This document shows, piece after piece, positions 1 to 52,837 of a stretch of 52,837 nt of DNA. The position numbers were made by a program, and so were the translations under genes. The DNA lies in the NCBI GenBank assembly GCA_026417555.1, contig JAOADA010000009.1, forward strand, positions 276-53,112, read 5' to 3'. Positions within the stretch are counted from its first letter, which is position 1. Each line of letters starts with the position of its first letter. The stretch comes from Brevinematales bacterium. GTDB lineage: Bacteria; Spirochaetota; Brevinematia; Brevinematales; Thermospiraceae. Below the pieces are notes generated by a model. The model was not told the origin of the DNA, searched no databases, and was given only the letters and a program-made list of their open reading frames with translations.

Positions 1-1269
1 CTTGTATTTAGTGTACCCCATTTGAAAAACAAAGACTTATTATTCTTGCATCGTTCTTTTTTACATTTTAGTGAGAAAAAAAAGTGGTCTAATATTAATA
101 TTATATGGCTAATAATATGTTTATTTTGGATTTTTCCCGTTGTTTATGGGCTTCTTTTTCCTATTCCTGGGTGGGATTCTTTAGCTGTATATGACTTTTA
201 TGGGCGAGTTTTTGCTCAAGAAGGCAATATGTTTTCTACTCTTCGTTATGGTTATTTTGGAATGTACCCCTTCTACATTCATCTCTCTCATATGTGGCTC
301 TATCTCTCTGGCTTTTCTACCCCTCTTTTTTGGCATGCCCTTTTGTATATAAGCTTTGTGTGGGTGGGTATAGGGTGGGTCTTACGTCAAAAGTATCCAC
401 CCTGGATGGTATGGATCACTGGGGCTGTGCTCACAGGCATAGGAAGTTTTTATGGGCATAGTATGCTGGGATACAATAATTTGGATGCCTCTGGGTTTTT
501 GGCATTGGCTTTTCTCTATGGCTACGAGTGGATTCGGACAAAGGAATATCCGTATCTTCTTCTTTCTTCAATTTTGGGTGGAGGGTATCTCTGGTGTCGA
601 AATGGCGAACCCTGGTGGCTTTCGCTTCTTCTTTTCTACGCGATTTCCCTTGTGATTGTGAAGGAGATGAAGTGGTGGAAAAAGGGTGTTTTGTTTGTCG
701 TTTGTGTGATTTTTCTTCTTACCACAAAAGTAGTATGGGAATATTCTCTTCAACACTGGGAAACACTTTTGCAGAGACAACAGGCGTCTGTGGCACTTTC
801 TGAGAATAAAGAAAACCTCCCCACGAAAAGAGAGGAAAAGGCTATAGCTAAAGAGGAATTCTCTCTCTCTACGTATGGGGAACAGGTAGTCAAGATTGTT
901 GGGTCTGTTTTTACTCCTTTAAAATATATAACGTTGGAAAGGGTGACGCGCTATCTTCCGCTTACTATCGATATGTTTTGGAGAGCTATTGTAAAACCAA
1001 GGCTTGCCTATTGGTGGATAGTTCTCTTGCTTATGATCCTTTTCCTTTCAGATGGAGAACTCAGGAAAAGACGAGAACTCTGGACATGGCCGTTTTTCTT
1101 CTGGGTGAACGTGGCCATGATTTTTGTAGGGACCTATGTTTTTATTCAAACCTTTCCAGACTGGAATATCCCTGGTTCAGCTGAGAGAATGAGTATGTTT
1201 CTTGAGCCGCTAGTGGTATTTTGGAGTCTTCCTGTCATTACTCTATGTTTAGAGGGGAGGAAAGCGTGA
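1..1269 (+). CDS. GT-C-like polytopic membrane protein, probably cut at its 5' end
   Basis: This is a hydrophobic protein with about nine or ten likely membrane segments, a short basic N-terminal tail and a charged loop near residues 255-285. The motif GWDSLAVYDFYGR sits in the first external loop, where GT-C glycosyltransferases carry their catalytic acidic residue. RNGEPWW further on also resembles that fold. I infer a polyprenol-phosphate-sugar-dependent glycosyltransferase of the inner membrane. The frame is open to the window edge. The first possible internal start, TTG at 22, has no ribosome-binding site, so the gene probably begins upstream. It overlaps the next gene by GTGA and lies in a polysaccharide locus, which supports the role. 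The exact family is uncertain. Confidence 0.6.
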   Translation, partial: LVFSVPHLKNKDLLFLHRSFLHFSEKKKWSNINIIWLIICLFWIFPVVYGLLFPIPGWDSLAVYDFYGRVFAQEGNMFSTLRYGYFGMYPFYIHLSHMWLYLSGFSTPLFWHALLYISFVWVGIGWVLRQKYPPWMVWITGAVLTGIGSFYGHSMLGYNNLDASGFLALAFLYGYEWIRTKEYPYLLLSSILGGGYLWCRNGEPWWLSLLLFYAISLVIVKEMKWWKKGVLFVVCVIFLLTTKVVWEYSLQHWETLLQRQQASVALSENKENLPTKREEKAIAKEEFSLSTYGEQVVKIVGSVFTPLKYITLERVTRYLPLTIDMFWRAIVKPRLAYWWIVLLLMILFLSDGELRKRRELWTWPFFFWVNVAMIFVGTYVFIQTFPDWNIPGSAERMSMFLEPLVVFWSLPVITLCLEGRKA

Positions 1270-2312
1270 CAATAAGAGAAATATCTTTTTTGGAATCTGA
1301 AAATGTCAAAAGGAATGTGCCAAGGTTGCTAAAAGAAGAAGATAAGCAATTGTTTGAAAAAGAACTTTTTCGAACATTTTCTGAGGTAAAACTCTATGTT
1401 CTTTCTCACGCATTTTTTCTGGGGAGTGGCTTTGTCGCAAAGGGAATACGGATCTTCTTTGGTTTTTTCTATCCTTATGGTATTATATCTTGGAAAGATT
1501 TCTTTCTGAGAATGGGGGTGGCGATCCTCTCTTTATTTGGAAAAAGAAAAGAAAATTATGAAAATGGTTTGTACATCATTGATTGTTTTAGTGGAAGTTT
1601 TTTTCACTGGTTTGGGGACGTTCTGCAGCGGATGGAGGCTCTAAACAAAACAGAAGGTATACTATTAAAAAATTATGTTGTGTTTTTGCCAGATAAGCCT
1701 TATTTTCGTAGGCTTGCTCCTTTATTGGAAGTATACACTCCTCAGGTAGTTTTTGTAAAAATTTTTGAAAAAATCTTTTGTAAACATCTTCTCATTGTTC
1801 CTCCGGTAGCCCCTACAGGAAATTATAGACCCGTTCTTATGAAAAATATGAGGGAACGCATGCTTATGTTTATAGATTCTCAAAGTGTTGGTAATGAAAA
1901 GAGAAACCAAAACAAAAGAATATATATTAGTAGAAAAAAGGCTCCTAGGCGAAGACTGGTAAATGAAGAAGATATTTTCCCTATTTTGCAGAAATATGGT
2001 TTTGAAATTCTTATTATGGAAGATCTTTCTCTTAAAGAACAAATAGCTGCAGTGCAAGGAGCTGAGGTGCTGATGGGACTTCATGGAGCAGGGCTTACCC
2101 ATATGTTGTGGATGAAAGAAAAGGCCCGTGTGGTGGAATTGAGAGGAGAAAAAGATGATTCTAATAACTGCTTTTTCGCGCTTGCGGAAGCTTTGGCACT
2201 TTCTTATTTTTATTTTTTAGTGAAACCTATACAAAAAGGTCCTACTCAAGAGGTGGACTTTTTTATAGATGCTCAAGCGTTTGAACTCTTTATGAAAAGA
2301 ATGTTTGATTGA
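1266..2312 (+). CDS. GT61-family glycosyltransferase (DUF563-like)
   Basis: The protein has 348 residues. The C-terminal half has the family signature: ISRKKAPRR, a stretch where the position of nucleotide binding is inferred, and then GAEVLMGLHGAGLTHMLWM followed by VVELRG. This is typical of GT61 enzymes that add xylose, GlcNAc or similar sugars. I chose GTG at 1266 because it overlaps the upstream stop as GTGA and is preceded by a strong GAGGGGAGGA at about 1252-1261. An earlier TTG at 1221 would lie deep inside the previous gene. The likely site of action is the cytosolic face of the membrane in surface-glycan assembly. The acceptor and donor cannot be read from the sequence. Confidence 0.8.
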   Translation: MTIREISFLESENVKRNVPRLLKEEDKQLFEKELFRTFSEVKLYVLSHAFFLGSGFVAKGIRIFFGFFYPYGIISWKDFFLRMGVAILSLFGKRKENYENGLYIIDCFSGSFFHWFGDVLQRMEALNKTEGILLKNYVVFLPDKPYFRRLAPLLEVYTPQVVFVKIFEKIFCKHLLIVPPVAPTGNYRPVLMKNMRERMLMFIDSQSVGNEKRNQNKRIYISRKKAPRRRLVNEEDIFPILQKYGFEILIMEDLSLKEQIAAVQGAEVLMGLHGAGLTHMLWMKEKARVVELRGEKDDSNNCFFALAEALALSYFYFLVKPIQKGPTQEVDFFIDAQAFELFMKRMFD

Positions 2313-2337
2313 TTTTTCCCATATCTATCTTTACAAT
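2309..2337 (+). promoter_or_regulatory. Sigma70-like promoter for gmd
   Basis: TTGATT at 2309-2314 and TACAAT at 2332-2337 are separated by 17 bp. The site lies in the 69-bp gap upstream of gmd, and no other promoter is seen between the two genes. Confidence 0.5.
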
Positions 2338-2381
2338 ATATTAAGAAAGGAAACTGAGAGAGAGGATACGGAGGACATGGC

Positions 2382-3467
2382 ATGAAACGAGCGCTTATCA
2401 CGGGTATTACGGGTCAGGATGGGGCATATCTGACAGAGTTTTTGCTTGGCAAGGGGTATGAGGTTCATGGTATAAAAAGAAGGAGTTCGTTGTTTAACAC
2501 TCACCGTATAGATCATCTTTACCAGGATCCCCATGATCCTGAGAAGCGTTTGATTTTGCATTATGGAGATATGACAGATTCTACCAATTTAATTCGTATT
2601 GTGCAGGAAGTACAACCAGATGAGATCTACAACCTTGCGGCTCAATCCCATGTTCAAGTATCTTTTGAAACGCCAGAGTATACAGCCAATGCTGATGCTT
2701 TGGGGACTTTGCGTTTGTTAGAGGCTATCCGTATTTTGAAACTGGAGGACAAAACACGTTTCTATCAAGCATCAACCTCGGAGCTGTATGGAAAGGTTCA
2801 GGCTATTCCACAAAACGAGACAACACCGTTTTATCCCCGTAGTCCCTATGCGGCAGCGAAACTGTATGCTTACTGGATTACGGTGAACTATCGTGAGGCG
2901 TATCACATGTTTGCTTGCAATGGAATTCTTTTTAATCATGAAAGTCCTTTGCGAGGAGAAACCTTTGTTACAAGAAAAATTACTCGGGCGGTGTGTCGTA
3001 TCAAACTGGGGCATCAGAAGAAGCTCTATCTTGGAAATCTCAATGCCAAGAGAGACTGGGGGCATGCCAAAGATTATGTCGAAGGGATGTGGTTGATTCT
3101 TCAACAAAAAACACCAGAGGATTTTGTACTTGCCACAGGGGAAACCCATGAAGTGAGAGAATTTGTAGAACTTGCTTTTGCTGAAGTAGGTATTCCTATA
3201 ACTTGGCAAGGCAAAGGTGTGGAAGAGAAGGGGATCCGTACGGATACGGGTGATGTCGTTGTAGAGGTTGATCCTCGGTATTTTCGTCCTACTGAGGTTG
3301 ATATTCTTCTTGGGGATGCTACCAAAGCTCGTCAGAAGCTTGGGTGGCAACCAAAGCATACCCTCAAAGATTTGGTCAAAGATATGATTGCCCATGATAT
3401 GGAAGAAGCAAAGCGAGATCACTTCTTGAAAACAGAGGGATTCAAGACGTATCGGTTTTCGGAGTAG
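2382..3467 (+). CDS. gmd: GDP-mannose 4,6-dehydratase
   Basis: The enzyme converts GDP-D-mannose to GDP-4-keto-6-deoxy-D-mannose in the cytosol, the first step to GDP-L-fucose and related sugars. At 361 residues it has the usual length. The N-terminal NADP-binding motif GITGQDG and the RRSS loop (KRRSSLFNT) are intact, as is STSELYG. The catalytic SPYAAAK tyrosine and lysine are near residues 155-160. The C-terminal [11 protein letters not shown] segment is typical of Gmd. A GGAGG at 2371-2375 precedes the ATG. The next gene, GDP-fucose synthase, starts 3 bp downstream, so the pair form a short pathway within the polysaccharide operon. Confidence 0.97.
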
Positions 3468-3470
3468 GGG

Positions 3471-4424
3471 ATGGAAAAAGAGGCAAAAATCTATGTAGCG
3501 GGGCATCGTGGGCTTGTAGGGAGTGCTATTCTTCGTGCCCTTCAGAGGCAAGGCTATACCAATATTGTGGTGAAGACCCATCACGAGCTTGATCTTACTC
3601 GTCAGGCTGATGTAGAGGCTTTTTTTGCTTCGGAAAGGCCTGAATATGTGTTTCTTTCTGCGGCCAAGGTAGGGGGTATTCTGGCAAATGCGACGTATCC
3701 GGCTGATTTTATTTATCAGAATCTTGCTATTGCCACTCATACCATTCATGCTGCCTATCGGTATGGAGTGAAAAAACTCTTGTTTTTGGGGAGTTCGTGT
3801 ATTTATCCTAAACTCTGTCCACAACCTATAAAAGAGGAGTACCTGCTTACTGGGGCTCTTGAAACAACCAATGAGGCATACGCTATAGCCAAGATTGCTG
3901 GTCTGGAGATGGCAAGGTTTTATCGGCAGCAATATGGATGTGATTTTATTTCAGCCATGCCGACGAATCTCTATGGTCCCCAGGACAATTTTCATCTCCA
4001 AAACTCCCATGTTATTCCGGCCCTTCTTCGCAAGTTCTATGAGGCAAAGAAAAATACCTCTCCCTCAGTAACGGTCTGGGGGACAGGGTCTCCACGGCGG
4101 GAATTTCTCTATATTGATGACCTTGCTGATGCCCTTGTGTTTCTTATGAACCATTATAGTGATGGGCTACATGTGAATGTTGGTGTGGGTGAAGATGTGA
4201 GTATTCGAGAATTGGTAGAGATCATTCGTCGTATAAGTGGCTTTGAGGGTGAGGTGGTGTATGATACCTCAAAACCGGATGGAACACCTCGCAAGTTATT
4301 GGATGTTTCCCGTCTTTTTTCGTTAGGGTGGCGTCCAAAGGTTTCTTTGGAGGAAGGGCTTCGCTTGACCTATCAATGGATGAGAGATCATTATGAAGAA
4401 ATTGTTGCCAAGGAAAAATCATGA
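3471..4424 (+). CDS. fcl: GDP-L-fucose synthase (3,5-epimerase/4-reductase)
   Basis: This short-chain dehydrogenase of 317 residues is the expected partner of Gmd. It epimerises and reduces GDP-4-keto-6-deoxymannose to GDP-L-fucose. [10 protein letters not shown] near the N-terminus binds [14 protein letters not shown] supplies the conserved Ser-Cys region, and the catalytic YAIAK is at about residue 140. The [11 protein letters not shown] block is characteristic of the family. The gene begins 3 bp after gmd and its stop overlaps the next start as ATGA. A homologous 4-reductase making another GDP-6-deoxyhexose cannot be fully excluded. Confidence 0.95.
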
Positions 4425-5125
4425 AGGTTCTGGTGATTGTTCCAGCATATAATGAAGAAGAAGCGATTGCGAGGGTTATTGATGATCTCCGTTCTCATGT
4501 GCCAGATTTTGATATTCTTGTGGTGAGTGATGGGTCTCGTGACAGGACTGCTTCGATTGCAAGAAAAAAGGGGGTATCCGTTGTAGAACTTCCTACCAAC
4601 CTTGGGATAGGGGGAGCGGTGCAGACAGGCCTTAAATATGCCTATCGCTATGGATATGATGTGGCAGTTCAGTTTGATGGAGATGGACAACATGTGGCTT
4701 CGGAGATCACAAAACTTCTTGATCCTCTGAAGGAAGGGAGGGCGGATGCTGTGATTGGTTCTCGGTTTCTGCCAGGGCAGAAATCCTCGTTCCAATCTAC
4801 CATAGGAAGACGAATAGGAATATGGTTTTTTGAGATACTGAATTCACTTCTCATCCGACAACGGATTACCGATAACACTTCTGGATTTCGGGCGTACAAT
4901 AAAGAAGTGATTGATTTTATGGTGTATAATTATCCTACGGATTATCCTGAGCCAGAAGCGGTGATTCTTCTAGGAAGAAACCGTTTTCGTATAGTTGAGG
5001 TTCCTACAGAGATGCGCGAGCGAGTGGGGGGAAAATCTTCTATCTTTGGATGGCGCTCTGCATACTATATGATTAAAGTGACACTTGCCATTGTGATGAC
5101 TGCACTTCGGTACCGTTTGCGTTAG
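4421..5125 (+). CDS. GT2 glycosyltransferase, DPM1/polyprenyl-phosphate type
   Basis: A GT-A fold family 2 transferase of 234 residues. [10 protein letters not shown] opens the nucleotide-binding domain, DGSRD follows, and the metal-binding FDGDGQHV is near residue 85. It resembles dolichyl or undecaprenyl-phosphate sugar synthases that load a lipid carrier. The C-terminus has only one weak hydrophobic stretch, so membrane association would be peripheral. ATGA overlap with fcl and a 9-bp gap to the DUF2304 gene place it firmly in the operon. GT2 and DUF2304 genes are often paired in polysaccharide clusters, which suggests that the small membrane protein is its partner. Confidence 0.85.
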
Positions 5126-5134
5126 GAGAAAAAA

Positions 5135-5497
5135 ATGGATAAGGTTCAGATGGTTGCTATTGTGGGGAGTCTGTGTTATCTCGGGCTTATTTTTCCCCTG
5201 GTTTTCAAAAGGCGGATCCATGAGGAGTACGCTATTCTCTGGCTTTTTTTTGGGGGGGTTCTCCTGGTGTTCTCTCTCTGGAGAGATGGGCTAGAATATC
5301 TGGCGGCTTTGGTAGGGGTACATTACCCCCCGGTGGCTCTTCTTCTCATCCTTATAGGGGCTCTTCTTTTGATTCTGGTGCAGTTTTCTGTGGTCATTTC
5401 CCGACTCTCAAAAAGGATTATTGAGCTCACGCAGGAAATTGGGTTGGTGAAATATGAAATTGAGAGGTTGCAAAAGGAGAAGGAGAAAAAGAAGTGA
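5135..5497 (+). CDS. DUF2304-family small membrane protein
   Basis: A 120-residue protein with three predicted membrane helices (about residues 5-22, 33-50 and 62-88), followed by a charged helix rich in Lys and Glu that is probably a coiled coil. This architecture and the IHEEYAILWLFFG segment match DUF2304 proteins found beside GT2 glycosyltransferases in cell-surface polysaccharide loci. The function is not established. I infer a membrane anchor or regulator for the preceding transferase. A ribosome-binding AGGAG precedes the ATG. The stop overlaps the next start as GTGA. Confidence 0.75.
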   Translation: MDKVQMVAIVGSLCYLGLIFPLVFKRRIHEEYAILWLFFGGVLLVFSLWRDGLEYLAALVGVHYPPVALLLILIGALLLILVQFSVVISRLSKRIIELTQEIGLVKYEIERLQKEKEKKK

Positions 5498-6255
5498 AAT
5501 TCTCAATTATTATTCCCTCTTACAATCAGGGGCATTTTATTAGGCAAACGGTGGAGAGTGTTCTTGCCCAGGAAGGGGTTGAAAAAGAGATCTTTGTTAT
5601 TGATGGTGGCTCTACGGATGGAACAGTAGATATTCTGCGTTCGTATGGGGAAAAAATTCAGTGGGTTTCTGAGAAAGATAGGGGACAAACAGAGGCTATT
5701 AATAAGGGACTCCGGAAAGCCACAGGGGATATTGTGGCCTATCTCAATTCAGATGATTATTATCTTCCTGGGGCTTTGTCGAAAGTCAAAGAAGTGTTTC
5801 TCTCTCGTCCACGAACAATGTGGGTGACTGGTGATGGGATCATTGTTGATGCCAACGGAAAGAGAATTCAAAAGTCTATTTCTCTTTATAAGACATTCTG
5901 GCGGACAGTGGGATTTCCCTGGTCTTTGTATGTGATGAATTGTATTATTCAACCAAGTACGTTCTGGAAAAGGGAAGTTTTAGAGAGGGTGGGTTTTTTT
6001 GATGAGAACAAACACTACACCATGGATTATGATTACTGGCTTCGTTTGTTGAAAAAGGGATACAAGCCAGTAGTTCTTCAGGAGAAGCTCTCTGCTTTCC
6101 GTATTCATGGGGAATCAAAAGGAGGGGCTCGTTTTGAAGCCCAATTTGCTGAGGATTATGATACGCTTTGCCAGTACTGTTCGTCACGATGGTTTCGATT
6201 GCTTCATAGGATGCATAATCAGCTCATTGTGGGAGTGTATAGAGTACTCAAGTAG
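5494..6255 (+). CDS. GT2 glycosyltransferase
   Basis: A 253-residue GT-A enzyme. IIPSYNQGHFIRQTVES and DGGSTDGT form the donor-binding N-terminus. The DxD-like motif is YLNSDDYY at about residue 88. MDYDYWLRLLKKGY carries the likely catalytic acidic residues. The downstream HGESKGG segment is common in transferases of this type. The GTG start overlaps the previous stop and follows an AAGGAGAAGGAG tract. It is probably cytosolic or membrane-associated and adds one sugar of the repeat unit. The specificity is unknown. Confidence 0.88.
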   Translation: MKFSIIIPSYNQGHFIRQTVESVLAQEGVEKEIFVIDGGSTDGTVDILRSYGEKIQWVSEKDRGQTEAINKGLRKATGDIVAYLNSDDYYLPGALSKVKEVFLSRPRTMWVTGDGIIVDANGKRIQKSISLYKTFWRTVGFPWSLYVMNCIIQPSTFWKREVLERVGFFDENKHYTMDYDYWLRLLKKGYKPVVLQEKLSAFRIHGESKGGARFEAQFAEDYDTLCQYCSSRWFRLLHRMHNQLIVGVYRVLK

Positions 6256-6270
6256 GTTTTTTTATGTTTC

Positions 6271-6297
6271 TTGTTTTATATATGCTTATTTTATAAT
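6271..6297 (+). promoter_or_regulatory. Possible promoter upstream of GT4 gene
   Basis: TTGTTT at 6271-6276 and a perfect TATAAT at 6292-6297 lie in the only real gap of this part of the operon. The 15-bp spacer is short, so the call rests mainly on the -10 element. Confidence 0.35.
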
Positions 6298-6317
6298 TTT
6301 CCAAAAAGAGGGTGAGG

Positions 6318-7475
6318 ATGGATCTTTCTTCTCTCAAAAAAGCCCTGGTGCATGATTGGTTTTCTGTCTATGCGGGTGCGGAGAAGTGTGTCGAGAGTAT
6401 AACCAATATCTGGGGTGATCTGGATATCTATAGTCTGATTGATTTTCTGGGTGAGAGGGAGAGACACGTTATTCTCAAAGGAAAATATGCAAAAACGTCT
6501 TTTATCCAAAAACTTCCCTTTGCCAAAAAGAAGTATCGAGGATATCTTGTGTTTTTCCCCCTGGCGATTGAACAGTTTGATCTGAGGGAGTATGACCTGG
6601 TTCTCTCTTCGTCGCATGCCGTGGCCAAGGGGGTACTTACTCACGCAGACCAACTCCACATCAGTTATGTCCATACTCCTGTTCGGTATGCCTGGGATCT
6701 CTCTCACCAGTATTTGAGGGAAAGTGGGCTTGAGAGGGGGGTGAAGGGGGCTTTGGCTAGACTTATTCTCCACTATATTCGTCTCTGGGATGTGGCCACG
6801 GTGCCGCGGGTGGATAGGTGGGTGGCAAACTCGTCCTATATTGCTCGACGTATCCAGAGAGTGTATGGAGTGAAGGCTGATGTGATTTATCCCCCTGTGG
6901 ATGTGGAGAAGTTTACGCTTCGAGAGACCAAGGAGGATTTTTATCTCACGGCATCTCGTATGGTTCCCTACAAGAAGATAGACCTGATTGTGGAAACTTT
7001 TTCTCGTCTTGGAAAGAGGCTTGTGGTTGTTGGGACAGGGCCTGATGAAAAAAAGATCAAGGCTCTTGCGGCCAAAAATGTGGAGCTTCTTGGTTACCAG
7101 CCGGATGAGGTTCTTGTTGATCTTATGCAACGAGCGAAGGCTTTTGTATTTGCTGCGGAAGAGGATTTTGGGATTGTACCTGTGGAGGCTCAGGCGTGTG
7201 GTACTCCAGTGATTTGTCTTGGGAGGGGAGGAACACAGGAAACAGTGAAGGATGGCATAACGGGAGTACATTTTGGTCTTCAAACAGTGGAGGCTTTGGA
7301 GAATGCCGTGAAACACTTCGAGCGGTCTCAGGAGAGGTTTGATCCGAGGGTTATCCGGGAACATGCCCTTCGGTTTAGTCGAGAGCGTTTTGAGAGGGAG
7401 TTTCGGGAATATGTAGAAAAAGCGTATAGGGAATTTCAAGAGAAAAGGGGAAAAAAATGGGATGGTACAAGATAG
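6318..7475 (+). CDS. GT4-family glycosyltransferase
   Basis: A GT-B enzyme of 385 residues. HDWFSVYAGAEKCVE near the start is the acceptor-side glycine loop, and SYVHTPVRYAWD is typical of WbaZ/mannosyltransferase-like GT4 proteins. The C-terminal domain holds SRMVPYKKIDLIVE and the E-x7-E donor motif in EEDFGIVPVEAQACGTPVI. I chose ATG 6318 because a GAGG lies 6 bp upstream; a GTG at 6312 is less well placed. The 3' end overlaps the next gene by 19 bp. I infer transfer of mannose or a related GDP-sugar, which fits gmd and fcl nearby, but this is unproven. Confidence 0.9.
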   Translation: MDLSSLKKALVHDWFSVYAGAEKCVESITNIWGDLDIYSLIDFLGERERHVILKGKYAKTSFIQKLPFAKKKYRGYLVFFPLAIEQFDLREYDLVLSSSHAVAKGVLTHADQLHISYVHTPVRYAWDLSHQYLRESGLERGVKGALARLILHYIRLWDVATVPRVDRWVANSSYIARRIQRVYGVKADVIYPPVDVEKFTLRETKEDFYLTASRMVPYKKIDLIVETFSRLGKRLVVVGTGPDEKKIKALAAKNVELLGYQPDEVLVDLMQRAKAFVFAAEEDFGIVPVEAQACGTPVICLGRGGTQETVKDGITGVHFGLQTVEALENAVKHFERSQERFDPRVIREHALRFSRERFEREFREYVEKAYREFQEKRGKKWDGTR

Positions 7476-7939
7476 AGGGGCGTATAACAGCAAGAGATGT
7501 TTTGATCGTGGTGGGTCTTTGGGGGCTATTCTTTGGGGCACTGTGGATGATGGTGGCAATCTCTGGGGTAGCCTATCGCTTGTGTGAGGTTCGGTATGTG
7601 ATAAAGGGCGATATAGTGATCTATGAGCGAGAGGAGGAGTTTACGGAAGAGGCGCTCTCTCGACGACTTCAGAGAGACTTTGAGAGAACTCTGATTTTTA
7701 CTCTTCGAAATCACACCAATGTGGCGATTCTTTTCCCCGAGAAGATATTGTCTCAAGAAGACGTAGAGCATCTTGACACCTATCTTCGGACAAATTTTTC
7801 TCATGTCACATGGATAGGTCCACAGGTGCGTAAGGTTCCCCAACTTGAGCCAAGAAGGCGGTTTTTGGTAATGGCTATGCTTTCCTTTTCGATGGCACTT
7901 GGGGTGATTGTTGCCTTGAAACTTCGGAGGGAATCGTGA
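7457..7939 (+). CDS. Small two-helix membrane protein, possibly Wzz-like
   Basis: A 160-residue protein with one membrane helix near residues 12-36 and another near 133-153. About 95 residues between them would be extracytoplasmic. That layout resembles chain-length determinant (Wzz) proteins, though the middle domain is shorter and I see no clear Wzz signature. It lies between a glycosyltransferase and the O-antigen ligase/polymerase-like gene, overlapping both (19 bp and GTGA), which fits a role in controlling polymer length. The assignment is inference from topology and context only. Confidence 0.6.
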   Translation: MGWYKIEGRITARDVLIVVGLWGLFFGALWMMVAISGVAYRLCEVRYVIKGDIVIYEREEEFTEEALSRRLQRDFERTLIFTLRNHTNVAILFPEKILSQEDVEHLDTYLRTNFSHVTWIGPQVRKVPQLEPRRRFLVMAMLSFSMALGVIVALKLRRES

Positions 7940-10227
7940 AAAGGCATGGGAAATGGTTTTTTTTGAGTCTCATTGGTCTTGCTTTTGTTACGGCTTCGAT
8001 GGACATTGTCTTGAGTGTGAATGTGGTAGGTTTTACGGTGCGGTTTTCTATGCTGGTCATGATGGTGATGATAGGAATCTTGGGGGTGTCTTTTCTTCGG
8101 GAACGTCGTCTTTTTCTTGTTCCTGGCATGGGGTGGCTTGTTCTCTTTGCGTTTCTCAATATGGTCTTTGCCCTGAACAGTAGTCTTTTGTCTCGGAGTT
8201 TTGGGTACGCGATCTGGCTTTGGATATATGTGTTTTGGGTGTTTTGTGTGGTCCAACTGAGTGCACCGTCTGATGAAGAGAAAGGGTCGGAAAAAAGTTT
8301 TTATCCTCACCTTTTGGTAGTGTATATGCTTTCTTTTTTGCCGGCCCTTGTCTTTGGATGGATACAATGGGTAGTTCCATCACTTGGTTGGATACGGGAG
8401 GGGCTTTGGCGAACGCAAGGGACTTTGGCTCTTTTTGGAGAGTATAGTCTTTATCGGGTGAATGGGTGGAACTATGAGCCGTCGTATTATGCAACCTACC
8501 TTGTTGTACTTCCTCCGCTTCTTTGGGTGTGGTTTCGACAGAGTCAGGGGATTCAGAGGCTGTGGGTGATGCTTTACCTTGTGTTTACCATGGTGATGAT
8601 AGGGCTTTCTACGTCCAGAATGGGGTGGCTTGCCTTGGGTATAGAGGGTATTGGTATTGGGGTGGGGGAAATTCTTGGGAGCCTACAAAAACGATGGGGG
8701 GGAAAAACTCTCCGTACCCTTGGTGTTGCTGGTATGATAATGGGAGGTCTAGGGGTGGTTGGGGGGATAGTGTTTTTGCCATGGCAGACTGTGCTTAAGA
8801 ATACTCTCCGCTGGTCCTATACAGAACGGATGGAAGGAATCCAGAATACCCTTGAGGTTGTGTTTCGTCATCCCGTGTTTGCCGTAAGTCTTGGTGGGGT
8901 GACTCCTGATATTGCTCTTTTCCGGGGGAATGTGGTTCCCCAGGGGAATAGTGATGTGAAGCCGTTTGAGGGGAGTTCTGTTCCACTGGAAATGCTTTCT
9001 GCAACAGGTGTTATTGGGGGGTTTGTGTTGGCTGGGTTAGGGGCTTCGCTTCTTTTTTTTGTGCTTGGGAGGTGGCGACATTTTTCAAAAGACCAAAAGA
9101 TGTGGTTTCTGGTGCTTGGTTGTGGATTTTTTCTCCAGATGTTTCTTTTGCTTTTCAATCAGAATATCCTTCGAGTGTATGTATGGAATCATCTTGCGGT
9201 GATGATGGGCTTTTTGGCCTGGAGTGGCGAGAGGCGTTCTCTTGATTCTCTTGAACTACCTCGGAAGGTTCTCTCCCCAGGAGTGAGTGTATATGCTAGT
9301 ATTTTTATCATGACAGCAATGGTGTTTGTCTTTGTATTTCAACCTCTTGGCGTAGAGATTCGAGGTGGGAAGATCAAGGGTCGATTTTTGACGCCACCAG
9401 AGTATGGGGTTGTTTGGTATGATACAGGAAGATGGTTGAAAAATGTGGAGGGGGAACCTCTTTTAGACAACATACGTTTTTCGGAGAGGTTACTTCTTGT
9501 GAACGAGAATGATACGTATATTTATACTTTTAGTTCCAACATGGTCTTTTCGCAAAGATATATAGAACCTCAAGAACAGAGTATAATATGGGAGAGGTTT
9601 TCTTTCCTCAAAAAACACACAAATCTTTCCCCTTACCTTCGTCTCCCTTTTGAGCGGCTGTATCATGAACTCTTTTTGCGAAATACTCTTTTTGTTTTTT
9701 CTTCTGAGGGGCTGAAAGAAGGATTAAATCGTTTGTTGGAAGATGGAGGCTTCTGGGTACAGATGGAACCAGAAATTCATCTTTCTGCCCTTACGAGGGC
9801 GTATCAAAAAAAGAAGGAAACAAAATACTTTGATCCTATCCGCTATCATAGGCTTCTTCTTGAGGATTGGTGTGTCTGGATCCCACGCAACCCTGAGGGC
9901 CATAAGATGGGGTTATGGCTCTTTGAGTTTGGGTATCCTTTGAGTCTTTCCGGAAAGCCCTTGGAAGAAATTCTTCAGATAGAGCAGATAGAACTTGATA
10001 CCACGTGGGGAAAGATAGTGTTGCCTTGGAAGCCAGATGTGTGGCTCGAGAGAGATACCCAGGAGAAACGTCTGAAGATGAGATGCTGGTTTTCTTGGTC
10101 GGGGAATCGATGGTATATTCAGGCACACTTTCTTCGGCTATGGTGGACCATTGCTACCGTTGGGGTTGGATTTGTGGTTATGGGGGTAGTGTGGTGGCTA
10201 ATAACAAAAAGAGAGGGAAAAGCATGA
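7936..10227 (+). CDS. O-antigen ligase/polymerase-like membrane protein with large C-terminal domain
   Basis: A 763-residue integral membrane protein. The first 470 residues hold about eleven hydrophobic segments, including the Wzy_C-like LSTSRMGWLALG region, a long loop and LSATGVIGGF, as in O-antigen ligases and polymerases. After a helix near residue 460 comes an extra region of about 250 mostly soluble residues, closed by a final helix near residues 730-755. Ordinary Wzy or WaaL proteins of 400-450 residues lack this. The GTG start overlaps the previous gene and the stop overlaps the next start as ATGA. Its role is probably polymerisation or ligation of lipid-linked glycan outside the inner membrane. 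Confidence 0.75.
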   Translation: MKRHGKWFFLSLIGLAFVTASMDIVLSVNVVGFTVRFSMLVMMVMIGILGVSFLRERRLFLVPGMGWLVLFAFLNMVFALNSSLLSRSFGYAIWLWIYVFWVFCVVQLSAPSDEEKGSEKSFYPHLLVVYMLSFLPALVFGWIQWVVPSLGWIREGLWRTQGTLALFGEYSLYRVNGWNYEPSYYATYLVVLPPLLWVWFRQSQGIQRLWVMLYLVFTMVMIGLSTSRMGWLALGIEGIGIGVGEILGSLQKRWGGKTLRTLGVAGMIMGGLGVVGGIVFLPWQTVLKNTLRWSYTERMEGIQNTLEVVFRHPVFAVSLGGVTPDIALFRGNVVPQGNSDVKPFEGSSVPLEMLSATGVIGGFVLAGLGASLLFFVLGRWRHFSKDQKMWFLVLGCGFFLQMFLLLFNQNILRVYVWNHLAVMMGFLAWSGERRSLDSLELPRKVLSPGVSVYASIFIMTAMVFVFVFQPLGVEIRGGKIKGRFLTPPEYGVVWYDTGRWLKNVEGEPLLDNIRFSERLLLVNENDTYIYTFSSNMVFSQRYIEPQEQSIIWERFSFLKKHTNLSPYLRLPFERLYHELFLRNTLFVFSSEGLKEGLNRLLEDGGFWVQMEPEIHLSALTRAYQKKKETKYFDPIRYHRLLLEDWCVWIPRNPEGHKMGLWLFEFGYPLSLSGKPLEEILQIEQIELDTTWGKIVLPWKPDVWLERDTQEKRLKMRCWFSWSGNRWYIQAHFLRLWWTIATVGVGFVVMGVVWWLITKREGKA

Positions 10228-11405
10228 GAATTCTTTATATCTGGCATGCGGCTGTGGAAAAGGAGTACCGCAAACTTGTGTGGAAGATGGCCGAGAAGGG
10301 ACATGAAGTACATCTCGTTACAGCTCATCGCTGGACGGAGAGTTCTCGTGATCAACGTTTCCAGAGACTTCCAGAGGACAGGTATATAACGACGTACCCT
10401 TTGTTGGTTATGTTCCGAAATCATATCCGAAGTTTTTTCTTTGTGAATATCCTTCGTATGGCAAAGATTCTTCTGGGAGTAAAACCAGAGGTTGTTTATC
10501 TTAAGGAGGAGCCTTACTCTTTTGCTGCCTGGCAATGGGTGTGGATGGTGAGGGTGTTTTCTCCACGTTCGGTGATTGTGGTGGAGAGTGATGAGAATCT
10601 TGAAGGAAAACACCCTTTTCTTTATCGGTGGATAGAGAGGTATGTTCTCTCTCGTATCCACGGAATGGCCTCTGTTCCAACAGCAGGCCTTGATCTTTAC
10701 AAGCGAAAGGGTTTTGTCGGCAAGCAGTTTAAGACTTCCTATTTTGTGAATACCGAGATTTTTTTCCCCCTTTCTCGAAAAGAAGCTAAAACTGTGTTTC
10801 CAGAGATTCGAGAGGAGAGTTTTGCTGTAGGGTATGTAGGACGAATTACCCCAGAGAAGGGATTGGATACGGTGATTGAGGCCTTAGGTATATTGAAAAA
10901 GAAGGGTTTGTTCTGCAATCTTTACTTACTAGGCAAAGTGGCCCAGGGATATAGAGAAGAGTTGGTACAACTGCTTCAGAGAGAAGGGGTAGAAGACAGG
11001 GTGTACTTTTTGGAGGCGAGACCCATGGAAAAGCTTGTTTTCTTTTACAATGCTATTGACGTCTTGGTACTTCCCTCAAAAAGTACCTCATGGTGGATTG
11101 AACAGTTTGGCCGAGTGATTGTAGAGGCTCAGGCGTGTGGAACTCCAGTAGTGGGTTCGAGTTCTGGGGAAATACCGATAGTTATTGGGGATGAGAGGAT
11201 GGTGTTTCCTGAGGGAGATAGCCAACAACTTGCAGACATTCTTGAGCGTTTTGTGAGGAAGGAATATGCTAAGGAAAGGCTAAGTGAGCATCTTGTTACT
11301 CAGGTGAAGGAACGATTTTCCCTTGAACAGGTAGCTGAAAATAAATTAACCATTATGGAGGAGATGTTACACCATCATGTGGTCAGAAAGGAAGCATATC
11401 ACTAA
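10224..11405 (+). CDS. GT4-family glycosyltransferase
   Basis: A 393-residue GT-B enzyme beginning MRILYIWHAA at an ATG that overlaps the preceding stop as ATGA. An in-frame earlier start at 10005 lies inside the previous gene and is not credible. The C-terminal Rossmann domain has VGYVGRITPEKGLDTVIEAL for donor phosphate contacts. The E-x7-E type motif is spread over EQFGRVIVEAQACGTPVV. It sits between the ligase/polymerase-like gene and another GT4 gene. The substrates are unknown. Confidence 0.88.
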   Translation: MRILYIWHAAVEKEYRKLVWKMAEKGHEVHLVTAHRWTESSRDQRFQRLPEDRYITTYPLLVMFRNHIRSFFFVNILRMAKILLGVKPEVVYLKEEPYSFAAWQWVWMVRVFSPRSVIVVESDENLEGKHPFLYRWIERYVLSRIHGMASVPTAGLDLYKRKGFVGKQFKTSYFVNTEIFFPLSRKEAKTVFPEIREESFAVGYVGRITPEKGLDTVIEALGILKKKGLFCNLYLLGKVAQGYREELVQLLQREGVEDRVYFLEARPMEKLVFFYNAIDVLVLPSKSTSWWIEQFGRVIVEAQACGTPVVGSSSGEIPIVIGDERMVFPEGDSQQLADILERFVRKEYAKERLSEHLVTQVKERFSLEQVAENKLTIMEEMLHHHVVRKEAYH

Positions 11406-12462
11406 AAAGCTTCATTTTGTATTTAGCAGTACCGAGAAGGCTCGAGGTGGTGGTACAACCCTTTGGCGATTTCTTCTGTCTTCTCCAGGGCGGGAGGTGT
11501 GGCTTCACTATTCTTCGTATGCTAAGTCCCTGTGGGAGGATGTGTCTCATCCCTTTCTTCACCATGTCGTTCACCAGGGATGGGGAACATATGAGCGTGC
11601 GCCTACCCCTTTCCCCTGGAAGAATACCAAAGGATTTCATTTCTCTTTGATTGAGAGGGGAGATGTGGTGGTTTTCGATAGTAGGGAAGCACTTCAGCAA
11701 TTGGCGCTTCCTCTTTCGAGAAAAGGGGCAAGGCTCTTTTGGCATATGCAGTCAAGAGAACGTGTTCTTAGGAAGAAACTCTGGATTGTTCCCTGGGATA
11801 TACGATGTTATCGACGCTTGAGTGGCATAGTGGCTATCAGTGAGTTTGTCAAACGCACGTTTGAGAAGGATCTGTTGTACCCCTGTCTTGGTCAAAGAAT
11901 TCCTTGTGAGGTTATTCCCAATGGGATTTCATCCACCTTTGAAAGAATAGAACCCACCCATGAGTATATTGTGTACTTTGGGAGGTATGAGGGGTATAAG
12001 CATCCTCTCTTTTTGGAAAAACTGGGATATGAGGTTCGGTATATTGGGGGAACGGGTGGGTGTGCGGTTCCGGTGGAGGTTCCCAAAGAAAAGGATTTGG
12101 GATGGATGAGCCCTCAGGAGGCAGCGAAATGGGGGGATATTTTTGTATTTCCCGCCATAGAGGAAGCCTTTGGGTTAGCCCTTGTAGAGATGATGTCGTA
12201 TGGTAAGATTGTGATAGCCTTTCGAAGCGGAGCTTTTCCAGAGATTATTGATGATGGTGTGGATGGGTTCTTGGTCGAGCCTTTTGATGTAAAGAAGACT
12301 CGAAAGATTATTGAGAGAATCCGCTTTTCATCGGAACTAAAACAGCGGATTTCGTCGGCGGCTCGGGAGAAGGCCAAACGGTATCGGGGTGAGGAATACC
12401 GCAAGCGCTTTTGGGAGAGTGTGGATAGGATGGTAAATGGCGAGTTTGGCAAGAAAGGCTAA
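11377..12462 (+). CDS. GT4-family glycosyltransferase, last gene of the plus-strand polysaccharide operon
   Basis: A 361-residue protein. STEKARGGGTTLWRF is an N-terminal glycine-rich loop. AISEFVKRTF, VIPNGI and YFGRYEGYKHP mark the linker and donor domain, and EEAFGLALVEMMSYGK gives the conserved acidic pair. It starts inside the previous gene (29-bp overlap) behind a GGAGGAGATG tract. Its TAA shares four bases with the stop of the convergent minus-strand GT2 gene, leaving no room for a separate terminator. It is probably a cytosolic or membrane-associated glycosyltransferase of unknown specificity. Confidence 0.85.
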   Translation: MWSERKHITKKLHFVFSSTEKARGGGTTLWRFLLSSPGREVWLHYSSYAKSLWEDVSHPFLHHVVHQGWGTYERAPTPFPWKNTKGFHFSLIERGDVVVFDSREALQQLALPLSRKGARLFWHMQSRERVLRKKLWIVPWDIRCYRRLSGIVAISEFVKRTFEKDLLYPCLGQRIPCEVIPNGISSTFERIEPTHEYIVYFGRYEGYKHPLFLEKLGYEVRYIGGTGGCAVPVEVPKEKDLGWMSPQEAAKWGDIFVFPAIEEAFGLALVEMMSYGKIVIAFRSGAFPEIIDDGVDGFLVEPFDVKKTRKIIERIRFSSELKQRISSAAREKAKRYRGEEYRKRFWESVDRMVNGEFGKKG

Positions 12463-13442
12463 AAGGTCTTGCCAAGCTTTCCCTTGAGACCATCTAAAAC
12501 GGCACGAATAATGAGGGGAAAGCGTTGAAAGAAGAGCTTGAGGTTAGTGAATCCTCCTAAAACTACCCGAAACCACCATAAGACCATGTTGAGAAGATAG
12601 ACAAGGTTATTGGTACGGAAAATGGCATGATAACAATAGGTGGCGTTTCGGATGTAGTAATAGATTTTGAGAGGGGATTGCTTTTCTTGAAAAAGCCAGA
12701 ATGTTGGGGAGGTATGTTCGTATGAGATGTCGATATCCTCAATCTTGGCTTCAGAGCATATGAATATAAAGCCGCCCTTTTGGGTGAGTCGAAAGGTGTA
12801 CTCAAGATCATCAACGTAGACAAAGAATTCTTCTTTTGGGTACCCAATAAGAGAGAGTATAGTCTTTGGGAAAAAAAATCCCCCATACGGAGCCATATCA
12901 ATTCGGGAAAGAGGGTGGAAAGAAGGCTCTTCTTTTCTAGGGAAAAGCTTTTTTAACTTAAAAAAGAGATTTTTTATCACATTTGTAGAAGCAAAGGCGT
13001 TGTATTTGTAGGAAAAATCACACCCATAGGAAATAAAATTGGTTTGTGGTTCAAAGAGTTTTCGATAACAGAGAAGAGCATAGGGGTAAGGAAAGTCTTT
13101 GAGGTACCGTGTGGCCGAAAATAATTTTTCAAGACAGCCTTTTTCTGGTACATTATCATCATCGAGGAGAAGAATATATTCACAATCAATATCCATGGCA
13201 ATTTTTTCAAGACCAGCCTTGTATCCTCCAGCTGAGCCTAAATTTTCTGAAAAAGAGAGAAGTGTGACATGCGAATGATTTCTTGCAAGTTCACGGAGTT
13301 TGGAAGCACTCTCCGGCGAAGAAGCATTGTCTACAATCACACAATGGTTCACGCCCTCTTCAAATGATCTTGTGATAACTTTTTCTACAAGATGGTATCG
13401 ATTACCATAGGTGACTGTGAGGACACACACCTTATTTTGCAC
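12459..13442 (-). CDS. GT2 glycosyltransferase, rhamnosyl/galactofuranosyl-transferase-like
   Basis: A 327-residue family 2 enzyme. VCVLTVTYGNR opens the fold, DNASS follows, and LLLDDDNVPE supplies the metal-binding acidic residues near residue 90. APYGGFFF and YVDDLEYTFRL are typical of WbbL/GlfT-type transferases, the latter carrying the catalytic acid. I chose GTG at 13442 because GGAGG lies about 6 bp upstream. A TTG at 13466 would give a longer overlap and has no such site. It overlaps the GT4 gene before it by 11 bp and is the last gene of the minus-strand operon. Confidence 0.85.
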   Translation of the reverse strand: MQNKVCVLTVTYGNRYHLVEKVITRSFEEGVNHCVIVDNASSPESASKLRELARNHSHVTLLSFSENLGSAGGYKAGLEKIAMDIDCEYILLLDDDNVPEKGCLEKLFSATRYLKDFPYPYALLCYRKLFEPQTNFISYGCDFSYKYNAFASTNVIKNLFFKLKKLFPRKEEPSFHPLSRIDMAPYGGFFFPKTILSLIGYPKEEFFVYVDDLEYTFRLTQKGGFIFICSEAKIEDIDISYEHTSPTFWLFQEKQSPLKIYYYIRNATYCYHAIFRTNNLVYLLNMVLWWFRVVLGGFTNLKLFFQRFPLIIRAVLDGLKGKLGKTF

Positions 13443-14532
13443 GGGATTCCTCCAAAGTTTCTTCAAACCAATGGATCATCTTTTCTGTACTTTTCTCCCA
13501 GGAGAAATTTTGTATGAAGTGGTGGGCAGCAGTGGCAAGTTTTAGTCTATAGTTTTTGTTTTCAAGAAGAATGCAGAGATTCTTGGCAAGAGCGTGTGGA
13601 TTTCTCACAGGGGAAAGAAGGGCATTTTCCTCGTGTATACAATAATCCTTGACTCCTCCAATGTCTGTAGAAACCACTGTGCATCCGCATGCCATGGCTT
13701 CCGCAGGAGGAAGATGCCACCCCTCTCCCCAGCTGGGACAGAGGTATATGGCTGAGCCGTTGTAGATATTTTCGACGAGGATTTTTTGTGGGGGATTGTG
13801 AAAATATTCTATCCATGAGGGGAGATCTTTTGGTCTGGGGGTTACGCCGAAAAGCACTGCTTGAACATTGGGATGAAGTTCTTTCACCTTTTGTAGGGCA
13901 GCAATACCATCTTTAGCCCCTTTCCATTCAAGGGGAGAGGAGAGCATGGCAATACGGGGAGGACGGTTTTCTATGGGGGTGACAAGCCTGAAAACCTTTG
14001 TATCGATGGCGTTTGGGATATGGCGAATCTCTTCTTTCGGAATATGGAGTTCCATGCCCTTTTCATAGAGCCATTTGGCGATGACGATTTTCTTGAGGGG
14101 AAGTTTCCAACTCTCGTCCACCTTTTCTTTTGGTCCTCCCCAGGTTTCGTAGTGTTGGATAAGGTAAAATTTTTGGCCTTTTGAGAGGGGATAATCATGC
14201 ACAAGAAAGGCGGTTTCCCACCACGTGGCTACAATGATATCGGCGTCAGGAATATACGCGGCTTGAGGTTCGGGGGTATAGAGCATCTGGACCCGTGGAT
14301 CAATGGCTTGCCATTGTGGAGGGGTGGGAAAACGAAAGAGAATGTGACGTTGGATTTTTTTGAGTATATGGAGAGGATGCAGGGATTTTTCTGGAAGGGG
14401 ATGAAGACGGTAGGGATGAATAACATACACGGTATGGCCTTTTTTTACCAGATGATTGGCATATTCATACACTACCCGAAATCCTCCACTTGGTTTCATC
14501 GGAAAGGTGGGAAGAAGAAAGGATATTCTCAT
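13432..14532 (-). CDS. GT4-family glycosyltransferase
   Basis: A 366-residue GT-B enzyme. The N-terminus, FLLPTFPMKPSGGFRVVYEYA, has the expected glycine loop. The C-terminal domain has MLSSPLEWKGAKDGI and PSWGEGWHLPPAEAMACGCTVV, in which the paired acidic residues and the ACG turn are conserved. Its ATG overlaps the stop of the upstream flippase gene as ATGA. It probably adds one residue of the lipid-linked repeat exported by that flippase. The sugar is unknown. Confidence 0.88.
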   Translation of the reverse strand: MRISFLLPTFPMKPSGGFRVVYEYANHLVKKGHTVYVIHPYRLHPLPEKSLHPLHILKKIQRHILFRFPTPPQWQAIDPRVQMLYTPEPQAAYIPDADIIVATWWETAFLVHDYPLSKGQKFYLIQHYETWGGPKEKVDESWKLPLKKIVIAKWLYEKGMELHIPKEEIRHIPNAIDTKVFRLVTPIENRPPRIAMLSSPLEWKGAKDGIAALQKVKELHPNVQAVLFGVTPRPKDLPSWIEYFHNPPQKILVENIYNGSAIYLCPSWGEGWHLPPAEAMACGCTVVSTDIGGVKDYCIHEENALLSPVRNPHALAKNLCILLENKNYRLKLATAAHHFIQNFSWEKSTEKMIHWFEETLEESRAK

Positions 14533-15833
14533 AGTGTACTCCTAGAGAAAAATTTGGTTTTCAAGAGATAGACAAACATCTGGATGGCGATCAAGGCTTC
14601 AGTGAAAAGAAGAACACCTGCCATAGCAGGGAGTTGGAAAAAGGGAAGCAAAAGAAGAGCGAGAACAAGACAAAGGATACTTGAACTTCCTATAACCAGA
14701 GTAAACACTCTGTTTTTTTTCAGGGGCAGAAGAGTTTGACTCCCCCACACCGTACTGATACCGACAAAGAAGGGAATGAGACTCATGATACGAAGAAGGG
14801 GGATGGAGGGCTGATATTGATTTCCGAGAACAAGAAGCACAAGAGGTTCTGCTCCGATAAAAATGGTAAGCGATATAACAAAGGTGATACCTCCAACAAT
14901 GAGGGAAAGTTTTTTAATGAGATGGGGAAAATGCTCTCGCTGGTGGTGAGCACGGTGACTAAGGAAGGGGTAAAAAGCCCCAGAAAGGGGATTGAGCATA
15001 GTTTTGATGATGTCAATGATTTTTTGAGCCCCGTAGAAATACCCAACCTGTTCCCTGGGGACATAAAAACTCAAGAGAAGTGGAGCCGATATCATATAGA
15101 GACTACTAATAAGGGATGAAACAAAAAGATACCAACTGTCTTTGAGGAGGGTTTTAAGAAGATTTTTCGAGGGCTTCACCCATCGGATACCGAAAACCCG
15201 ATACACAATCCACAGACTGAGGAACCCGCTGACGATGAAACCCATCCCTTGAAAGAAGGGTACCAAAAGGTAATCGCTTTGTGTTCTCACAAAGAGAAAG
15301 ATAGCCAGGGTGAAAAGCGTTTTGGCTAGAATATTGAGAAAGGTAACATATTTCATCTGTTCCATACCCTGAAAAAACCATGTAGGGAAAAGTACTTGTC
15401 CTATAGTAAGTCCAAAAGTAAAGACAAAGAGCCAAAATTCCTGACGATAACCAGGGACAACGGAGACAATACCCAAAAGAATAAGAAACGATACCAGGGT
15501 AAAGACAAGTTTGATCAACATAACGGCACTAAATATCTCTGTAACCTTCTCTTTATTTTCTCTAAAAACAGCAATTTCCCTGGTAGCGGTGAATCCAAAG
15601 CCAAAATCTACCAAAGGATTGAAGTACGCCACAAGAGAGGAGGCAATGGCAAGGGTGCCAAAAAGACCAGGTCCAAGGACACGGCTGAGATAGGGAAACG
15701 TGAGAAGAGGGAGAAGGTAGTTCGCTCCCTGGAGAAGAGAGAGAAAGAAAAAATTACTCATCACGCGTCTTTTTTCTTCATGGACAAAGAGTGAAGTAGT
15801 AAAATTCCGGATAGAGTGAAAAAGACTTTTCAT
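14529..15833 (-). CDS. Wzx-like polysaccharide flippase
   Basis: A 434-residue membrane protein with about twelve hydrophobic helices. The N-terminal FFLSLLQGANYLLPLLTFPYLSRVLG is the classic start of the polysaccharide-transporter family, and FNPLVDFGFGFTATRE follows. It should flip undecaprenyl-linked repeat units across the inner membrane. I chose ATG 15833 because it overlaps the preceding stop as ATGA; an earlier in-frame start at 15881 would lie inside the GT4 gene. No chain-length gene accompanies it on this strand. The ligase/polymerase-like gene of the opposite operon may serve the same polymer. Confidence 0.9.
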   Translation of the reverse strand: MKSLFHSIRNFTTSLFVHEEKRRVMSNFFFLSLLQGANYLLPLLTFPYLSRVLGPGLFGTLAIASSLVAYFNPLVDFGFGFTATREIAVFRENKEKVTEIFSAVMLIKLVFTLVSFLILLGIVSVVPGYRQEFWLFVFTFGLTIGQVLFPTWFFQGMEQMKYVTFLNILAKTLFTLAIFLFVRTQSDYLLVPFFQGMGFIVSGFLSLWIVYRVFGIRWVKPSKNLLKTLLKDSWYLFVSSLISSLYMISAPLLLSFYVPREQVGYFYGAQKIIDIIKTMLNPLSGAFYPFLSHRAHHQREHFPHLIKKLSLIVGGITFVISLTIFIGAEPLVLLVLGNQYQPSIPLLRIMSLIPFFVGISTVWGSQTLLPLKKNRVFTLVIGSSSILCLVLALLLLPFFQLPAMAGVLLFTEALIAIQMFVYLLKTKFFSRSTL

Positions 15834-16918
15834 GAGATTTCCCCAAGTGTTTTCACAAAGGCTTTCCCTGCTTTTTCCCACGAGAGTTCTTTTCCCTTTC
15901 TGAAGGTGAGTGGGGATGGGTTCTTTTCGATGAGGGTGGTGAGAAAAGAGGCGATCTTCTCTGGGGCATGAGAGAAGTCACACAACCACAAGTTTTCAAA
16001 AACCTTTTCTAGTTCTCGAAACACAGGAATATCGTTGGCCACAACAGGAGCTTTTCCCTCGGCCTCGAGTAAGGGAAGCCCGAATCCCTCGTAGAGAGAG
16101 GGAAAGATAAAAAGCCGACAAGCCTTGAAATAGGCAATAAGGTCTTCATCTGAAAGATACCCCGTAAGGATAACTTTCTCCCGGAGAGCAGAGTTATCAA
16201 GATAACGAAAAACGTGGTGATTTTTCCATCCCTGTGGGCCCGTGATCACAAGTCGATATTCTTCATATCCTGGGAAAAGCACAAGTTTCTCAAAAACCTT
16301 GAGAAGAGCAAGTATATTCTTTCGAGGTTCGAGGGAACCAAGGGTGAAGAGAAAGGGAAAGGTATAGGGACAAGTGGCCGAGGTGGTATCGGGCAGACTT
16401 TTCCCCTCGTAGATGACGGTGGTTTTACCCTTGGCATTAGGGTAATATCGAATGAGATCCTCTTCTGTGGTATGCGAAACACAGAGAATTCTCTTTGCCT
16501 GTCGAACACTCATAGAGGCAAGAAGGGTGTTGAGAAGACGGTTTACCATTCGCATAGACGAGGGAGCTTTTTTCCATACCACATCATGCCATGTAACGAG
16601 AGAGAAAAGACGAGACGTTTTGAGAGGGAGGGTATGTTGGGTTCCCCAAAGGATTTGACAACGGTGTTTTTTGGCCAGCGTGGGAGCTCGCCAAAGAAAC
16701 CACAGGGTTCCAGGGAGAAAGGAAAACCGTGTATCTACTACCTTGATGATGGGAAGATTTTCTGGTACTGGAAAATCCTTGTGAGCAATCAAAACCAAAG
16801 AGACCTCGGGGATCTTGGCAAGGGCAGAGATCATCTCGTATGTGTATCGTGTGATTCCCCCCTTGTGAAGGAGTGGGCGGGCATCCACACAGACCCGAAG
16901 AGGATACTTACTTTCCAT
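15830..16918 (-). CDS. GT4-family glycosyltransferase
   Basis: A 362-residue GT-B protein. CVDARPLLHKGGITRYTYEM near the start is the WsaF/mannosyltransferase-type acceptor loop. Later segments are VTWHDVVW, LCVSHTTEEDL, FTLGSLEPRKNILALL and FPSLYEGFGLPLLEAEGKAPVV. The ATG at 16918 overlaps the end of lspA by 11 bp. A longer reading from 17011 would run deep into lspA and adds no conserved sequence. It is the second gene of the minus-strand operon, followed directly by the flippase. Confidence 0.88.
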   Translation of the reverse strand: MESKYPLRVCVDARPLLHKGGITRYTYEMISALAKIPEVSLVLIAHKDFPVPENLPIIKVVDTRFSFLPGTLWFLWRAPTLAKKHRCQILWGTQHTLPLKTSRLFSLVTWHDVVWKKAPSSMRMVNRLLNTLLASMSVRQAKRILCVSHTTEEDLIRYYPNAKGKTTVIYEGKSLPDTTSATCPYTFPFLFTLGSLEPRKNILALLKVFEKLVLFPGYEEYRLVITGPQGWKNHHVFRYLDNSALREKVILTGYLSDEDLIAYFKACRLFIFPSLYEGFGLPLLEAEGKAPVVANDIPVFRELEKVFENLWLCDFSHAPEKIASFLTTLIEKNPSPLTFRKGKELSWEKAGKAFVKTLGEIS

Positions 16919-17435
16919 CAGGGGAGACCTCTTTTGAGGAGGCTTTATGCTCTTTTCCTCCCCAGAGTATGAGAATGATAGCCCCAAAGGTGATCCAGAG
17001 ATCAGCGACATTCAAGATACCCGTACGAAAAACAGGACCAATCCCAAAGTTCATGAAATCAATAACCCTGCCGTTATAGAGGATCCTGTCGAGAAGATTA
17101 CTTATGCCTCCACCTACAATGGAAGCCATGGTGAGGACATGAAGAAGAGAAGGGTTTTTCTCTCGGAGAAAAAGACCAAAAACAAAGACCACTAAAAGCA
17201 GGGTGGGGAAAATCACCAACACCCACGTTCGTATAACGGGAGGAAGACTGGCACCCAATCCCAAGAAAGCCCCTTCGTTTTCTGCATAGAGAAGGACAAA
17301 AATGTCTCCGACAACATGGAAGACCTCTCCAGGGGCGAGATACGCTTTAGCTAAGGCTTTCGTGAGTTGATCAGTGGCGAGAGCAAGAAGCACCACCACT
17401 CCAAATATGGCTATGTGCCATGGGCGTTTATGCAT
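16908..17435 (-). CDS. lspA: Prolipoprotein signal peptidase II
   Basis: An inner-membrane aspartic protease of 175 residues that cleaves lipoprotein signal peptides after lipidation. TDQLTK (21-26), AENEGAF (51-57), GGGISNLLDR (108-117), VIDF with catalytic Asp126 and LNVADL with catalytic Asp145 are all present, with four membrane helices. The ATG at 17435 follows AAGGAG with good spacing. An upstream start at 17597 would add 54 low-complexity residues and overlap the promoter. The gene heads an operon of polysaccharide genes. Many lipoproteins in this window would be its substrates. Confidence 0.95.
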   Translation of the reverse strand: MHKRPWHIAIFGVVVLLALATDQLTKALAKAYLAPGEVFHVVGDIFVLLYAENEGAFLGLGASLPPVIRTWVLVIFPTLLLVVFVFGLFLREKNPSLLHVLTMASIVGGGISNLLDRILYNGRVIDFMNFGIGPVFRTGILNVADLWITFGAIILILWGGKEHKASSKEVSPDGK

Positions 17436-17462
17436 GAAAACTCCTTGAAAAAGATAGGTAAT

Positions 17463-17491
17463 ATTATACCAGGTTCTCAGAAAGATGTCAA
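17463..17491 (-). promoter_or_regulatory. Consensus sigma70 promoter for the lspA-polysaccharide operon
   Basis: On the minus strand, TTGACA (17491-17486) and TATAAT (17468-17463) are both perfect consensus with a 17-bp spacer. The start codon lies about 28 bp downstream of the -10 element. This is the strongest promoter match in the window. Confidence 0.85.
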
Positions 17492-17568
17492 AATTGGATC
17501 CTTTGTTTCTCGACGAAGGACCTGGGGGAGAAAGGGGAGTATTTCGTGGGGAGTGAGGGGAATTTTTC

Positions 17569-17597
17569 TTGACTATTTTTCTCCTTCCTTTTATCAT
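17569..17597 (+). promoter_or_regulatory. Promoter for the rnf operon
   Basis: TTGACT at 17569-17574 and TATCAT at 17592-17597 have a 17-bp spacer, 32 bp before the rnfC start. It is divergent from the lspA promoter about 80 bp away. Confidence 0.65.
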
Positions 17598-17629
17598 ATA
17601 AAGAATGTTTTTGTGAAGTGGGGTGATTC

Positions 17630-18964
17630 ATGGGCAAGAAATACAAAGTGTTCACCTTCAAACAAGGTGGAGTTCATCCTCATGAACAAAAGTTAACATC
17701 TGACAAACCAATTGTTAATGCTGATATTCCTTCTCTTGTGCGTATCCCCATGGCTCAGCATCTGGGTGCTCCAGCGCGTGTTCTCGTTTCTGTGGGAGAT
17801 GAAGTGGTTGAGGGGCAGCGTATTGGTGAGGCTGTGGGCATGATTTCAGCCCATGTACATGCGAGTGTTTCCGGGACTGTGACCGCTATTGAAAAAGCCA
17901 ACACGTTAACAGCAAAAAACGTAGATTTTGTGGTTATCAAGACGGGAGGAAGCTTTCATAATTGGTTGGGAACACGATATGATTGGGAAAACCTTTCACC
18001 TGCAGAGATTGTATCACGTGTTCAAGAGGCAGGGGTAGTGGGGCTTGGTGGGGCAACGTTCCCCACGCATGTGAAATTGTCTCCCCCTCCCGGAAAGGTT
18101 GTTGAGACCCTGATTGTGAATGGAGCAGAATGTGAACCCTATCTGACTATAGACCACCGGATGCTTCTTGAGAAGTCTCAAGAGATCCTTACAGCGATTG
18201 AGATTGTTCGGCGGGCAATTCCTACCCTGAAAGAAGTGTACCTTGGGATAGAGACCAACAAAGAGGATGCGATTGAGCACTGGATGCATCTTCTTGCCGG
18301 GCGTTCGGATATCAGGGTGGCACCACTTCGAACACGTTATCCCCAGGGTGGAGAGAAACAACTCATTCAGGCAATTACTGGAAAAGAGGTTCCTACGAAG
18401 GGGCTTCCTGCTGATATTGGGGTTTTGGTGGAGAATGTCTCTACGATGAATGCGATCTATGAGGCCGTGGTTCACCACAAACCACTCATTGAGCGTGGGG
18501 TGACGTATACAGGAAAAGGAGTCCCCAACGCTGGAAACTATAAGGTGCGTATTGGTACGCCCATTTCTCATCTTATAGAGAGTTATGGCAAACCAGAAAG
18601 ATTTGCGACGGTGATTTCCGGTGGGCCTATGATGGGCCTTGAAATCCCTGATGTCTCGATGCCAGTGATGAAATCCACAAGCGGGATCGTGTTTTTGTCA
18701 CAAAAAGAGGATTATGTGGTGGAAGACAGGCCGTGTATTCGGTGTGCGAAGTGTCTTGCCGTGTGTCCGATTGGGCTTATGCCCACCGAGATAGCCAAAC
18801 TGGCTGATAATTTTCTTGTGGAAGAGGCTGCAGCTTTGGGGCTTTTTGATTGTATTGAGTGTGGGGCTTGTGCGTACATCTGTCCTTCGAAGATTCCCTT
18901 GGTGGGACTTATCAGATATGGAAAAGAGTTTTACAAGCGCAAACAGGCGCAGGCCAAGAAATAA
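17630..18964 (+). CDS. rnfC: Rnf/Rsx electron transport complex subunit C
   Basis: The peripheral NADH- and ferredoxin-side subunit of the ion-translocating Rnf complex, 444 residues long. The N-terminal RnfC domain contains PMAQHLGAPARVLV, and VGLGGATFPTHVKL is the NADH/FMN-binding region of the Nqo1-like domain. A SLBB-like segment follows. Two [4Fe-4S] motifs are complete: Cys369, 372, 375, 379 and Cys408, 411, 414, 418. It is the first gene of rnfCDGEA, which starts at its own promoter. Confidence 0.96.
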   Translation: MGKKYKVFTFKQGGVHPHEQKLTSDKPIVNADIPSLVRIPMAQHLGAPARVLVSVGDEVVEGQRIGEAVGMISAHVHASVSGTVTAIEKANTLTAKNVDFVVIKTGGSFHNWLGTRYDWENLSPAEIVSRVQEAGVVGLGGATFPTHVKLSPPPGKVVETLIVNGAECEPYLTIDHRMLLEKSQEILTAIEIVRRAIPTLKEVYLGIETNKEDAIEHWMHLLAGRSDIRVAPLRTRYPQGGEKQLIQAITGKEVPTKGLPADIGVLVENVSTMNAIYEAVVHHKPLIERGVTYTGKGVPNAGNYKVRIGTPISHLIESYGKPERFATVISGGPMMGLEIPDVSMPVMKSTSGIVFLSQKEDYVVEDRPCIRCAKCLAVCPIGLMPTEIAKLADNFLVEEAAALGLFDCIECGACAYICPSKIPLVGLIRYGKEFYKRKQAQAKK

Positions 18965-18981
18965 CGCATCAGGAGACGCTT

Positions 18982-20049
18982 ATGGCAAAGGCAAAAGGAA
19001 AAGCAGGGGCGGGGCTCTTTTCTCCTCACATCCATAGCCCTTTTTCTGTTGAAAAGGTGATGTGGGATGTGGTGATTGCCCTTATTCCAGCAGGCATAGC
19101 GAGTGTGTATTTTTTTGGGGCTAATTCCCTTCGGATTATTGGCATCAGTGTGCTGACAGGGCTTCTTACTGAACTGGTGATGGGGATTTTGGCAAAACGA
19201 GGAGTGACGATATTTGATGGAAGTGTGATGATTACTTCACTTCTCTTTGCCTATAACCTTCCCCCAGCGGCTCCCTGGTATGTCGTTGTTTTTGGCAATA
19301 TGTTTGCCGTGGCTATCGTGAAATGGGCTTTTGGTGGCCTTGGGTATAATTTTATGAATCCTGCTATCGGGGGAAGACTCTTTGTGGTTATTGCGTGGTC
19401 TGGGGTGATGTCGGGTCGATGGTCACCAACGATCCGTTCTCTGATGGATAAGGGGATGGATTTCTGGCAAGCCTCCCAGGCTATTGTCTCCCCAGAAATG
19501 ATAACCTCTGCTTCTCCACTGACCACCCTGAAAGTCGAGGGGCTTGCAGGGCTTTATAAGCAAGGTTTTCTTGATTATTGGGATCTTTTTATTGGCAATG
19601 TGCCGGGCTGTATTGGGGAAACCTCTGCTCTGGCTATCTTGCTTGGGGTGGTGTATTTGCTTCTTCGTCGGGTGATTACCTGGGAAGTTCCTGTGGTGTA
19701 TGTAGGGACAGTGGCTCTCCTTTCTTGGATCTTTGGGGGGATTCCCGAGGGAACGGGGTGGTTTACTGGAGATGCTCTTTTTCACGTTCTGTCTGGGGGA
19801 TTGATGTTGGGGGCATGTTTTATGGCCAATGATAGTGTGACCTCTCCGCTCAGTTTTTCTGGCAATATTTTCTATGCCGTGATGCTTGGTATTTTGACCA
19901 CGATGATTCGCCTCTTTGGGGGATATCCAGAAGGGGTGGCATTTTCTATTGCCCTGATGAATATTTTTGTGCCCTTGATCGATAGGTATTTTCGGCCTTC
20001 TCTCTATGGGTATCGGCGGATCATGGTGAAAAAGTCAAAGGAGTCTTGA
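18982..20049 (+). CDS. rnfD: Rnf/Rsx electron transport complex subunit D
   Basis: A 355-residue NqrB/RnfD-family membrane subunit with about ten helices. PHIHSPFSVEKVMWDV and YNFMNPAIGGRLF are conserved. The covalent FMN site, usually an S-A-T-P-L type motif, reads ITSASPL here, so the acceptor position is Ser178 (codon 19513-19515) rather than Thr. The Asp normally six residues upstream is Glu172. I chose ATG 18982 because AGGAGA precedes it and it follows rnfC by 17 bp. Earlier in-frame codons lie within rnfC. Confidence 0.94.
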   Translation: MAKAKGKAGAGLFSPHIHSPFSVEKVMWDVVIALIPAGIASVYFFGANSLRIIGISVLTGLLTELVMGILAKRGVTIFDGSVMITSLLFAYNLPPAAPWYVVVFGNMFAVAIVKWAFGGLGYNFMNPAIGGRLFVVIAWSGVMSGRWSPTIRSLMDKGMDFWQASQAIVSPEMITSASPLTTLKVEGLAGLYKQGFLDYWDLFIGNVPGCIGETSALAILLGVVYLLLRRVITWEVPVVYVGTVALLSWIFGGIPEGTGWFTGDALFHVLSGGLMLGACFMANDSVTSPLSFSGNIFYAVMLGILTTMIRLFGGYPEGVAFSIALMNIFVPLIDRYFRPSLYGYRRIMVKKSKES

Positions 20050-20050
20050 T

Positions 20051-20635
20051 ATGGATTTTCTCAAGAAACTGTATCCCTTGGTGGTAATTGCCACAGTGTT
20101 AGGGGGGCTTCTTGCCCTCACCTATGGGGGATTAAAACCTCTTTTAGAGGCAGCGGATGAGCGTGAGTTTGAACGGGCTCTGAAGGATGTGTATGCCTCT
20201 TTTTCCCGTTATGAGGTCAAAACTTTTGAGGATAAAACGTACTACGTTCTCTATGAGAATGAGGCTGTGGTAGCCTATGTGTTTCGTGCTTCTTTTTCGG
20301 GTTATGGTGGGCCCGTGGAAACATTAACCGCAGTAACGAATGGTGCTGTGGCGCGGGTGGTAGTGATGAGTATGCCAGGAGAGACTCCCGGTCTTGGGAC
20401 AAAAGCCAGGGATCCAAAGTGGATAGCCCAATTTCTTGGACGGGGATATGGTGACATCCCTCTTACCAAAGATGATTTTAAAGCCAAGGGATGCGATGCT
20501 GTTTCTGGGGCAACGTTTTCTTCGGTTGCTGTGACTCGCGGTATTCACGAGGCTTTGGTGATGTATAAGAAGATTCAGGGAGATACCTCTTTGGGTGAAA
20601 CAACAACCTCAGCAACCCCGACAAGCGAGAAATAA
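20051..20635 (+). CDS. rnfG: Rnf/Rsx electron transport complex subunit G
   Basis: A 194-residue subunit with one N-terminal membrane helix and an extracytoplasmic FMN-binding domain. ETPGLGTKARDPKW and CDAVSGATFSS are diagnostic. The Thr in SGAT is the expected ApbE-linked FMN attachment residue, so here the motif is canonical, unlike RnfD. The gene starts one base after rnfD with AAGGAG upstream. It carries electrons between the NADH/ferredoxin side and the membrane subunits. Confidence 0.95.
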   Translation: MDFLKKLYPLVVIATVLGGLLALTYGGLKPLLEAADEREFERALKDVYASFSRYEVKTFEDKTYYVLYENEAVVAYVFRASFSGYGGPVETLTAVTNGAVARVVVMSMPGETPGLGTKARDPKWIAQFLGRGYGDIPLTKDDFKAKGCDAVSGATFSSVAVTRGIHEALVMYKKIQGDTSLGETTTSATPTSEK

Positions 20636-20650
20636 AAAGGGAGGTCACGG

Positions 20651-21292
20651 ATGAGTGCATGGAAAGAATTTACCAAAGGCATTGTGAAAGAAAACCCTAT
20701 CTTTGTGGTGGTATTGGGGCTTTGTCCTACGTTAGCGGTGACAACCCAAACCATCAATGGGATTGGGATGGGCCTGGCAGTAATTTTTGTGCTCACCATG
20801 TCCAACCTTCTTATTTCACTTTTGCGGAATTTTATCCCGGAGATTGTGCGTATTCCAGCGTATATTGTGATAATTGCTTCGTTTGTGACTATTGTCCAGA
20901 TGGTGATCAAAGCCTTTGCTCCAGAATTGGATCGTGCGTTGGGGATTTTTATTCCTCTGATTGTGGTGAATTGTATCATCTTGGGAAGGGCAGAGGCATT
21001 TGCTTCTAAGCATCCCCCTTTGGTTTCTGTGATGGATGGGCTTGGGATGGGGATTGGGTTTACCCTTTCTCTCACTTTGATTGGATTTATTCGTGAGGTG
21101 TTGGGAAGTGGTACTATTACTTTTCAGCTTGCGGGGGTAGGGACAGTGATAGATCTCAGCCAATGGATTTCAGCCCCTGCTGTAGTGATGATTCTTCCCA
21201 CAGGGGGATTCATTGTGATGGGGCTTCTTTTGGCTTTTTTTCAGTATCTGAAGAATCGTCAAGCAGAAAAAGCGAAGGCAACGAAGGCGTAG
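20651..21292 (+). CDS. rnfE: Rnf/Rsx electron transport complex subunit E
   Basis: A 213-residue integral membrane subunit with six helices. FTKGIVKENPIFVVVLGLCPTLAV is the family N-terminus and NCIILGRAEAFA is the conserved mid-membrane motif. One conserved Cys in each half helps to bind the intramembrane iron-sulfur centre with RnfA. It follows rnfG by 15 bp with AGGGAGG upstream and precedes rnfA by 9 bp. Confidence 0.96.
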   Translation: MSAWKEFTKGIVKENPIFVVVLGLCPTLAVTTQTINGIGMGLAVIFVLTMSNLLISLLRNFIPEIVRIPAYIVIIASFVTIVQMVIKAFAPELDRALGIFIPLIVVNCIILGRAEAFASKHPPLVSVMDGLGMGIGFTLSLTLIGFIREVLGSGTITFQLAGVGTVIDLSQWISAPAVVMILPTGGFIVMGLLLAFFQYLKNRQAEKAKATKA

Positions 21293-21301
21293 GAGGGTGT
21301 C

Positions 21302-21883
21302 ATGGATGTCAATAAGATTTTTCTTATCACGATGAGCGCTGTTTTTGTGAATAATTTTATTTTTTCTCGTTTCTTGGGGCTTTGTCCCTTCTTTGGGGTG
21401 TCGAAAAAGATGAGTTCGGCCATAGGAATGGGATTTGCTGTTGTGTTTGTGCTTGTTATGTCAACAGCTGTCATTTATCCGGTAAATCTTCTCTTGGTGA
21501 AGTGGGGGCTTGAATTTTTGCAGACGATTGTGTTTATTTTGGTGATTGCAAGTTTTGTCCAGTTGGTAGAGGTTTTCTTGAAAAAGATGGCCCCAGCCCT
21601 TTATCACGCGCTTGGGATTTATCTTCCCTTGATCACCACAAATTGTGCTATTCTTGGCACAGCGTTTCTCGTGTTGAAAGAAAAGTACACCTTTCTCGAG
21701 TCACTCATCTTTGCTCTCACCGCTGGACTTGGGTTTACCCTTGCTTTGATTATGATGGCAGGTGTTCGTGAAAGGCTTGACCTTGCCAAAGTACCAAAGG
21801 CTTTTAAGGGGCTTCCTATTGCTTTTATCTCGGCAGCCCTTATGTCAATGGCGATGTATGCCTTTGTGGGGTTTGTGAAGTAA
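21302..21883 (+). CDS. rnfA: Rnf/Rsx electron transport complex subunit A
   Basis: A 193-residue membrane subunit homologous to RnfE with inverted topology. FVNNFIFSRFLGLCPFFGVSKK and TTNCAILGTAFLV are signature segments, including the paired Cys residues for the intramembrane cluster. AGGAGG lies just before the ATG. In most Rnf operons of this order rnfB follows immediately. Here the next 500 bp contain no RnfB, and no sequence with the RnfB ferredoxin motifs occurs elsewhere in the window. Confidence 0.96.
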   Translation: MDVNKIFLITMSAVFVNNFIFSRFLGLCPFFGVSKKMSSAIGMGFAVVFVLVMSTAVIYPVNLLLVKWGLEFLQTIVFILVIASFVQLVEVFLKKMAPALYHALGIYLPLITTNCAILGTAFLVLKEKYTFLESLIFALTAGLGFTLALIMMAGVRERLDLAKVPKAFKGLPIAFISAALMSMAMYAFVGFVK

Positions 21884-22334
21884 GCGAGGATGGTGGTGCT
21901 GTCGTGAAGAGAACATGCCTTGGTTGGAAACCACTTCATCACCAAGGAAAAGAAAGAAAAACAAGCGCTATTTCTGTTCTCAAACGCTGATGAGTTGGTG
22001 AGTGAACTGGGGCAAAGTAAAGACTCACGAAAAATCCAAAGTATTCCCTGTGGGACCCAAGGATAGCCTCTTTTGAAATTATTCATGATGAAGGGAGATG
22101 AGTGGGGAGATGATGGGCAAATACCCCTGGCTACCCATTCATGATGATGTTATAAGTTAAGATTTTTTGATTTTTTTCTGTGGTTTCATTTTTCTTTCGA
22201 AGAGTAACAGAGAACGTGTGTGAGGGGATGTATTCCATAGTCTCTTTTATATCTTTGTCTTTGGCGAATGATCTTTTTCCCGTAGCAGAAGGGGATAGTT
22301 TGTCTGAAGACTAAAACAGAAGGTGGTTATTCCC
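21884..22334 (+). other. Long intergenic region after rnfA with a broken small reading frame
   Basis: No convincing gene is seen in this stretch, which lies where rnfB would be expected. In the rnfA frame, an ATG at 21890 behind GCGAGG gives five codons to a TGA at 21905. The same frame is then open for 52 codons to a TAG at 22064, with protein-like content (ITKEKKEKQALFLF, NADELVSELGQ). Another 25 codons run to a TGA after 22130. Short inverted repeats are also present, for example CCTTGGT/ACCAAGG and GTGAGT/ACTCAC. It could be a decayed gene, a structured RNA or a leader. None is established. Confidence 0.3.
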
Positions 22335-22362
22335 TTGACAAATTCTTTTTTTGCTTTATCAT
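22335..22362 (+). promoter_or_regulatory. Promoter for cheW
   Basis: A perfect TTGACA at 22335-22340 and TATCAT at 22357-22362, with a 16-bp spacer, lie 17 bp before the cheW ATG. The -10 sequence matches that of the rnf and 22908 promoters. Confidence 0.7.
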
Positions 22363-22379
22363 AAAGGGGGAGAGAGAAA

Positions 22380-22835
22380 ATGGAAGAGCAGTTTGTCACC
22401 TTTTTTGTGGCAGACAAGGTTTTTGCGGTCAATATCTTTGATGTTAAAGAAGTGGTTCGATGTGAGAAGATTATTCCTATGCCGGATGCTCCGCCCTATG
22501 TTGAGGGAATAGTGAATCTGCGAGGGATTATTTTGCCGGTTATTTCCCTGAGGAAACGGTTAGGGCTTGGGCAAACGGATCTTTCTCGGGCAAAACTTGT
22601 GGTAGTGACGGTGGACGAAATCCTTGTGGGGATGTTGGTAGATCAGATTGATCGAGTGATCCAGGTGGAGAAGGAGCAGATCCAGGAGGCAGCGGGGATT
22701 TCGCTCTCTGGGGTGGCTCAGCATTTTGTGGATGGAATTATTCGGGTAGGCGAACAACTCATCTACCGGGTGCATATTCAGCGTCTTTTTACCCTTGAGA
22801 TGAAGGATTTTCTTGAGAAGAAAATTGTGGAATAA
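22380..22835 (+). CDS. cheW: CheW-like chemotaxis coupling protein
   Basis: A 151-residue single-domain CheW protein. VTFFVADKVFAVNIFDVKEVVR begins the first SH3-like lobe. PDAPPYVEGIVNLRGIILPVISLRKRLGL is the conserved centre, and LVDQIDRVIQVEKEQI belongs to the second lobe. It would link chemoreceptors to the CheA kinase at the polar or membrane array. It stands alone with its own promoter and a GGGGGAGAG ribosome-binding site; no che or receptor gene is nearby, so it may be one of several CheW copies. Confidence 0.93.
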   Translation: MEEQFVTFFVADKVFAVNIFDVKEVVRCEKIIPMPDAPPYVEGIVNLRGIILPVISLRKRLGLGQTDLSRAKLVVVTVDEILVGMLVDQIDRVIQVEKEQIQEAAGISLSGVAQHFVDGIIRVGEQLIYRVHIQRLFTLEMKDFLEKKIVE

Positions 22836-22836
22836 A

Positions 22837-22865
22837 TTGCCTTTTTTCCTTTTTTGCGTTATCAT
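22837..22865 (+). promoter_or_regulatory. Promoter for the OmpL47-like gene
   Basis: TTGCCT at 22837-22842 and TATCAT at 22860-22865 have a 17-bp spacer, directly after cheW. Confidence 0.55.
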
Positions 22866-22907
22866 TATAGCCATGAAGAGACAATTTTTATCGAGGAGGC
22901 ATGATAT

Positions 22908-23882
22908 ATGAAAAAACGTATGAGTGTCTTGTTGTTTATGGTGGCAGCTGTAGGTTTTGGACAGAGAACCACGGCACCAGATTTTCCGACTCAGGCATCG
23001 ACGAACGCACGACCAGCGGTTGTTACTCCTGAGAGACCTGTACAGGCCACGGGGAGTGTGGTGTATAACGATGGCAAGGTGGACTATGTGGGTGCCAATG
23101 CCAAGTTTGTGATCAGTGCTGAGGACAAGGGTTCTGGGGTGAAGGCTATCTATATTATGGTGGACAATTCTCTGAGTGGCAAGTATGGAGATCCTATTAC
23201 CTTTGCCACAGAGGGGAAGCACACCATTGGGTATCGGGTTGAGGATAATGTAGGGAACCTCTCCGCCTTCAAGATGTATGAGGTGGTGGTGGATCTTTCT
23301 GCTCCTGAGACCAAGATTGCCTCTGACAAGAAGGTGGTGGCTATTGGTGATGCCCTGTATGTGGGCAAAAACACCCTCTTTACTCTCGTGGCAAATGACA
23401 AGTATTCAGGGGTAAAGACAGTGGAATACGCTATTGGAGATGCTGCCTTTGGGGTGTATAATGGCGCTTTTGGTTTGCCAAATCAGAATGGTCTTTACAC
23501 TATTCGTTACCGCGCTACGGATAATGTGGGTAATGTCTCCGAAGTAAAAACCTACACGGTGTATCTCGATCTTAATGCTCCCAAGGTAGAGATGACGGTT
23601 GATCCTGCGGCCTTTGAAAAAGATGGGGTGAAGTATGTTCCTGCTGGAGCGAGGGTTTCTGTTTCGGCTTCGGATGCAGAAACGGGGGTAGCAGAGGTTC
23701 TGTATTCTCTTGATGGGGCTGAGTATGTGGCATACAATTTCCCTGTGGTGCTTACTCCTGGAACACACACTCTCAAGGTCAAAGCTGTGGATCTTGTGGG
23801 CAATACCAGCGAAGAAGTGAGTCTCACACTTGTTGTTGATGCTGACGAACCAACGGGAAGCCTTGTGCCTACCCAGAAGTAA
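22908..23882 (+). CDS. Secreted OmpL47-like repeat protein
   Basis: A 324-residue protein with a cleavable signal peptide (VLLFMVAAVGFG, then Q). Three tandem repeats of about 90 residues follow, each with a pattern such as GVKAIYIMVDN, then a GKHTIGYR-type strand and A-D/E-N-V-G-N-(L/V)-S. The last has VLYSLDGAEY, GTHTLKVKAVDLVGNTS. This is the OmpL47 or Ig-like beta fold found in spirochaete surface proteins. I infer a periplasmic or outer-membrane-associated binding or structural protein. AGGAGG precedes the start and an intrinsic terminator follows, so it is a single-gene transcript. Confidence 0.82.
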   Translation: MKKRMSVLLFMVAAVGFGQRTTAPDFPTQASTNARPAVVTPERPVQATGSVVYNDGKVDYVGANAKFVISAEDKGSGVKAIYIMVDNSLSGKYGDPITFATEGKHTIGYRVEDNVGNLSAFKMYEVVVDLSAPETKIASDKKVVAIGDALYVGKNTLFTLVANDKYSGVKTVEYAIGDAAFGVYNGAFGLPNQNGLYTIRYRATDNVGNVSEVKTYTVYLDLNAPKVEMTVDPAAFEKDGVKYVPAGARVSVSASDAETGVAEVLYSLDGAEYVAYNFPVVLTPGTHTLKVKAVDLVGNTSEEVSLTLVVDADEPTGSLVPTQK

Positions 23883-23903
23883 CCCTTTTTGCAAGAAAAT
23901 ATG

Positions 23904-23934
23904 GGGCTGTCCGGCAAACTGGACAGCCCTTTTT
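23904..23934 (+). terminator. Intrinsic terminator after the OmpL47-like gene
   Basis: GGGCTGTCC (23904-23912) and GGACAGCCC (23921-23929) form a perfect 9-bp stem with an 8-base loop, followed by five T residues. Confidence 0.9.
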
Positions 23935-23981
23935 CTATCAGAAAGGGGGAGGGAAAAAGCTTGTGGTCATGGAGAGGAAAG

Positions 23982-25229
23982 ATGATGCATCCTTTTCTTG
24001 CTTCGCTTATCAATTATGAGAAGGGGCTTCTGAAGTATCAGATGGATCATTTTGACCCTACCCGTGTGGGAAAGATGCTTGAAGACGCGGGATATACCTA
24101 TGAGGGAAAAAAGATTTTTCATATTGCTGGTACAAAAGGCAAGGGAAGCACAGCGATTTATCTTGCCAGACTTCTAAGGCAGGTCTACTCTCGGGTAGGA
24201 CTCTACACCTCTCCCCATCTTTTGCATGTTGAGGAGAGGATCCAGATAAATGGGGTTCCTATTGCTTCAGAGGTACTTGAGGAAGTACTGACTCGATGGA
24301 GAGGGCTTATAGAACGTTATGGATGCAGTTTTTTTGAGGCGCTTACCTTTTTGGGAATGGCCTACTTTCTTGAAGAGGGGTGTGAGGCTATTGTTCTTGA
24401 AACGGGAATGGGAGGGAGGCTTGACGCCACAAATTTCCTTCTCTCTCCAACGGCTTGTATTATCACACGGATTGGGTGGGATCATACCAAGTTTTTGGGA
24501 AATACCCTTGCTGAGATAGCCAGAGAAAAGGCAGGGATTATCAAGGAAGGGGTGAAGGTGTTTTCTTCTCCCCAAGAAAAGGAAGCCGAAGAGGTTCTGG
24601 AGAAAACTGCAAGAGAGAAAAAGGCTCCCTTGCTGTTTGTGAGACCTGTGTACCATCTTGTGTCAGCCACAAAAGAAAAATGGATATATCTTTTTCCCGA
24701 TGGGGGGCTTTGGGAGACAACCCAGTGGGGAGAGGTTTTTGTGCAGAATTTTCTTCTTGCGTGTGAGGTTCTTCAGGGAGTGGGCATCATGGTGAGTGAC
24801 GAGCACAAGAGGAAAGCTTTTCATAAGCCTCTTCCGTTTCGCATGTGGTATTCTCCCCCTTTTCTTTTTGATGTGGCGCATAATCCCGAGTCTTTTCTCT
24901 CTCTTTTTCATGCCCTTGCTCATATACCCGGGGAAAAAGATCTTTATATTGGTATACTTGCGGAAAAAGAGCTTTCAAGGCTTGTTCCTTGTATTGTTTC
25001 CTATCGCTCTCTTTTTGAAAGGGTGGTGTGTTTTGATTTTCCTTCTCCTCGGCCCTCAGGGGGGAGGGAACTAGCCCATCTTTTAGGGGAAGAGGCGGAG
25101 TACTTGCCGGATATTCCCATCATCCAGGATAGGGAAAGGCTCTCAGTGGTAACAGGATCCTTTTATTGGGCAGAGGAATTTATGAAACGATATGGCATAC
25201 CATGGGTTTTTGCCCAGGATGAGCTGTAA
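23982..25229 (+). CDS. folC: Folylpolyglutamate synthase/dihydrofolate synthase
   Basis: A 415-residue Mur-ligase-like ATPase that adds glutamate to (dihydro)folates, or glutamate to dihydropteroate. The ATP P-loop GTKGKGSTA is near residue 48. YTSPHLLHVEERIQING and EALTFLGMAYF contain the substrate and magnesium sites. GGRLDATN is a family hallmark, and FDVAHNPES lies in the C-terminal domain. I chose ATG 23982, behind GGAGAGGAAAG; a start at 23889 would include the terminator. The stop directly abuts the stop of the convergent lipoprotein gene. Confidence 0.92.
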   Translation: MMHPFLASLINYEKGLLKYQMDHFDPTRVGKMLEDAGYTYEGKKIFHIAGTKGKGSTAIYLARLLRQVYSRVGLYTSPHLLHVEERIQINGVPIASEVLEEVLTRWRGLIERYGCSFFEALTFLGMAYFLEEGCEAIVLETGMGGRLDATNFLLSPTACIITRIGWDHTKFLGNTLAEIAREKAGIIKEGVKVFSSPQEKEAEEVLEKTAREKKAPLLFVRPVYHLVSATKEKWIYLFPDGGLWETTQWGEVFVQNFLLACEVLQGVGIMVSDEHKRKAFHKPLPFRMWYSPPFLFDVAHNPESFLSLFHALAHIPGEKDLYIGILAEKELSRLVPCIVSYRSLFERVVCFDFPSPRPSGGRELAHLLGEEAEYLPDIPIIQDRERLSVVTGSFYWAEEFMKRYGIPWVFAQDEL

Positions 25230-26345
25230 CTACCACAAAAGGTAGGAGATGCCAACATGGTGATCATTTCCCATGCTATGAAGTATGCCAAGGAGAATAC
25301 GGTCTCGCACCTTGTCGAGGAAAAAATCTATCCCATCGATGGTTCCTCTATCAGGTGGAAGAGTGTAAAAAATCTCTTCAATTTTTATGGCTTTTTGCTC
25401 AGTATCTCGATAAGCGATGAGTCTGAGAGAGGTGTCTTTCTCTACAATAGCCACGTAGATTATGTCATTATCGAGTAAAATATCACTTCGCTGGATAAAA
25501 ATATCCCCTGTTGAGGGGAAAACAGCCTTCTTTTCCCATGTGCCAAAATATACCCAGAGTTCTATCGAGCTACTCATGGGGAGAAGGAGATAGATGTGCC
25601 CATTTCTCACCACTCCATGATAGAAAGGGCTTGCCGTAGGGATGGTGATGGGAGGGAAAGGGGCGAGGTCCCCCGTAGAAGTGAGAAAAACGAAATTGGT
25701 CATATTGGTAGTGACAAGGATGAGAGAGGAGGTTTCTTCTTTGGCCACGAGGCTTCCCAAATGAATAGTATCACTCTCAGGGACCTCAAAAGATCCAAAG
25801 CGTTGGGAGTAAGTGTTTTGGTCTATGCTATACAGTCGATGAAATGGGGTTTCCCTGGTGACGACAATTGTCTTTTTTCCTGTGGTAGCCAGAGCCATCA
25901 TTGTTCCAGAGGAAAAGGGCAGGATAGAAGAAGAGGTATTGTGGAGATTCGTGAGGTAAATATTTCCACTAGCGTCTTTTCCGTAGACGACAGCCTCTTT
26001 CTGGTCAGGGGACAATAAAATTTCAAAGGGTTCGGAGCAGGCCACACCATTGTTCAACCACGGAGAGAGTCTCTTTTGGGAAATATGATCATAGACAGAG
26101 GAGGCAAAAGTATTGGTATAGTAACAAATAAAAAAGGAAGGTGATGTCTCTTCTGCCATCTGGGAGATCTGGATATTCCTGAAGGTTATTCGAGACATGT
26201 GATGCGGCCATTCCCCTATCCATTCACTCGTATACGAGGAAAGCCGCGTTTTCACTGAGAGGTCAGAGATCGGCCCTAAGAGAAGAGAACATCCGGAAAG
26301 AAAAAAGAAATACCCTCCAAGAAGAAAGAGAGGAAGAGTTCTCAT
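25230..26345 (-). CDS. Lipoprotein of unknown function
   Basis: A 371-residue protein with a lipoprotein signal: MRTLPLFLLGGYFFFLSGC, with the lipobox LSGC. The rest is beta-rich with recurring short hydrophobic strands such as KEAVVYGKDASGNIYL and SSLILVTTNMTNFVFLTSTG, suggestive of a beta-propeller, though I cannot assign a family. AAGGAAAGGAAT precedes ATG 26345; a start at 26387 would add a tail before the signal peptide. It has its own promoter and ends exactly at folC. It is probably exported and membrane-anchored. Confidence 0.75.
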   Translation of the reverse strand: MRTLPLFLLGGYFFFLSGCSLLLGPISDLSVKTRLSSYTSEWIGEWPHHMSRITFRNIQISQMAEETSPSFFICYYTNTFASSVYDHISQKRLSPWLNNGVACSEPFEILLSPDQKEAVVYGKDASGNIYLTNLHNTSSSILPFSSGTMMALATTGKKTIVVTRETPFHRLYSIDQNTYSQRFGSFEVPESDTIHLGSLVAKEETSSLILVTTNMTNFVFLTSTGDLAPFPPITIPTASPFYHGVVRNGHIYLLLPMSSSIELWVYFGTWEKKAVFPSTGDIFIQRSDILLDNDIIYVAIVEKDTSLRLIAYRDTEQKAIKIEEIFYTLPPDRGTIDGIDFFLDKVRDRILLGILHSMGNDHHVGISYLLW

Positions 26346-26401
26346 ATTCCTTTCCTTAAAATATTTTGATAGGTTTGGGTGGAGCATACCAGGGCTGGGT
26401 T

Positions 26402-26431
26402 ATTATAGACGAGATGAGAAAAAAAATGCAA
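26402..26431 (-). promoter_or_regulatory. Promoter for the 25230-26345 lipoprotein
   Basis: On the minus strand, TTGCAT (26431-26426) and a perfect TATAAT (26407-26402) are spaced by 18 bp. Confidence 0.5.
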
Positions 26432-26552
26432 GAAAAGGAAAAATAAAAAGAAAAAGGATACAAGGTATGTGAAGGCAATGGGATTCTCCTCATGGCAAAA
26501 GATATGTTTCGGGTTTTCTGAGGGTGGTATTTTTTGGCAAGGGGTGGAAAAC

Positions 26553-26581
26553 TTGAAAGAAATCCTTTTTTTTCTTACAAT
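26553..26581 (+). promoter_or_regulatory. Promoter for the DPM1-like gene
   Basis: TTGAAA at 26553-26558 and TACAAT at 26576-26581 with a 17-bp spacer, 25 bp before the ATG. Confidence 0.55.
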
Positions 26582-26606
26582 AACCCCACACTGAGGGGAG
26601 TAGGCA

Positions 26607-27338
26607 ATGAAGACGGTAGTGATTATTCCAACCTACAATGAGAGAGAGAATATTCAAAAAATTGTTCCTGAGGTTTTGAAACAAGGGGAAAATATCCATG
26701 TGCTTGTCGTGGATGATAATTCCCCCGATGGGACAGCCCATGTTGTACGAGAAATGGCAGAGAAGACACCGCGGATTCACTGCCTCATAAGGCAAAAAAA
26801 AGAGGGGCTAGGCCGGGCTTATATTGCAGGAATGCAGTATGCCATCGCGCTTTCTGAGGGTTTTGATATTTTCTTTGAGATGGATGCGGATTTTTCTCAT
26901 GATCCAGCGGAAATGCCACTTTTTTTTGAGGCATTTGAGAAAGGGGCCGATGTGGTGTGTGGTTCGCGTTACCTTCATGGGGTGAGAGTGCTCAACTGGG
27001 ATCTCAAACGGCTTTTTTTGAGTCTTGGTGGGAACCTCTATGCTCGTTTTGCTACCGGGGTTCCGTTAACGGATTTGACAGGGGGATACAATGCCTATAC
27101 GAGAAAAGCCCTAGAGGTTATTAACCTTGCCTCTATTCGATCGAATGGGTATGCCTTTCAGATTGAGATGAAAGCGAAAGCGTACTATCATGGGCTTTCG
27201 GTAGTGGAGGTACCGATTATTTTTCGAGATCGGTATGAAGGAACAACAAAGATGAACTCTGGGATAGTTAATGAGGCCCTCTTTCAGTGTTGGGCTATAC
27301 GCTTTTCAAGGACTCGTATTCGCCATCAGAACCAGTAG
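26607..27338 (+). CDS. Polyprenol-phosphate mannosyltransferase-like GT2 enzyme
   Basis: A 243-residue DPM1-type transferase. VVIPTYNERENIQKIV, VVDDNSPDGT, FEMDADFSHDP (the DxD metal site) and VCGSRYLHG are all present, followed by LTDLTGGYNAYTRKAL and VPIIFRDRYEGTTKMN. It has no C-terminal membrane helix, as in soluble bacterial and yeast Dpm1 enzymes. It probably makes polyprenyl-phosphate-mannose for GT-C transferases, such as the membrane protein at the left end of the window. It has its own promoter and overlaps the convergent gene by 13 bp. Confidence 0.9.
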   Translation: MKTVVIIPTYNERENIQKIVPEVLKQGENIHVLVVDDNSPDGTAHVVREMAEKTPRIHCLIRQKKEGLGRAYIAGMQYAIALSEGFDIFFEMDADFSHDPAEMPLFFEAFEKGADVVCGSRYLHGVRVLNWDLKRLFLSLGGNLYARFATGVPLTDLTGGYNAYTRKALEVINLASIRSNGYAFQIEMKAKAYYHGLSVVEVPIIFRDRYEGTTKMNSGIVNEALFQCWAIRFSRTRIRHQNQ

Positions 27339-27991
27339 ATGGAAAAGGGCATAGCTTTGAGTTTTTTCTCCCTTTCTTTATAATCTGGCATAATAAAAGC
27401 CACATTTTTCCAAAAATCTTTTTGATGATGTTTCTCTCTCGTATGGACAAGTTCGTGAACGACGACATAGTCAATGAGATCCAAGGGGAGTAGGACCAGT
27501 TTCCATGTAAAACTGAGATGGTTTTGAGGTGAGCATGATCCATAGCGTTTGGTGGCAGAGGAGATTCGAACCCCGGTATATGAAAAACCATACCTCTTGG
27601 CATAGTAAGCTACTCTCTCGGTAAGCAAAAGATGAGCTTGTTGGCGATACCATTGCTCCATGAGATCTTGGGTTTCTTTTTTTTTCTTTTTGGGAAGAAA
27701 AAAAGCCGTTCCATCCCATCGGATGGAAGGGGTGGTATCAAGGATGATGGGATAGGACTCACCGAGGTAGAAAAGCTGTTGCCCCTCTTGAAAAGAGCCA
27801 TGGAAACGAGGTCGGGATATTACCTCATGACGCTTTTTTTCTATCCAGGAGGCATGGGTTTGAAGAAGACGTGTTATTTCATGGTCTTTTGTTGAGTGGG
27901 GACAGCGTATTTCCACTTTTCCATCTCCAAGAATGTGGATGGAGATGGTTTTTCTTTTGCTGCGAACGACGTGGTAAGGATACTCTTGCAT
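27326..27991 (-). CDS. YgjP/DUF45-like zinc metallopeptidase
   Basis: A 221-residue protein of the SprT-like/YgjP family. The active-site block VVHELVHTREKHHQKDFW gives the HExxH zinc site plus a downstream His. ATKRYGSCSPQNHLSFTWKL is the preceding conserved segment, and the N-terminal VRSKRKTISIHI is also typical. It is probably a cytosolic metallopeptidase whose substrate is unknown. It lies two bases downstream of the minus-strand membrane protein gene, in which order it is the last gene of that operon. Confidence 0.9.
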   Translation of the reverse strand: MQEYPYHVVRSKRKTISIHILGDGKVEIRCPHSTKDHEITRLLQTHASWIEKKRHEVISRPRFHGSFQEGQQLFYLGESYPIILDTTPSIRWDGTAFFLPKKKKKETQDLMEQWYRQQAHLLLTERVAYYAKRYGFSYTGVRISSATKRYGSCSPQNHLSFTWKLVLLPLDLIDYVVVHELVHTREKHHQKDFWKNVAFIMPDYKEREKKLKAMPFSIYWF

Positions 27992-27993
27992 CG

Positions 27994-29010
27994 TTAGATA
28001 ATCAGTCCGTACACCATATTGACAGCCGCAAGGAGGATATCATAGACCATAATGGTTACTGCTGTAGAAACAAGGAGAAAACTCAGGGCAGGGATGATGT
28101 CCTTGCCAATGAGCCGCTGGTTCTGGAAGGTGAGTCCAAACCCTGCACAAAGGACAATGATTACAATCATCATCGTGTAATAAGAAACCTTGAAAAAGAT
28201 GACAATTCCCATATGGTAGAAATTGATTCGAGAACCATAGAGGTAATCATTGTAACGAAGGACATCGATGAGGCTAATGTCTTCTAGGTTTCCATGGGCA
28301 CGGAGGGAATATACTGCATCCACAGGGTAGGGGAGCGTGAGTTTTTTGAGGGAGTAACTTTTTTGGGATACGAGGTTGCCATTCTTGTACTCATAGGATT
28401 TGGCAGAGAGGGCAAAGAGGTCCGTTTCGTATGCTTTTACCTGAGGGGAGATAAAAACATAATCCAAACGCCCCTGAGTATCAAAGGAAACGATCTTGAA
28501 GTTTATTCCGTAGTACACCCCTTGAGGGGCCTTGTAGAGTTTTTCAAAGGAAAGAAAGGTGTTTTTTTGGGCAAAGGCAAGATTGTCTTTGGATACAAAC
28601 CAGGAGAGAGAGGCAAACTCCGACGCACTTACGTTGGTAGGATTGATGGTGAATTTTGGCATAGCTTTGGCTTTTTTTGCCTGAAGAATGAGGGATTGTT
28701 GTTTGAACTCTGTGAGAAAGGGGACAGTCACCTCTTGGAGGAGGATACCTCCTCCCATGATCAAAAAAATATAGAGAATCACGGGCCCCAGCGCGCTTTG
28801 TTGAGAGATGCCTCCCCCCTGAAAAACCAATCCCCATAAAAGAGCCAGCCCAGCCAAAATAGGAAGATAGGTGTAGATAAGCCGCAGAGAGGCAATAAGG
28901 GCATCGATGGGGGGGAGTTTGGACATTTGGAGAAAGTAGACCATCCCAGCTATTCCCAGGACGAGAGCCAGAAGAAACAAATAAAGAAAAAACTGACTCA
29001 ATTTTTTCAT
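27994..29010 (-). CDS. LptF/LptG-like membrane protein (second of pair)
   Basis: A 338-residue protein with three N-terminal hydrophobic helices (to about residue 105), a central soluble domain of about 150 residues rich in beta strands, and three C-terminal helices. This is the topology of LptF/LptG, the permease subunits that move lipopolysaccharide off the inner membrane. FLTEFKQQSLILQAKKAK marks the periplasmic junction. Sequence similarity is weak, so the family call rests on topology and on its neighbour. AAGGAG precedes the ATG. No LptB-like ATPase is nearby. Confidence 0.55.
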   Translation of the reverse strand: MKKLSQFFLYLFLLALVLGIAGMVYFLQMSKLPPIDALIASLRLIYTYLPILAGLALLWGLVFQGGGISQQSALGPVILYIFLIMGGGILLQEVTVPFLTEFKQQSLILQAKKAKAMPKFTINPTNVSASEFASLSWFVSKDNLAFAQKNTFLSFEKLYKAPQGVYYGINFKIVSFDTQGRLDYVFISPQVKAYETDLFALSAKSYEYKNGNLVSQKSYSLKKLTLPYPVDAVYSLRAHGNLEDISLIDVLRYNDYLYGSRINFYHMGIVIFFKVSYYTMMIVIIVLCAGFGLTFQNQRLIGKDIIPALSFLLVSTAVTIMVYDILLAAVNMVYGLII

Positions 29011-29019
29011 CGTTACTCC

Positions 29020-30006
29020 TTAGACCTTTCGTGGAAGGCCATTTTTGAGAATGAGAATTCCATACCCCACGAGGGTAGCCAAAACCCCCATCAGAAGACT
29101 CGGAAAAGCTACTCGTAAAAGCCCAATACGTATCCCAAAACTCATCAGAGAGATGAAACTCAAAAAATGGGGGAAGCTAAACCACGCAGCCACTCCTAAG
29201 AGGACCAAAAAGGATCTGACAAGCATCTGAATCTGAGGCTCTTTGAGGAAGAGAGAGATACCTGCCAGGAGAGAAAAATACCCAGCTGACATAAAAAGGA
29301 TGCCCAACAAAGAGCTCACAACACCCCAGCTATAGAAGGTGCGGAAGAAAACCTCTCGGAGTTTTCGGACGTAGGCAAAGTAAGCCTCAAAAAAGATTTT
29401 GGTAAATCCTGTTTCTTGAAAGGATGGCGCCCTCTCTTTGAGAGAAAGGGAGAATACCCGTGCTTCTGGAGTAAAACTGGCATCCCCTACCCGCGAACTT
29501 GCTTGGAGAGTAAGGGTTGAAGCGTTGGTTTTCCATGAGGAGGCGAGATAGATATCACCTGTGAACACAAGGTGTCTCTCTTTGCCTTCTGCAAGGTACA
29601 CCTGAACATCTCCATAGGGGGTAATGTATCCAGACTGGGGCAAGGGTTTGATAGAGAGAGGCTCATAGTGCATAAAGTTGACAAAATCCCACCGGAAAAA
29701 GAAAAAAAGCAAAAGAACAATGGTATTCAGAGAACCTATGAGGGGCATGATACGGATCATGAAGCGAGAATCGCTGGATTCAATCTTGGCAAAAAAGATA
29801 AGGGTAGAGAAGATGGCCATCAGCGGAAGAGAATGAACCAGCAAAAGGGCATAATTTTTGAAAGCCTCGAGAAGGATAGCCTGTTCTCCGCGAAATTTCA
29901 TGCCCAAGAGAAGGTAGAAAAAATAAAAAAGTCCTAAAAATGAGAGATACACAAAAGTTGTAAAAAATGTCTTTGCATATTTTTTGATAACCTCAAGGTA
30001 TATCAA
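29020..30006 (-). CDS. LptF/LptG-like membrane protein (first of pair)
   Basis: A 328-residue protein when read from TTG at 30006, which follows AGGAGG at optimal spacing; an ATG at 30063 has no ribosome-binding site. YLEVIKKYAKTFFTTFVYL, then SLPLMAIFSTLIFFAKIESSDS, matches the pattern of LptF/YjgP N-termini (helix, LP motif, polar turn). A beta-rich soluble domain and three C-terminal helices follow. With its neighbour it could form an Lpt-type permease pair or a related lipid exporter. The call is inference from topology and weak motifs. Confidence 0.55.
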   Translation of the reverse strand: MIYLEVIKKYAKTFFTTFVYLSFLGLFYFFYLLLGMKFRGEQAILLEAFKNYALLLVHSLPLMAIFSTLIFFAKIESSDSRFMIRIMPLIGSLNTIVLLLFFFFRWDFVNFMHYEPLSIKPLPQSGYITPYGDVQVYLAEGKERHLVFTGDIYLASSWKTNASTLTLQASSRVGDASFTPEARVFSLSLKERAPSFQETGFTKIFFEAYFAYVRKLREVFFRTFYSWGVVSSLLGILFMSAGYFSLLAGISLFLKEPQIQMLVRSFLVLLGVAAWFSFPHFLSFISLMSFGIRIGLLRVAFPSLLMGVLATLVGYGILILKNGLPRKV

Positions 30007-30180
30007 GGTTGCCTCCTGCACAAGAGTTTGATATGGCAGGGATATTTGTGTATATATCGGCATGAAGGGAGGAAAAAATTGAGTTTTTTTGTATAAAGTA
30101 AGGGGGATTTTTCTTTGAGGAGGGGATATTTTTTTAATGAAAGGGGAGTGGTTTTTAGAGAAAGCAAGGGGTTTCTTCTG

Positions 30181-30213
30181 AAAAAAGAAAAGGCCGTCTG
30201 AAGAAGACGGCCT
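30181..30213 (-). terminator. Terminator of the secreted-protein operon
   Basis: Stem AGGCCGTCT (30191-30199) pairs with AGACGGCCT (30205-30213). On the minus strand the hairpin is followed by a T-rich run, just after the stop at 30226. Confidence 0.85.
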
Positions 30214-30225
30214 CGGATACCTTGT

Positions 30226-30657
30226 TTAGAGAGAGGAGAGGAGTTTCTCTGCCTCTTGTTTGGCCTCTGGTGAGGCTGTGGGGTTTTTCACCACCTCTTC
30301 CAATCGCTGTCTTGCTTTGGTTTTGGCATCAGAAATGAGGAAGCTGACATCTGCATCCGTCATTCCAGCCTTCCTGACCTTTTCTTTGTCTGTTTGCAAG
30401 AATTTAACGAGAAGTATATAGGCTTTGGCGGTTTGGATCCGGGTCGCCGAGTTACTTTCTCTCCGTTCTCTTTCTAAAGCCTCTCGCAGGGTTTTCATCA
30501 CGGTTTCAAAAGAGAGATCCTCTTTGGGAGTAGTAACGGTTGGTTTTTGTTCGGGAGTGGGAGAGGGGGGCTTCTCTTCTGGCTTGGTTTCTTTCTTTCC
30601 ACAGGCAGAAAGCCCTATCATGCTGATGATAATGACCATACTAAGAATCCGTTTCAT
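30226..30657 (-). CDS. Small lipoprotein, Pro/Glu-rich
   Basis: A 143-residue lipoprotein: MKRILSMVIIISMIGLSAC gives the signal and the lipobox LSAC. A Pro/Glu/Lys/Thr-rich linker then leads to a mostly alpha-helical charged domain of about 90 residues (FETVMKTLREALERERRES through to the end). No family recognised. I chose ATG 30657 because AAGGAGG sits 6 bp upstream; an ATG at 30663 abuts that site, and 30735 would precede the signal peptide. It is the last gene of an operon with two secreted proteins and could interact with them at the membrane. Confidence 0.75.
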   Translation of the reverse strand: MKRILSMVIIISMIGLSACGKKETKPEEKPPSPTPEQKPTVTTPKEDLSFETVMKTLREALERERRESNSATRIQTAKAYILLVKFLQTDKEKVRKAGMTDADVSFLISDAKTKARQRLEEVVKNPTASPEAKQEAEKLLSSL

Positions 30658-30671
30658 ACTCATCCTCCTTG

Positions 30672-31118
30672 TTATTTCCATTCGATGGATTGCATGAGTT
30701 TCCACGCTGTTTTCACTGTCGCCTCTCGATGCCACTTGTCATAGAGAGCAAACTGAAGAACGACAGGAAAGATCTCAGGAGACTTTGTGGTCCCTAAAAT
30801 CTTGAGAAGCTCTTCTGCAATCACATCGTCATAAAACATCACCTGATCCTCTTCTTTGAATCGGGGATTCTGGTAGTAATGGAGAAGCAGATCCTTGACG
30901 AGTGCAAATGTGGCGGGGTCTTGGATGTTGGCGGCAATCACTGGAAGAGCCAGGCGCTTTTTTTCGTATTCGCCCTGTGTCTTGAGGATACGAAGGGCTG
31001 TCTCCATCTCTGTTTCTGTTCCAATACGAAACTCAGTGATGGAACGAGGTCTTTCCTTGATCTGGGCATATCCAGTGATGGCGAGGAGAAGGCTTACCAG
31101 AATCCCAAGTTTTTTCAT
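30672..31118 (-). CDS. Secreted protein, possible HEAT-like helical fold (short paralogue)
   Basis: A 148-residue protein with a signal peptide (ILVSLLLAITGYA, then Q). The rest is helical with paired amphipathic helices, as in HEAT-like repeats. Its end, KWHREATVKTAWKLMQSIEW, resembles HRDETVKAAWAAMQKLQW of the upstream neighbour, so the two are probably paralogues or share a domain. The function is unknown; a periplasmic scaffold is one possibility. The gap to the upstream gene is only 6 bp. Confidence 0.75.
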   Translation of the reverse strand: MKKLGILVSLLLAITGYAQIKERPRSITEFRIGTETEMETALRILKTQGEYEKKRLALPVIAANIQDPATFALVKDLLLHYYQNPRFKEEDQVMFYDDVIAEELLKILGTTKSPEIFPVVLQFALYDKWHREATVKTAWKLMQSIEWK

Positions 31119-31124
31119 GGTTTC

Positions 31125-31859
31125 CTACCACTGGAGTTTTTGCATGGCTGCCCACGCGGCTTTCACAGTTTCATCACGGTGAGAATCAGGAGCCATAACC
31201 ACTTGAAGGAGGGCAGGAAAGGCTCGTGGGTCTCCCAACTCTCCCAAGGAGATAATGATAGCCTCTGCTACTCTATCATCTTCAAATCGTTGGGTATCTT
31301 CTTCGCTAAACTTTCCTCTATCGATACCGTATTTGGTCTTGAGGAGATACACCAGTTTGGGAACAATGAGCTCCCTATCCCCAAGGGCGGGAAGGGCACG
31401 GGCAGCGGCTATACGTGGTTTGGTGGCAGTGTCTCTTTCGATCACGTTAAGCATTGTCTCAATATACATTTTGTTGCTACTCTCAGCAATTCCTTGAATG
31501 GCCAGCACGCGGGCGTCAGGACTTACCACAAACATCTTCTGGGCTGTTTTTTGTGGGTTCCGCACTTCCCACATCACGATACGTTCCAGATACTCGTACT
31601 TTCTCGAGGGGACATTGGTTACCTTTGTCATGAGAAGTACGATCTTAAACTGGGTGTCAAAAGCCCCTTCTTTTCCAATGGTTTTGATAAACTCTTGTTC
31701 CAAATAGGGGAGCACGGGATCAGGAAGTTTGAGTTCTTTGGGAACAGCGGAGATAGGTACATTAGGGCTCAGGAGAGACCCTACCATCTCTATCTGCGCG
31801 AGGAGAGGTACGGAAAAAACAGAGAGGCACAAAAGGATGAAAAGAATTTTCCCTTTCAT
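31125..31859 (-). CDS. Secreted HEAT-like repeat protein (long paralogue)
   Basis: A 244-residue protein with a signal peptide ending LLA-Q. Several helical pairs follow. IAAARALPALGDRELIVPKLVYLL and VAEAIIISLGELGDPRAFPALLQVV are recognisable HEAT/PBS-lyase-like repeats. I chose ATG 31859 behind AAGGAG; the earlier TTG at 31865 is too close. First gene of a three-gene operon with its own promoter and a terminator at 30181-30213. The role is probably protein binding in the periplasm, which is an inference. Confidence 0.78.
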   Translation of the reverse strand: MKGKILFILLCLSVFSVPLLAQIEMVGSLLSPNVPISAVPKELKLPDPVLPYLEQEFIKTIGKEGAFDTQFKIVLLMTKVTNVPSRKYEYLERIVMWEVRNPQKTAQKMFVVSPDARVLAIQGIAESSNKMYIETMLNVIERDTATKPRIAAARALPALGDRELIVPKLVYLLKTKYGIDRGKFSEEDTQRFEDDRVAEAIIISLGELGDPRAFPALLQVVMAPDSHRDETVKAAWAAMQKLQW

Positions 31860-31891
31860 AAACAACTCCTTGTTGTGTTTTTTGCTCTTTT

Positions 31892-31919
31892 ATTGTATAC
31901 CATCTCACTTTTTTGTCAA
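31892..31919 (-). promoter_or_regulatory. Promoter for the HEAT-like operon
   Basis: On the minus strand, a perfect TTGACA (31919-31914) and TACAAT (31897-31892) have a 16-bp spacer, about 32 bp before the ATG. The remainder of the 288-bp gap holds only the rplU promoter. Confidence 0.65.
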
Positions 31920-32083
31920 GTTTTCTTTGAGTTTTATCGGCCGCTCGTTTCTTATTTCTAAAGTGTTTTTTTTGTTTTAGAAAAATGTCTATATAGAAAA
32001 CTCTTTGTAAAGAAAAGACCGAAGAGAGTTCTTTTCTCACAGAAGAAGTGACGAATTTTTCAAAAAAATCCTTCGGGGAAAGA

Positions 32084-32112
32084 TTGACAAATTTCTCTCT
32101 TCCCCTTAAAAT
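32084..32112 (+). promoter_or_regulatory. Promoter for rplU-prp-rpmA
   Basis: A perfect TTGACA at 32084-32089 and TAAAAT at 32107-32112 with a 17-bp spacer, 35 bp before rplU. Confidence 0.7.
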
Positions 32113-32147
32113 AATGTACTCATATTCTCAGGAAAAGGAGATGACCT

Positions 32148-32489
32148 ATGTACGCTATTGTTGAAATTGGTGGCAAGCAATACAAGGCTGAGAAAGGTGC
32201 TCTTCTCCGTGTGGATCATCTTTCTGTCAAGGAGAATGACAAGATAAAGGTCAAAGAGGTTCTTTTTCTCCATATGGAAAAGGGGGATGTGATTGGACAA
32301 CCCTATGTGAAGGATGCAGTTGTTGAGTGCAAGGTAGTAAAAGCCGAGGAGAAGGGTGAAAAACTCACGGTTTTTAAATACAAGCCAAAAACAAACTACT
32401 CGGTGAAGCGAGGGTACCGGCACACTTATACGGTGCTTGAGGTGCTGAGTGTGTCTCAGGAGAAGCCCAAAGCCTCTTCTGAGGCATGA
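32148..32489 (+). CDS. rplU: 50S ribosomal protein L21
   Basis: The 113-residue protein begins MYAIVEIGGKQYKAEKGALLRV, the L21 signature. It ends with the KRGYRHTYTVLEV-type rRNA-binding segment found in all L21 proteins. It binds 23S rRNA next to L20 and L15. AAAAGGAG precedes the ATG. Its stop overlaps the start of the prp-like gene as ATGA, the usual L21-Prp-L27 arrangement. Confidence 0.98.
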   Translation: MYAIVEIGGKQYKAEKGALLRVDHLSVKENDKIKVKEVLFLHMEKGDVIGQPYVKDAVVECKVVKAEEKGEKLTVFKYKPKTNYSVKRGYRHTYTVLEVLSVSQEKPKASSEA

Positions 32490-32800
32490 TAGATATCACC
32501 ATTTCTGAGACAGCACATCGGCTTGTGGCGTGTGGTCATGCCCTTTTTGATGAAAAAGGGCGGGATATTGTGTGTGCTGCTGTTTCAGTTACCCTTCAGG
32601 GGTGGGTGGTAGGGACGCGTTTACTTGGGAAGCAGGATGTGCGTGTGTGGCAACAGGGAGATACCTGGGAAGCGAGGGTGGAGCACATGAATGAAGAGTC
32701 CCTGTTGTTGTGGAAAAATATGATTCTGATGCTGGATATTCTGTCAAGACAATATCCAGAATATATACGATTACATTGGGAGGAGAACCATGGCTCATAA
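32486..32800 (+). CDS. prp: Prp-like cysteine protease (YsxB family)
   Basis: A 104-residue protein between L21 and L27. The catalytic pair fits Prp: His18 in CGHALFD and Cys30 in RDIVCAAVS, 12 residues apart as in the characterised S. aureus enzyme. That enzyme removes an N-terminal extension of L27. Here the downstream L27 starts directly at MAHKKGGG with no such extension, so the substrate must differ or the activity be vestigial. ATGA overlap with rplU and an 11-bp overlap with rpmA indicate tight translational coupling. Confidence 0.88.
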
Positions 32801-33089
32801 AAAAGGTGGCGGTGTTGCCAAGAATGGCCGTGATAGTGAATCCAAACGCCTGGGTGTCAAGGTATACGGTGGACAGCCTGTGATTGCAGGGAATATCATT
32901 ATTCGTCAGAGGGGGACACAGTTTCACCCCGGAAAGAATGTAGGGATGGGGAGGGATCACACCCTCTTTGCGTTGAAGGCGGGGATTGTTCAGTTTGCCC
33001 ATAGCAAGAATCGTCAACTTGTGCATGTGATTGAGGTGAAAGAGGCAAAACCCAAGAAGACAAAAACGGCAAAAGCCAAGGCCGAATAA
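32790..33089 (+). CDS. rpmA: 50S ribosomal protein L27
   Basis: The 99-residue protein starts [20 protein letters not shown], the mature N-terminus that reaches the peptidyl-transferase centre. [21 protein letters not shown] follows as expected, and the C-terminal tail is Lys/Ala-rich. GGGAGGAG lies at a good distance from the ATG, within the end of prp. No in-frame upstream start would add the LNLQFFA-type cleavable extension known from Firmicutes. Confidence 0.98.
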
Positions 33090-33099
33090 GGAGCCGGTC

Positions 33100-33426
33100 A
33101 TGACCCAGGAGAGGCTTGCCTATTTCAAAAAACGGCTCGAGGAGATGAAAGACTCTCTGCTTGAGAATATCCGGGGGGAAACGGCCGAAGAGAGAAATCC
33201 ATTTGAAACAGACGGTGATGTTGTGGATCAGGCAGATATGCTCAGTACTGCCTCCCTGGTAGAAGGTTTGTCCAATACCCAAAAGAGAACACTTGAGGAT
33301 GTTCTTCGGGCTTTGCAGCGCATTGAGAATGGTGTCTATGGAAAATGCAGTGTGTGCGGAGAGGAGATTGACGAGGAACGCCTCGAGGCTATCCCCTACG
33401 CTGAAAAGTGTCGAAAGCATATGTAA
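33100..33426 (+). CDS. DksA/TraR-type zinc-finger protein
   Basis: A 108-residue protein of the DksA/TraR family. A long N-terminal helical hairpin carries DVVDQADMLS, matching the acidic tip that enters the RNA polymerase secondary channel. LQRIENGVYGKCSVCGEEI leads to the zinc finger, which reads Cys-x2-Cys-x17-Cys-x2-His, so the fourth ligand is His instead of the usual Cys. It probably tunes transcription with ppGpp. It lies 10 bp after rpmA and ends at a strong terminator. Confidence 0.88.
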   Translation: MTQERLAYFKKRLEEMKDSLLENIRGETAEERNPFETDGDVVDQADMLSTASLVEGLSNTQKRTLEDVLRALQRIENGVYGKCSVCGEEIDEERLEAIPYAEKCRKHM

Positions 33427-33457
33427 AACAGCCGCCGGAAGGCGGCTGTTTTCTTTT
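33425..33457 (+). terminator. Terminator after the DksA-like gene
   Basis: AAAACAGCCGCC (33425-33436) pairs perfectly with GGCGGCTGTTTT (33441-33452) around a GGAA tetraloop and is followed by CTTTT. Confidence 0.93.
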
Positions 33458-33607
33458 GTGTCGTGTGAATGTGGCAAAGGGGATCAAGTCTTTTCAGTGG
33501 GAGGGGGTGGATCATGGATGGGGATAGGGATCTTGGGACAAGGTCTTTTGGAAAAAGGAAAGGATGTCGTAGGAACCTTGATTGAGAAGAAATTTTTTAT
33601 GAAGTGA

Positions 33608-33636
33608 TTGACAGAAATGGATTTTTGGTATATGAT
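33608..33636 (+). promoter_or_regulatory. Promoter for hppA
   Basis: A perfect TTGACA at 33608-33613 and TATGAT at 33631-33636 with a 17-bp spacer, 32 bp before hppA. Confidence 0.7.
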
Positions 33637-33668
33637 ATAAGAAATCTATACTGGGAAGGAGGTTTCCG

Positions 33669-35897
33669 ATGAAAAATGCACTTGTCCGATGGACTTTTGT
33701 ATTTCTTTTTGGTGGAGTGAGTGTTGGTTTTGCCCAAGGAGGGAGTATGGATATTACTTGGGTGACACCAGTGGCAGCTACTCTAGCACTTCTGTATGTA
33801 TTTTGGGCAGCTTCGCATGTGCTCCGAAAGGCTGAAGGAAATGAGAAGGTGAAAGAGATCTCCTCGGCTATTCGTGAAGGCGCTTATGCGTATCTTGCCC
33901 AGCAGTATAAGGTGGTGGGGATTTTCTTCTTGGTGTTGTTTGTGTTGCTGCTTTATCTCTCGTTTGGGGCGAAACTGTTGACACCTTTTGTGCCATTTGC
34001 CTTTCTGACAGGTGGATTTTTCTCGGGTCTTTCTGGTTTTATTGGGATGGCAATTGCTACTCGTTCCAATGCAAGGACAGCATGGGCTGCTCGTGATGGT
34101 CTCAATCCAGGTCTTCGGGTAGCTTTTACCGCAGGTTCTGTGATGGGTATGGTAGTGGTTGGTCTGGGACTTCTTGATCTCTCCCTTTGGTATTATGGAC
34201 TTCGCTGGTATTATAGCTCTGTGGTGGGTCTGGATCAGGCAGAGACTATCAAACGTATCACAGAGGCCATGATTACCTTTGGAATGGGGGCGTCTTCGAT
34301 GGCACTTTTTGCTCGTGTAGGGGGAGGGATTTATACCAAGTCGGCTGATGTGGGGGCAGATATTGTAGGGAAAGTAGAAGCAGGTATTCCTGAGGATGAT
34401 CCTCGAAATCCCGCGACAATCGCTGATAATGTGGGGGATAATGTGGGAGATGTGGCTGGTATGGGGGCAGACCTGTATGAGAGTTATGTGGGTTCTATTG
34501 TGGCTACTATGGCTCTTGGAGTGGTGGCTTTTCCTGAAAGTCCTTTACGGGCGATTACGATTCCAATGAGTATGGCGGCCTTGGGAGTGCTGGCTTCTAT
34601 TATTGGTACGTTTCTCGTGCAAACAAAAGATACCAAGGCTTCTCAAGAGGTGCTCCTTGCAGCTCTTCGAAAAGGGATTTATGGTTCCTCTCTTCTGATT
34701 GCTGTACTGGCAGCGATTGCGGTGTATTATGTGATGGGAAAGGAAAATTTTGGTATTTGGGGTTCCATTGTTGCCGGGCTTTTGGCAGGGAACTTGATAG
34801 GTTTCTTTACGGAGTATTTTACTTCGGCAAGTTATAAGCCAACGAAAGATCTGGCAGCTCAGGCACAGACGGGACCGGCCACACTGGTGATCGGGGGGCT
34901 TTCCTTGGGTATGCTGTCAACCTGGATTTCTGTGGTGATTGTGGGTGTGGCAGTGATTGCGGCCTACTATCTTGCAGGAGGGGCTTCTTCTCTTGCTCGT
35001 GGGCTGTATGGTATTAGTATTGCAGCGGTAGGTATGCTTTCGACACTAGGTATTACCTTGTCTACAGATGCCTATGGACCTGTGGCTGATAATGCGGGAG
35101 GAATTGCAGAGATGGCAGGTGATGAGGCAGGACTTGGGAAGGATGTGCGTGAGAGAACCGATGCTTTGGATGCCTTGGGCAATACGACCGCAGCCACAGG
35201 CAAAGGATACGCTATTGGATCGGCAGCACTGACGGCCTTGGCTCTTCTTGCAGCGTTTAAAGATGAGATTGAACGTGTAGTTCGGAAAACAATGCCGAAT
35301 TTTGATCTTATGGCTAACGTGATTTCGGTAGAAACACTTACAGGGCTGTTTGTTGGGGCTATGGCACCATTTCTTTTTAGTGCCCTGACGATGAGTGCTG
35401 TAGGACGTGCTGCCAACAAGATGGTGGAAGAGGTACGTCGTCAGTTTAAGGACAAACCAGGGATCCTGGACGGGAAGGAGAAACCAGACTACAAGCGGTG
35501 TGTGAAGATCAGTACCGAGGCAGCCCAAATGGAGATGATTCTTCCGGCATTGATTGCGATTGTTATTCCTGTTCTTGTTGGCGTACTGCTTGGGGTTCGG
35601 GCTCTTGTTGGGGTTCTGGCCGGGGCACTGGTTTCTGGTTTTCCTATGGCAATTATGATGGCAAATGCGGGTGGCGCCTGGGATAATGCCAAGAAATATA
35701 TTGAGAATGGGCACTTTGGTGGAAAGAAAAGCGACGCCCATAAGGCTGGTGTGGTGGGAGATACCATTGGAGATCCCCTCAAAGACACCTCTGGCCCCTC
35801 GCTGAATATTCTTATCAAGCTTATGAGTATGGTGTCGATTGTGTTTGGATCAACCATCTTGGTGCTCAATCAACTCTTTGGTCTTTTCAAAATATAA
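33669..35897 (+). CDS. hppA: K+-dependent membrane-bound pyrophosphatase
   Basis: A 742-residue integral membrane enzyme coupling pyrophosphate hydrolysis to H+ or Na+ export, with about 16 helices. The catalytic loop DVGADIVGKVEAGIPEDDPRNPATIADNVGDNVGD is intact, as are the later ADNAGGIAEM and the final VVGDTIGDPLKDTSGPS. The potassium-dependence determinant is seen in GNTTAATGKG: Ala508 is followed three residues later by Gly, as in K+-dependent enzymes, where K+-independent ones have Lys and Thr. Whether it pumps Na+ or H+ cannot be decided from motifs alone. It would complement Rnf in energising the membrane. Confidence 0.96.
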   Translation: MKNALVRWTFVFLFGGVSVGFAQGGSMDITWVTPVAATLALLYVFWAASHVLRKAEGNEKVKEISSAIREGAYAYLAQQYKVVGIFFLVLFVLLLYLSFGAKLLTPFVPFAFLTGGFFSGLSGFIGMAIATRSNARTAWAARDGLNPGLRVAFTAGSVMGMVVVGLGLLDLSLWYYGLRWYYSSVVGLDQAETIKRITEAMITFGMGASSMALFARVGGGIYTKSADVGADIVGKVEAGIPEDDPRNPATIADNVGDNVGDVAGMGADLYESYVGSIVATMALGVVAFPESPLRAITIPMSMAALGVLASIIGTFLVQTKDTKASQEVLLAALRKGIYGSSLLIAVLAAIAVYYVMGKENFGIWGSIVAGLLAGNLIGFFTEYFTSASYKPTKDLAAQAQTGPATLVIGGLSLGMLSTWISVVIVGVAVIAAYYLAGGASSLARGLYGISIAAVGMLSTLGITLSTDAYGPVADNAGGIAEMAGDEAGLGKDVRERTDALDALGNTTAATGKGYAIGSAALTALALLAAFKDEIERVVRKTMPNFDLMANVISVETLTGLFVGAMAPFLFSALTMSAVGRAANKMVEEVRRQFKDKPGILDGKEKPDYKRCVKISTEAAQMEMILPALIAIVIPVLVGVLLGVRALVGVLAGALVSGFPMAIMMANAGGAWDNAKKYIENGHFGGKKSDAHKAGVVGDTIGDPLKDTSGPSLNILIKLMSMVSIVFGSTILVLNQLFGLFKI

Positions 35898-35919
35898 GGA
35901 TAAAAGGTGGAGGAAAACG

Positions 35920-36894
35920 ATGAAACGATGGCATTTGTTGGGTTTGGTTTTGGTTCTGGTGGTGGCGTGTGCTCCAAAGAAGACAGAGATCGTGATCGGT
36001 ATCTCCAAGATTGTGGCGCATCCAGCTTTGGATGCGGTAGAGCAGGGCATCAAAGATGAACTGGCTGAGCAGAATGTCCCGGTGGTGTTTGATGTCCAGA
36101 ATGCCAATGGAGATCTCAATACAGCAGCAGCCATTGCCAACAAGTTCAAATCAGACAAGGTGGCTCTCGCTGTGGGTATTGCTACCCCTACCGCTCAGGC
36201 TTTGGCAAATACACTCAAGAACATTCCTGTGGTTTTCAGTGCGGTGACAGATCCCGTGAAAGCAGGCCTTGTGACAAGTCTTGCCCGAGGGGAGAAAAAT
36301 GTCTGCGGTGTCTCTGATATGACCCCTGTGAGAGAACAAATACAATTCTTGGCCAAACTGAAACCTATAAAGAAGCTGGGAATTATCTATACCTCGAGTG
36401 AGGCCAATGCTGTGGCTTTGGCTGATCTTACCAAGGCAGTCTGCAAGGAACTGGGGATTGAGGTTGTGGAAACCACCGTGGCGTCGTCAGCCGAGGTGAA
36501 GCAAGCCGCTCAGACCATTGTGGATAGGGTGGATGCCATATATATCAGTACGGATAATACCGTCGTTTCAGCACTCTCTTCAGTGACTAGTGTGGCTATG
36601 GCCAAAAAAGTTCCCGTGATGTCGGCTGATCCCACTTCTGCTACCAATGCGGATGTGATGGTTGCTTGGGGATTTGATTACTATAAGATGGGGCGTGCCA
36701 CAGGGCGTATGATTGCTGATATTCTTCGAGGAAAAAAGCCCTCTGAGATTCCTGTCAAGTTTATGACAGATCCCAAAGATGTGGAGCTTTTCATTAATGA
36801 GGATATTGCCAAACAACTAGGCATTGCTATTTCTGCAGATATCCTTTCTCAAGCAAGTACCGTGGTTCGGGGTGGTAAGGTGATCAAAAAGTAA
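35920..36894 (+). CDS. TrpX/YtrF-type ABC substrate-binding lipoprotein
   Basis: A 324-residue lipoprotein: MKRWHLLGLVLVLVVAC sets the lipid-anchored Cys at 17. GISKIVAHPALDAVEQGIKD, then IATPTAQALAN, PVVFSAVTDPVKAGLV and a C-terminal GFDYYKMGRATGRMIADILRG match the ABC_sub_bind family, which includes the tryptophan-binding TrpX. AGGAAAACG precedes ATG 35920. It follows hppA by 22 bp, probably in one transcript, and a strong terminator follows. No permease or ATPase gene is adjacent, so its transporter must be elsewhere or absent. Confidence 0.85.
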   Translation: MKRWHLLGLVLVLVVACAPKKTEIVIGISKIVAHPALDAVEQGIKDELAEQNVPVVFDVQNANGDLNTAAAIANKFKSDKVALAVGIATPTAQALANTLKNIPVVFSAVTDPVKAGLVTSLARGEKNVCGVSDMTPVREQIQFLAKLKPIKKLGIIYTSSEANAVALADLTKAVCKELGIEVVETTVASSAEVKQAAQTIVDRVDAIYISTDNTVVSALSSVTSVAMAKKVPVMSADPTSATNADVMVAWGFDYYKMGRATGRMIADILRGKKPSEIPVKFMTDPKDVELFINEDIAKQLGIAISADILSQASTVVRGGKVIKK

Positions 36895-36900
36895 AGGAAT

Positions 36901-36948
36901 TTTCAAAAAAAGGGGCTATTCCTCATGGGGATAGCCCCTTTTTTGAAA
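36901..36948 (+). terminator. Bidirectional-looking terminator after the binding protein
   Basis: GGGGCTAT (36912-36919) pairs with ATAGCCCC (36931-36938). The flanking A-run and T-run also pair. The T-run follows the hairpin on the plus strand. Confidence 0.9.
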
Positions 36949-37049
36949 GATTTTCTCTCTGAGAGAGGGAAACAAAGAAACGACCATCTTAATTTCAATT
37001 CTTGCAAGAAGATAATAAAATAAATGCAAAAGAGAGAAGGATTTTTTTC

Positions 37050-37078
37050 TTTACAGAATTGCTTTTTTCCTGTATAAT
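37050..37078 (+). promoter_or_regulatory. Promoter for the gyrA/parC-like gene
   Basis: TTTACA at 37050-37055 and a perfect TATAAT at 37073-37078 with a 17-bp spacer, 31 bp before the ATG. Confidence 0.7.
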
Positions 37079-37109
37079 AAGGGGCTTAAACTGGAAAAGG
37101 TAGGAAACG

Positions 37110-39569
37110 ATGGAAAAAGAGAAGGGTATTACCCAGGCGTATTTTGAGGATGAAATCAAAACCTCCTATCTTAATTATGCGTATAGTGTGATTACGGGGC
37201 GAGCTATTCCTGATGTGTATGATGGAATGAAACCTGTTCAGCGGCGTATTCTCTATGTTATGGCAGAACTTGGGCTTTGGCATGATAAACCTACGCGAAA
37301 GAGCGCCCGTATTGTCGGAGACGTATTGGGCAAATACCATCCCCATGGTGATTCTTCGGTGTATATGGCCATGGTGAAGATGGCACAGGATTTTCATATG
37401 CGTTATCCCTTGGTGATTGGACAGGGAAATTTTGGTTCTATTGATGATGATCCTCCTGCTGCCATGCGATATACAGAGGCAAAACTGTCTCGTGTGGCAG
37501 AATTTATGCTTGAAGATTTGGATAAGGATACAGTGGATTTCAAGCCTAATTTTGATGATACCCTCAAGGAGCCAAAGGTTCTTCCTGGCCGTTTTCCTAA
37601 TTTGTTGTGCAATGGAACCACAGGAATTGCCGTTGGGCTTGCCACGGATATTCCTCCCCATAACTTTCGTGAGATTGCCGCTGCCATCAAAGCCACCCTT
37701 GCCAATCCAAAGGTTTCGGTAGAAGAATTGGTGAAGATGGTACCCGGGCCTGATTTTCCTACGGGGGGAGTGATTCTCAATCGGGAAGAGATGAAGGATA
37801 TCTATCAACAAGGGTATGGTTCTGTGGAGCTTGCGGGGAGCATGGTGTATGAGGAAAAGGGTGGCAAGTCGGCTCTTGTGATTACGGAGATACCCTATCG
37901 GGTGGTGAAGTCTGCCCTTATTGAAGAGATGACAAATCTCTATCTGAACAATACGAAGTACGCCAATATTCTTCGGGGTATCAAAGAGATCCGGGACGAG
38001 TCTTCCAAAGAGGGACTTCGCATTGTGATTGAACTCCACAAGGATGCCAATGTGGAGAGTATCAAGACGGTGCTTTTCCAGCAAACAGCCCTTCGAAGCC
38101 GTATTAAGGTGAATATGGTGGCTTTGGTGAACAACCAACCCAAAATATTGAGTCTCAAAGACTTGATTCAGCAGTATATAGAATATCGTCGAATAGTGAT
38201 TACCCGTCGTACCCGATTTGAGCTTGACAAGGCAGAAAAGCGTCTGCATATTGTGGAAGGGCTTCTTATTGCCCTGGATGCGATTGATGAGGTGATCCAA
38301 ACCATCCGATCTTCAAAGGATACCCAGGCGGCCAAAGAGGCACTCATGAGAAAGTTTACACTCACTGAGATCCAAGCTGAGGCAATCCTTGATATGAAGC
38401 TCCAAAAACTCACCAGTCTTGAGGTTCACAAGCTTCAGGAGGAGAGAGAGAGTCTCAAGGCTCTTATCAAGGAACTCAAGGAGATTCTTGAAAAACCAGC
38501 CAAGAGGGATGCCTTGATTAGCAAGGAACTTGATGAGATGGTAGAAGTGATAGGAGATGAAAGAAGAACACGTTTTGATAGTCTTTCTACAACCAAGATA
38601 GAGGTGGAAGAGCTCATTGAAGATGAGCCAATGCTTCTCATGTTAACCCACAAGGGTTTTCTGGTGAAGGAGATAGGGAGAAGCTTCAAAGTGGGGACAA
38701 GGGGCTCTCGTGGAAAGAAAGGGGATATTACAGATATGAATCGTCTTGAGGCAGATGATTATATTATTGCTACAGTTAGCGGGAACCTCAAAGATTCCTA
38801 TCTCTTTGTGACCGACAGTGGGCGGGTGTATTCGGTGAAGGGATATGAGATTACGGGGGCTACGGAAGGGCGTATTACCCGGACCTATATCAAGAACATT
38901 GCCCGTCTTGAGGAGATCGAGAAAAAGAATGAACGTGTTACAGCTGTACTTGCTGTGAGTGAGTTTCGAAAGGATCAATATATTCTCTTTTTGACAAAGA
39001 AGGGTCGAATGGCACGGATTATGCTCTCGGATTTTGCTGGGATTACGAGAGTGGGGATTATTGGTATCAAGCTCCGAGAAGCTGATCATGTCGTCAGTGC
39101 GATGGTAACGGATGGCAGTGCCAAACTTTTCCTTGTGAAAAAGAATGCCCGTGGTTTCCGATGTCGTGAGGATCTTTTTCCTGTTCATAACCGTGGGGTG
39201 GGCGGGGAAAAGGCGACAAGTGTCACAAAAAGTGATGAGGAACTGATGGGTATGGCTCTTGCTGATGAGAGACTTGATGTTATCTTTGTGTCTAAAGATG
39301 GTCGAGGGAGACGGGTGAATCCCTCAGAGTTTTCTGAGCTTGTGAATAGGGGAGGAAAGGGATTCAAACTTGTTGATCTTGGCAAAAACCGTATTTTGGC
39401 TGGTTTTACCTTGGTGGAGAAACAAGACAGGGTGATGATCATTACCCGTCAAGGGAGTCGAGTGGTATTTCCTGAGAGTGAGGTTTCTACCAATCTTTTG
39501 AAACTTATTGACTTACGTTCTGGTGATGAGGTGATCAGTGTGGCCACAATCCCTGGAGGAGAGGAATGA
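37110..39569 (+). CDS. Type IIA topoisomerase subunit A (GyrA/ParC-like)
   Basis: An 819-residue protein that cleaves and rejoins DNA with GyrB or Par[25 protein letters not shown], the catalytic Tyr121 in AAMRYTE and the coiled-coil region with [15 protein letters not shown] are present. The C-terminal beta-pinwheel follows from about residue 490. The GyrA box, normally QRRGGKG-like, reads [10 protein letters not shown]. The quinolone-region residue equivalent to E. coli GyrA Asp87 is Met86. It is followed by a HAD gene by ATGA overlap, and no gyrB or parE is near. It could be GyrA, ParC or a second GyrA-like copy. Confidence 0.88.
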
Positions 39570-40252
39570 AACCAAAAGCTGTGGTTTTTGATTTTTATTG
39601 CACATTGGTGGACGACTCAGGGGTAGAGAAGGAAAGGGAACGGTATGTCCAAGAAAGCCTCTACACCCTCCTTGAGAAAAACCTCTATCCCGTCAAACAT
39701 GCGGAGGTAGCTTCTGCCTACAGAGAAATGAAAGAAACCATGGAAGAGCATCATAAGCGTCAAGTAGCCTATGGGGTGTTTTCTCAAGTGAAGTTTCTTG
39801 CCGACAGGCTTCATGTGAATGACCATGTTCTTCTCCACAAGATGTTTGATCTTTATGCTACTGCGGTACTCCATTTGTCTCCTCGGTTTCTTCCCCATGT
39901 GGAGGAGACTCTCCATCTGTTGAGAGAACATGGGATCAAGATGGGAATCATCTCCAACACAGGGGTAACTCCAGGCTTTGCTTTGAGGCTCTGGCTTGCT
40001 GAAAAGAAATTTTCCGAGTACTTCCATACCATGCTTTTTTCAGATGAGGTAGGTGTGTTGAAGCCCAATCCATTGATTTTTGAAATTATGGCCTTTCGGA
40101 TGGGGCTTGCCCCGGAAGAGATTCTCTTTGTGGGCGATACCCCCACGATTGATTATGAGGGGGCGTTGGCAGCCCATTTCCAGGCGCATCTGTTCAGGCC
40201 AGGAGAGGAGAATCTCTATGAGCTCATGGTACGATATTTCGATATAGGATAA
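39566..40252 (+). CDS. HAD-superfamily hydrolase
   Basis: A 228-residue HAD phosphatase-like protein. Motif I is [12 protein letters not shown]: the nucleophile Asp is present, and the second position is Tyr as in haloacid dehalogenase-type members rather than Asp. The usual Gly is Cys. Motif II is GIISNTG, motif III the Lys in VLKPNP, and motif [16 protein letters not shown] helical cap lies between I and II. It overlaps the gyrA/parC-like gene by ATGA and precedes pheS by 13 bp. The substrate is unknown. Confidence 0.85.
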
Positions 40253-40265
40253 AAAGGTGAGGGAG

Positions 40266-41297
40266 ATGCCCATGAAAGATACCCTTCAAAAGATTCTTGA
40301 AGAGGCGCGTCACTCTTTTCAGATGGTGAAAGATGAGAAGAGTCTTGAGGAACTTCGCGTGAAATACCTTGGCAAAAAGGGAGTGATTAAGGAGTTTCTC
40401 GGACAGTTAGGGTCTCTTGAGATTGAGATGCGCAAAGAGTTGGGACGTATTGCCAATGAGGTGAAAGATGAGGTGGAGCGTCTCATTGATGAAACGACAC
40501 ACCGACTCAAGGCCCTGAAGCGAGAGGCAAAACTGCAAGAGGGTGTAGTGGATATTTCTCTTCCTGTCAAAAGTTTCCCTGTAGGATATCCGCACCCACT
40601 CACTCTGGTAACCCAAAAAATGGTTTCTATCTTTCAGAGTATGGGTTACACGGTTGTGGAGGGGCCAGAACTTGAAAAAGAAGAGTACAACTTTGATATG
40701 CTCAACATTCCTAAGCATCACCCGGCGAGGGATGATCATGATTCATTTTATGTGATTGAGGGATGGCTCATGCGTACCCATACTTCGCCGGTGCAGATTC
40801 GTACCATGCTTGCCAAGAAGCCACCCATTGCGGTGATTGTCCCTGGACGTTGTTATCGACGGGATGCTGTGGATGCCACACACTCCCATACCTTTCATCA
40901 AATGGAAGGGCTTGTGGTTGGAGAGGGGATTTCCTTTGCTGATCTGAAGGGGACACTTCTTCTTTGGGCAAAGCTGATGTTTGGAGAACAGACCCAAATC
41001 CGTTTGAGACCGGATTATTTTCCTTTTACGGAACCGTCTGCAGAGCTTGCAGTGACCTGTCCTGTGTGTCATGGGCCAGGTTGTCCTGTGTGTAAACATA
41101 CCGGTTGGGTGGAACTCATGGGATGTGGGATGGTAGAACCTACGGTTCTCAAAAACTGTGGCATTGATCCCTCGAAGTATTCGGGGTTTGCGTTTGGATT
41201 GGGGATTGAGCGTGTGGCGATGACAGTGTACGGCGTGAAAGATATTCGACACTTTTATGAAAATGACGTACGCCTCTTGGAACAATTTAGGGCGTAA
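40266..41297 (+). CDS. pheS: Phenylalanine-tRNA ligase alpha subunit
   Basis: A class II aminoacyl-tRNA synthetase of 343 residues that charges tRNA-Phe with PheT. An N-terminal coiled coil is followed by HPLTLVTQKM, then HTSPVQIRTM (motif 2 region). RRDAVDATHSHTFHQMEGLVV, FTEPSAEL and a C-terminal GFAFGLGIERVAM (motif 3) complete it. I chose ATG 40266 behind GGTGAGG; ATG 40272 behind AGGGAG is equally possible, and GTG 40257 is less likely. pheT starts 11 bp downstream. Confidence 0.97.
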   Translation: MPMKDTLQKILEEARHSFQMVKDEKSLEELRVKYLGKKGVIKEFLGQLGSLEIEMRKELGRIANEVKDEVERLIDETTHRLKALKREAKLQEGVVDISLPVKSFPVGYPHPLTLVTQKMVSIFQSMGYTVVEGPELEKEEYNFDMLNIPKHHPARDDHDSFYVIEGWLMRTHTSPVQIRTMLAKKPPIAVIVPGRCYRRDAVDATHSHTFHQMEGLVVGEGISFADLKGTLLLWAKLMFGEQTQIRLRPDYFPFTEPSAELAVTCPVCHGPGCPVCKHTGWVELMGCGMVEPTVLKNCGIDPSKYSGFAFGLGIERVAMTVYGVKDIRHFYENDVRLLEQFRA

Positions 41298-41308
41298 GGA
41301 GTGACACT

Positions 41309-43663
41309 ATGATAGTGACCTACAACTGGCTCAAAGAGTATGTAGATATGAAGATTTCTCCTCAGGAGTTGCGAGGTCGTCTGACACAAATGGGTCCCGA
41401 AGTGGTGGCGGTGACCCCGATAGGAATCCATGAGGAGAATAAAGACAAGATTTTTTTGGCAAAGGTTCTCAAGGTAGAGACACACCCAAAGCTTGCGCAT
41501 CTCAAGGTAGTCAGCCTTGATGTTCTCAAGAAAGGAGTGGTTATCACCACGAGCCCGCATGTGAGTGAAGGGGATTTTGTTGTTTGGGCAAAACCTGGGG
41601 CTATTCTTGGGGGGGCAACTGTTTCAGAGAAATCATTCTCAGGTATTTCCTCTGTGGGCATGCTCTTGGCCAAGGAACATCTGGGGCTTGAGGCAAAGAG
41701 TTCGGATATCTGGATTTTGGGCAAGGATGCCTCCCAGGCTAAAGACATCTTTATGGTGTATACAGAAGCAGATTACCGCATAGAGGTGGAGCTGACAGCA
41801 AACCGTTCGGATTGTCTTTCGGTTATAGGGATTGCGCGGGAGATTGCTGCTATGCTGGATGTGCCTCTCAAAATGCCAGTCATTGTGGAGGGAGGCAAGA
41901 AGATTGCCGAGATGCCAGACATTACAATCGAAGAACGGAAACTCTGTCCCCGGTATAGTGGCCGAATTATTCGTGGGGTGAAGGTGGGACCCTCTCCGGC
42001 GTGGATAGCCAGACGGCTTGAAGTATGTGGCATACGCTCTATCAATAATGTTGTTGATGCCACAAACTACGTTCTTCTTGAGTATGGTCATCCCACCCAT
42101 GCCTTTGATCTTGATCTTTTAGAGGGAAAGAAGATTGTTGTCCGTCGAGCCGAAGATGGAGAGACCCTGACTACCCTTGATGGAGAAACACATACCCTGA
42201 ATGAGGATGTGCTTGTCATTTCAGATGGGAAAAGGGCAGTGGCTCTTGCGGGTATTATGGGGGGGGAGAACACAGAGATTCGAGAGACAACGAAAAATGT
42301 CCTGTTAGAGTCAGCCTTTTTTGATCCTATTTCTATTCGTCAAACCGCCAAACGCTATGGCATTCGCACGGAATCCTCATATCGGTTTGAGAGGACAGCT
42401 GATTATGGAATCACGGTAACAGTCATTCAGCGCTTGACACACCTTCTTTCTCTTTCTCTTCCCGATATCCAGGTCTCTGAAATTCGAGATGAGTATCCCC
42501 AGCCATTCAAAGAGAAAGTGGTTTCCCTTTCTACAGAGTTTGTGAATAATTATCTTGGAATTGAACTTGAAACGGACGAGATGGAAAAGTATTTGGAACG
42601 GTTGGGTTTCACGATTATGAAGAGTCTTGATGATGGGTGCGAGGTGAGGGTTCCCTCGTTTCGATCGGACATCTCAAGACCAGTCGATCTTGTGGAAGAA
42701 ATAGCCCGGGTGTATGGGTATAACAATATCGTTCCTAAGCTTTTCAAACCACCAGTAGATGTGGAGGCAATGCAAAAACCAGGACGTTTTGAGTACATCC
42801 TACGTCCAACGATGCGCTCACTTGGGTACAGTGAGGTGTACAATTTTACCTTTACAAGTGAGGAGCTTTTGGAGCGTTTTGGATGGGCAAACGATGATTT
42901 TGTCAAACTTCGCAATCCCTTGAGTAGTGATGCGGCGATTCTTCGTCCCTCGTTGATTCCTCAAATGGTTGAGACGCTTGATCGCAATATTCGACGAACC
43001 TATCGAGAGAGTTTTCTTCTGTATGAAATTGGCAAGACGTTTACTAAGAAGGGAAATACTCCTGAGATGTGGGAGAAGAATTGTCTTGCCTTTTTACGGT
43101 ATGGCGTAGGTGGGGATGTATACGATATTACAGCGGAGGTAGAACGGCTTGTGAGGATGCAAGGAGAGAGTATGGTAGATGTTCTCTCGGCAAAACTTCC
43201 CTTTTTGCATCCACGCAATTCAGCACTTTTTGAAGTAGAGGGAAAAATCCTTGGATTTGCTGGTGAACTGCATCCAGCGGTAGGAGAGGTGTTTGAGTTT
43301 CGTTATCCGGTCTATGTGGCAGAGGTAGATATCAACGTGCTTGAGGGGCTCAAAAAGCCCTTGACTCGGCTTGAGGAGATCCCTACCATGCCACCAATTC
43401 CACGAGATATTTCTGTGGTTGTGGACAAAGAGGTGCCTGGGAGAAAGCTGATGAATGCTATCAAGATGGCTCATCCCCTTATCAAGCAGGTGGCGTTTGC
43501 GGATGTGTACGTAGGCCCCCAGCTTCCCTCTGGGAAAAAGAGTCTCACCTTCTCGTTTGTGGTTCAGGCGAAAGACAAAACCCTGACTGATGAAGAAGCC
43601 AATGCCATTCGAGATGAGGTGGTAGAGCTTCTCCGGAAAACCTTTGGGGCAGAGTTACGGTAA
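41309..43663 (+). CDS. pheT: Phenylalanine-tRNA ligase beta subunit
   Basis: The 784-residue partner of PheS has normal length and domain order. These are an N-terminal tRNA-binding OB fold (KIFLAKVLKVETHPKLAHLKVV), a B3/B4 editing domain (ELTANRSDCLSVIGIARE, DATNYVLLEYGHPTHAFD), B5 (PSFRSDISRPVDLVEEIARVYGYNNI), the catalytic-like core, and a C-terminal FDX-ACB anticodon domain ending near SFVVQAKDKTLTDEEAN. AAGGAG precedes the ATG and a strong terminator follows. Confidence 0.97.
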   Translation: MIVTYNWLKEYVDMKISPQELRGRLTQMGPEVVAVTPIGIHEENKDKIFLAKVLKVETHPKLAHLKVVSLDVLKKGVVITTSPHVSEGDFVVWAKPGAILGGATVSEKSFSGISSVGMLLAKEHLGLEAKSSDIWILGKDASQAKDIFMVYTEADYRIEVELTANRSDCLSVIGIAREIAAMLDVPLKMPVIVEGGKKIAEMPDITIEERKLCPRYSGRIIRGVKVGPSPAWIARRLEVCGIRSINNVVDATNYVLLEYGHPTHAFDLDLLEGKKIVVRRAEDGETLTTLDGETHTLNEDVLVISDGKRAVALAGIMGGENTEIRETTKNVLLESAFFDPISIRQTAKRYGIRTESSYRFERTADYGITVTVIQRLTHLLSLSLPDIQVSEIRDEYPQPFKEKVVSLSTEFVNNYLGIELETDEMEKYLERLGFTIMKSLDDGCEVRVPSFRSDISRPVDLVEEIARVYGYNNIVPKLFKPPVDVEAMQKPGRFEYILRPTMRSLGYSEVYNFTFTSEELLERFGWANDDFVKLRNPLSSDAAILRPSLIPQMVETLDRNIRRTYRESFLLYEIGKTFTKKGNTPEMWEKNCLAFLRYGVGGDVYDITAEVERLVRMQGESMVDVLSAKLPFLHPRNSALFEVEGKILGFAGELHPAVGEVFEFRYPVYVAEVDINVLEGLKKPLTRLEEIPTMPPIPRDISVVVDKEVPGRKLMNAIKMAHPLIKQVAFADVYVGPQLPSGKKSLTFSFVVQAKDKTLTDEEANAIRDEVVELLRKTFGAELR

Positions 43664-43670
43664 AATTCGT

Positions 43671-43699
43671 GGGCTACGGAAACGTAGCCCTTGTTTTTT
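43671..43699 (+). terminator. Terminator after pheT
   Basis: GGGCTACG and CGTAGCCC form a perfect 8-bp stem with a GAAA tetraloop, followed by TTGTTTTTT. Confidence 0.92.
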
Positions 43700-43714
43700 G
43701 TGGGTTGGCAAAAT

Positions 43715-43743
43715 TTGCAAAACACGGTTGTGTCCTTTATACT
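43715..43743 (+). promoter_or_regulatory. Promoter for lemA
   Basis: TTGCAA at 43715-43720 and TATACT at 43738-43743 with a 17-bp spacer, 32 bp before the lemA ATG. Confidence 0.6.
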
Positions 43744-43775
43744 CAAGAGGTGAGGAAGGCCAGAAGGAGGCAAGT

Positions 43776-44327
43776 ATGATGATAGGTGGGATTCTCTTGG
43801 GCTTGGGTGTTCTGATGCTGGGGTATGGGATTTTCGTCTATAACCGTTTGGTGAGCCTACGAAACCAGGGGGATGAGGCATGGTCTGGGATTGATGTTCA
43901 ATTGAAACGCCGTTATGATTTGATACCCAATCTCGTAGAGACAGTCAAAGGGTATGCAAAGCATGAAAAAGAGACCCTGGAAAAGGTGATTCAGGCACGG
44001 AACATGGCCATGAATGCAACAGGAATTGAAGATAAGATTGCCGCAGAGAATCAATTAACTGGTACCCTCAAGACCCTTTTCGCTCTGAGTGAGAATTATC
44101 CTGATTTGAAAGCGAATACGAATTTTCTTGATTTGCAGAAGAATCTCACAGATATTGAGGAACAGATTGCCCTCGCCCGTCGGTATTACAACGCGGTGAC
44201 GAGGGATTACAATATCCTGTGTGAGAGTTTTCCATCAATGATTATTGCCAACATGGCTGGTTTTCGTAAGCGACCGTATTTTGAAGCCGCTGAGTCAGAG
44301 AGGCAGAATGTAAAGGTTCAATTTTAA
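43776..44327 (+). CDS. lemA: LemA family protein
   Basis: A 183-residue protein with one N-terminal membrane helix and a helical bundle. YNRLVSLRNQGDEAWSGIDVQLKRRYDLIPNLVETVKGYAKHE is the LemA signature, and ALARRYYNAVTRDYN is the second conserved block. AGAAGGAGG precedes ATG 43776; an earlier in-frame codon at 43644 would overlap pheT and its terminator. LemA is often found with DUF2207 proteins, as here (9 bp downstream). The role is not established; membrane stress or quality control is commonly proposed. Confidence 0.95.
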   Translation: MMIGGILLGLGVLMLGYGIFVYNRLVSLRNQGDEAWSGIDVQLKRRYDLIPNLVETVKGYAKHEKETLEKVIQARNMAMNATGIEDKIAAENQLTGTLKTLFALSENYPDLKANTNFLDLQKNLTDIEEQIALARRYYNAVTRDYNILCESFPSMIIANMAGFRKRPYFEAAESERQNVKVQF

Positions 44328-44336
44328 GGGAGTGAG

Positions 44337-46064
44337 ATGAGGGTATGGCGAAACATCCCTTGGCTTTTGCTTGTGCTTCCTGTGTTAGGGTGGGGAGAGT
44401 TTTTTGAGATCACTGATTATCATGTGAGGGCTTCTCTTCACTCGAATGGAACCATGACTATGGAAGAAACCATCACCGTTCTTTTTTATGAACCTCGCCA
44501 TGGGATTTATCGTACTCTTCCCACTCGTCTGAAAGGGGATAGGTTTGATCACCGTTTTCGTATTGAGAAGGTATGGGTGAAGGATAGTGATTTTACCACC
44601 TCGTATGAGGGAAGTCTTCTCAAGATTCGTATAGGATCCCCTTCTCGCTATGTCGAGGGAACCCAGGTTTACCATATTGGCTATACGGTACACAATCCTA
44701 TTCTCGTGTTTACAAATGATGAGGGGCTTCCCTGGCAGGCTTTCTACTGGAACCTTATTGGAACGGATTGGGAGGTGCCTATTCGCCATGCCTCATTTGA
44801 GGTGATACTGGACAAGGTATGGGAGAAACCTGATTTTAGTGTGTTTGCGGGAAAATATGGAAGCCCAAACGTGGAGCGCGTGGAGGCCTTGTATGAGAGT
44901 TCCACCCGTACGTTGAGGGGACGTCTAGTAGGGGAACTTGCCCCTCGGGAGGGGATAACGATTCTTGCGTCATTCCCTATGGGATTTTGGCCTGTGTATG
45001 ATGAAAGAACGTTCTGGCAGAAATATGGGTACGTACTCTCTTGGCTGGTGGCTGTGTTCTATACCGGCGGACTATTTCTTCTTTGGATGCGTTTTGGGAA
45101 GGATAAGCCTTTTGTAAAAATGGTGCATTTTTATCCTCCTTCGGATCTTGATCCGGCTGAGGCAGGAATGTTGATTGACAATACCATTGATCAACGGGAT
45201 GTGATTGCCACCATCTTTAAATGGGCAACGGCAGGCTATATCTCTATCGAAGAGAAACGAGGGGTGTTGGGTATAGGGAGAGACTTTGTTTTCCACAAGA
45301 AAAAGCCACTTGAAAATCCCAAACCCTATGAATGCGTGCTGTGGGCCGGTTTGTTTGTCAAGGAAGGAGTTTCTGCCTCCTTTCGTTCTCAGGCCAAAAT
45401 CTTTCAACCCTCGGATTTTGGTCTTGAGGAAAGAGAGAGCGTGGCTCTTTCTTCTCTCAAAAATGAATTTTATAAGGCTTTTGAGTTGGCCAAGGATGAG
45501 ATAGCTGAGGGTGTCAGAGAAAAATCCCTCTACAAACCCTATTCTCGGGAGTTGGGGTGGGCATGCACGTTTTTTGGTATTTTCTGGATAGCGTGGGGAT
45601 TTCCGTTTGCGTTTGCCACAGAGAGTTGGTATATGGTGCCGGTTTCCCTTCTTCTCAGCATCGTCTCGTTTTTCTTTGGGAGCATTATGCCGGCTCGGAC
45701 AGAGATCGGGCAAAAATATTACGAACAGGTGGTGGGATTTCGCGAGTTTGTGAAAAGGGCTGATTGGCCACGGCTTGAAAGGATCCTGAGGGATGATCCC
45801 CTTTACTTTGACAAGACACTTCCCTATGCGATTGTGTTTGGTCTTGAGAAAACATGGACCCAGAAGTTTTCTCCTGTATTGACGACTGCCCCTGCATGGT
45901 ATGGAGGGACGGGACCTTTTACTCCTATGTATCTTTCGAGTGCAATTCACTCCTCTATCCAGAGCATGGGGACAGTGATGACCTCTTCTCCTTCAAGTAC
46001 CGGCTCTGGTGGAGGGGGTTTCTCCGGCGGTGGTGGCGGTGGCGGCGGGGGAGGAAGCTGGTAG
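44337..46064 (+). CDS. DUF2207 membrane protein with Gly-rich tail
   Basis: A 575-residue protein. A signal peptide (to about residue 20) leads to an extracytoplasmic DUF2207 domain with MTMEETITVLFYEPRHGIYRTLPTRL. Membrane helices follow near residues 225-247, 405-425 and 430-450. A cytosolic region with FKWATAGYISIEEK separates the first from the other two, and the end is a Ser/Gly-rich tail of GGGFSGGGG type. Such tails are typical of this family. It forms a pair with LemA. The function is unknown. Confidence 0.9.
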   Translation: MRVWRNIPWLLLVLPVLGWGEFFEITDYHVRASLHSNGTMTMEETITVLFYEPRHGIYRTLPTRLKGDRFDHRFRIEKVWVKDSDFTTSYEGSLLKIRIGSPSRYVEGTQVYHIGYTVHNPILVFTNDEGLPWQAFYWNLIGTDWEVPIRHASFEVILDKVWEKPDFSVFAGKYGSPNVERVEALYESSTRTLRGRLVGELAPREGITILASFPMGFWPVYDERTFWQKYGYVLSWLVAVFYTGGLFLLWMRFGKDKPFVKMVHFYPPSDLDPAEAGMLIDNTIDQRDVIATIFKWATAGYISIEEKRGVLGIGRDFVFHKKKPLENPKPYECVLWAGLFVKEGVSASFRSQAKIFQPSDFGLEERESVALSSLKNEFYKAFELAKDEIAEGVREKSLYKPYSRELGWACTFFGIFWIAWGFPFAFATESWYMVPVSLLLSIVSFFFGSIMPARTEIGQKYYEQVVGFREFVKRADWPRLERILRDDPLYFDKTLPYAIVFGLEKTWTQKFSPVLTTAPAWYGGTGPFTPMYLSSAIHSSIQSMGTVMTSSPSSTGSGGGGFSGGGGGGGGGGSW

Positions 46065-46104
46065 GATTTTCGACAAAGGGAGGAGAAAAATATCTGGAAA
46101 CCCC

Positions 46105-46133
46105 TTGACAAAGATGAAGTTCCTCTTTATACT
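46105..46133 (+). promoter_or_regulatory. Promoter of the lacI-GH31-GH13 operon
   Basis: A perfect TTGACA at 46105-46110 and TATACT at 46128-46133, 17-bp spacer. The LacI operator begins at the next base, so repressor binding would cover the transcription start. Confidence 0.8.
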
Positions 46134-46153
46134 TTGGTTAAACGTTTAACCAA
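46134..46153 (+). promoter_or_regulatory. LacI-family operator O1
   Basis: Perfect 20-bp palindrome TTGGTTAAAC/GTTTAACCAA with the central CG typical of LacI/GalR operators, immediately downstream of the -10 element and just before the regulator gene. It implies autoregulation. Confidence 0.9.
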
Positions 46154-46161
46154 GGAGAGAT

Positions 46162-47214
46162 ATGAAGCGGGTTACCATCAAAGATATTGCTCGAGAGGCT
46201 GGGACGTCGTATGTTACCGTTTCTCACTACCTGAATAAACGGGGTGAAAAATTCTCTGAGGAAACAGCAGCGCGTATTGAGGCGGCTATCAGAAAGCTTG
46301 GTTATATCCCCAATCGGACGGCGAGGAAGCTTGCAAGAAACCGTTCCTATACTCTTGGAGTGGTGCTTCCTCCAGCGATGGCTTCACTATCACCAGCAAG
46401 ACTTCTGAGAGACAATCCTTTCTATACGGAGTTTTTTGCTGCGGTTCAGGCACGGGCCTGGGAGTATGAAACAGATGTGGTGGTAACGGGGGATGTGGGG
46501 GACGAGGCGCTCTTTACCTGGGTGATGTCATATCAGTTAGATGGGGTGATCCTTTTTGCTTCTGAGGTGGCACAGCGCCTCAAAGAAAATGGTAAGCAAC
46601 GAGGGCAGCATTTGAACACCATCTTTGTTGGATTGGAGGGACCGTCTCCTTTTTTAGATGCTTGGGTAACGATCGATGAGGTATCAGGTATTGTTCAGGC
46701 GGTTTCTTATCTTGTGTCTTCTGGGCACAAAAGAATTGCTTTTGCCACGGGGGACTATCACACCTCTCCGGTAAACGCAGCCCGTTTTTCTGGTTATCAA
46801 CAGGCGCTTGCTTCGGCGAATCTTTCTCTTGATGAGAGGTTTGTTCTTGTGGATGAGGTTTCTTTTGAGGGGGGACGGCGGATTGGAGAAAGGCTTCTTG
46901 TGTTGATGAAAAACGCGCGGGTTTCGGCGGTGGTGTGTGTGGCTGATATCCTTGCAGCCGGGATTTACAAGACTCTCCTTCGGGCCGGGAAACGAATTCC
47001 TCGTGATCTTTCCATCACAGGGTTTGACGATCTGGGGATAGCTTCGCTTCTTGAACCAGAGTTAACCACTGTGCGACAAGATATTGTTCGCCGGGCGGCG
47101 TTGTGTGTGGATTGTATTGAGCATGCCTATCAAGGGAAACCTCTTTCCTCAGTGTGTCTCCCTGTGGAGCTTGTTCTTCGACGCTCGACAGCCCCGTATC
47201 GCTATACTCGTTAG
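46162..47214 (+). CDS. LacI/GalR-family transcriptional regulator
   Basis: A 350-residue regulator. VTIKDIAREAGTSYVTVSHYLN is the helix-turn-helix, and RKLGYIPNRTARKLARNRS is the hinge that inserts into the minor groove. The periplasmic-binding-protein-like core has FFAAVQARAWEYETDVVV, DGVILFA, SGHKRIAF and FDDLGIASLLEPELTTVRQD. CAAGGAGAG precedes the ATG. It lies between the two identical operators and ahead of two alpha-glucan hydrolases, so it probably senses a maltodextrin-type sugar and represses its own operon. The inducer is inferred. Confidence 0.95.
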   Translation: MKRVTIKDIAREAGTSYVTVSHYLNKRGEKFSEETAARIEAAIRKLGYIPNRTARKLARNRSYTLGVVLPPAMASLSPARLLRDNPFYTEFFAAVQARAWEYETDVVVTGDVGDEALFTWVMSYQLDGVILFASEVAQRLKENGKQRGQHLNTIFVGLEGPSPFLDAWVTIDEVSGIVQAVSYLVSSGHKRIAFATGDYHTSPVNAARFSGYQQALASANLSLDERFVLVDEVSFEGGRRIGERLLVLMKNARVSAVVCVADILAAGIYKTLLRAGKRIPRDLSITGFDDLGIASLLEPELTTVRQDIVRRAALCVDCIEHAYQGKPLSSVCLPVELVLRRSTAPYRYTR

Positions 47215-47233
47215 GACAGAAGGGAGGAAAAAT

Positions 47234-49813
47234 ATGGAAAAAGCATGGAGTTTGGTTAAACGTTTAACCAAAACATGGTTGGGTGAGCACATTTTTCAAG
47301 GAAATCGAAAGATGATCTTTTTGATTTTCTTGGGTGGAGTGTTGATCTTTTCTTGTGAAAAGGCATTGCGACAGCCCCCTCTGGGAATGGTTCCGGTACC
47401 AGAGTTTTGGGAGCAGATTCCTCGTCAAACGCCTGGCGAGGTAGTCTCTTTGGTTGAGAATGAGCAGGGGTGGGTTTTGGTATGTAAGCGAAAGACTCTT
47501 GTGGTTTGCCCCCTTGAGCAAGGCTGGAGGGTGGGGTGGTTTTCCTCTTCTGTGTCTAATTTTTCTCGTGTTTCCTATGCGGTTGTTGAGGAGAAAGGAA
47601 CAACCAATGGGGTAAGTGTTTCCCAGACACGAGAGAGTGTGATTTTCACAAGAGGAGAGGAAGTCCTTGTCGTGAAGAAAAAAGATGGTCGCTTGTTTTG
47701 GTCCCGAGCGGGAAAAACCTTGTTGTCTCAAAAGGAGGTTTTCCGTTTTGAAGGGGAGCGCTTCACATGGGGTTTTGATATGCCGGACTCGATGGCGGTG
47801 TGTGGATTGGCAGAAAAAGCAGAAGGGCTCAATCTCAGGGGAAAAAGTTTTACCTTTTATAACAGGGATACTTACAAGTATCAACGGGGACATGATCCTC
47901 TGTATCTGGCTATTCCCTTTGCCATTCTCTGGGACAAAGATGTTGCATGGGGGGTGTTTCTGGACAATCCAGCGCAGTCTTTCTGGGATATAGGAGCGAG
48001 AAAAAACAATAGTTTTTCTCTAGGGGCGTTGGAAGGGGAGGCTCTCTTGTATCTTTTTTCCTCTTCTCACGTGTCTGGGGTTATAGAGGCCTACACTCAT
48101 CTCACAGGAAAACCACCTCTTCCCCCTTTCTGGGCGCTGGGGTATCAGCAGTCACGGTTTAGTTATTTTCCTCAGGCGAGGGTGATGGATATTGCCAAGA
48201 ACTTTCGAGAAAGAAATCTTCCGGCTGATGTTCTTTATTTAGATATTGATTTTATGGAGGCGAAAAAAAGCTTCACGTATGATACCAATCGGTTTCCTGA
48301 TCCTTCTGGTCTTCTTCATCATCTCCATGAGATGGATTTTCGTGTAGTGACTATCGTCAATCCTGGGATAGCTGTTCGAAAGGGGTACGCCCCCTATGAG
48401 AGTGGAATCAGAGAGGATGTGTTTGTGAAACTTTCCAATGGGCGGTATGCCCAGGGAACCGTCTGGCCAGGGATATGTGTGTTTCCTGACTATTCTCTTC
48501 CCAGAACGCGGGTATGGTGGGGGAGGCTGTACACTCATTTACTGGGGATGGGGTTTGATGGTTTCTGGAACGATATGAATGAACCGTCAGTCTTTAATGG
48601 AAGGGATGGGACGCTGGAACGGACTGCGCTTCACTATGATTTTGGAAGGTTTTCTTTTCATTCTCGGGTGCATAATGCATATGGGTTGACGATGGCACAG
48701 GCTACCTATGAAGGGCTCACCACTCTTGTGCCTGGGAAACGCCATTTTGTTTTAAGTCGGGCGGGGTATGCGGGGATCCAACGCTATGGTTTTGTTTGGA
48801 CAGGGGACAATACCGCTTCCTGGGATCATCTTCGACTGAATCTCTCCATGGTGTTGAACTTGGGGCTTTCTGGGGTCCCGTTTGCAGGGGCAGATATTGG
48901 GGGATATACAGGTACCCCTTCTGAAGAGCTTTTTATTCGGTGGATCCAGCTGGGGGTATTTCTTCCCTTTGTTCGTAACCACACTGAGCAGGGCACGGCT
49001 CCTCAAGAGCCCTGGGCCTTTGGCAAGAGGGCAGAAGATATTGCCAGACGCTACCTTTTTGTTCGGTATAGGCTTCTCCCACTCTGGTATACCCTGGCGT
49101 ATGAAGCCCATGAGAGGGGGCTTCCCCTGGTACGCCCGTTGTTTTGGGAGGGAGGGCCGGTAAGTGAAGAAGGGTTCTTGGTAGGAAGAGATGTCGTAGT
49201 GTATCCTATCCTGGAGAGTGGGAAAACCAACATCCAAGGAGATCTTCCTCTGGGTTCTTTTGTCGAATGGAAGAGTCATACCGTGTTTTCTCGTCACTTT
49301 GAAACATCTGTAACCCTTGAGGATATTCCTCTTTTTATTCGGCGTGGAAGTGTCCTTCCTCTTGCCAATATTTCTGAGAGGCTTCTCAAGCAAGGGGCAC
49401 CCCTTTCTACCATTCTTCAAGTGCCAGATGAGCATCTTCGTTCTACGAGGGATGTTCGTGATATTACGCTTTGGATTTTTGCTGGAGAAAAGGGCGAAGG
49501 TTCTCTGTATTGGGATGATGGGGAAACAACGGCTTACCAACAAGGGGGAGGGCTTTTTGCTCACTATCGCTGGGAGGAGCATGCTACCGGGGCTACCCTG
49601 AGAATTACTGTCAAAGGAAAACCGCGGGGTTTCTCCCCTCTTCCTATCCGATGGCTTGTCGTAGAGGGGCTTCCTGAGGTGGATTGGGTGAAACGGGGGG
49701 ATACATCTCTTCCCTTTGAGAGGATTGGTTCACGAGTAGTGGTGAGTCTCTCTCAGGAGAATATGTGGAAAGAGAGTCTTCTCTCTTTATCCTATAAAGG
49801 AGGAAAACCATGA
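47234..49813 (+). CDS. GH31 alpha-glucosidase-like lipoprotein
   Basis: A glycoside hydrolase family 31 enzyme that removes alpha-linked glucose or xylose from glucan ends. GFWNDMNEPS contains the nucleophile (Asp447) and WTGDN the acid/base (Asp525). PADVLYLDIDFM, GADIGGYTG and RNHTEQG are also typical. A lipoprotein signal, KMIFLIFLGGVLIFSC, suggests anchoring outside the inner membrane. ATG 47234 follows a strong GGGAGG and gives 859 residues but a long n-region, part of which is encoded by the second operator. ATG 47312 behind AAGGAAA gives 833 residues and a normal signal peptide. Confidence 0.9.
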   Translation: MEKAWSLVKRLTKTWLGEHIFQGNRKMIFLIFLGGVLIFSCEKALRQPPLGMVPVPEFWEQIPRQTPGEVVSLVENEQGWVLVCKRKTLVVCPLEQGWRVGWFSSSVSNFSRVSYAVVEEKGTTNGVSVSQTRESVIFTRGEEVLVVKKKDGRLFWSRAGKTLLSQKEVFRFEGERFTWGFDMPDSMAVCGLAEKAEGLNLRGKSFTFYNRDTYKYQRGHDPLYLAIPFAILWDKDVAWGVFLDNPAQSFWDIGARKNNSFSLGALEGEALLYLFSSSHVSGVIEAYTHLTGKPPLPPFWALGYQQSRFSYFPQARVMDIAKNFRERNLPADVLYLDIDFMEAKKSFTYDTNRFPDPSGLLHHLHEMDFRVVTIVNPGIAVRKGYAPYESGIREDVFVKLSNGRYAQGTVWPGICVFPDYSLPRTRVWWGRLYTHLLGMGFDGFWNDMNEPSVFNGRDGTLERTALHYDFGRFSFHSRVHNAYGLTMAQATYEGLTTLVPGKRHFVLSRAGYAGIQRYGFVWTGDNTASWDHLRLNLSMVLNLGLSGVPFAGADIGGYTGTPSEELFIRWIQLGVFLPFVRNHTEQGTAPQEPWAFGKRAEDIARRYLFVRYRLLPLWYTLAYEAHERGLPLVRPLFWEGGPVSEEGFLVGRDVVVYPILESGKTNIQGDLPLGSFVEWKSHTVFSRHFETSVTLEDIPLFIRRGSVLPLANISERLLKQGAPLSTILQVPDEHLRSTRDVRDITLWIFAGEKGEGSLYWDDGETTAYQQGGGLFAHYRWEEHATGATLRITVKGKPRGFSPLPIRWLVVEGLPEVDWVKRGDTSLPFERIGSRVVVSLSQENMWKESLLSLSYKGGKP
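47252..47271 (+). promoter_or_regulatory. LacI-family operator O2, identical copy
   Basis: The same perfect 20-bp palindrome as at 46134-46153, placed 1118 bp downstream at the start of the GH31 gene. If translation begins at 47234 it lies within codons 7-13 (VKRLTK); if at 47312 it is intergenic. No promoter is obvious next to it. Confidence 0.88.
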
Positions 49814-51870
49814 AAAGGTTTCTGTGGATCTTTGTGGTCTTTGGTCTTGTGGGGTGTTTTTCTCGGCCTACCCCACAGGCAGGTATTGAAATCGAGAGTG
49901 ATCTGAACACCTCGATTGACATTTCTCGGGTGTATTTTCATTCTCGGGAGGCTTTTTACAAGAGTCCGTTTGGAGCGGTTCCAGAGGGAACGCCAGTACG
50001 TTTTCGTATCCAAACGAAAAAGGATGATGTACGAGAAGTCCAGTTTCTCCTCTACCGCCAGGAGAAGAGTGGAACAGGAGGCAAGAAGATGATCAAAAGT
50101 ATCACAAATCTTCCCATGCGTGTGGTGATGCGTACCAATGGCCTTGATATCTGGGAGATCACCTACACCCCTGAAAAACCGATGGTGTATGGGTATGGAT
50201 TTCGGCTTGTAAAAAATGAGCGCGATGCGATTGTCTATGCCAATAACCGTCGGGTAGTGGAGGTGCCGTATAATTCTGTGTTGGGAACGGGGGGGATTGG
50301 TCGCATTCAGGGGGATAGTTACCCTATCCCGTATACTTTGACGGTATATCGACGAGATTTTTCCATGCCCTCGTGGACATCCAATATGGTGATCTATTAT
50401 ATTTTTCCTGACCGTTTTCGGAACGGCAACAAGAAAAACGACCCGGTGGTTGGCAAGCGGCTTTTCTACAATCGCAAACCGATTGAATTTCATACGAACT
50501 GGTGGGATCCGTATCCGTATGTGCCAGGTCCTGCTGACAAAAACACTACCGACGACAGTGAGTATTGCAATGATTTTTATGGAGGTGATCTTGAAGGTAT
50601 CATCGAGAAACTTGACTACTTGGCATCCCTTGGAGTGACGGTGATTTATATCAACCCTATCTTTGAGGCACCGTCTAACCATAAGTATGATACGGCAGAT
50701 TATATGAAGATTGATCCAGCCTTTGGGGATCTTGAGACGTTTCGTCGTTTGGTGGCAGAAGCGAAGAAACGAGGAATTCGTATTATCCTGGATACTTCTC
50801 TCAATCATTGTGGATCTGATTCAGTGTATATGGATCGCTATGGCAAATACCCCTCTCTTGGGGCTTTTGAAAACGAGACCATTCGCAAAGACTCTCCCTA
50901 CTATGAGTGGTTCTCCTTTAGACCAAACTTCAAAAAGGCAGATGAGGCGTATGATCAGTGGGCTAATCCCACCTTGGCTACTCTGAGAGAAGTGGAGAGT
51001 TATAAAGAATTTGCCTATCGTGGAACCAACTCGGTGACGAAATTTTGGCTTCGTCAAGGGGCGTCTGGTTGGCGGATGGATGTTACCCCGTGGAAGTCCG
51101 ATGGTTTCTGGCGGGAATGGCGCCAGGCTGTCAAGGAAACCGATCCTGAGGCCTTTACGATCGCTGAGGTGTGGTTTGATGCCTCGTTTTACTTTCTGGG
51201 GGATATGTATGATTCAACAATGAATTATCTCTTTCGTTCGGCCATGATTCAGATGGGATTGGGGACAAACCTTTCTCTTCCTCTGGAAACCCTGGAGATG
51301 ATGCGAGAAAACTATCCCCCTCAAGTGTTTTCTCGTCTCATGAACCTGATCTCGAGTCATGATCTTCCTCGGATGTTGTATGAGCTTGGATACAAACGGT
51401 ATGGTCAGGAGGGGTATGAGACGTTTTTGCGTCGTTTCAAGATGGTGGTGGCCTTTCAGTTTGCCTTTCCTGGAGCGCCAACTATTTATTATGGTGATGA
51501 GGTTGGGATGACGGGGGGTGGGGATCCCTATAACCGTGGCCCGTATCCCTGGAAAGACACCGGTGCCCCATACGGGGATGAACGCCTTCTTCCCTTCTTT
51601 CAAACCCTGGGGAAACTGAGACACGCCCTGCCAGAGCTTTCTCAGGGGAGTCTTGCCTATCTCCATGTTGCGGACCATACCCTTGTCTTTGAACGAAGAT
51701 TGGGGGAGCGAGTTTTCTACTTTGTGATGAATAATGGCTCGGAAACAGCAACCATTTCTTTGCCCGTTTTGAATGGGAGTTTCACTGATCCCTTGACGGG
51801 GGAGAATCTCTCCCTTTCTGGGCAGATCGTGCTTGAACCGAAAGGTTTTCGCTATCTGGTGAGAAGGTAG
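49810..51870 (+). CDS. GH13 alpha-amylase-family lipoprotein
   Basis: A 686-residue enzyme anchored as a lipoprotein (MKRFLWIFVVFGLVGC). An N-terminal beta domain of about 180 residues resembles the N/CBM34 domain of neopullulanases and cyclomaltodextrinases. The GH13 barrel then has DTSLNHC (region I), GWRMDVTPW with nucleophile Asp424, IAEVWF with acid/base Glu453, and SSHDLPRML with Asp518. Region IV has SSHD where NHD is usual. It overlaps the GH31 gene by ATGA. I infer extracytoplasmic breakdown of alpha-glucans. A maltogenic, neopullulanase or transferase activity cannot be separated by eye. Confidence 0.92.
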   Translation: MKRFLWIFVVFGLVGCFSRPTPQAGIEIESDLNTSIDISRVYFHSREAFYKSPFGAVPEGTPVRFRIQTKKDDVREVQFLLYRQEKSGTGGKKMIKSITNLPMRVVMRTNGLDIWEITYTPEKPMVYGYGFRLVKNERDAIVYANNRRVVEVPYNSVLGTGGIGRIQGDSYPIPYTLTVYRRDFSMPSWTSNMVIYYIFPDRFRNGNKKNDPVVGKRLFYNRKPIEFHTNWWDPYPYVPGPADKNTTDDSEYCNDFYGGDLEGIIEKLDYLASLGVTVIYINPIFEAPSNHKYDTADYMKIDPAFGDLETFRRLVAEAKKRGIRIILDTSLNHCGSDSVYMDRYGKYPSLGAFENETIRKDSPYYEWFSFRPNFKKADEAYDQWANPTLATLREVESYKEFAYRGTNSVTKFWLRQGASGWRMDVTPWKSDGFWREWRQAVKETDPEAFTIAEVWFDASFYFLGDMYDSTMNYLFRSAMIQMGLGTNLSLPLETLEMMRENYPPQVFSRLMNLISSHDLPRMLYELGYKRYGQEGYETFLRRFKMVVAFQFAFPGAPTIYYGDEVGMTGGGDPYNRGPYPWKDTGAPYGDERLLPFFQTLGKLRHALPELSQGSLAYLHVADHTLVFERRLGERVFYFVMNNGSETATISLPVLNGSFTDPLTGENLSLSGQIVLEPKGFRYLVRR

Positions 51871-51880
51871 CCTCTTTTGC

Positions 51881-51915
51881 CTCTCCACCGCCTTTTTGGC
51901 GGTGGAGAGTTTTTT
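51881..51915 (+). terminator. Terminator of the alpha-glucan operon
   Basis: A perfect 12-bp stem, CTCTCCACCGCC with GGCGGTGGAGAG, around a TTTTT loop and followed by six T residues, 10 bp after the GH13 stop. Confidence 0.95.
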
Positions 51916-51931
51916 GAGATGATGGTTTGAA

Positions 51932-52132
51932 ATGGAGGATGAAGAAAGGCTCTCACAAACAAGCTTTGAGAGAGGGCTTGACAAAAAAAAGGGGAGAAGT
52001 ATAATATATCTGGGCAGAAAAAATGAGTACAGCATACTTTTCATTGAAGAGACACAAGAGCCCATACATGTGTTAGAAAAGAGAAAAGAATTTGTTTTAA
52101 ATACCCTCAAAGAAAAAGGAGTGAAATTATGA
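51932..52132 (+). CDS. Hypothetical small protein
   Basis: A 66-residue charged protein I do not recognise. Its second half (IIYLGRKNEYSILFIEE, then HVLEKRKEFVLNTLKEKGVKL) reads like a strand pair followed by a helix, and its stop overlaps the next gene as ATGA, which supports coding. The start is doubtful: the ATG at 51932 has no clear ribosome-binding site, and a good promoter at 51978-52005 lies inside the frame. A shorter product starting at a non-standard codon, or a 5'-truncated remnant, is possible. Confidence 0.4.
   Translation: MEDEERLSQTSFERGLDKKKGRSIIYLGRKNEYSILFIEETQEPIHVLEKRKEFVLNTLKEKGVKL
51978..52005 (+). promoter_or_regulatory. Promoter for the right-end cassette
   Basis: A perfect TTGACA at 51978-51983 and TATAAT at 52000-52005 with a 16-bp spacer. 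It lies between the preceding terminator and the 52129 gene but within the 51932 frame, so one of the two calls may be wrong. Confidence 0.6.
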
Positions 52133-52515
52133 AACTTTGTGTCCAACAGAGTGGCATTCAATGTGAAAGTGTAGTGTCTGAATGGCCTTCGTTTGGTTTT
52201 GCAAAGTTTTCTCATCACAACGATCTTGGCAATTGTCAGCAGGATGTATTCAAAGATGCTTTAAACCCATTGTGTGAGTTGTTGAAGAAGGTGAAACAAC
52301 ACTTCTTGATTTGTATAGGAGCCCTCGTTCCACAGAAGATCTTCACCTTAAATGGGGGTGGGAAGTCTGGGGATGAGGTCTACCTCTTGAAAAGTGAAAA
52401 GATCAAAAGAAGTGATGAGGCGGGCAATGATGCCCTGCTTTGTTGTTTGCAAAGGCGACTCTTGGGAAAGAATTTCTGTGAAAAGGGAGGATATGAATAT
52501 GGTGGATATCACTGA
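52129..52515 (+). CDS. Hypothetical Cys-rich protein
   Basis: A 128-residue protein of no recognised family. It has eight cysteines in the visible sequence, no signal peptide and no clear membrane helix; LLKKVKQHFLICIGALV is the most hydrophobic stretch. AAAGGAGTGAAATT precedes the ATG. Base composition is more A+T-rich than in the genes to the left. It overlaps the upstream small gene (ATGA) and the ankyrin gene (17 bp), so the three are probably expressed together. A toxin-immunity or effector role is a guess without direct support. Confidence 0.55.
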   Translation: MKLCVQQSGIQCESVVSEWPSFGFAKFSHHNDLGNCQQDVFKDALNPLCELLKKVKQHFLICIGALVPQKIFTLNGGGKSGDEVYLLKSEKIKRSDEAGNDALLCCLQRRLLGKNFCEKGGYEYGGYH

Positions 52516-52837
52516 GGTAAACGATAATGGGTCATTCTTTGAATTGGTATCTGCATGTGAACAAGGGAATCTGAATGAAGTTCAACGCTTGGTAGAACAG
52601 CAAAGGTGGGATCCTTACGAATACGAAGAAGCGTTTATAGGAGCTGTGGCAAATGGTTCTCTTGATGTTGTGAGATACCTTTGTGAGAAGTGTGGTTGTG
52701 ATCCTTTTGATTCGGAGGGATATGCTTTGAGATTGGCTTTTGTCAAAGGGGATTTGGAGATTGTAAAATACTTTCTTGCTAAAAATATGGTAAGAGATCA
52801 AAAATTGATTGTAGATATAGTTACATATCTTGTAAAA
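52499..52837 (+). CDS. Ankyrin-repeat protein, cut at the right edge
   Basis: The visible 113 codons encode ankyrin-like helices: ELVSACEQGNLNEVQRLVEQ, then AFIGAVANGSLDVVRYLCEK, then ALRLAFVKGDLEIVKYFLAK, each spaced about 30 residues apart. The frame is open to the last base, so the C-terminus is missing. I chose ATG 52499 because GGGAGG lies 8 bp upstream; ATG 52493 is only 2 bp from it. Ankyrin repeats mediate protein binding. Its role with the two unknown genes before it is not evident. Confidence 0.75.
   Translation, partial: MVDITEVNDNGSFFELVSACEQGNLNEVQRLVEQQRWDPYEYEEAFIGAVANGSLDVVRYLCEKCGCDPFDSEGYALRLAFVKGDLEIVKYFLAKNMVRDQKLIVDIVTYLVK

Follow-up and report, generated by a model that had tools for sequence, protein, structure and literature searches.

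The operators of LacI-family regulators are as a rule palindromes of even length centred on CG. The local regulators of the family are mostly autoregulated, and sites in coding sequence made up less than 1% of a large survey (PMC4052901). One known intragenic case is that of E. coli lac, where the promoter operator O1 is accompanied by an auxiliary O2 inside the first enzyme gene, lacZ. There, lacI is expressed from its own promoter and its tetrameric product forms loops. E. coli PurR, of the same family, has a palindromic operator inside purB at which elongation is blocked (He and Zalkin 1992, cited in PMC10310618 and PMC4052901). That gene is a lone distant target of the regulon, and its operator is further into the coding sequence. 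In B. subtilis, the global catabolite regulator CcpA is likewise described as a roadblock downstream of the promoter at sigL (Choi and Saier 2005, cited in PMC10310618). GlyR3 of C. thermocellum is an autoregulated LacI-family regulator of glycoside hydrolases (celC-glyR3-licA, manB) that has a strong site at a promoter and another within the coding region of a hydrolase gene, manB; the manB site is weak, is not identical to the promoter site and belongs to another operon (PMC5483248). Elongation roadblocks have been documented for LacI, PurR, GalR and CcpA (PMC4132739, PMC10310618).

We analyzed a window of 52,837 nucleotides from the draft genome (2.03 Mb in 33 contigs; G000) of an uncultured Brevinematales spirochaete and compared it with two sister genomes, G001 (one 2.5-Mb contig) and G002. 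As in lac, one candidate operator (O1) lies at a promoter and a second (O2) inside the first enzyme gene. In contrast to lac, the operon here begins with the lacI-type gene, whose protein is without the tetramer tail. The resemblance to purB is limited by the position of O2 at codons 7–13, where it directly follows the gene of its regulator within one operon and is paired with an identical promoter site. This identity and the shared operon also set O2 apart from the manB site of GlyR3, while the CcpA case differs from what appears here to be an autoregulated local operon. Intragenic LacI-family operators are of a rare but already known kind (lacZ, purB). The present arrangement is unusually clean in that, in three species, the gene after the regulator has an identical perfect site within its first codons. 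O2 is conserved in frame and base for base across all three, and their phylum is not mentioned in the survey of the family (PMC4052901).

The genes lacI, GH31 and GH13 most likely form a three-gene operon for alpha-glucan use that would be autorepressed through its LacI-family product. All of its stranded elements are on the forward strand of the window. A strong sigma-70-type promoter, TTGACA-17-TATACT, at 46105–46133 has 11 of 12 matches in a promoter scan, and its position relative to O1 (46134–46153) is the same in G001 and G002, where it is conserved. The LacI-family repressor gene at 46162–47214 encodes a protein of 350 amino acids (P0001) with the Pfam LacI and Peripla_BP_3 domains. It is followed by a GGGAGG ribosome-binding site (47222–47227) and, from the ATG at 47234, by a GH31 alpha-glucosidase-type lipoprotein gene (47234–49813), which was assigned from Pfam, PDB relatives and a start region conserved in the three genomes. 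The last gene (49810–51870) encodes a GH13 lipoprotein of the neopullulanase or maltogenic-amylase type according to Pfam and PDB relatives; its start overlaps the GH31 stop (ATGA) and its place in the gene order is kept in the sister genomes. The operon ends at an intrinsic terminator (51881–51919) with a 12-bp stem followed by a T run. Just past this terminator, a promoter with 12 of 12 consensus positions, TTGACA-16-TATAAT, was observed at 51978–52007 of the window.

The 20-mer TTGGTTAAACGTTTAACCAA is exact both at 46134–46153 and at 47252–47271, with a spacing of 1118 bp between O1 and O2. Each copy joins the half-sites TTGGTTAAAC and GTTTAACCAA into an even palindrome with the central CG typical of LacI-family operators. 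O1 starts one base past the -10 hexamer TATACT and overlaps the expected transcription start, and a promoter scan around O2 found no promoter-like site. The preliminary description of this DNA had reported an identical pair with this spacing, the first site directly after the -10 and the second without a visible promoter, and these particulars were all borne out; its view that the pair brackets a LacI-type gene is likewise supported by the sequence. No perfect 20-bp palindrome other than O1 and O2 occurs in the window; about 0.05 would be expected from length alone. The one at O2 reaches 22 bp (47251–47272). Elsewhere in the window there were no further matches to TTGGTTAAACGTTTAACCAA at up to 3 mismatches, and 100 dinucleotide shuffles gave zero matches. 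A genome-wide search, which had been proposed as a means to define the regulon, returned the exact 20-mer at O1 and O2 only in the 2.03 Mb. The 14-mer core GTTAAACGTTTAAC occurs in four copies in G000, with no more at 1 or 2 mismatches, while a control pattern gave 0, 0 and 2 matches. Since the exact 20-mer is found at two places and the core in few copies, the motif is specific within G000.

When translated from the ATG at 47234, O2 spans codons 7–12 and two bases of codon 13 of the GH31 gene. This position agrees with the earlier proposal that the operator also encodes residues 7–13, given that start and the GGGAGG upstream of it. The frame of O2 is identical in the three genomes and is read as LVKRLTK, the predicted N-termini being MEKAWS-LVKRLTK, MEKRH-LVKRLTK and MRRKVA-LVKRLTK. 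In the GH31 frame of G002, there is neither an ATG nor a TTG from O2 to the lipobox. As this leaves no alternative start ahead of the hydrophobic core of the signal peptide, translation in G002 must begin upstream of O2, making O2 coding sequence in this genome. The alternative start of GH31 in G000, the ATG at 47312, is less likely; because the start in G002 must precede O2, the ATG at 47312 is not the ancestral one. The suggestion that the second operator lies within the coding start of the enzyme gene is thus strengthened by the comparison, and the site falls inside a translated gene, in frame, in three species, as in other intragenic LacI-family operators.

The operon lacI-GH31-GH13 is kept in both G001 and G002, and the LacI proteins of these two species are 59% and 74% identical to that of the window. 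In both genomes O1 is right behind the -10 and O2 is at the GH31 start, and the O1–O2 distances in the three genomes are 1118, 1130 and 1121 bp. The genes upstream of lacI differ in G001, where O1 and O2 are still present. When the GH31 genes of the three species were aligned by codon, only 33% of the columns with identical amino acids had identical codons. The 18-nt run TTTGGTTAAACGTTTAAC, identical in all three, is tied for the longest such run in the gene. It falls in the signal peptide, the fastest-changing part of GH31, and the other 18-nt run belongs to the catalytic domain. Because this identical nucleotide run stands amid the most diverged region of GH31, the comparison favors O2 being conserved as a protein-binding DNA site and not merely as a conserved peptide.

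P0001 is a strong candidate for the protein that binds the O1/O2 palindrome. It has the helix-turn-helix and the sensor domain of the LacI family, with an N-terminal LacI HTH (PF00356, 1.7e-16) and a periplasmic-binding-like sensor (PF13377, 3e-27), and its closest solved structures are RbsR, CcpA, PurR and LacI. The gene is adjacent to sugar genes and O1 is at the promoter of lacI-GH31-GH13 in all three genomes, as would be expected of autoregulation. Each genome has a second LacI-family gene. This paralogue was considered as the binder and rejected, since its recognition helix differs from that of P0001 and no palindrome is present upstream of it in G001 or G002.

We propose that the operon is autoregulated by P0001 binding to both sites, with a block to initiation at O1 and a roadblock to elongation at O2. 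We hold this account to be the probable one, while allowing considerable room for doubt. The LacI-family product would recognize the palindrome TTGGTTAAAC/GTTTAACCAA. When bound to O1, it would cover the transcription start and repress the whole operon, lacI included; when bound to O2, it would stop those polymerases that escaped O1 after they had passed lacI and before they reached the hydrolase genes. With no inducer, a little repressor would still be produced while the hydrolases would be held down twice, as the effects of the two sites would multiply on the hydrolases and not on lacI. An inducer, perhaps a malto-oligosaccharide, would release both O1 and O2.

Our confidence in O2 as a roadblock is moderate. 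This role is plausible because the layout of the locus agrees with the behavior of LacI, PurR and CcpA. As a roadblock, E. coli LacI can reduce transcription beyond its site by more than 80%. With strong operators, reductions of up to 25-fold were seen for promoters of weak to moderate strength, and roadblocking is most effective when polymerase flux is low (PMC4132739). The promoter repressed at O1 would be in just such a low-flux state, where roadblocks are strongest. The uncoupling of regulator from hydrolase expression would be a natural consequence of such a roadblock, and the locus provides a natural case for testing how a second operator can uncouple a repressor gene from the enzymes behind it. 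Alternatively, O2 could add repression without blocking elongation.

The preliminary description had put forward DNA looping alongside a roadblock. Here, repressors bound at O1 and O2 would bridge the 1.1-kb lacI gene, and O2 would mainly raise the occupancy of O1 as lac O2 does from within lacZ. Looping is known for LacI, GalR and similar regulators, and an identical pair of sites about 1.1 kb apart is found in three species. However, the alignment of P0001 with E. coli LacI covers LacI residues 1–330 of 360 with 6 P0001 residues beyond, and the C-terminal tetramerisation helix of LacI, which a tetrameric repressor of a looping system would have, is absent from P0001 in this alignment. The O1–O2 spacing also drifts among the three genomes with no helical phase kept, although helical phase matters little over ~1.1 kb. 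Moreover, O2 is placed exactly where a roadblock would part lacI from the hydrolases. Looping thus drew little support from either the protein or the spacing, and we consider it unlikely.

The third core copy in G000 (C27:114074–114087) precedes an alpha-amylase lipoprotein gene and ends ~9 bp upstream of its -35. A core copy is likewise found just ahead of the -35 of the alpha-amylase lipoprotein gene in G002, and the orthologue in G001 has one ~290 bp upstream. The position of the amylase site might let the LacI-type protein either activate or repress. G001 has an additional core copy, not associated with the repeats described below, ahead of a melibiase/GH31-like glycosidase gene. Since core copies are found at amylase and glycosidase genes, the predicted regulon of the palindrome is one for alpha-glucan use, which provides a defined motif for such a regulon in Brevinematales. 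The fourth core copy in G000 (C11:502770; L009 8771–8790) is intergenic, with a HEAT-repeat gene on one side and a ferredoxin gene on the other, and sits well upstream of the apparent promoter of the ferredoxin gene. It has one mismatch to the 20-mer, and it has a 25-bp stretch in common with O2 except for one C/T difference. No counterpart of this copy was found near the serA orthologues of G001 or G002.

Many unrelated copies of the palindrome had been named beforehand as an outcome that would refute a regulatory pair. Such copies are not seen in G000 but do occur in the sister genomes, with 27 copies of the core GTTAAACGTTTAAC in G001 and 38 in G002; ten further genomes from this order have none. 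For the fetched copies outside the lacI locus, 21 of 25 in G001 and 33 of 36 in G002 are within 150 bp of a degenerate repeat with the consensus ACTGcaAcAaGGnAAgAGC in G001 and GCTGAaACAtGGtAATAGC in G002, and the gap between core and repeat is often 16 or 19 bp. The repeat is short, degenerate and intergenic, occurs in both orientations and is often arrayed (e.g. L163 3300–8650 and L139 3900–4900). Its strict 18-mer form was found 434 times in G001 and 151 times in G002, and in neither G000 nor four other genomes of the order. Because most core copies are in these intergenic repeats, the palindrome is not exclusively regulatory in the sister species. The conservation at lacI, of one site next to the promoter and of the other in frame, stands regardless of the repeat copies.

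Exact cores outnumber copies with one mismatch by 27 to 12 in G001 and by 38 to 16 in G002, and this excess within an otherwise degenerate repeat suggests selection for a bindable site. As a tentative possibility, the operator of the sugar repressor may have been multiplied in repeats in the sister species, such that the sugar-responsive protein would bind dozens of arrays across the chromosome as decoys or as a repeat organizer. An undescribed repeat family with the same motif is brought to light here. An Rfam search of the repeat arrays gave no match, and viral contigs that were scanned for the palindrome together with the repeat motif, or for the repressor, gave no hits. Reading the core as an integron attC site (GTTRRRY/RYYYAAC) was rejected, as the arrays of intergenic repeats that contain the copies show, by eye, no cassette structure.

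These repeats raise the alternative that the palindrome is part of a genus-wide element targeted by another protein and that its position at lacI is incidental. While the abundance of the core in both sisters, mostly beside the 18-bp repeat at preferred distances, would fit this explanation, the repeat is absent from G000, where two of the four core copies are the lacI sites and another is at the amylase promoter. In addition, all three species keep one site after the -10 and the other in frame within the coding sequence, and we regard an incidental location as improbable. It is very improbable that O2 instead serves a separate promoter near the lacI end, from which GH31-GH13 would be transcribed and at which O2 would block initiation. 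A TATACT hexamer does exist at ~47203–47208, ~45 bp upstream of O2, but it has no properly spaced -35, the scan found no promoter there, and neither G001 nor G002 keeps the hexamer. It is also very improbable that O2 functions as an RNA hairpin near the GH31 start codon to tune translation or mRNA stability, for although the region folds into a 9-bp hairpin (z = -3.2), such folding is expected of any DNA palindrome. Moreover, at O1 the palindrome overlaps the expected start of transcription, and at the amylase gene it is upstream of the -35 and hence outside the transcript of that promoter.

At the end of lacI, G001 has an extra partial copy, CGTTAAACGTTTC, ~60 bp upstream of O2 (L121 4060–4073).
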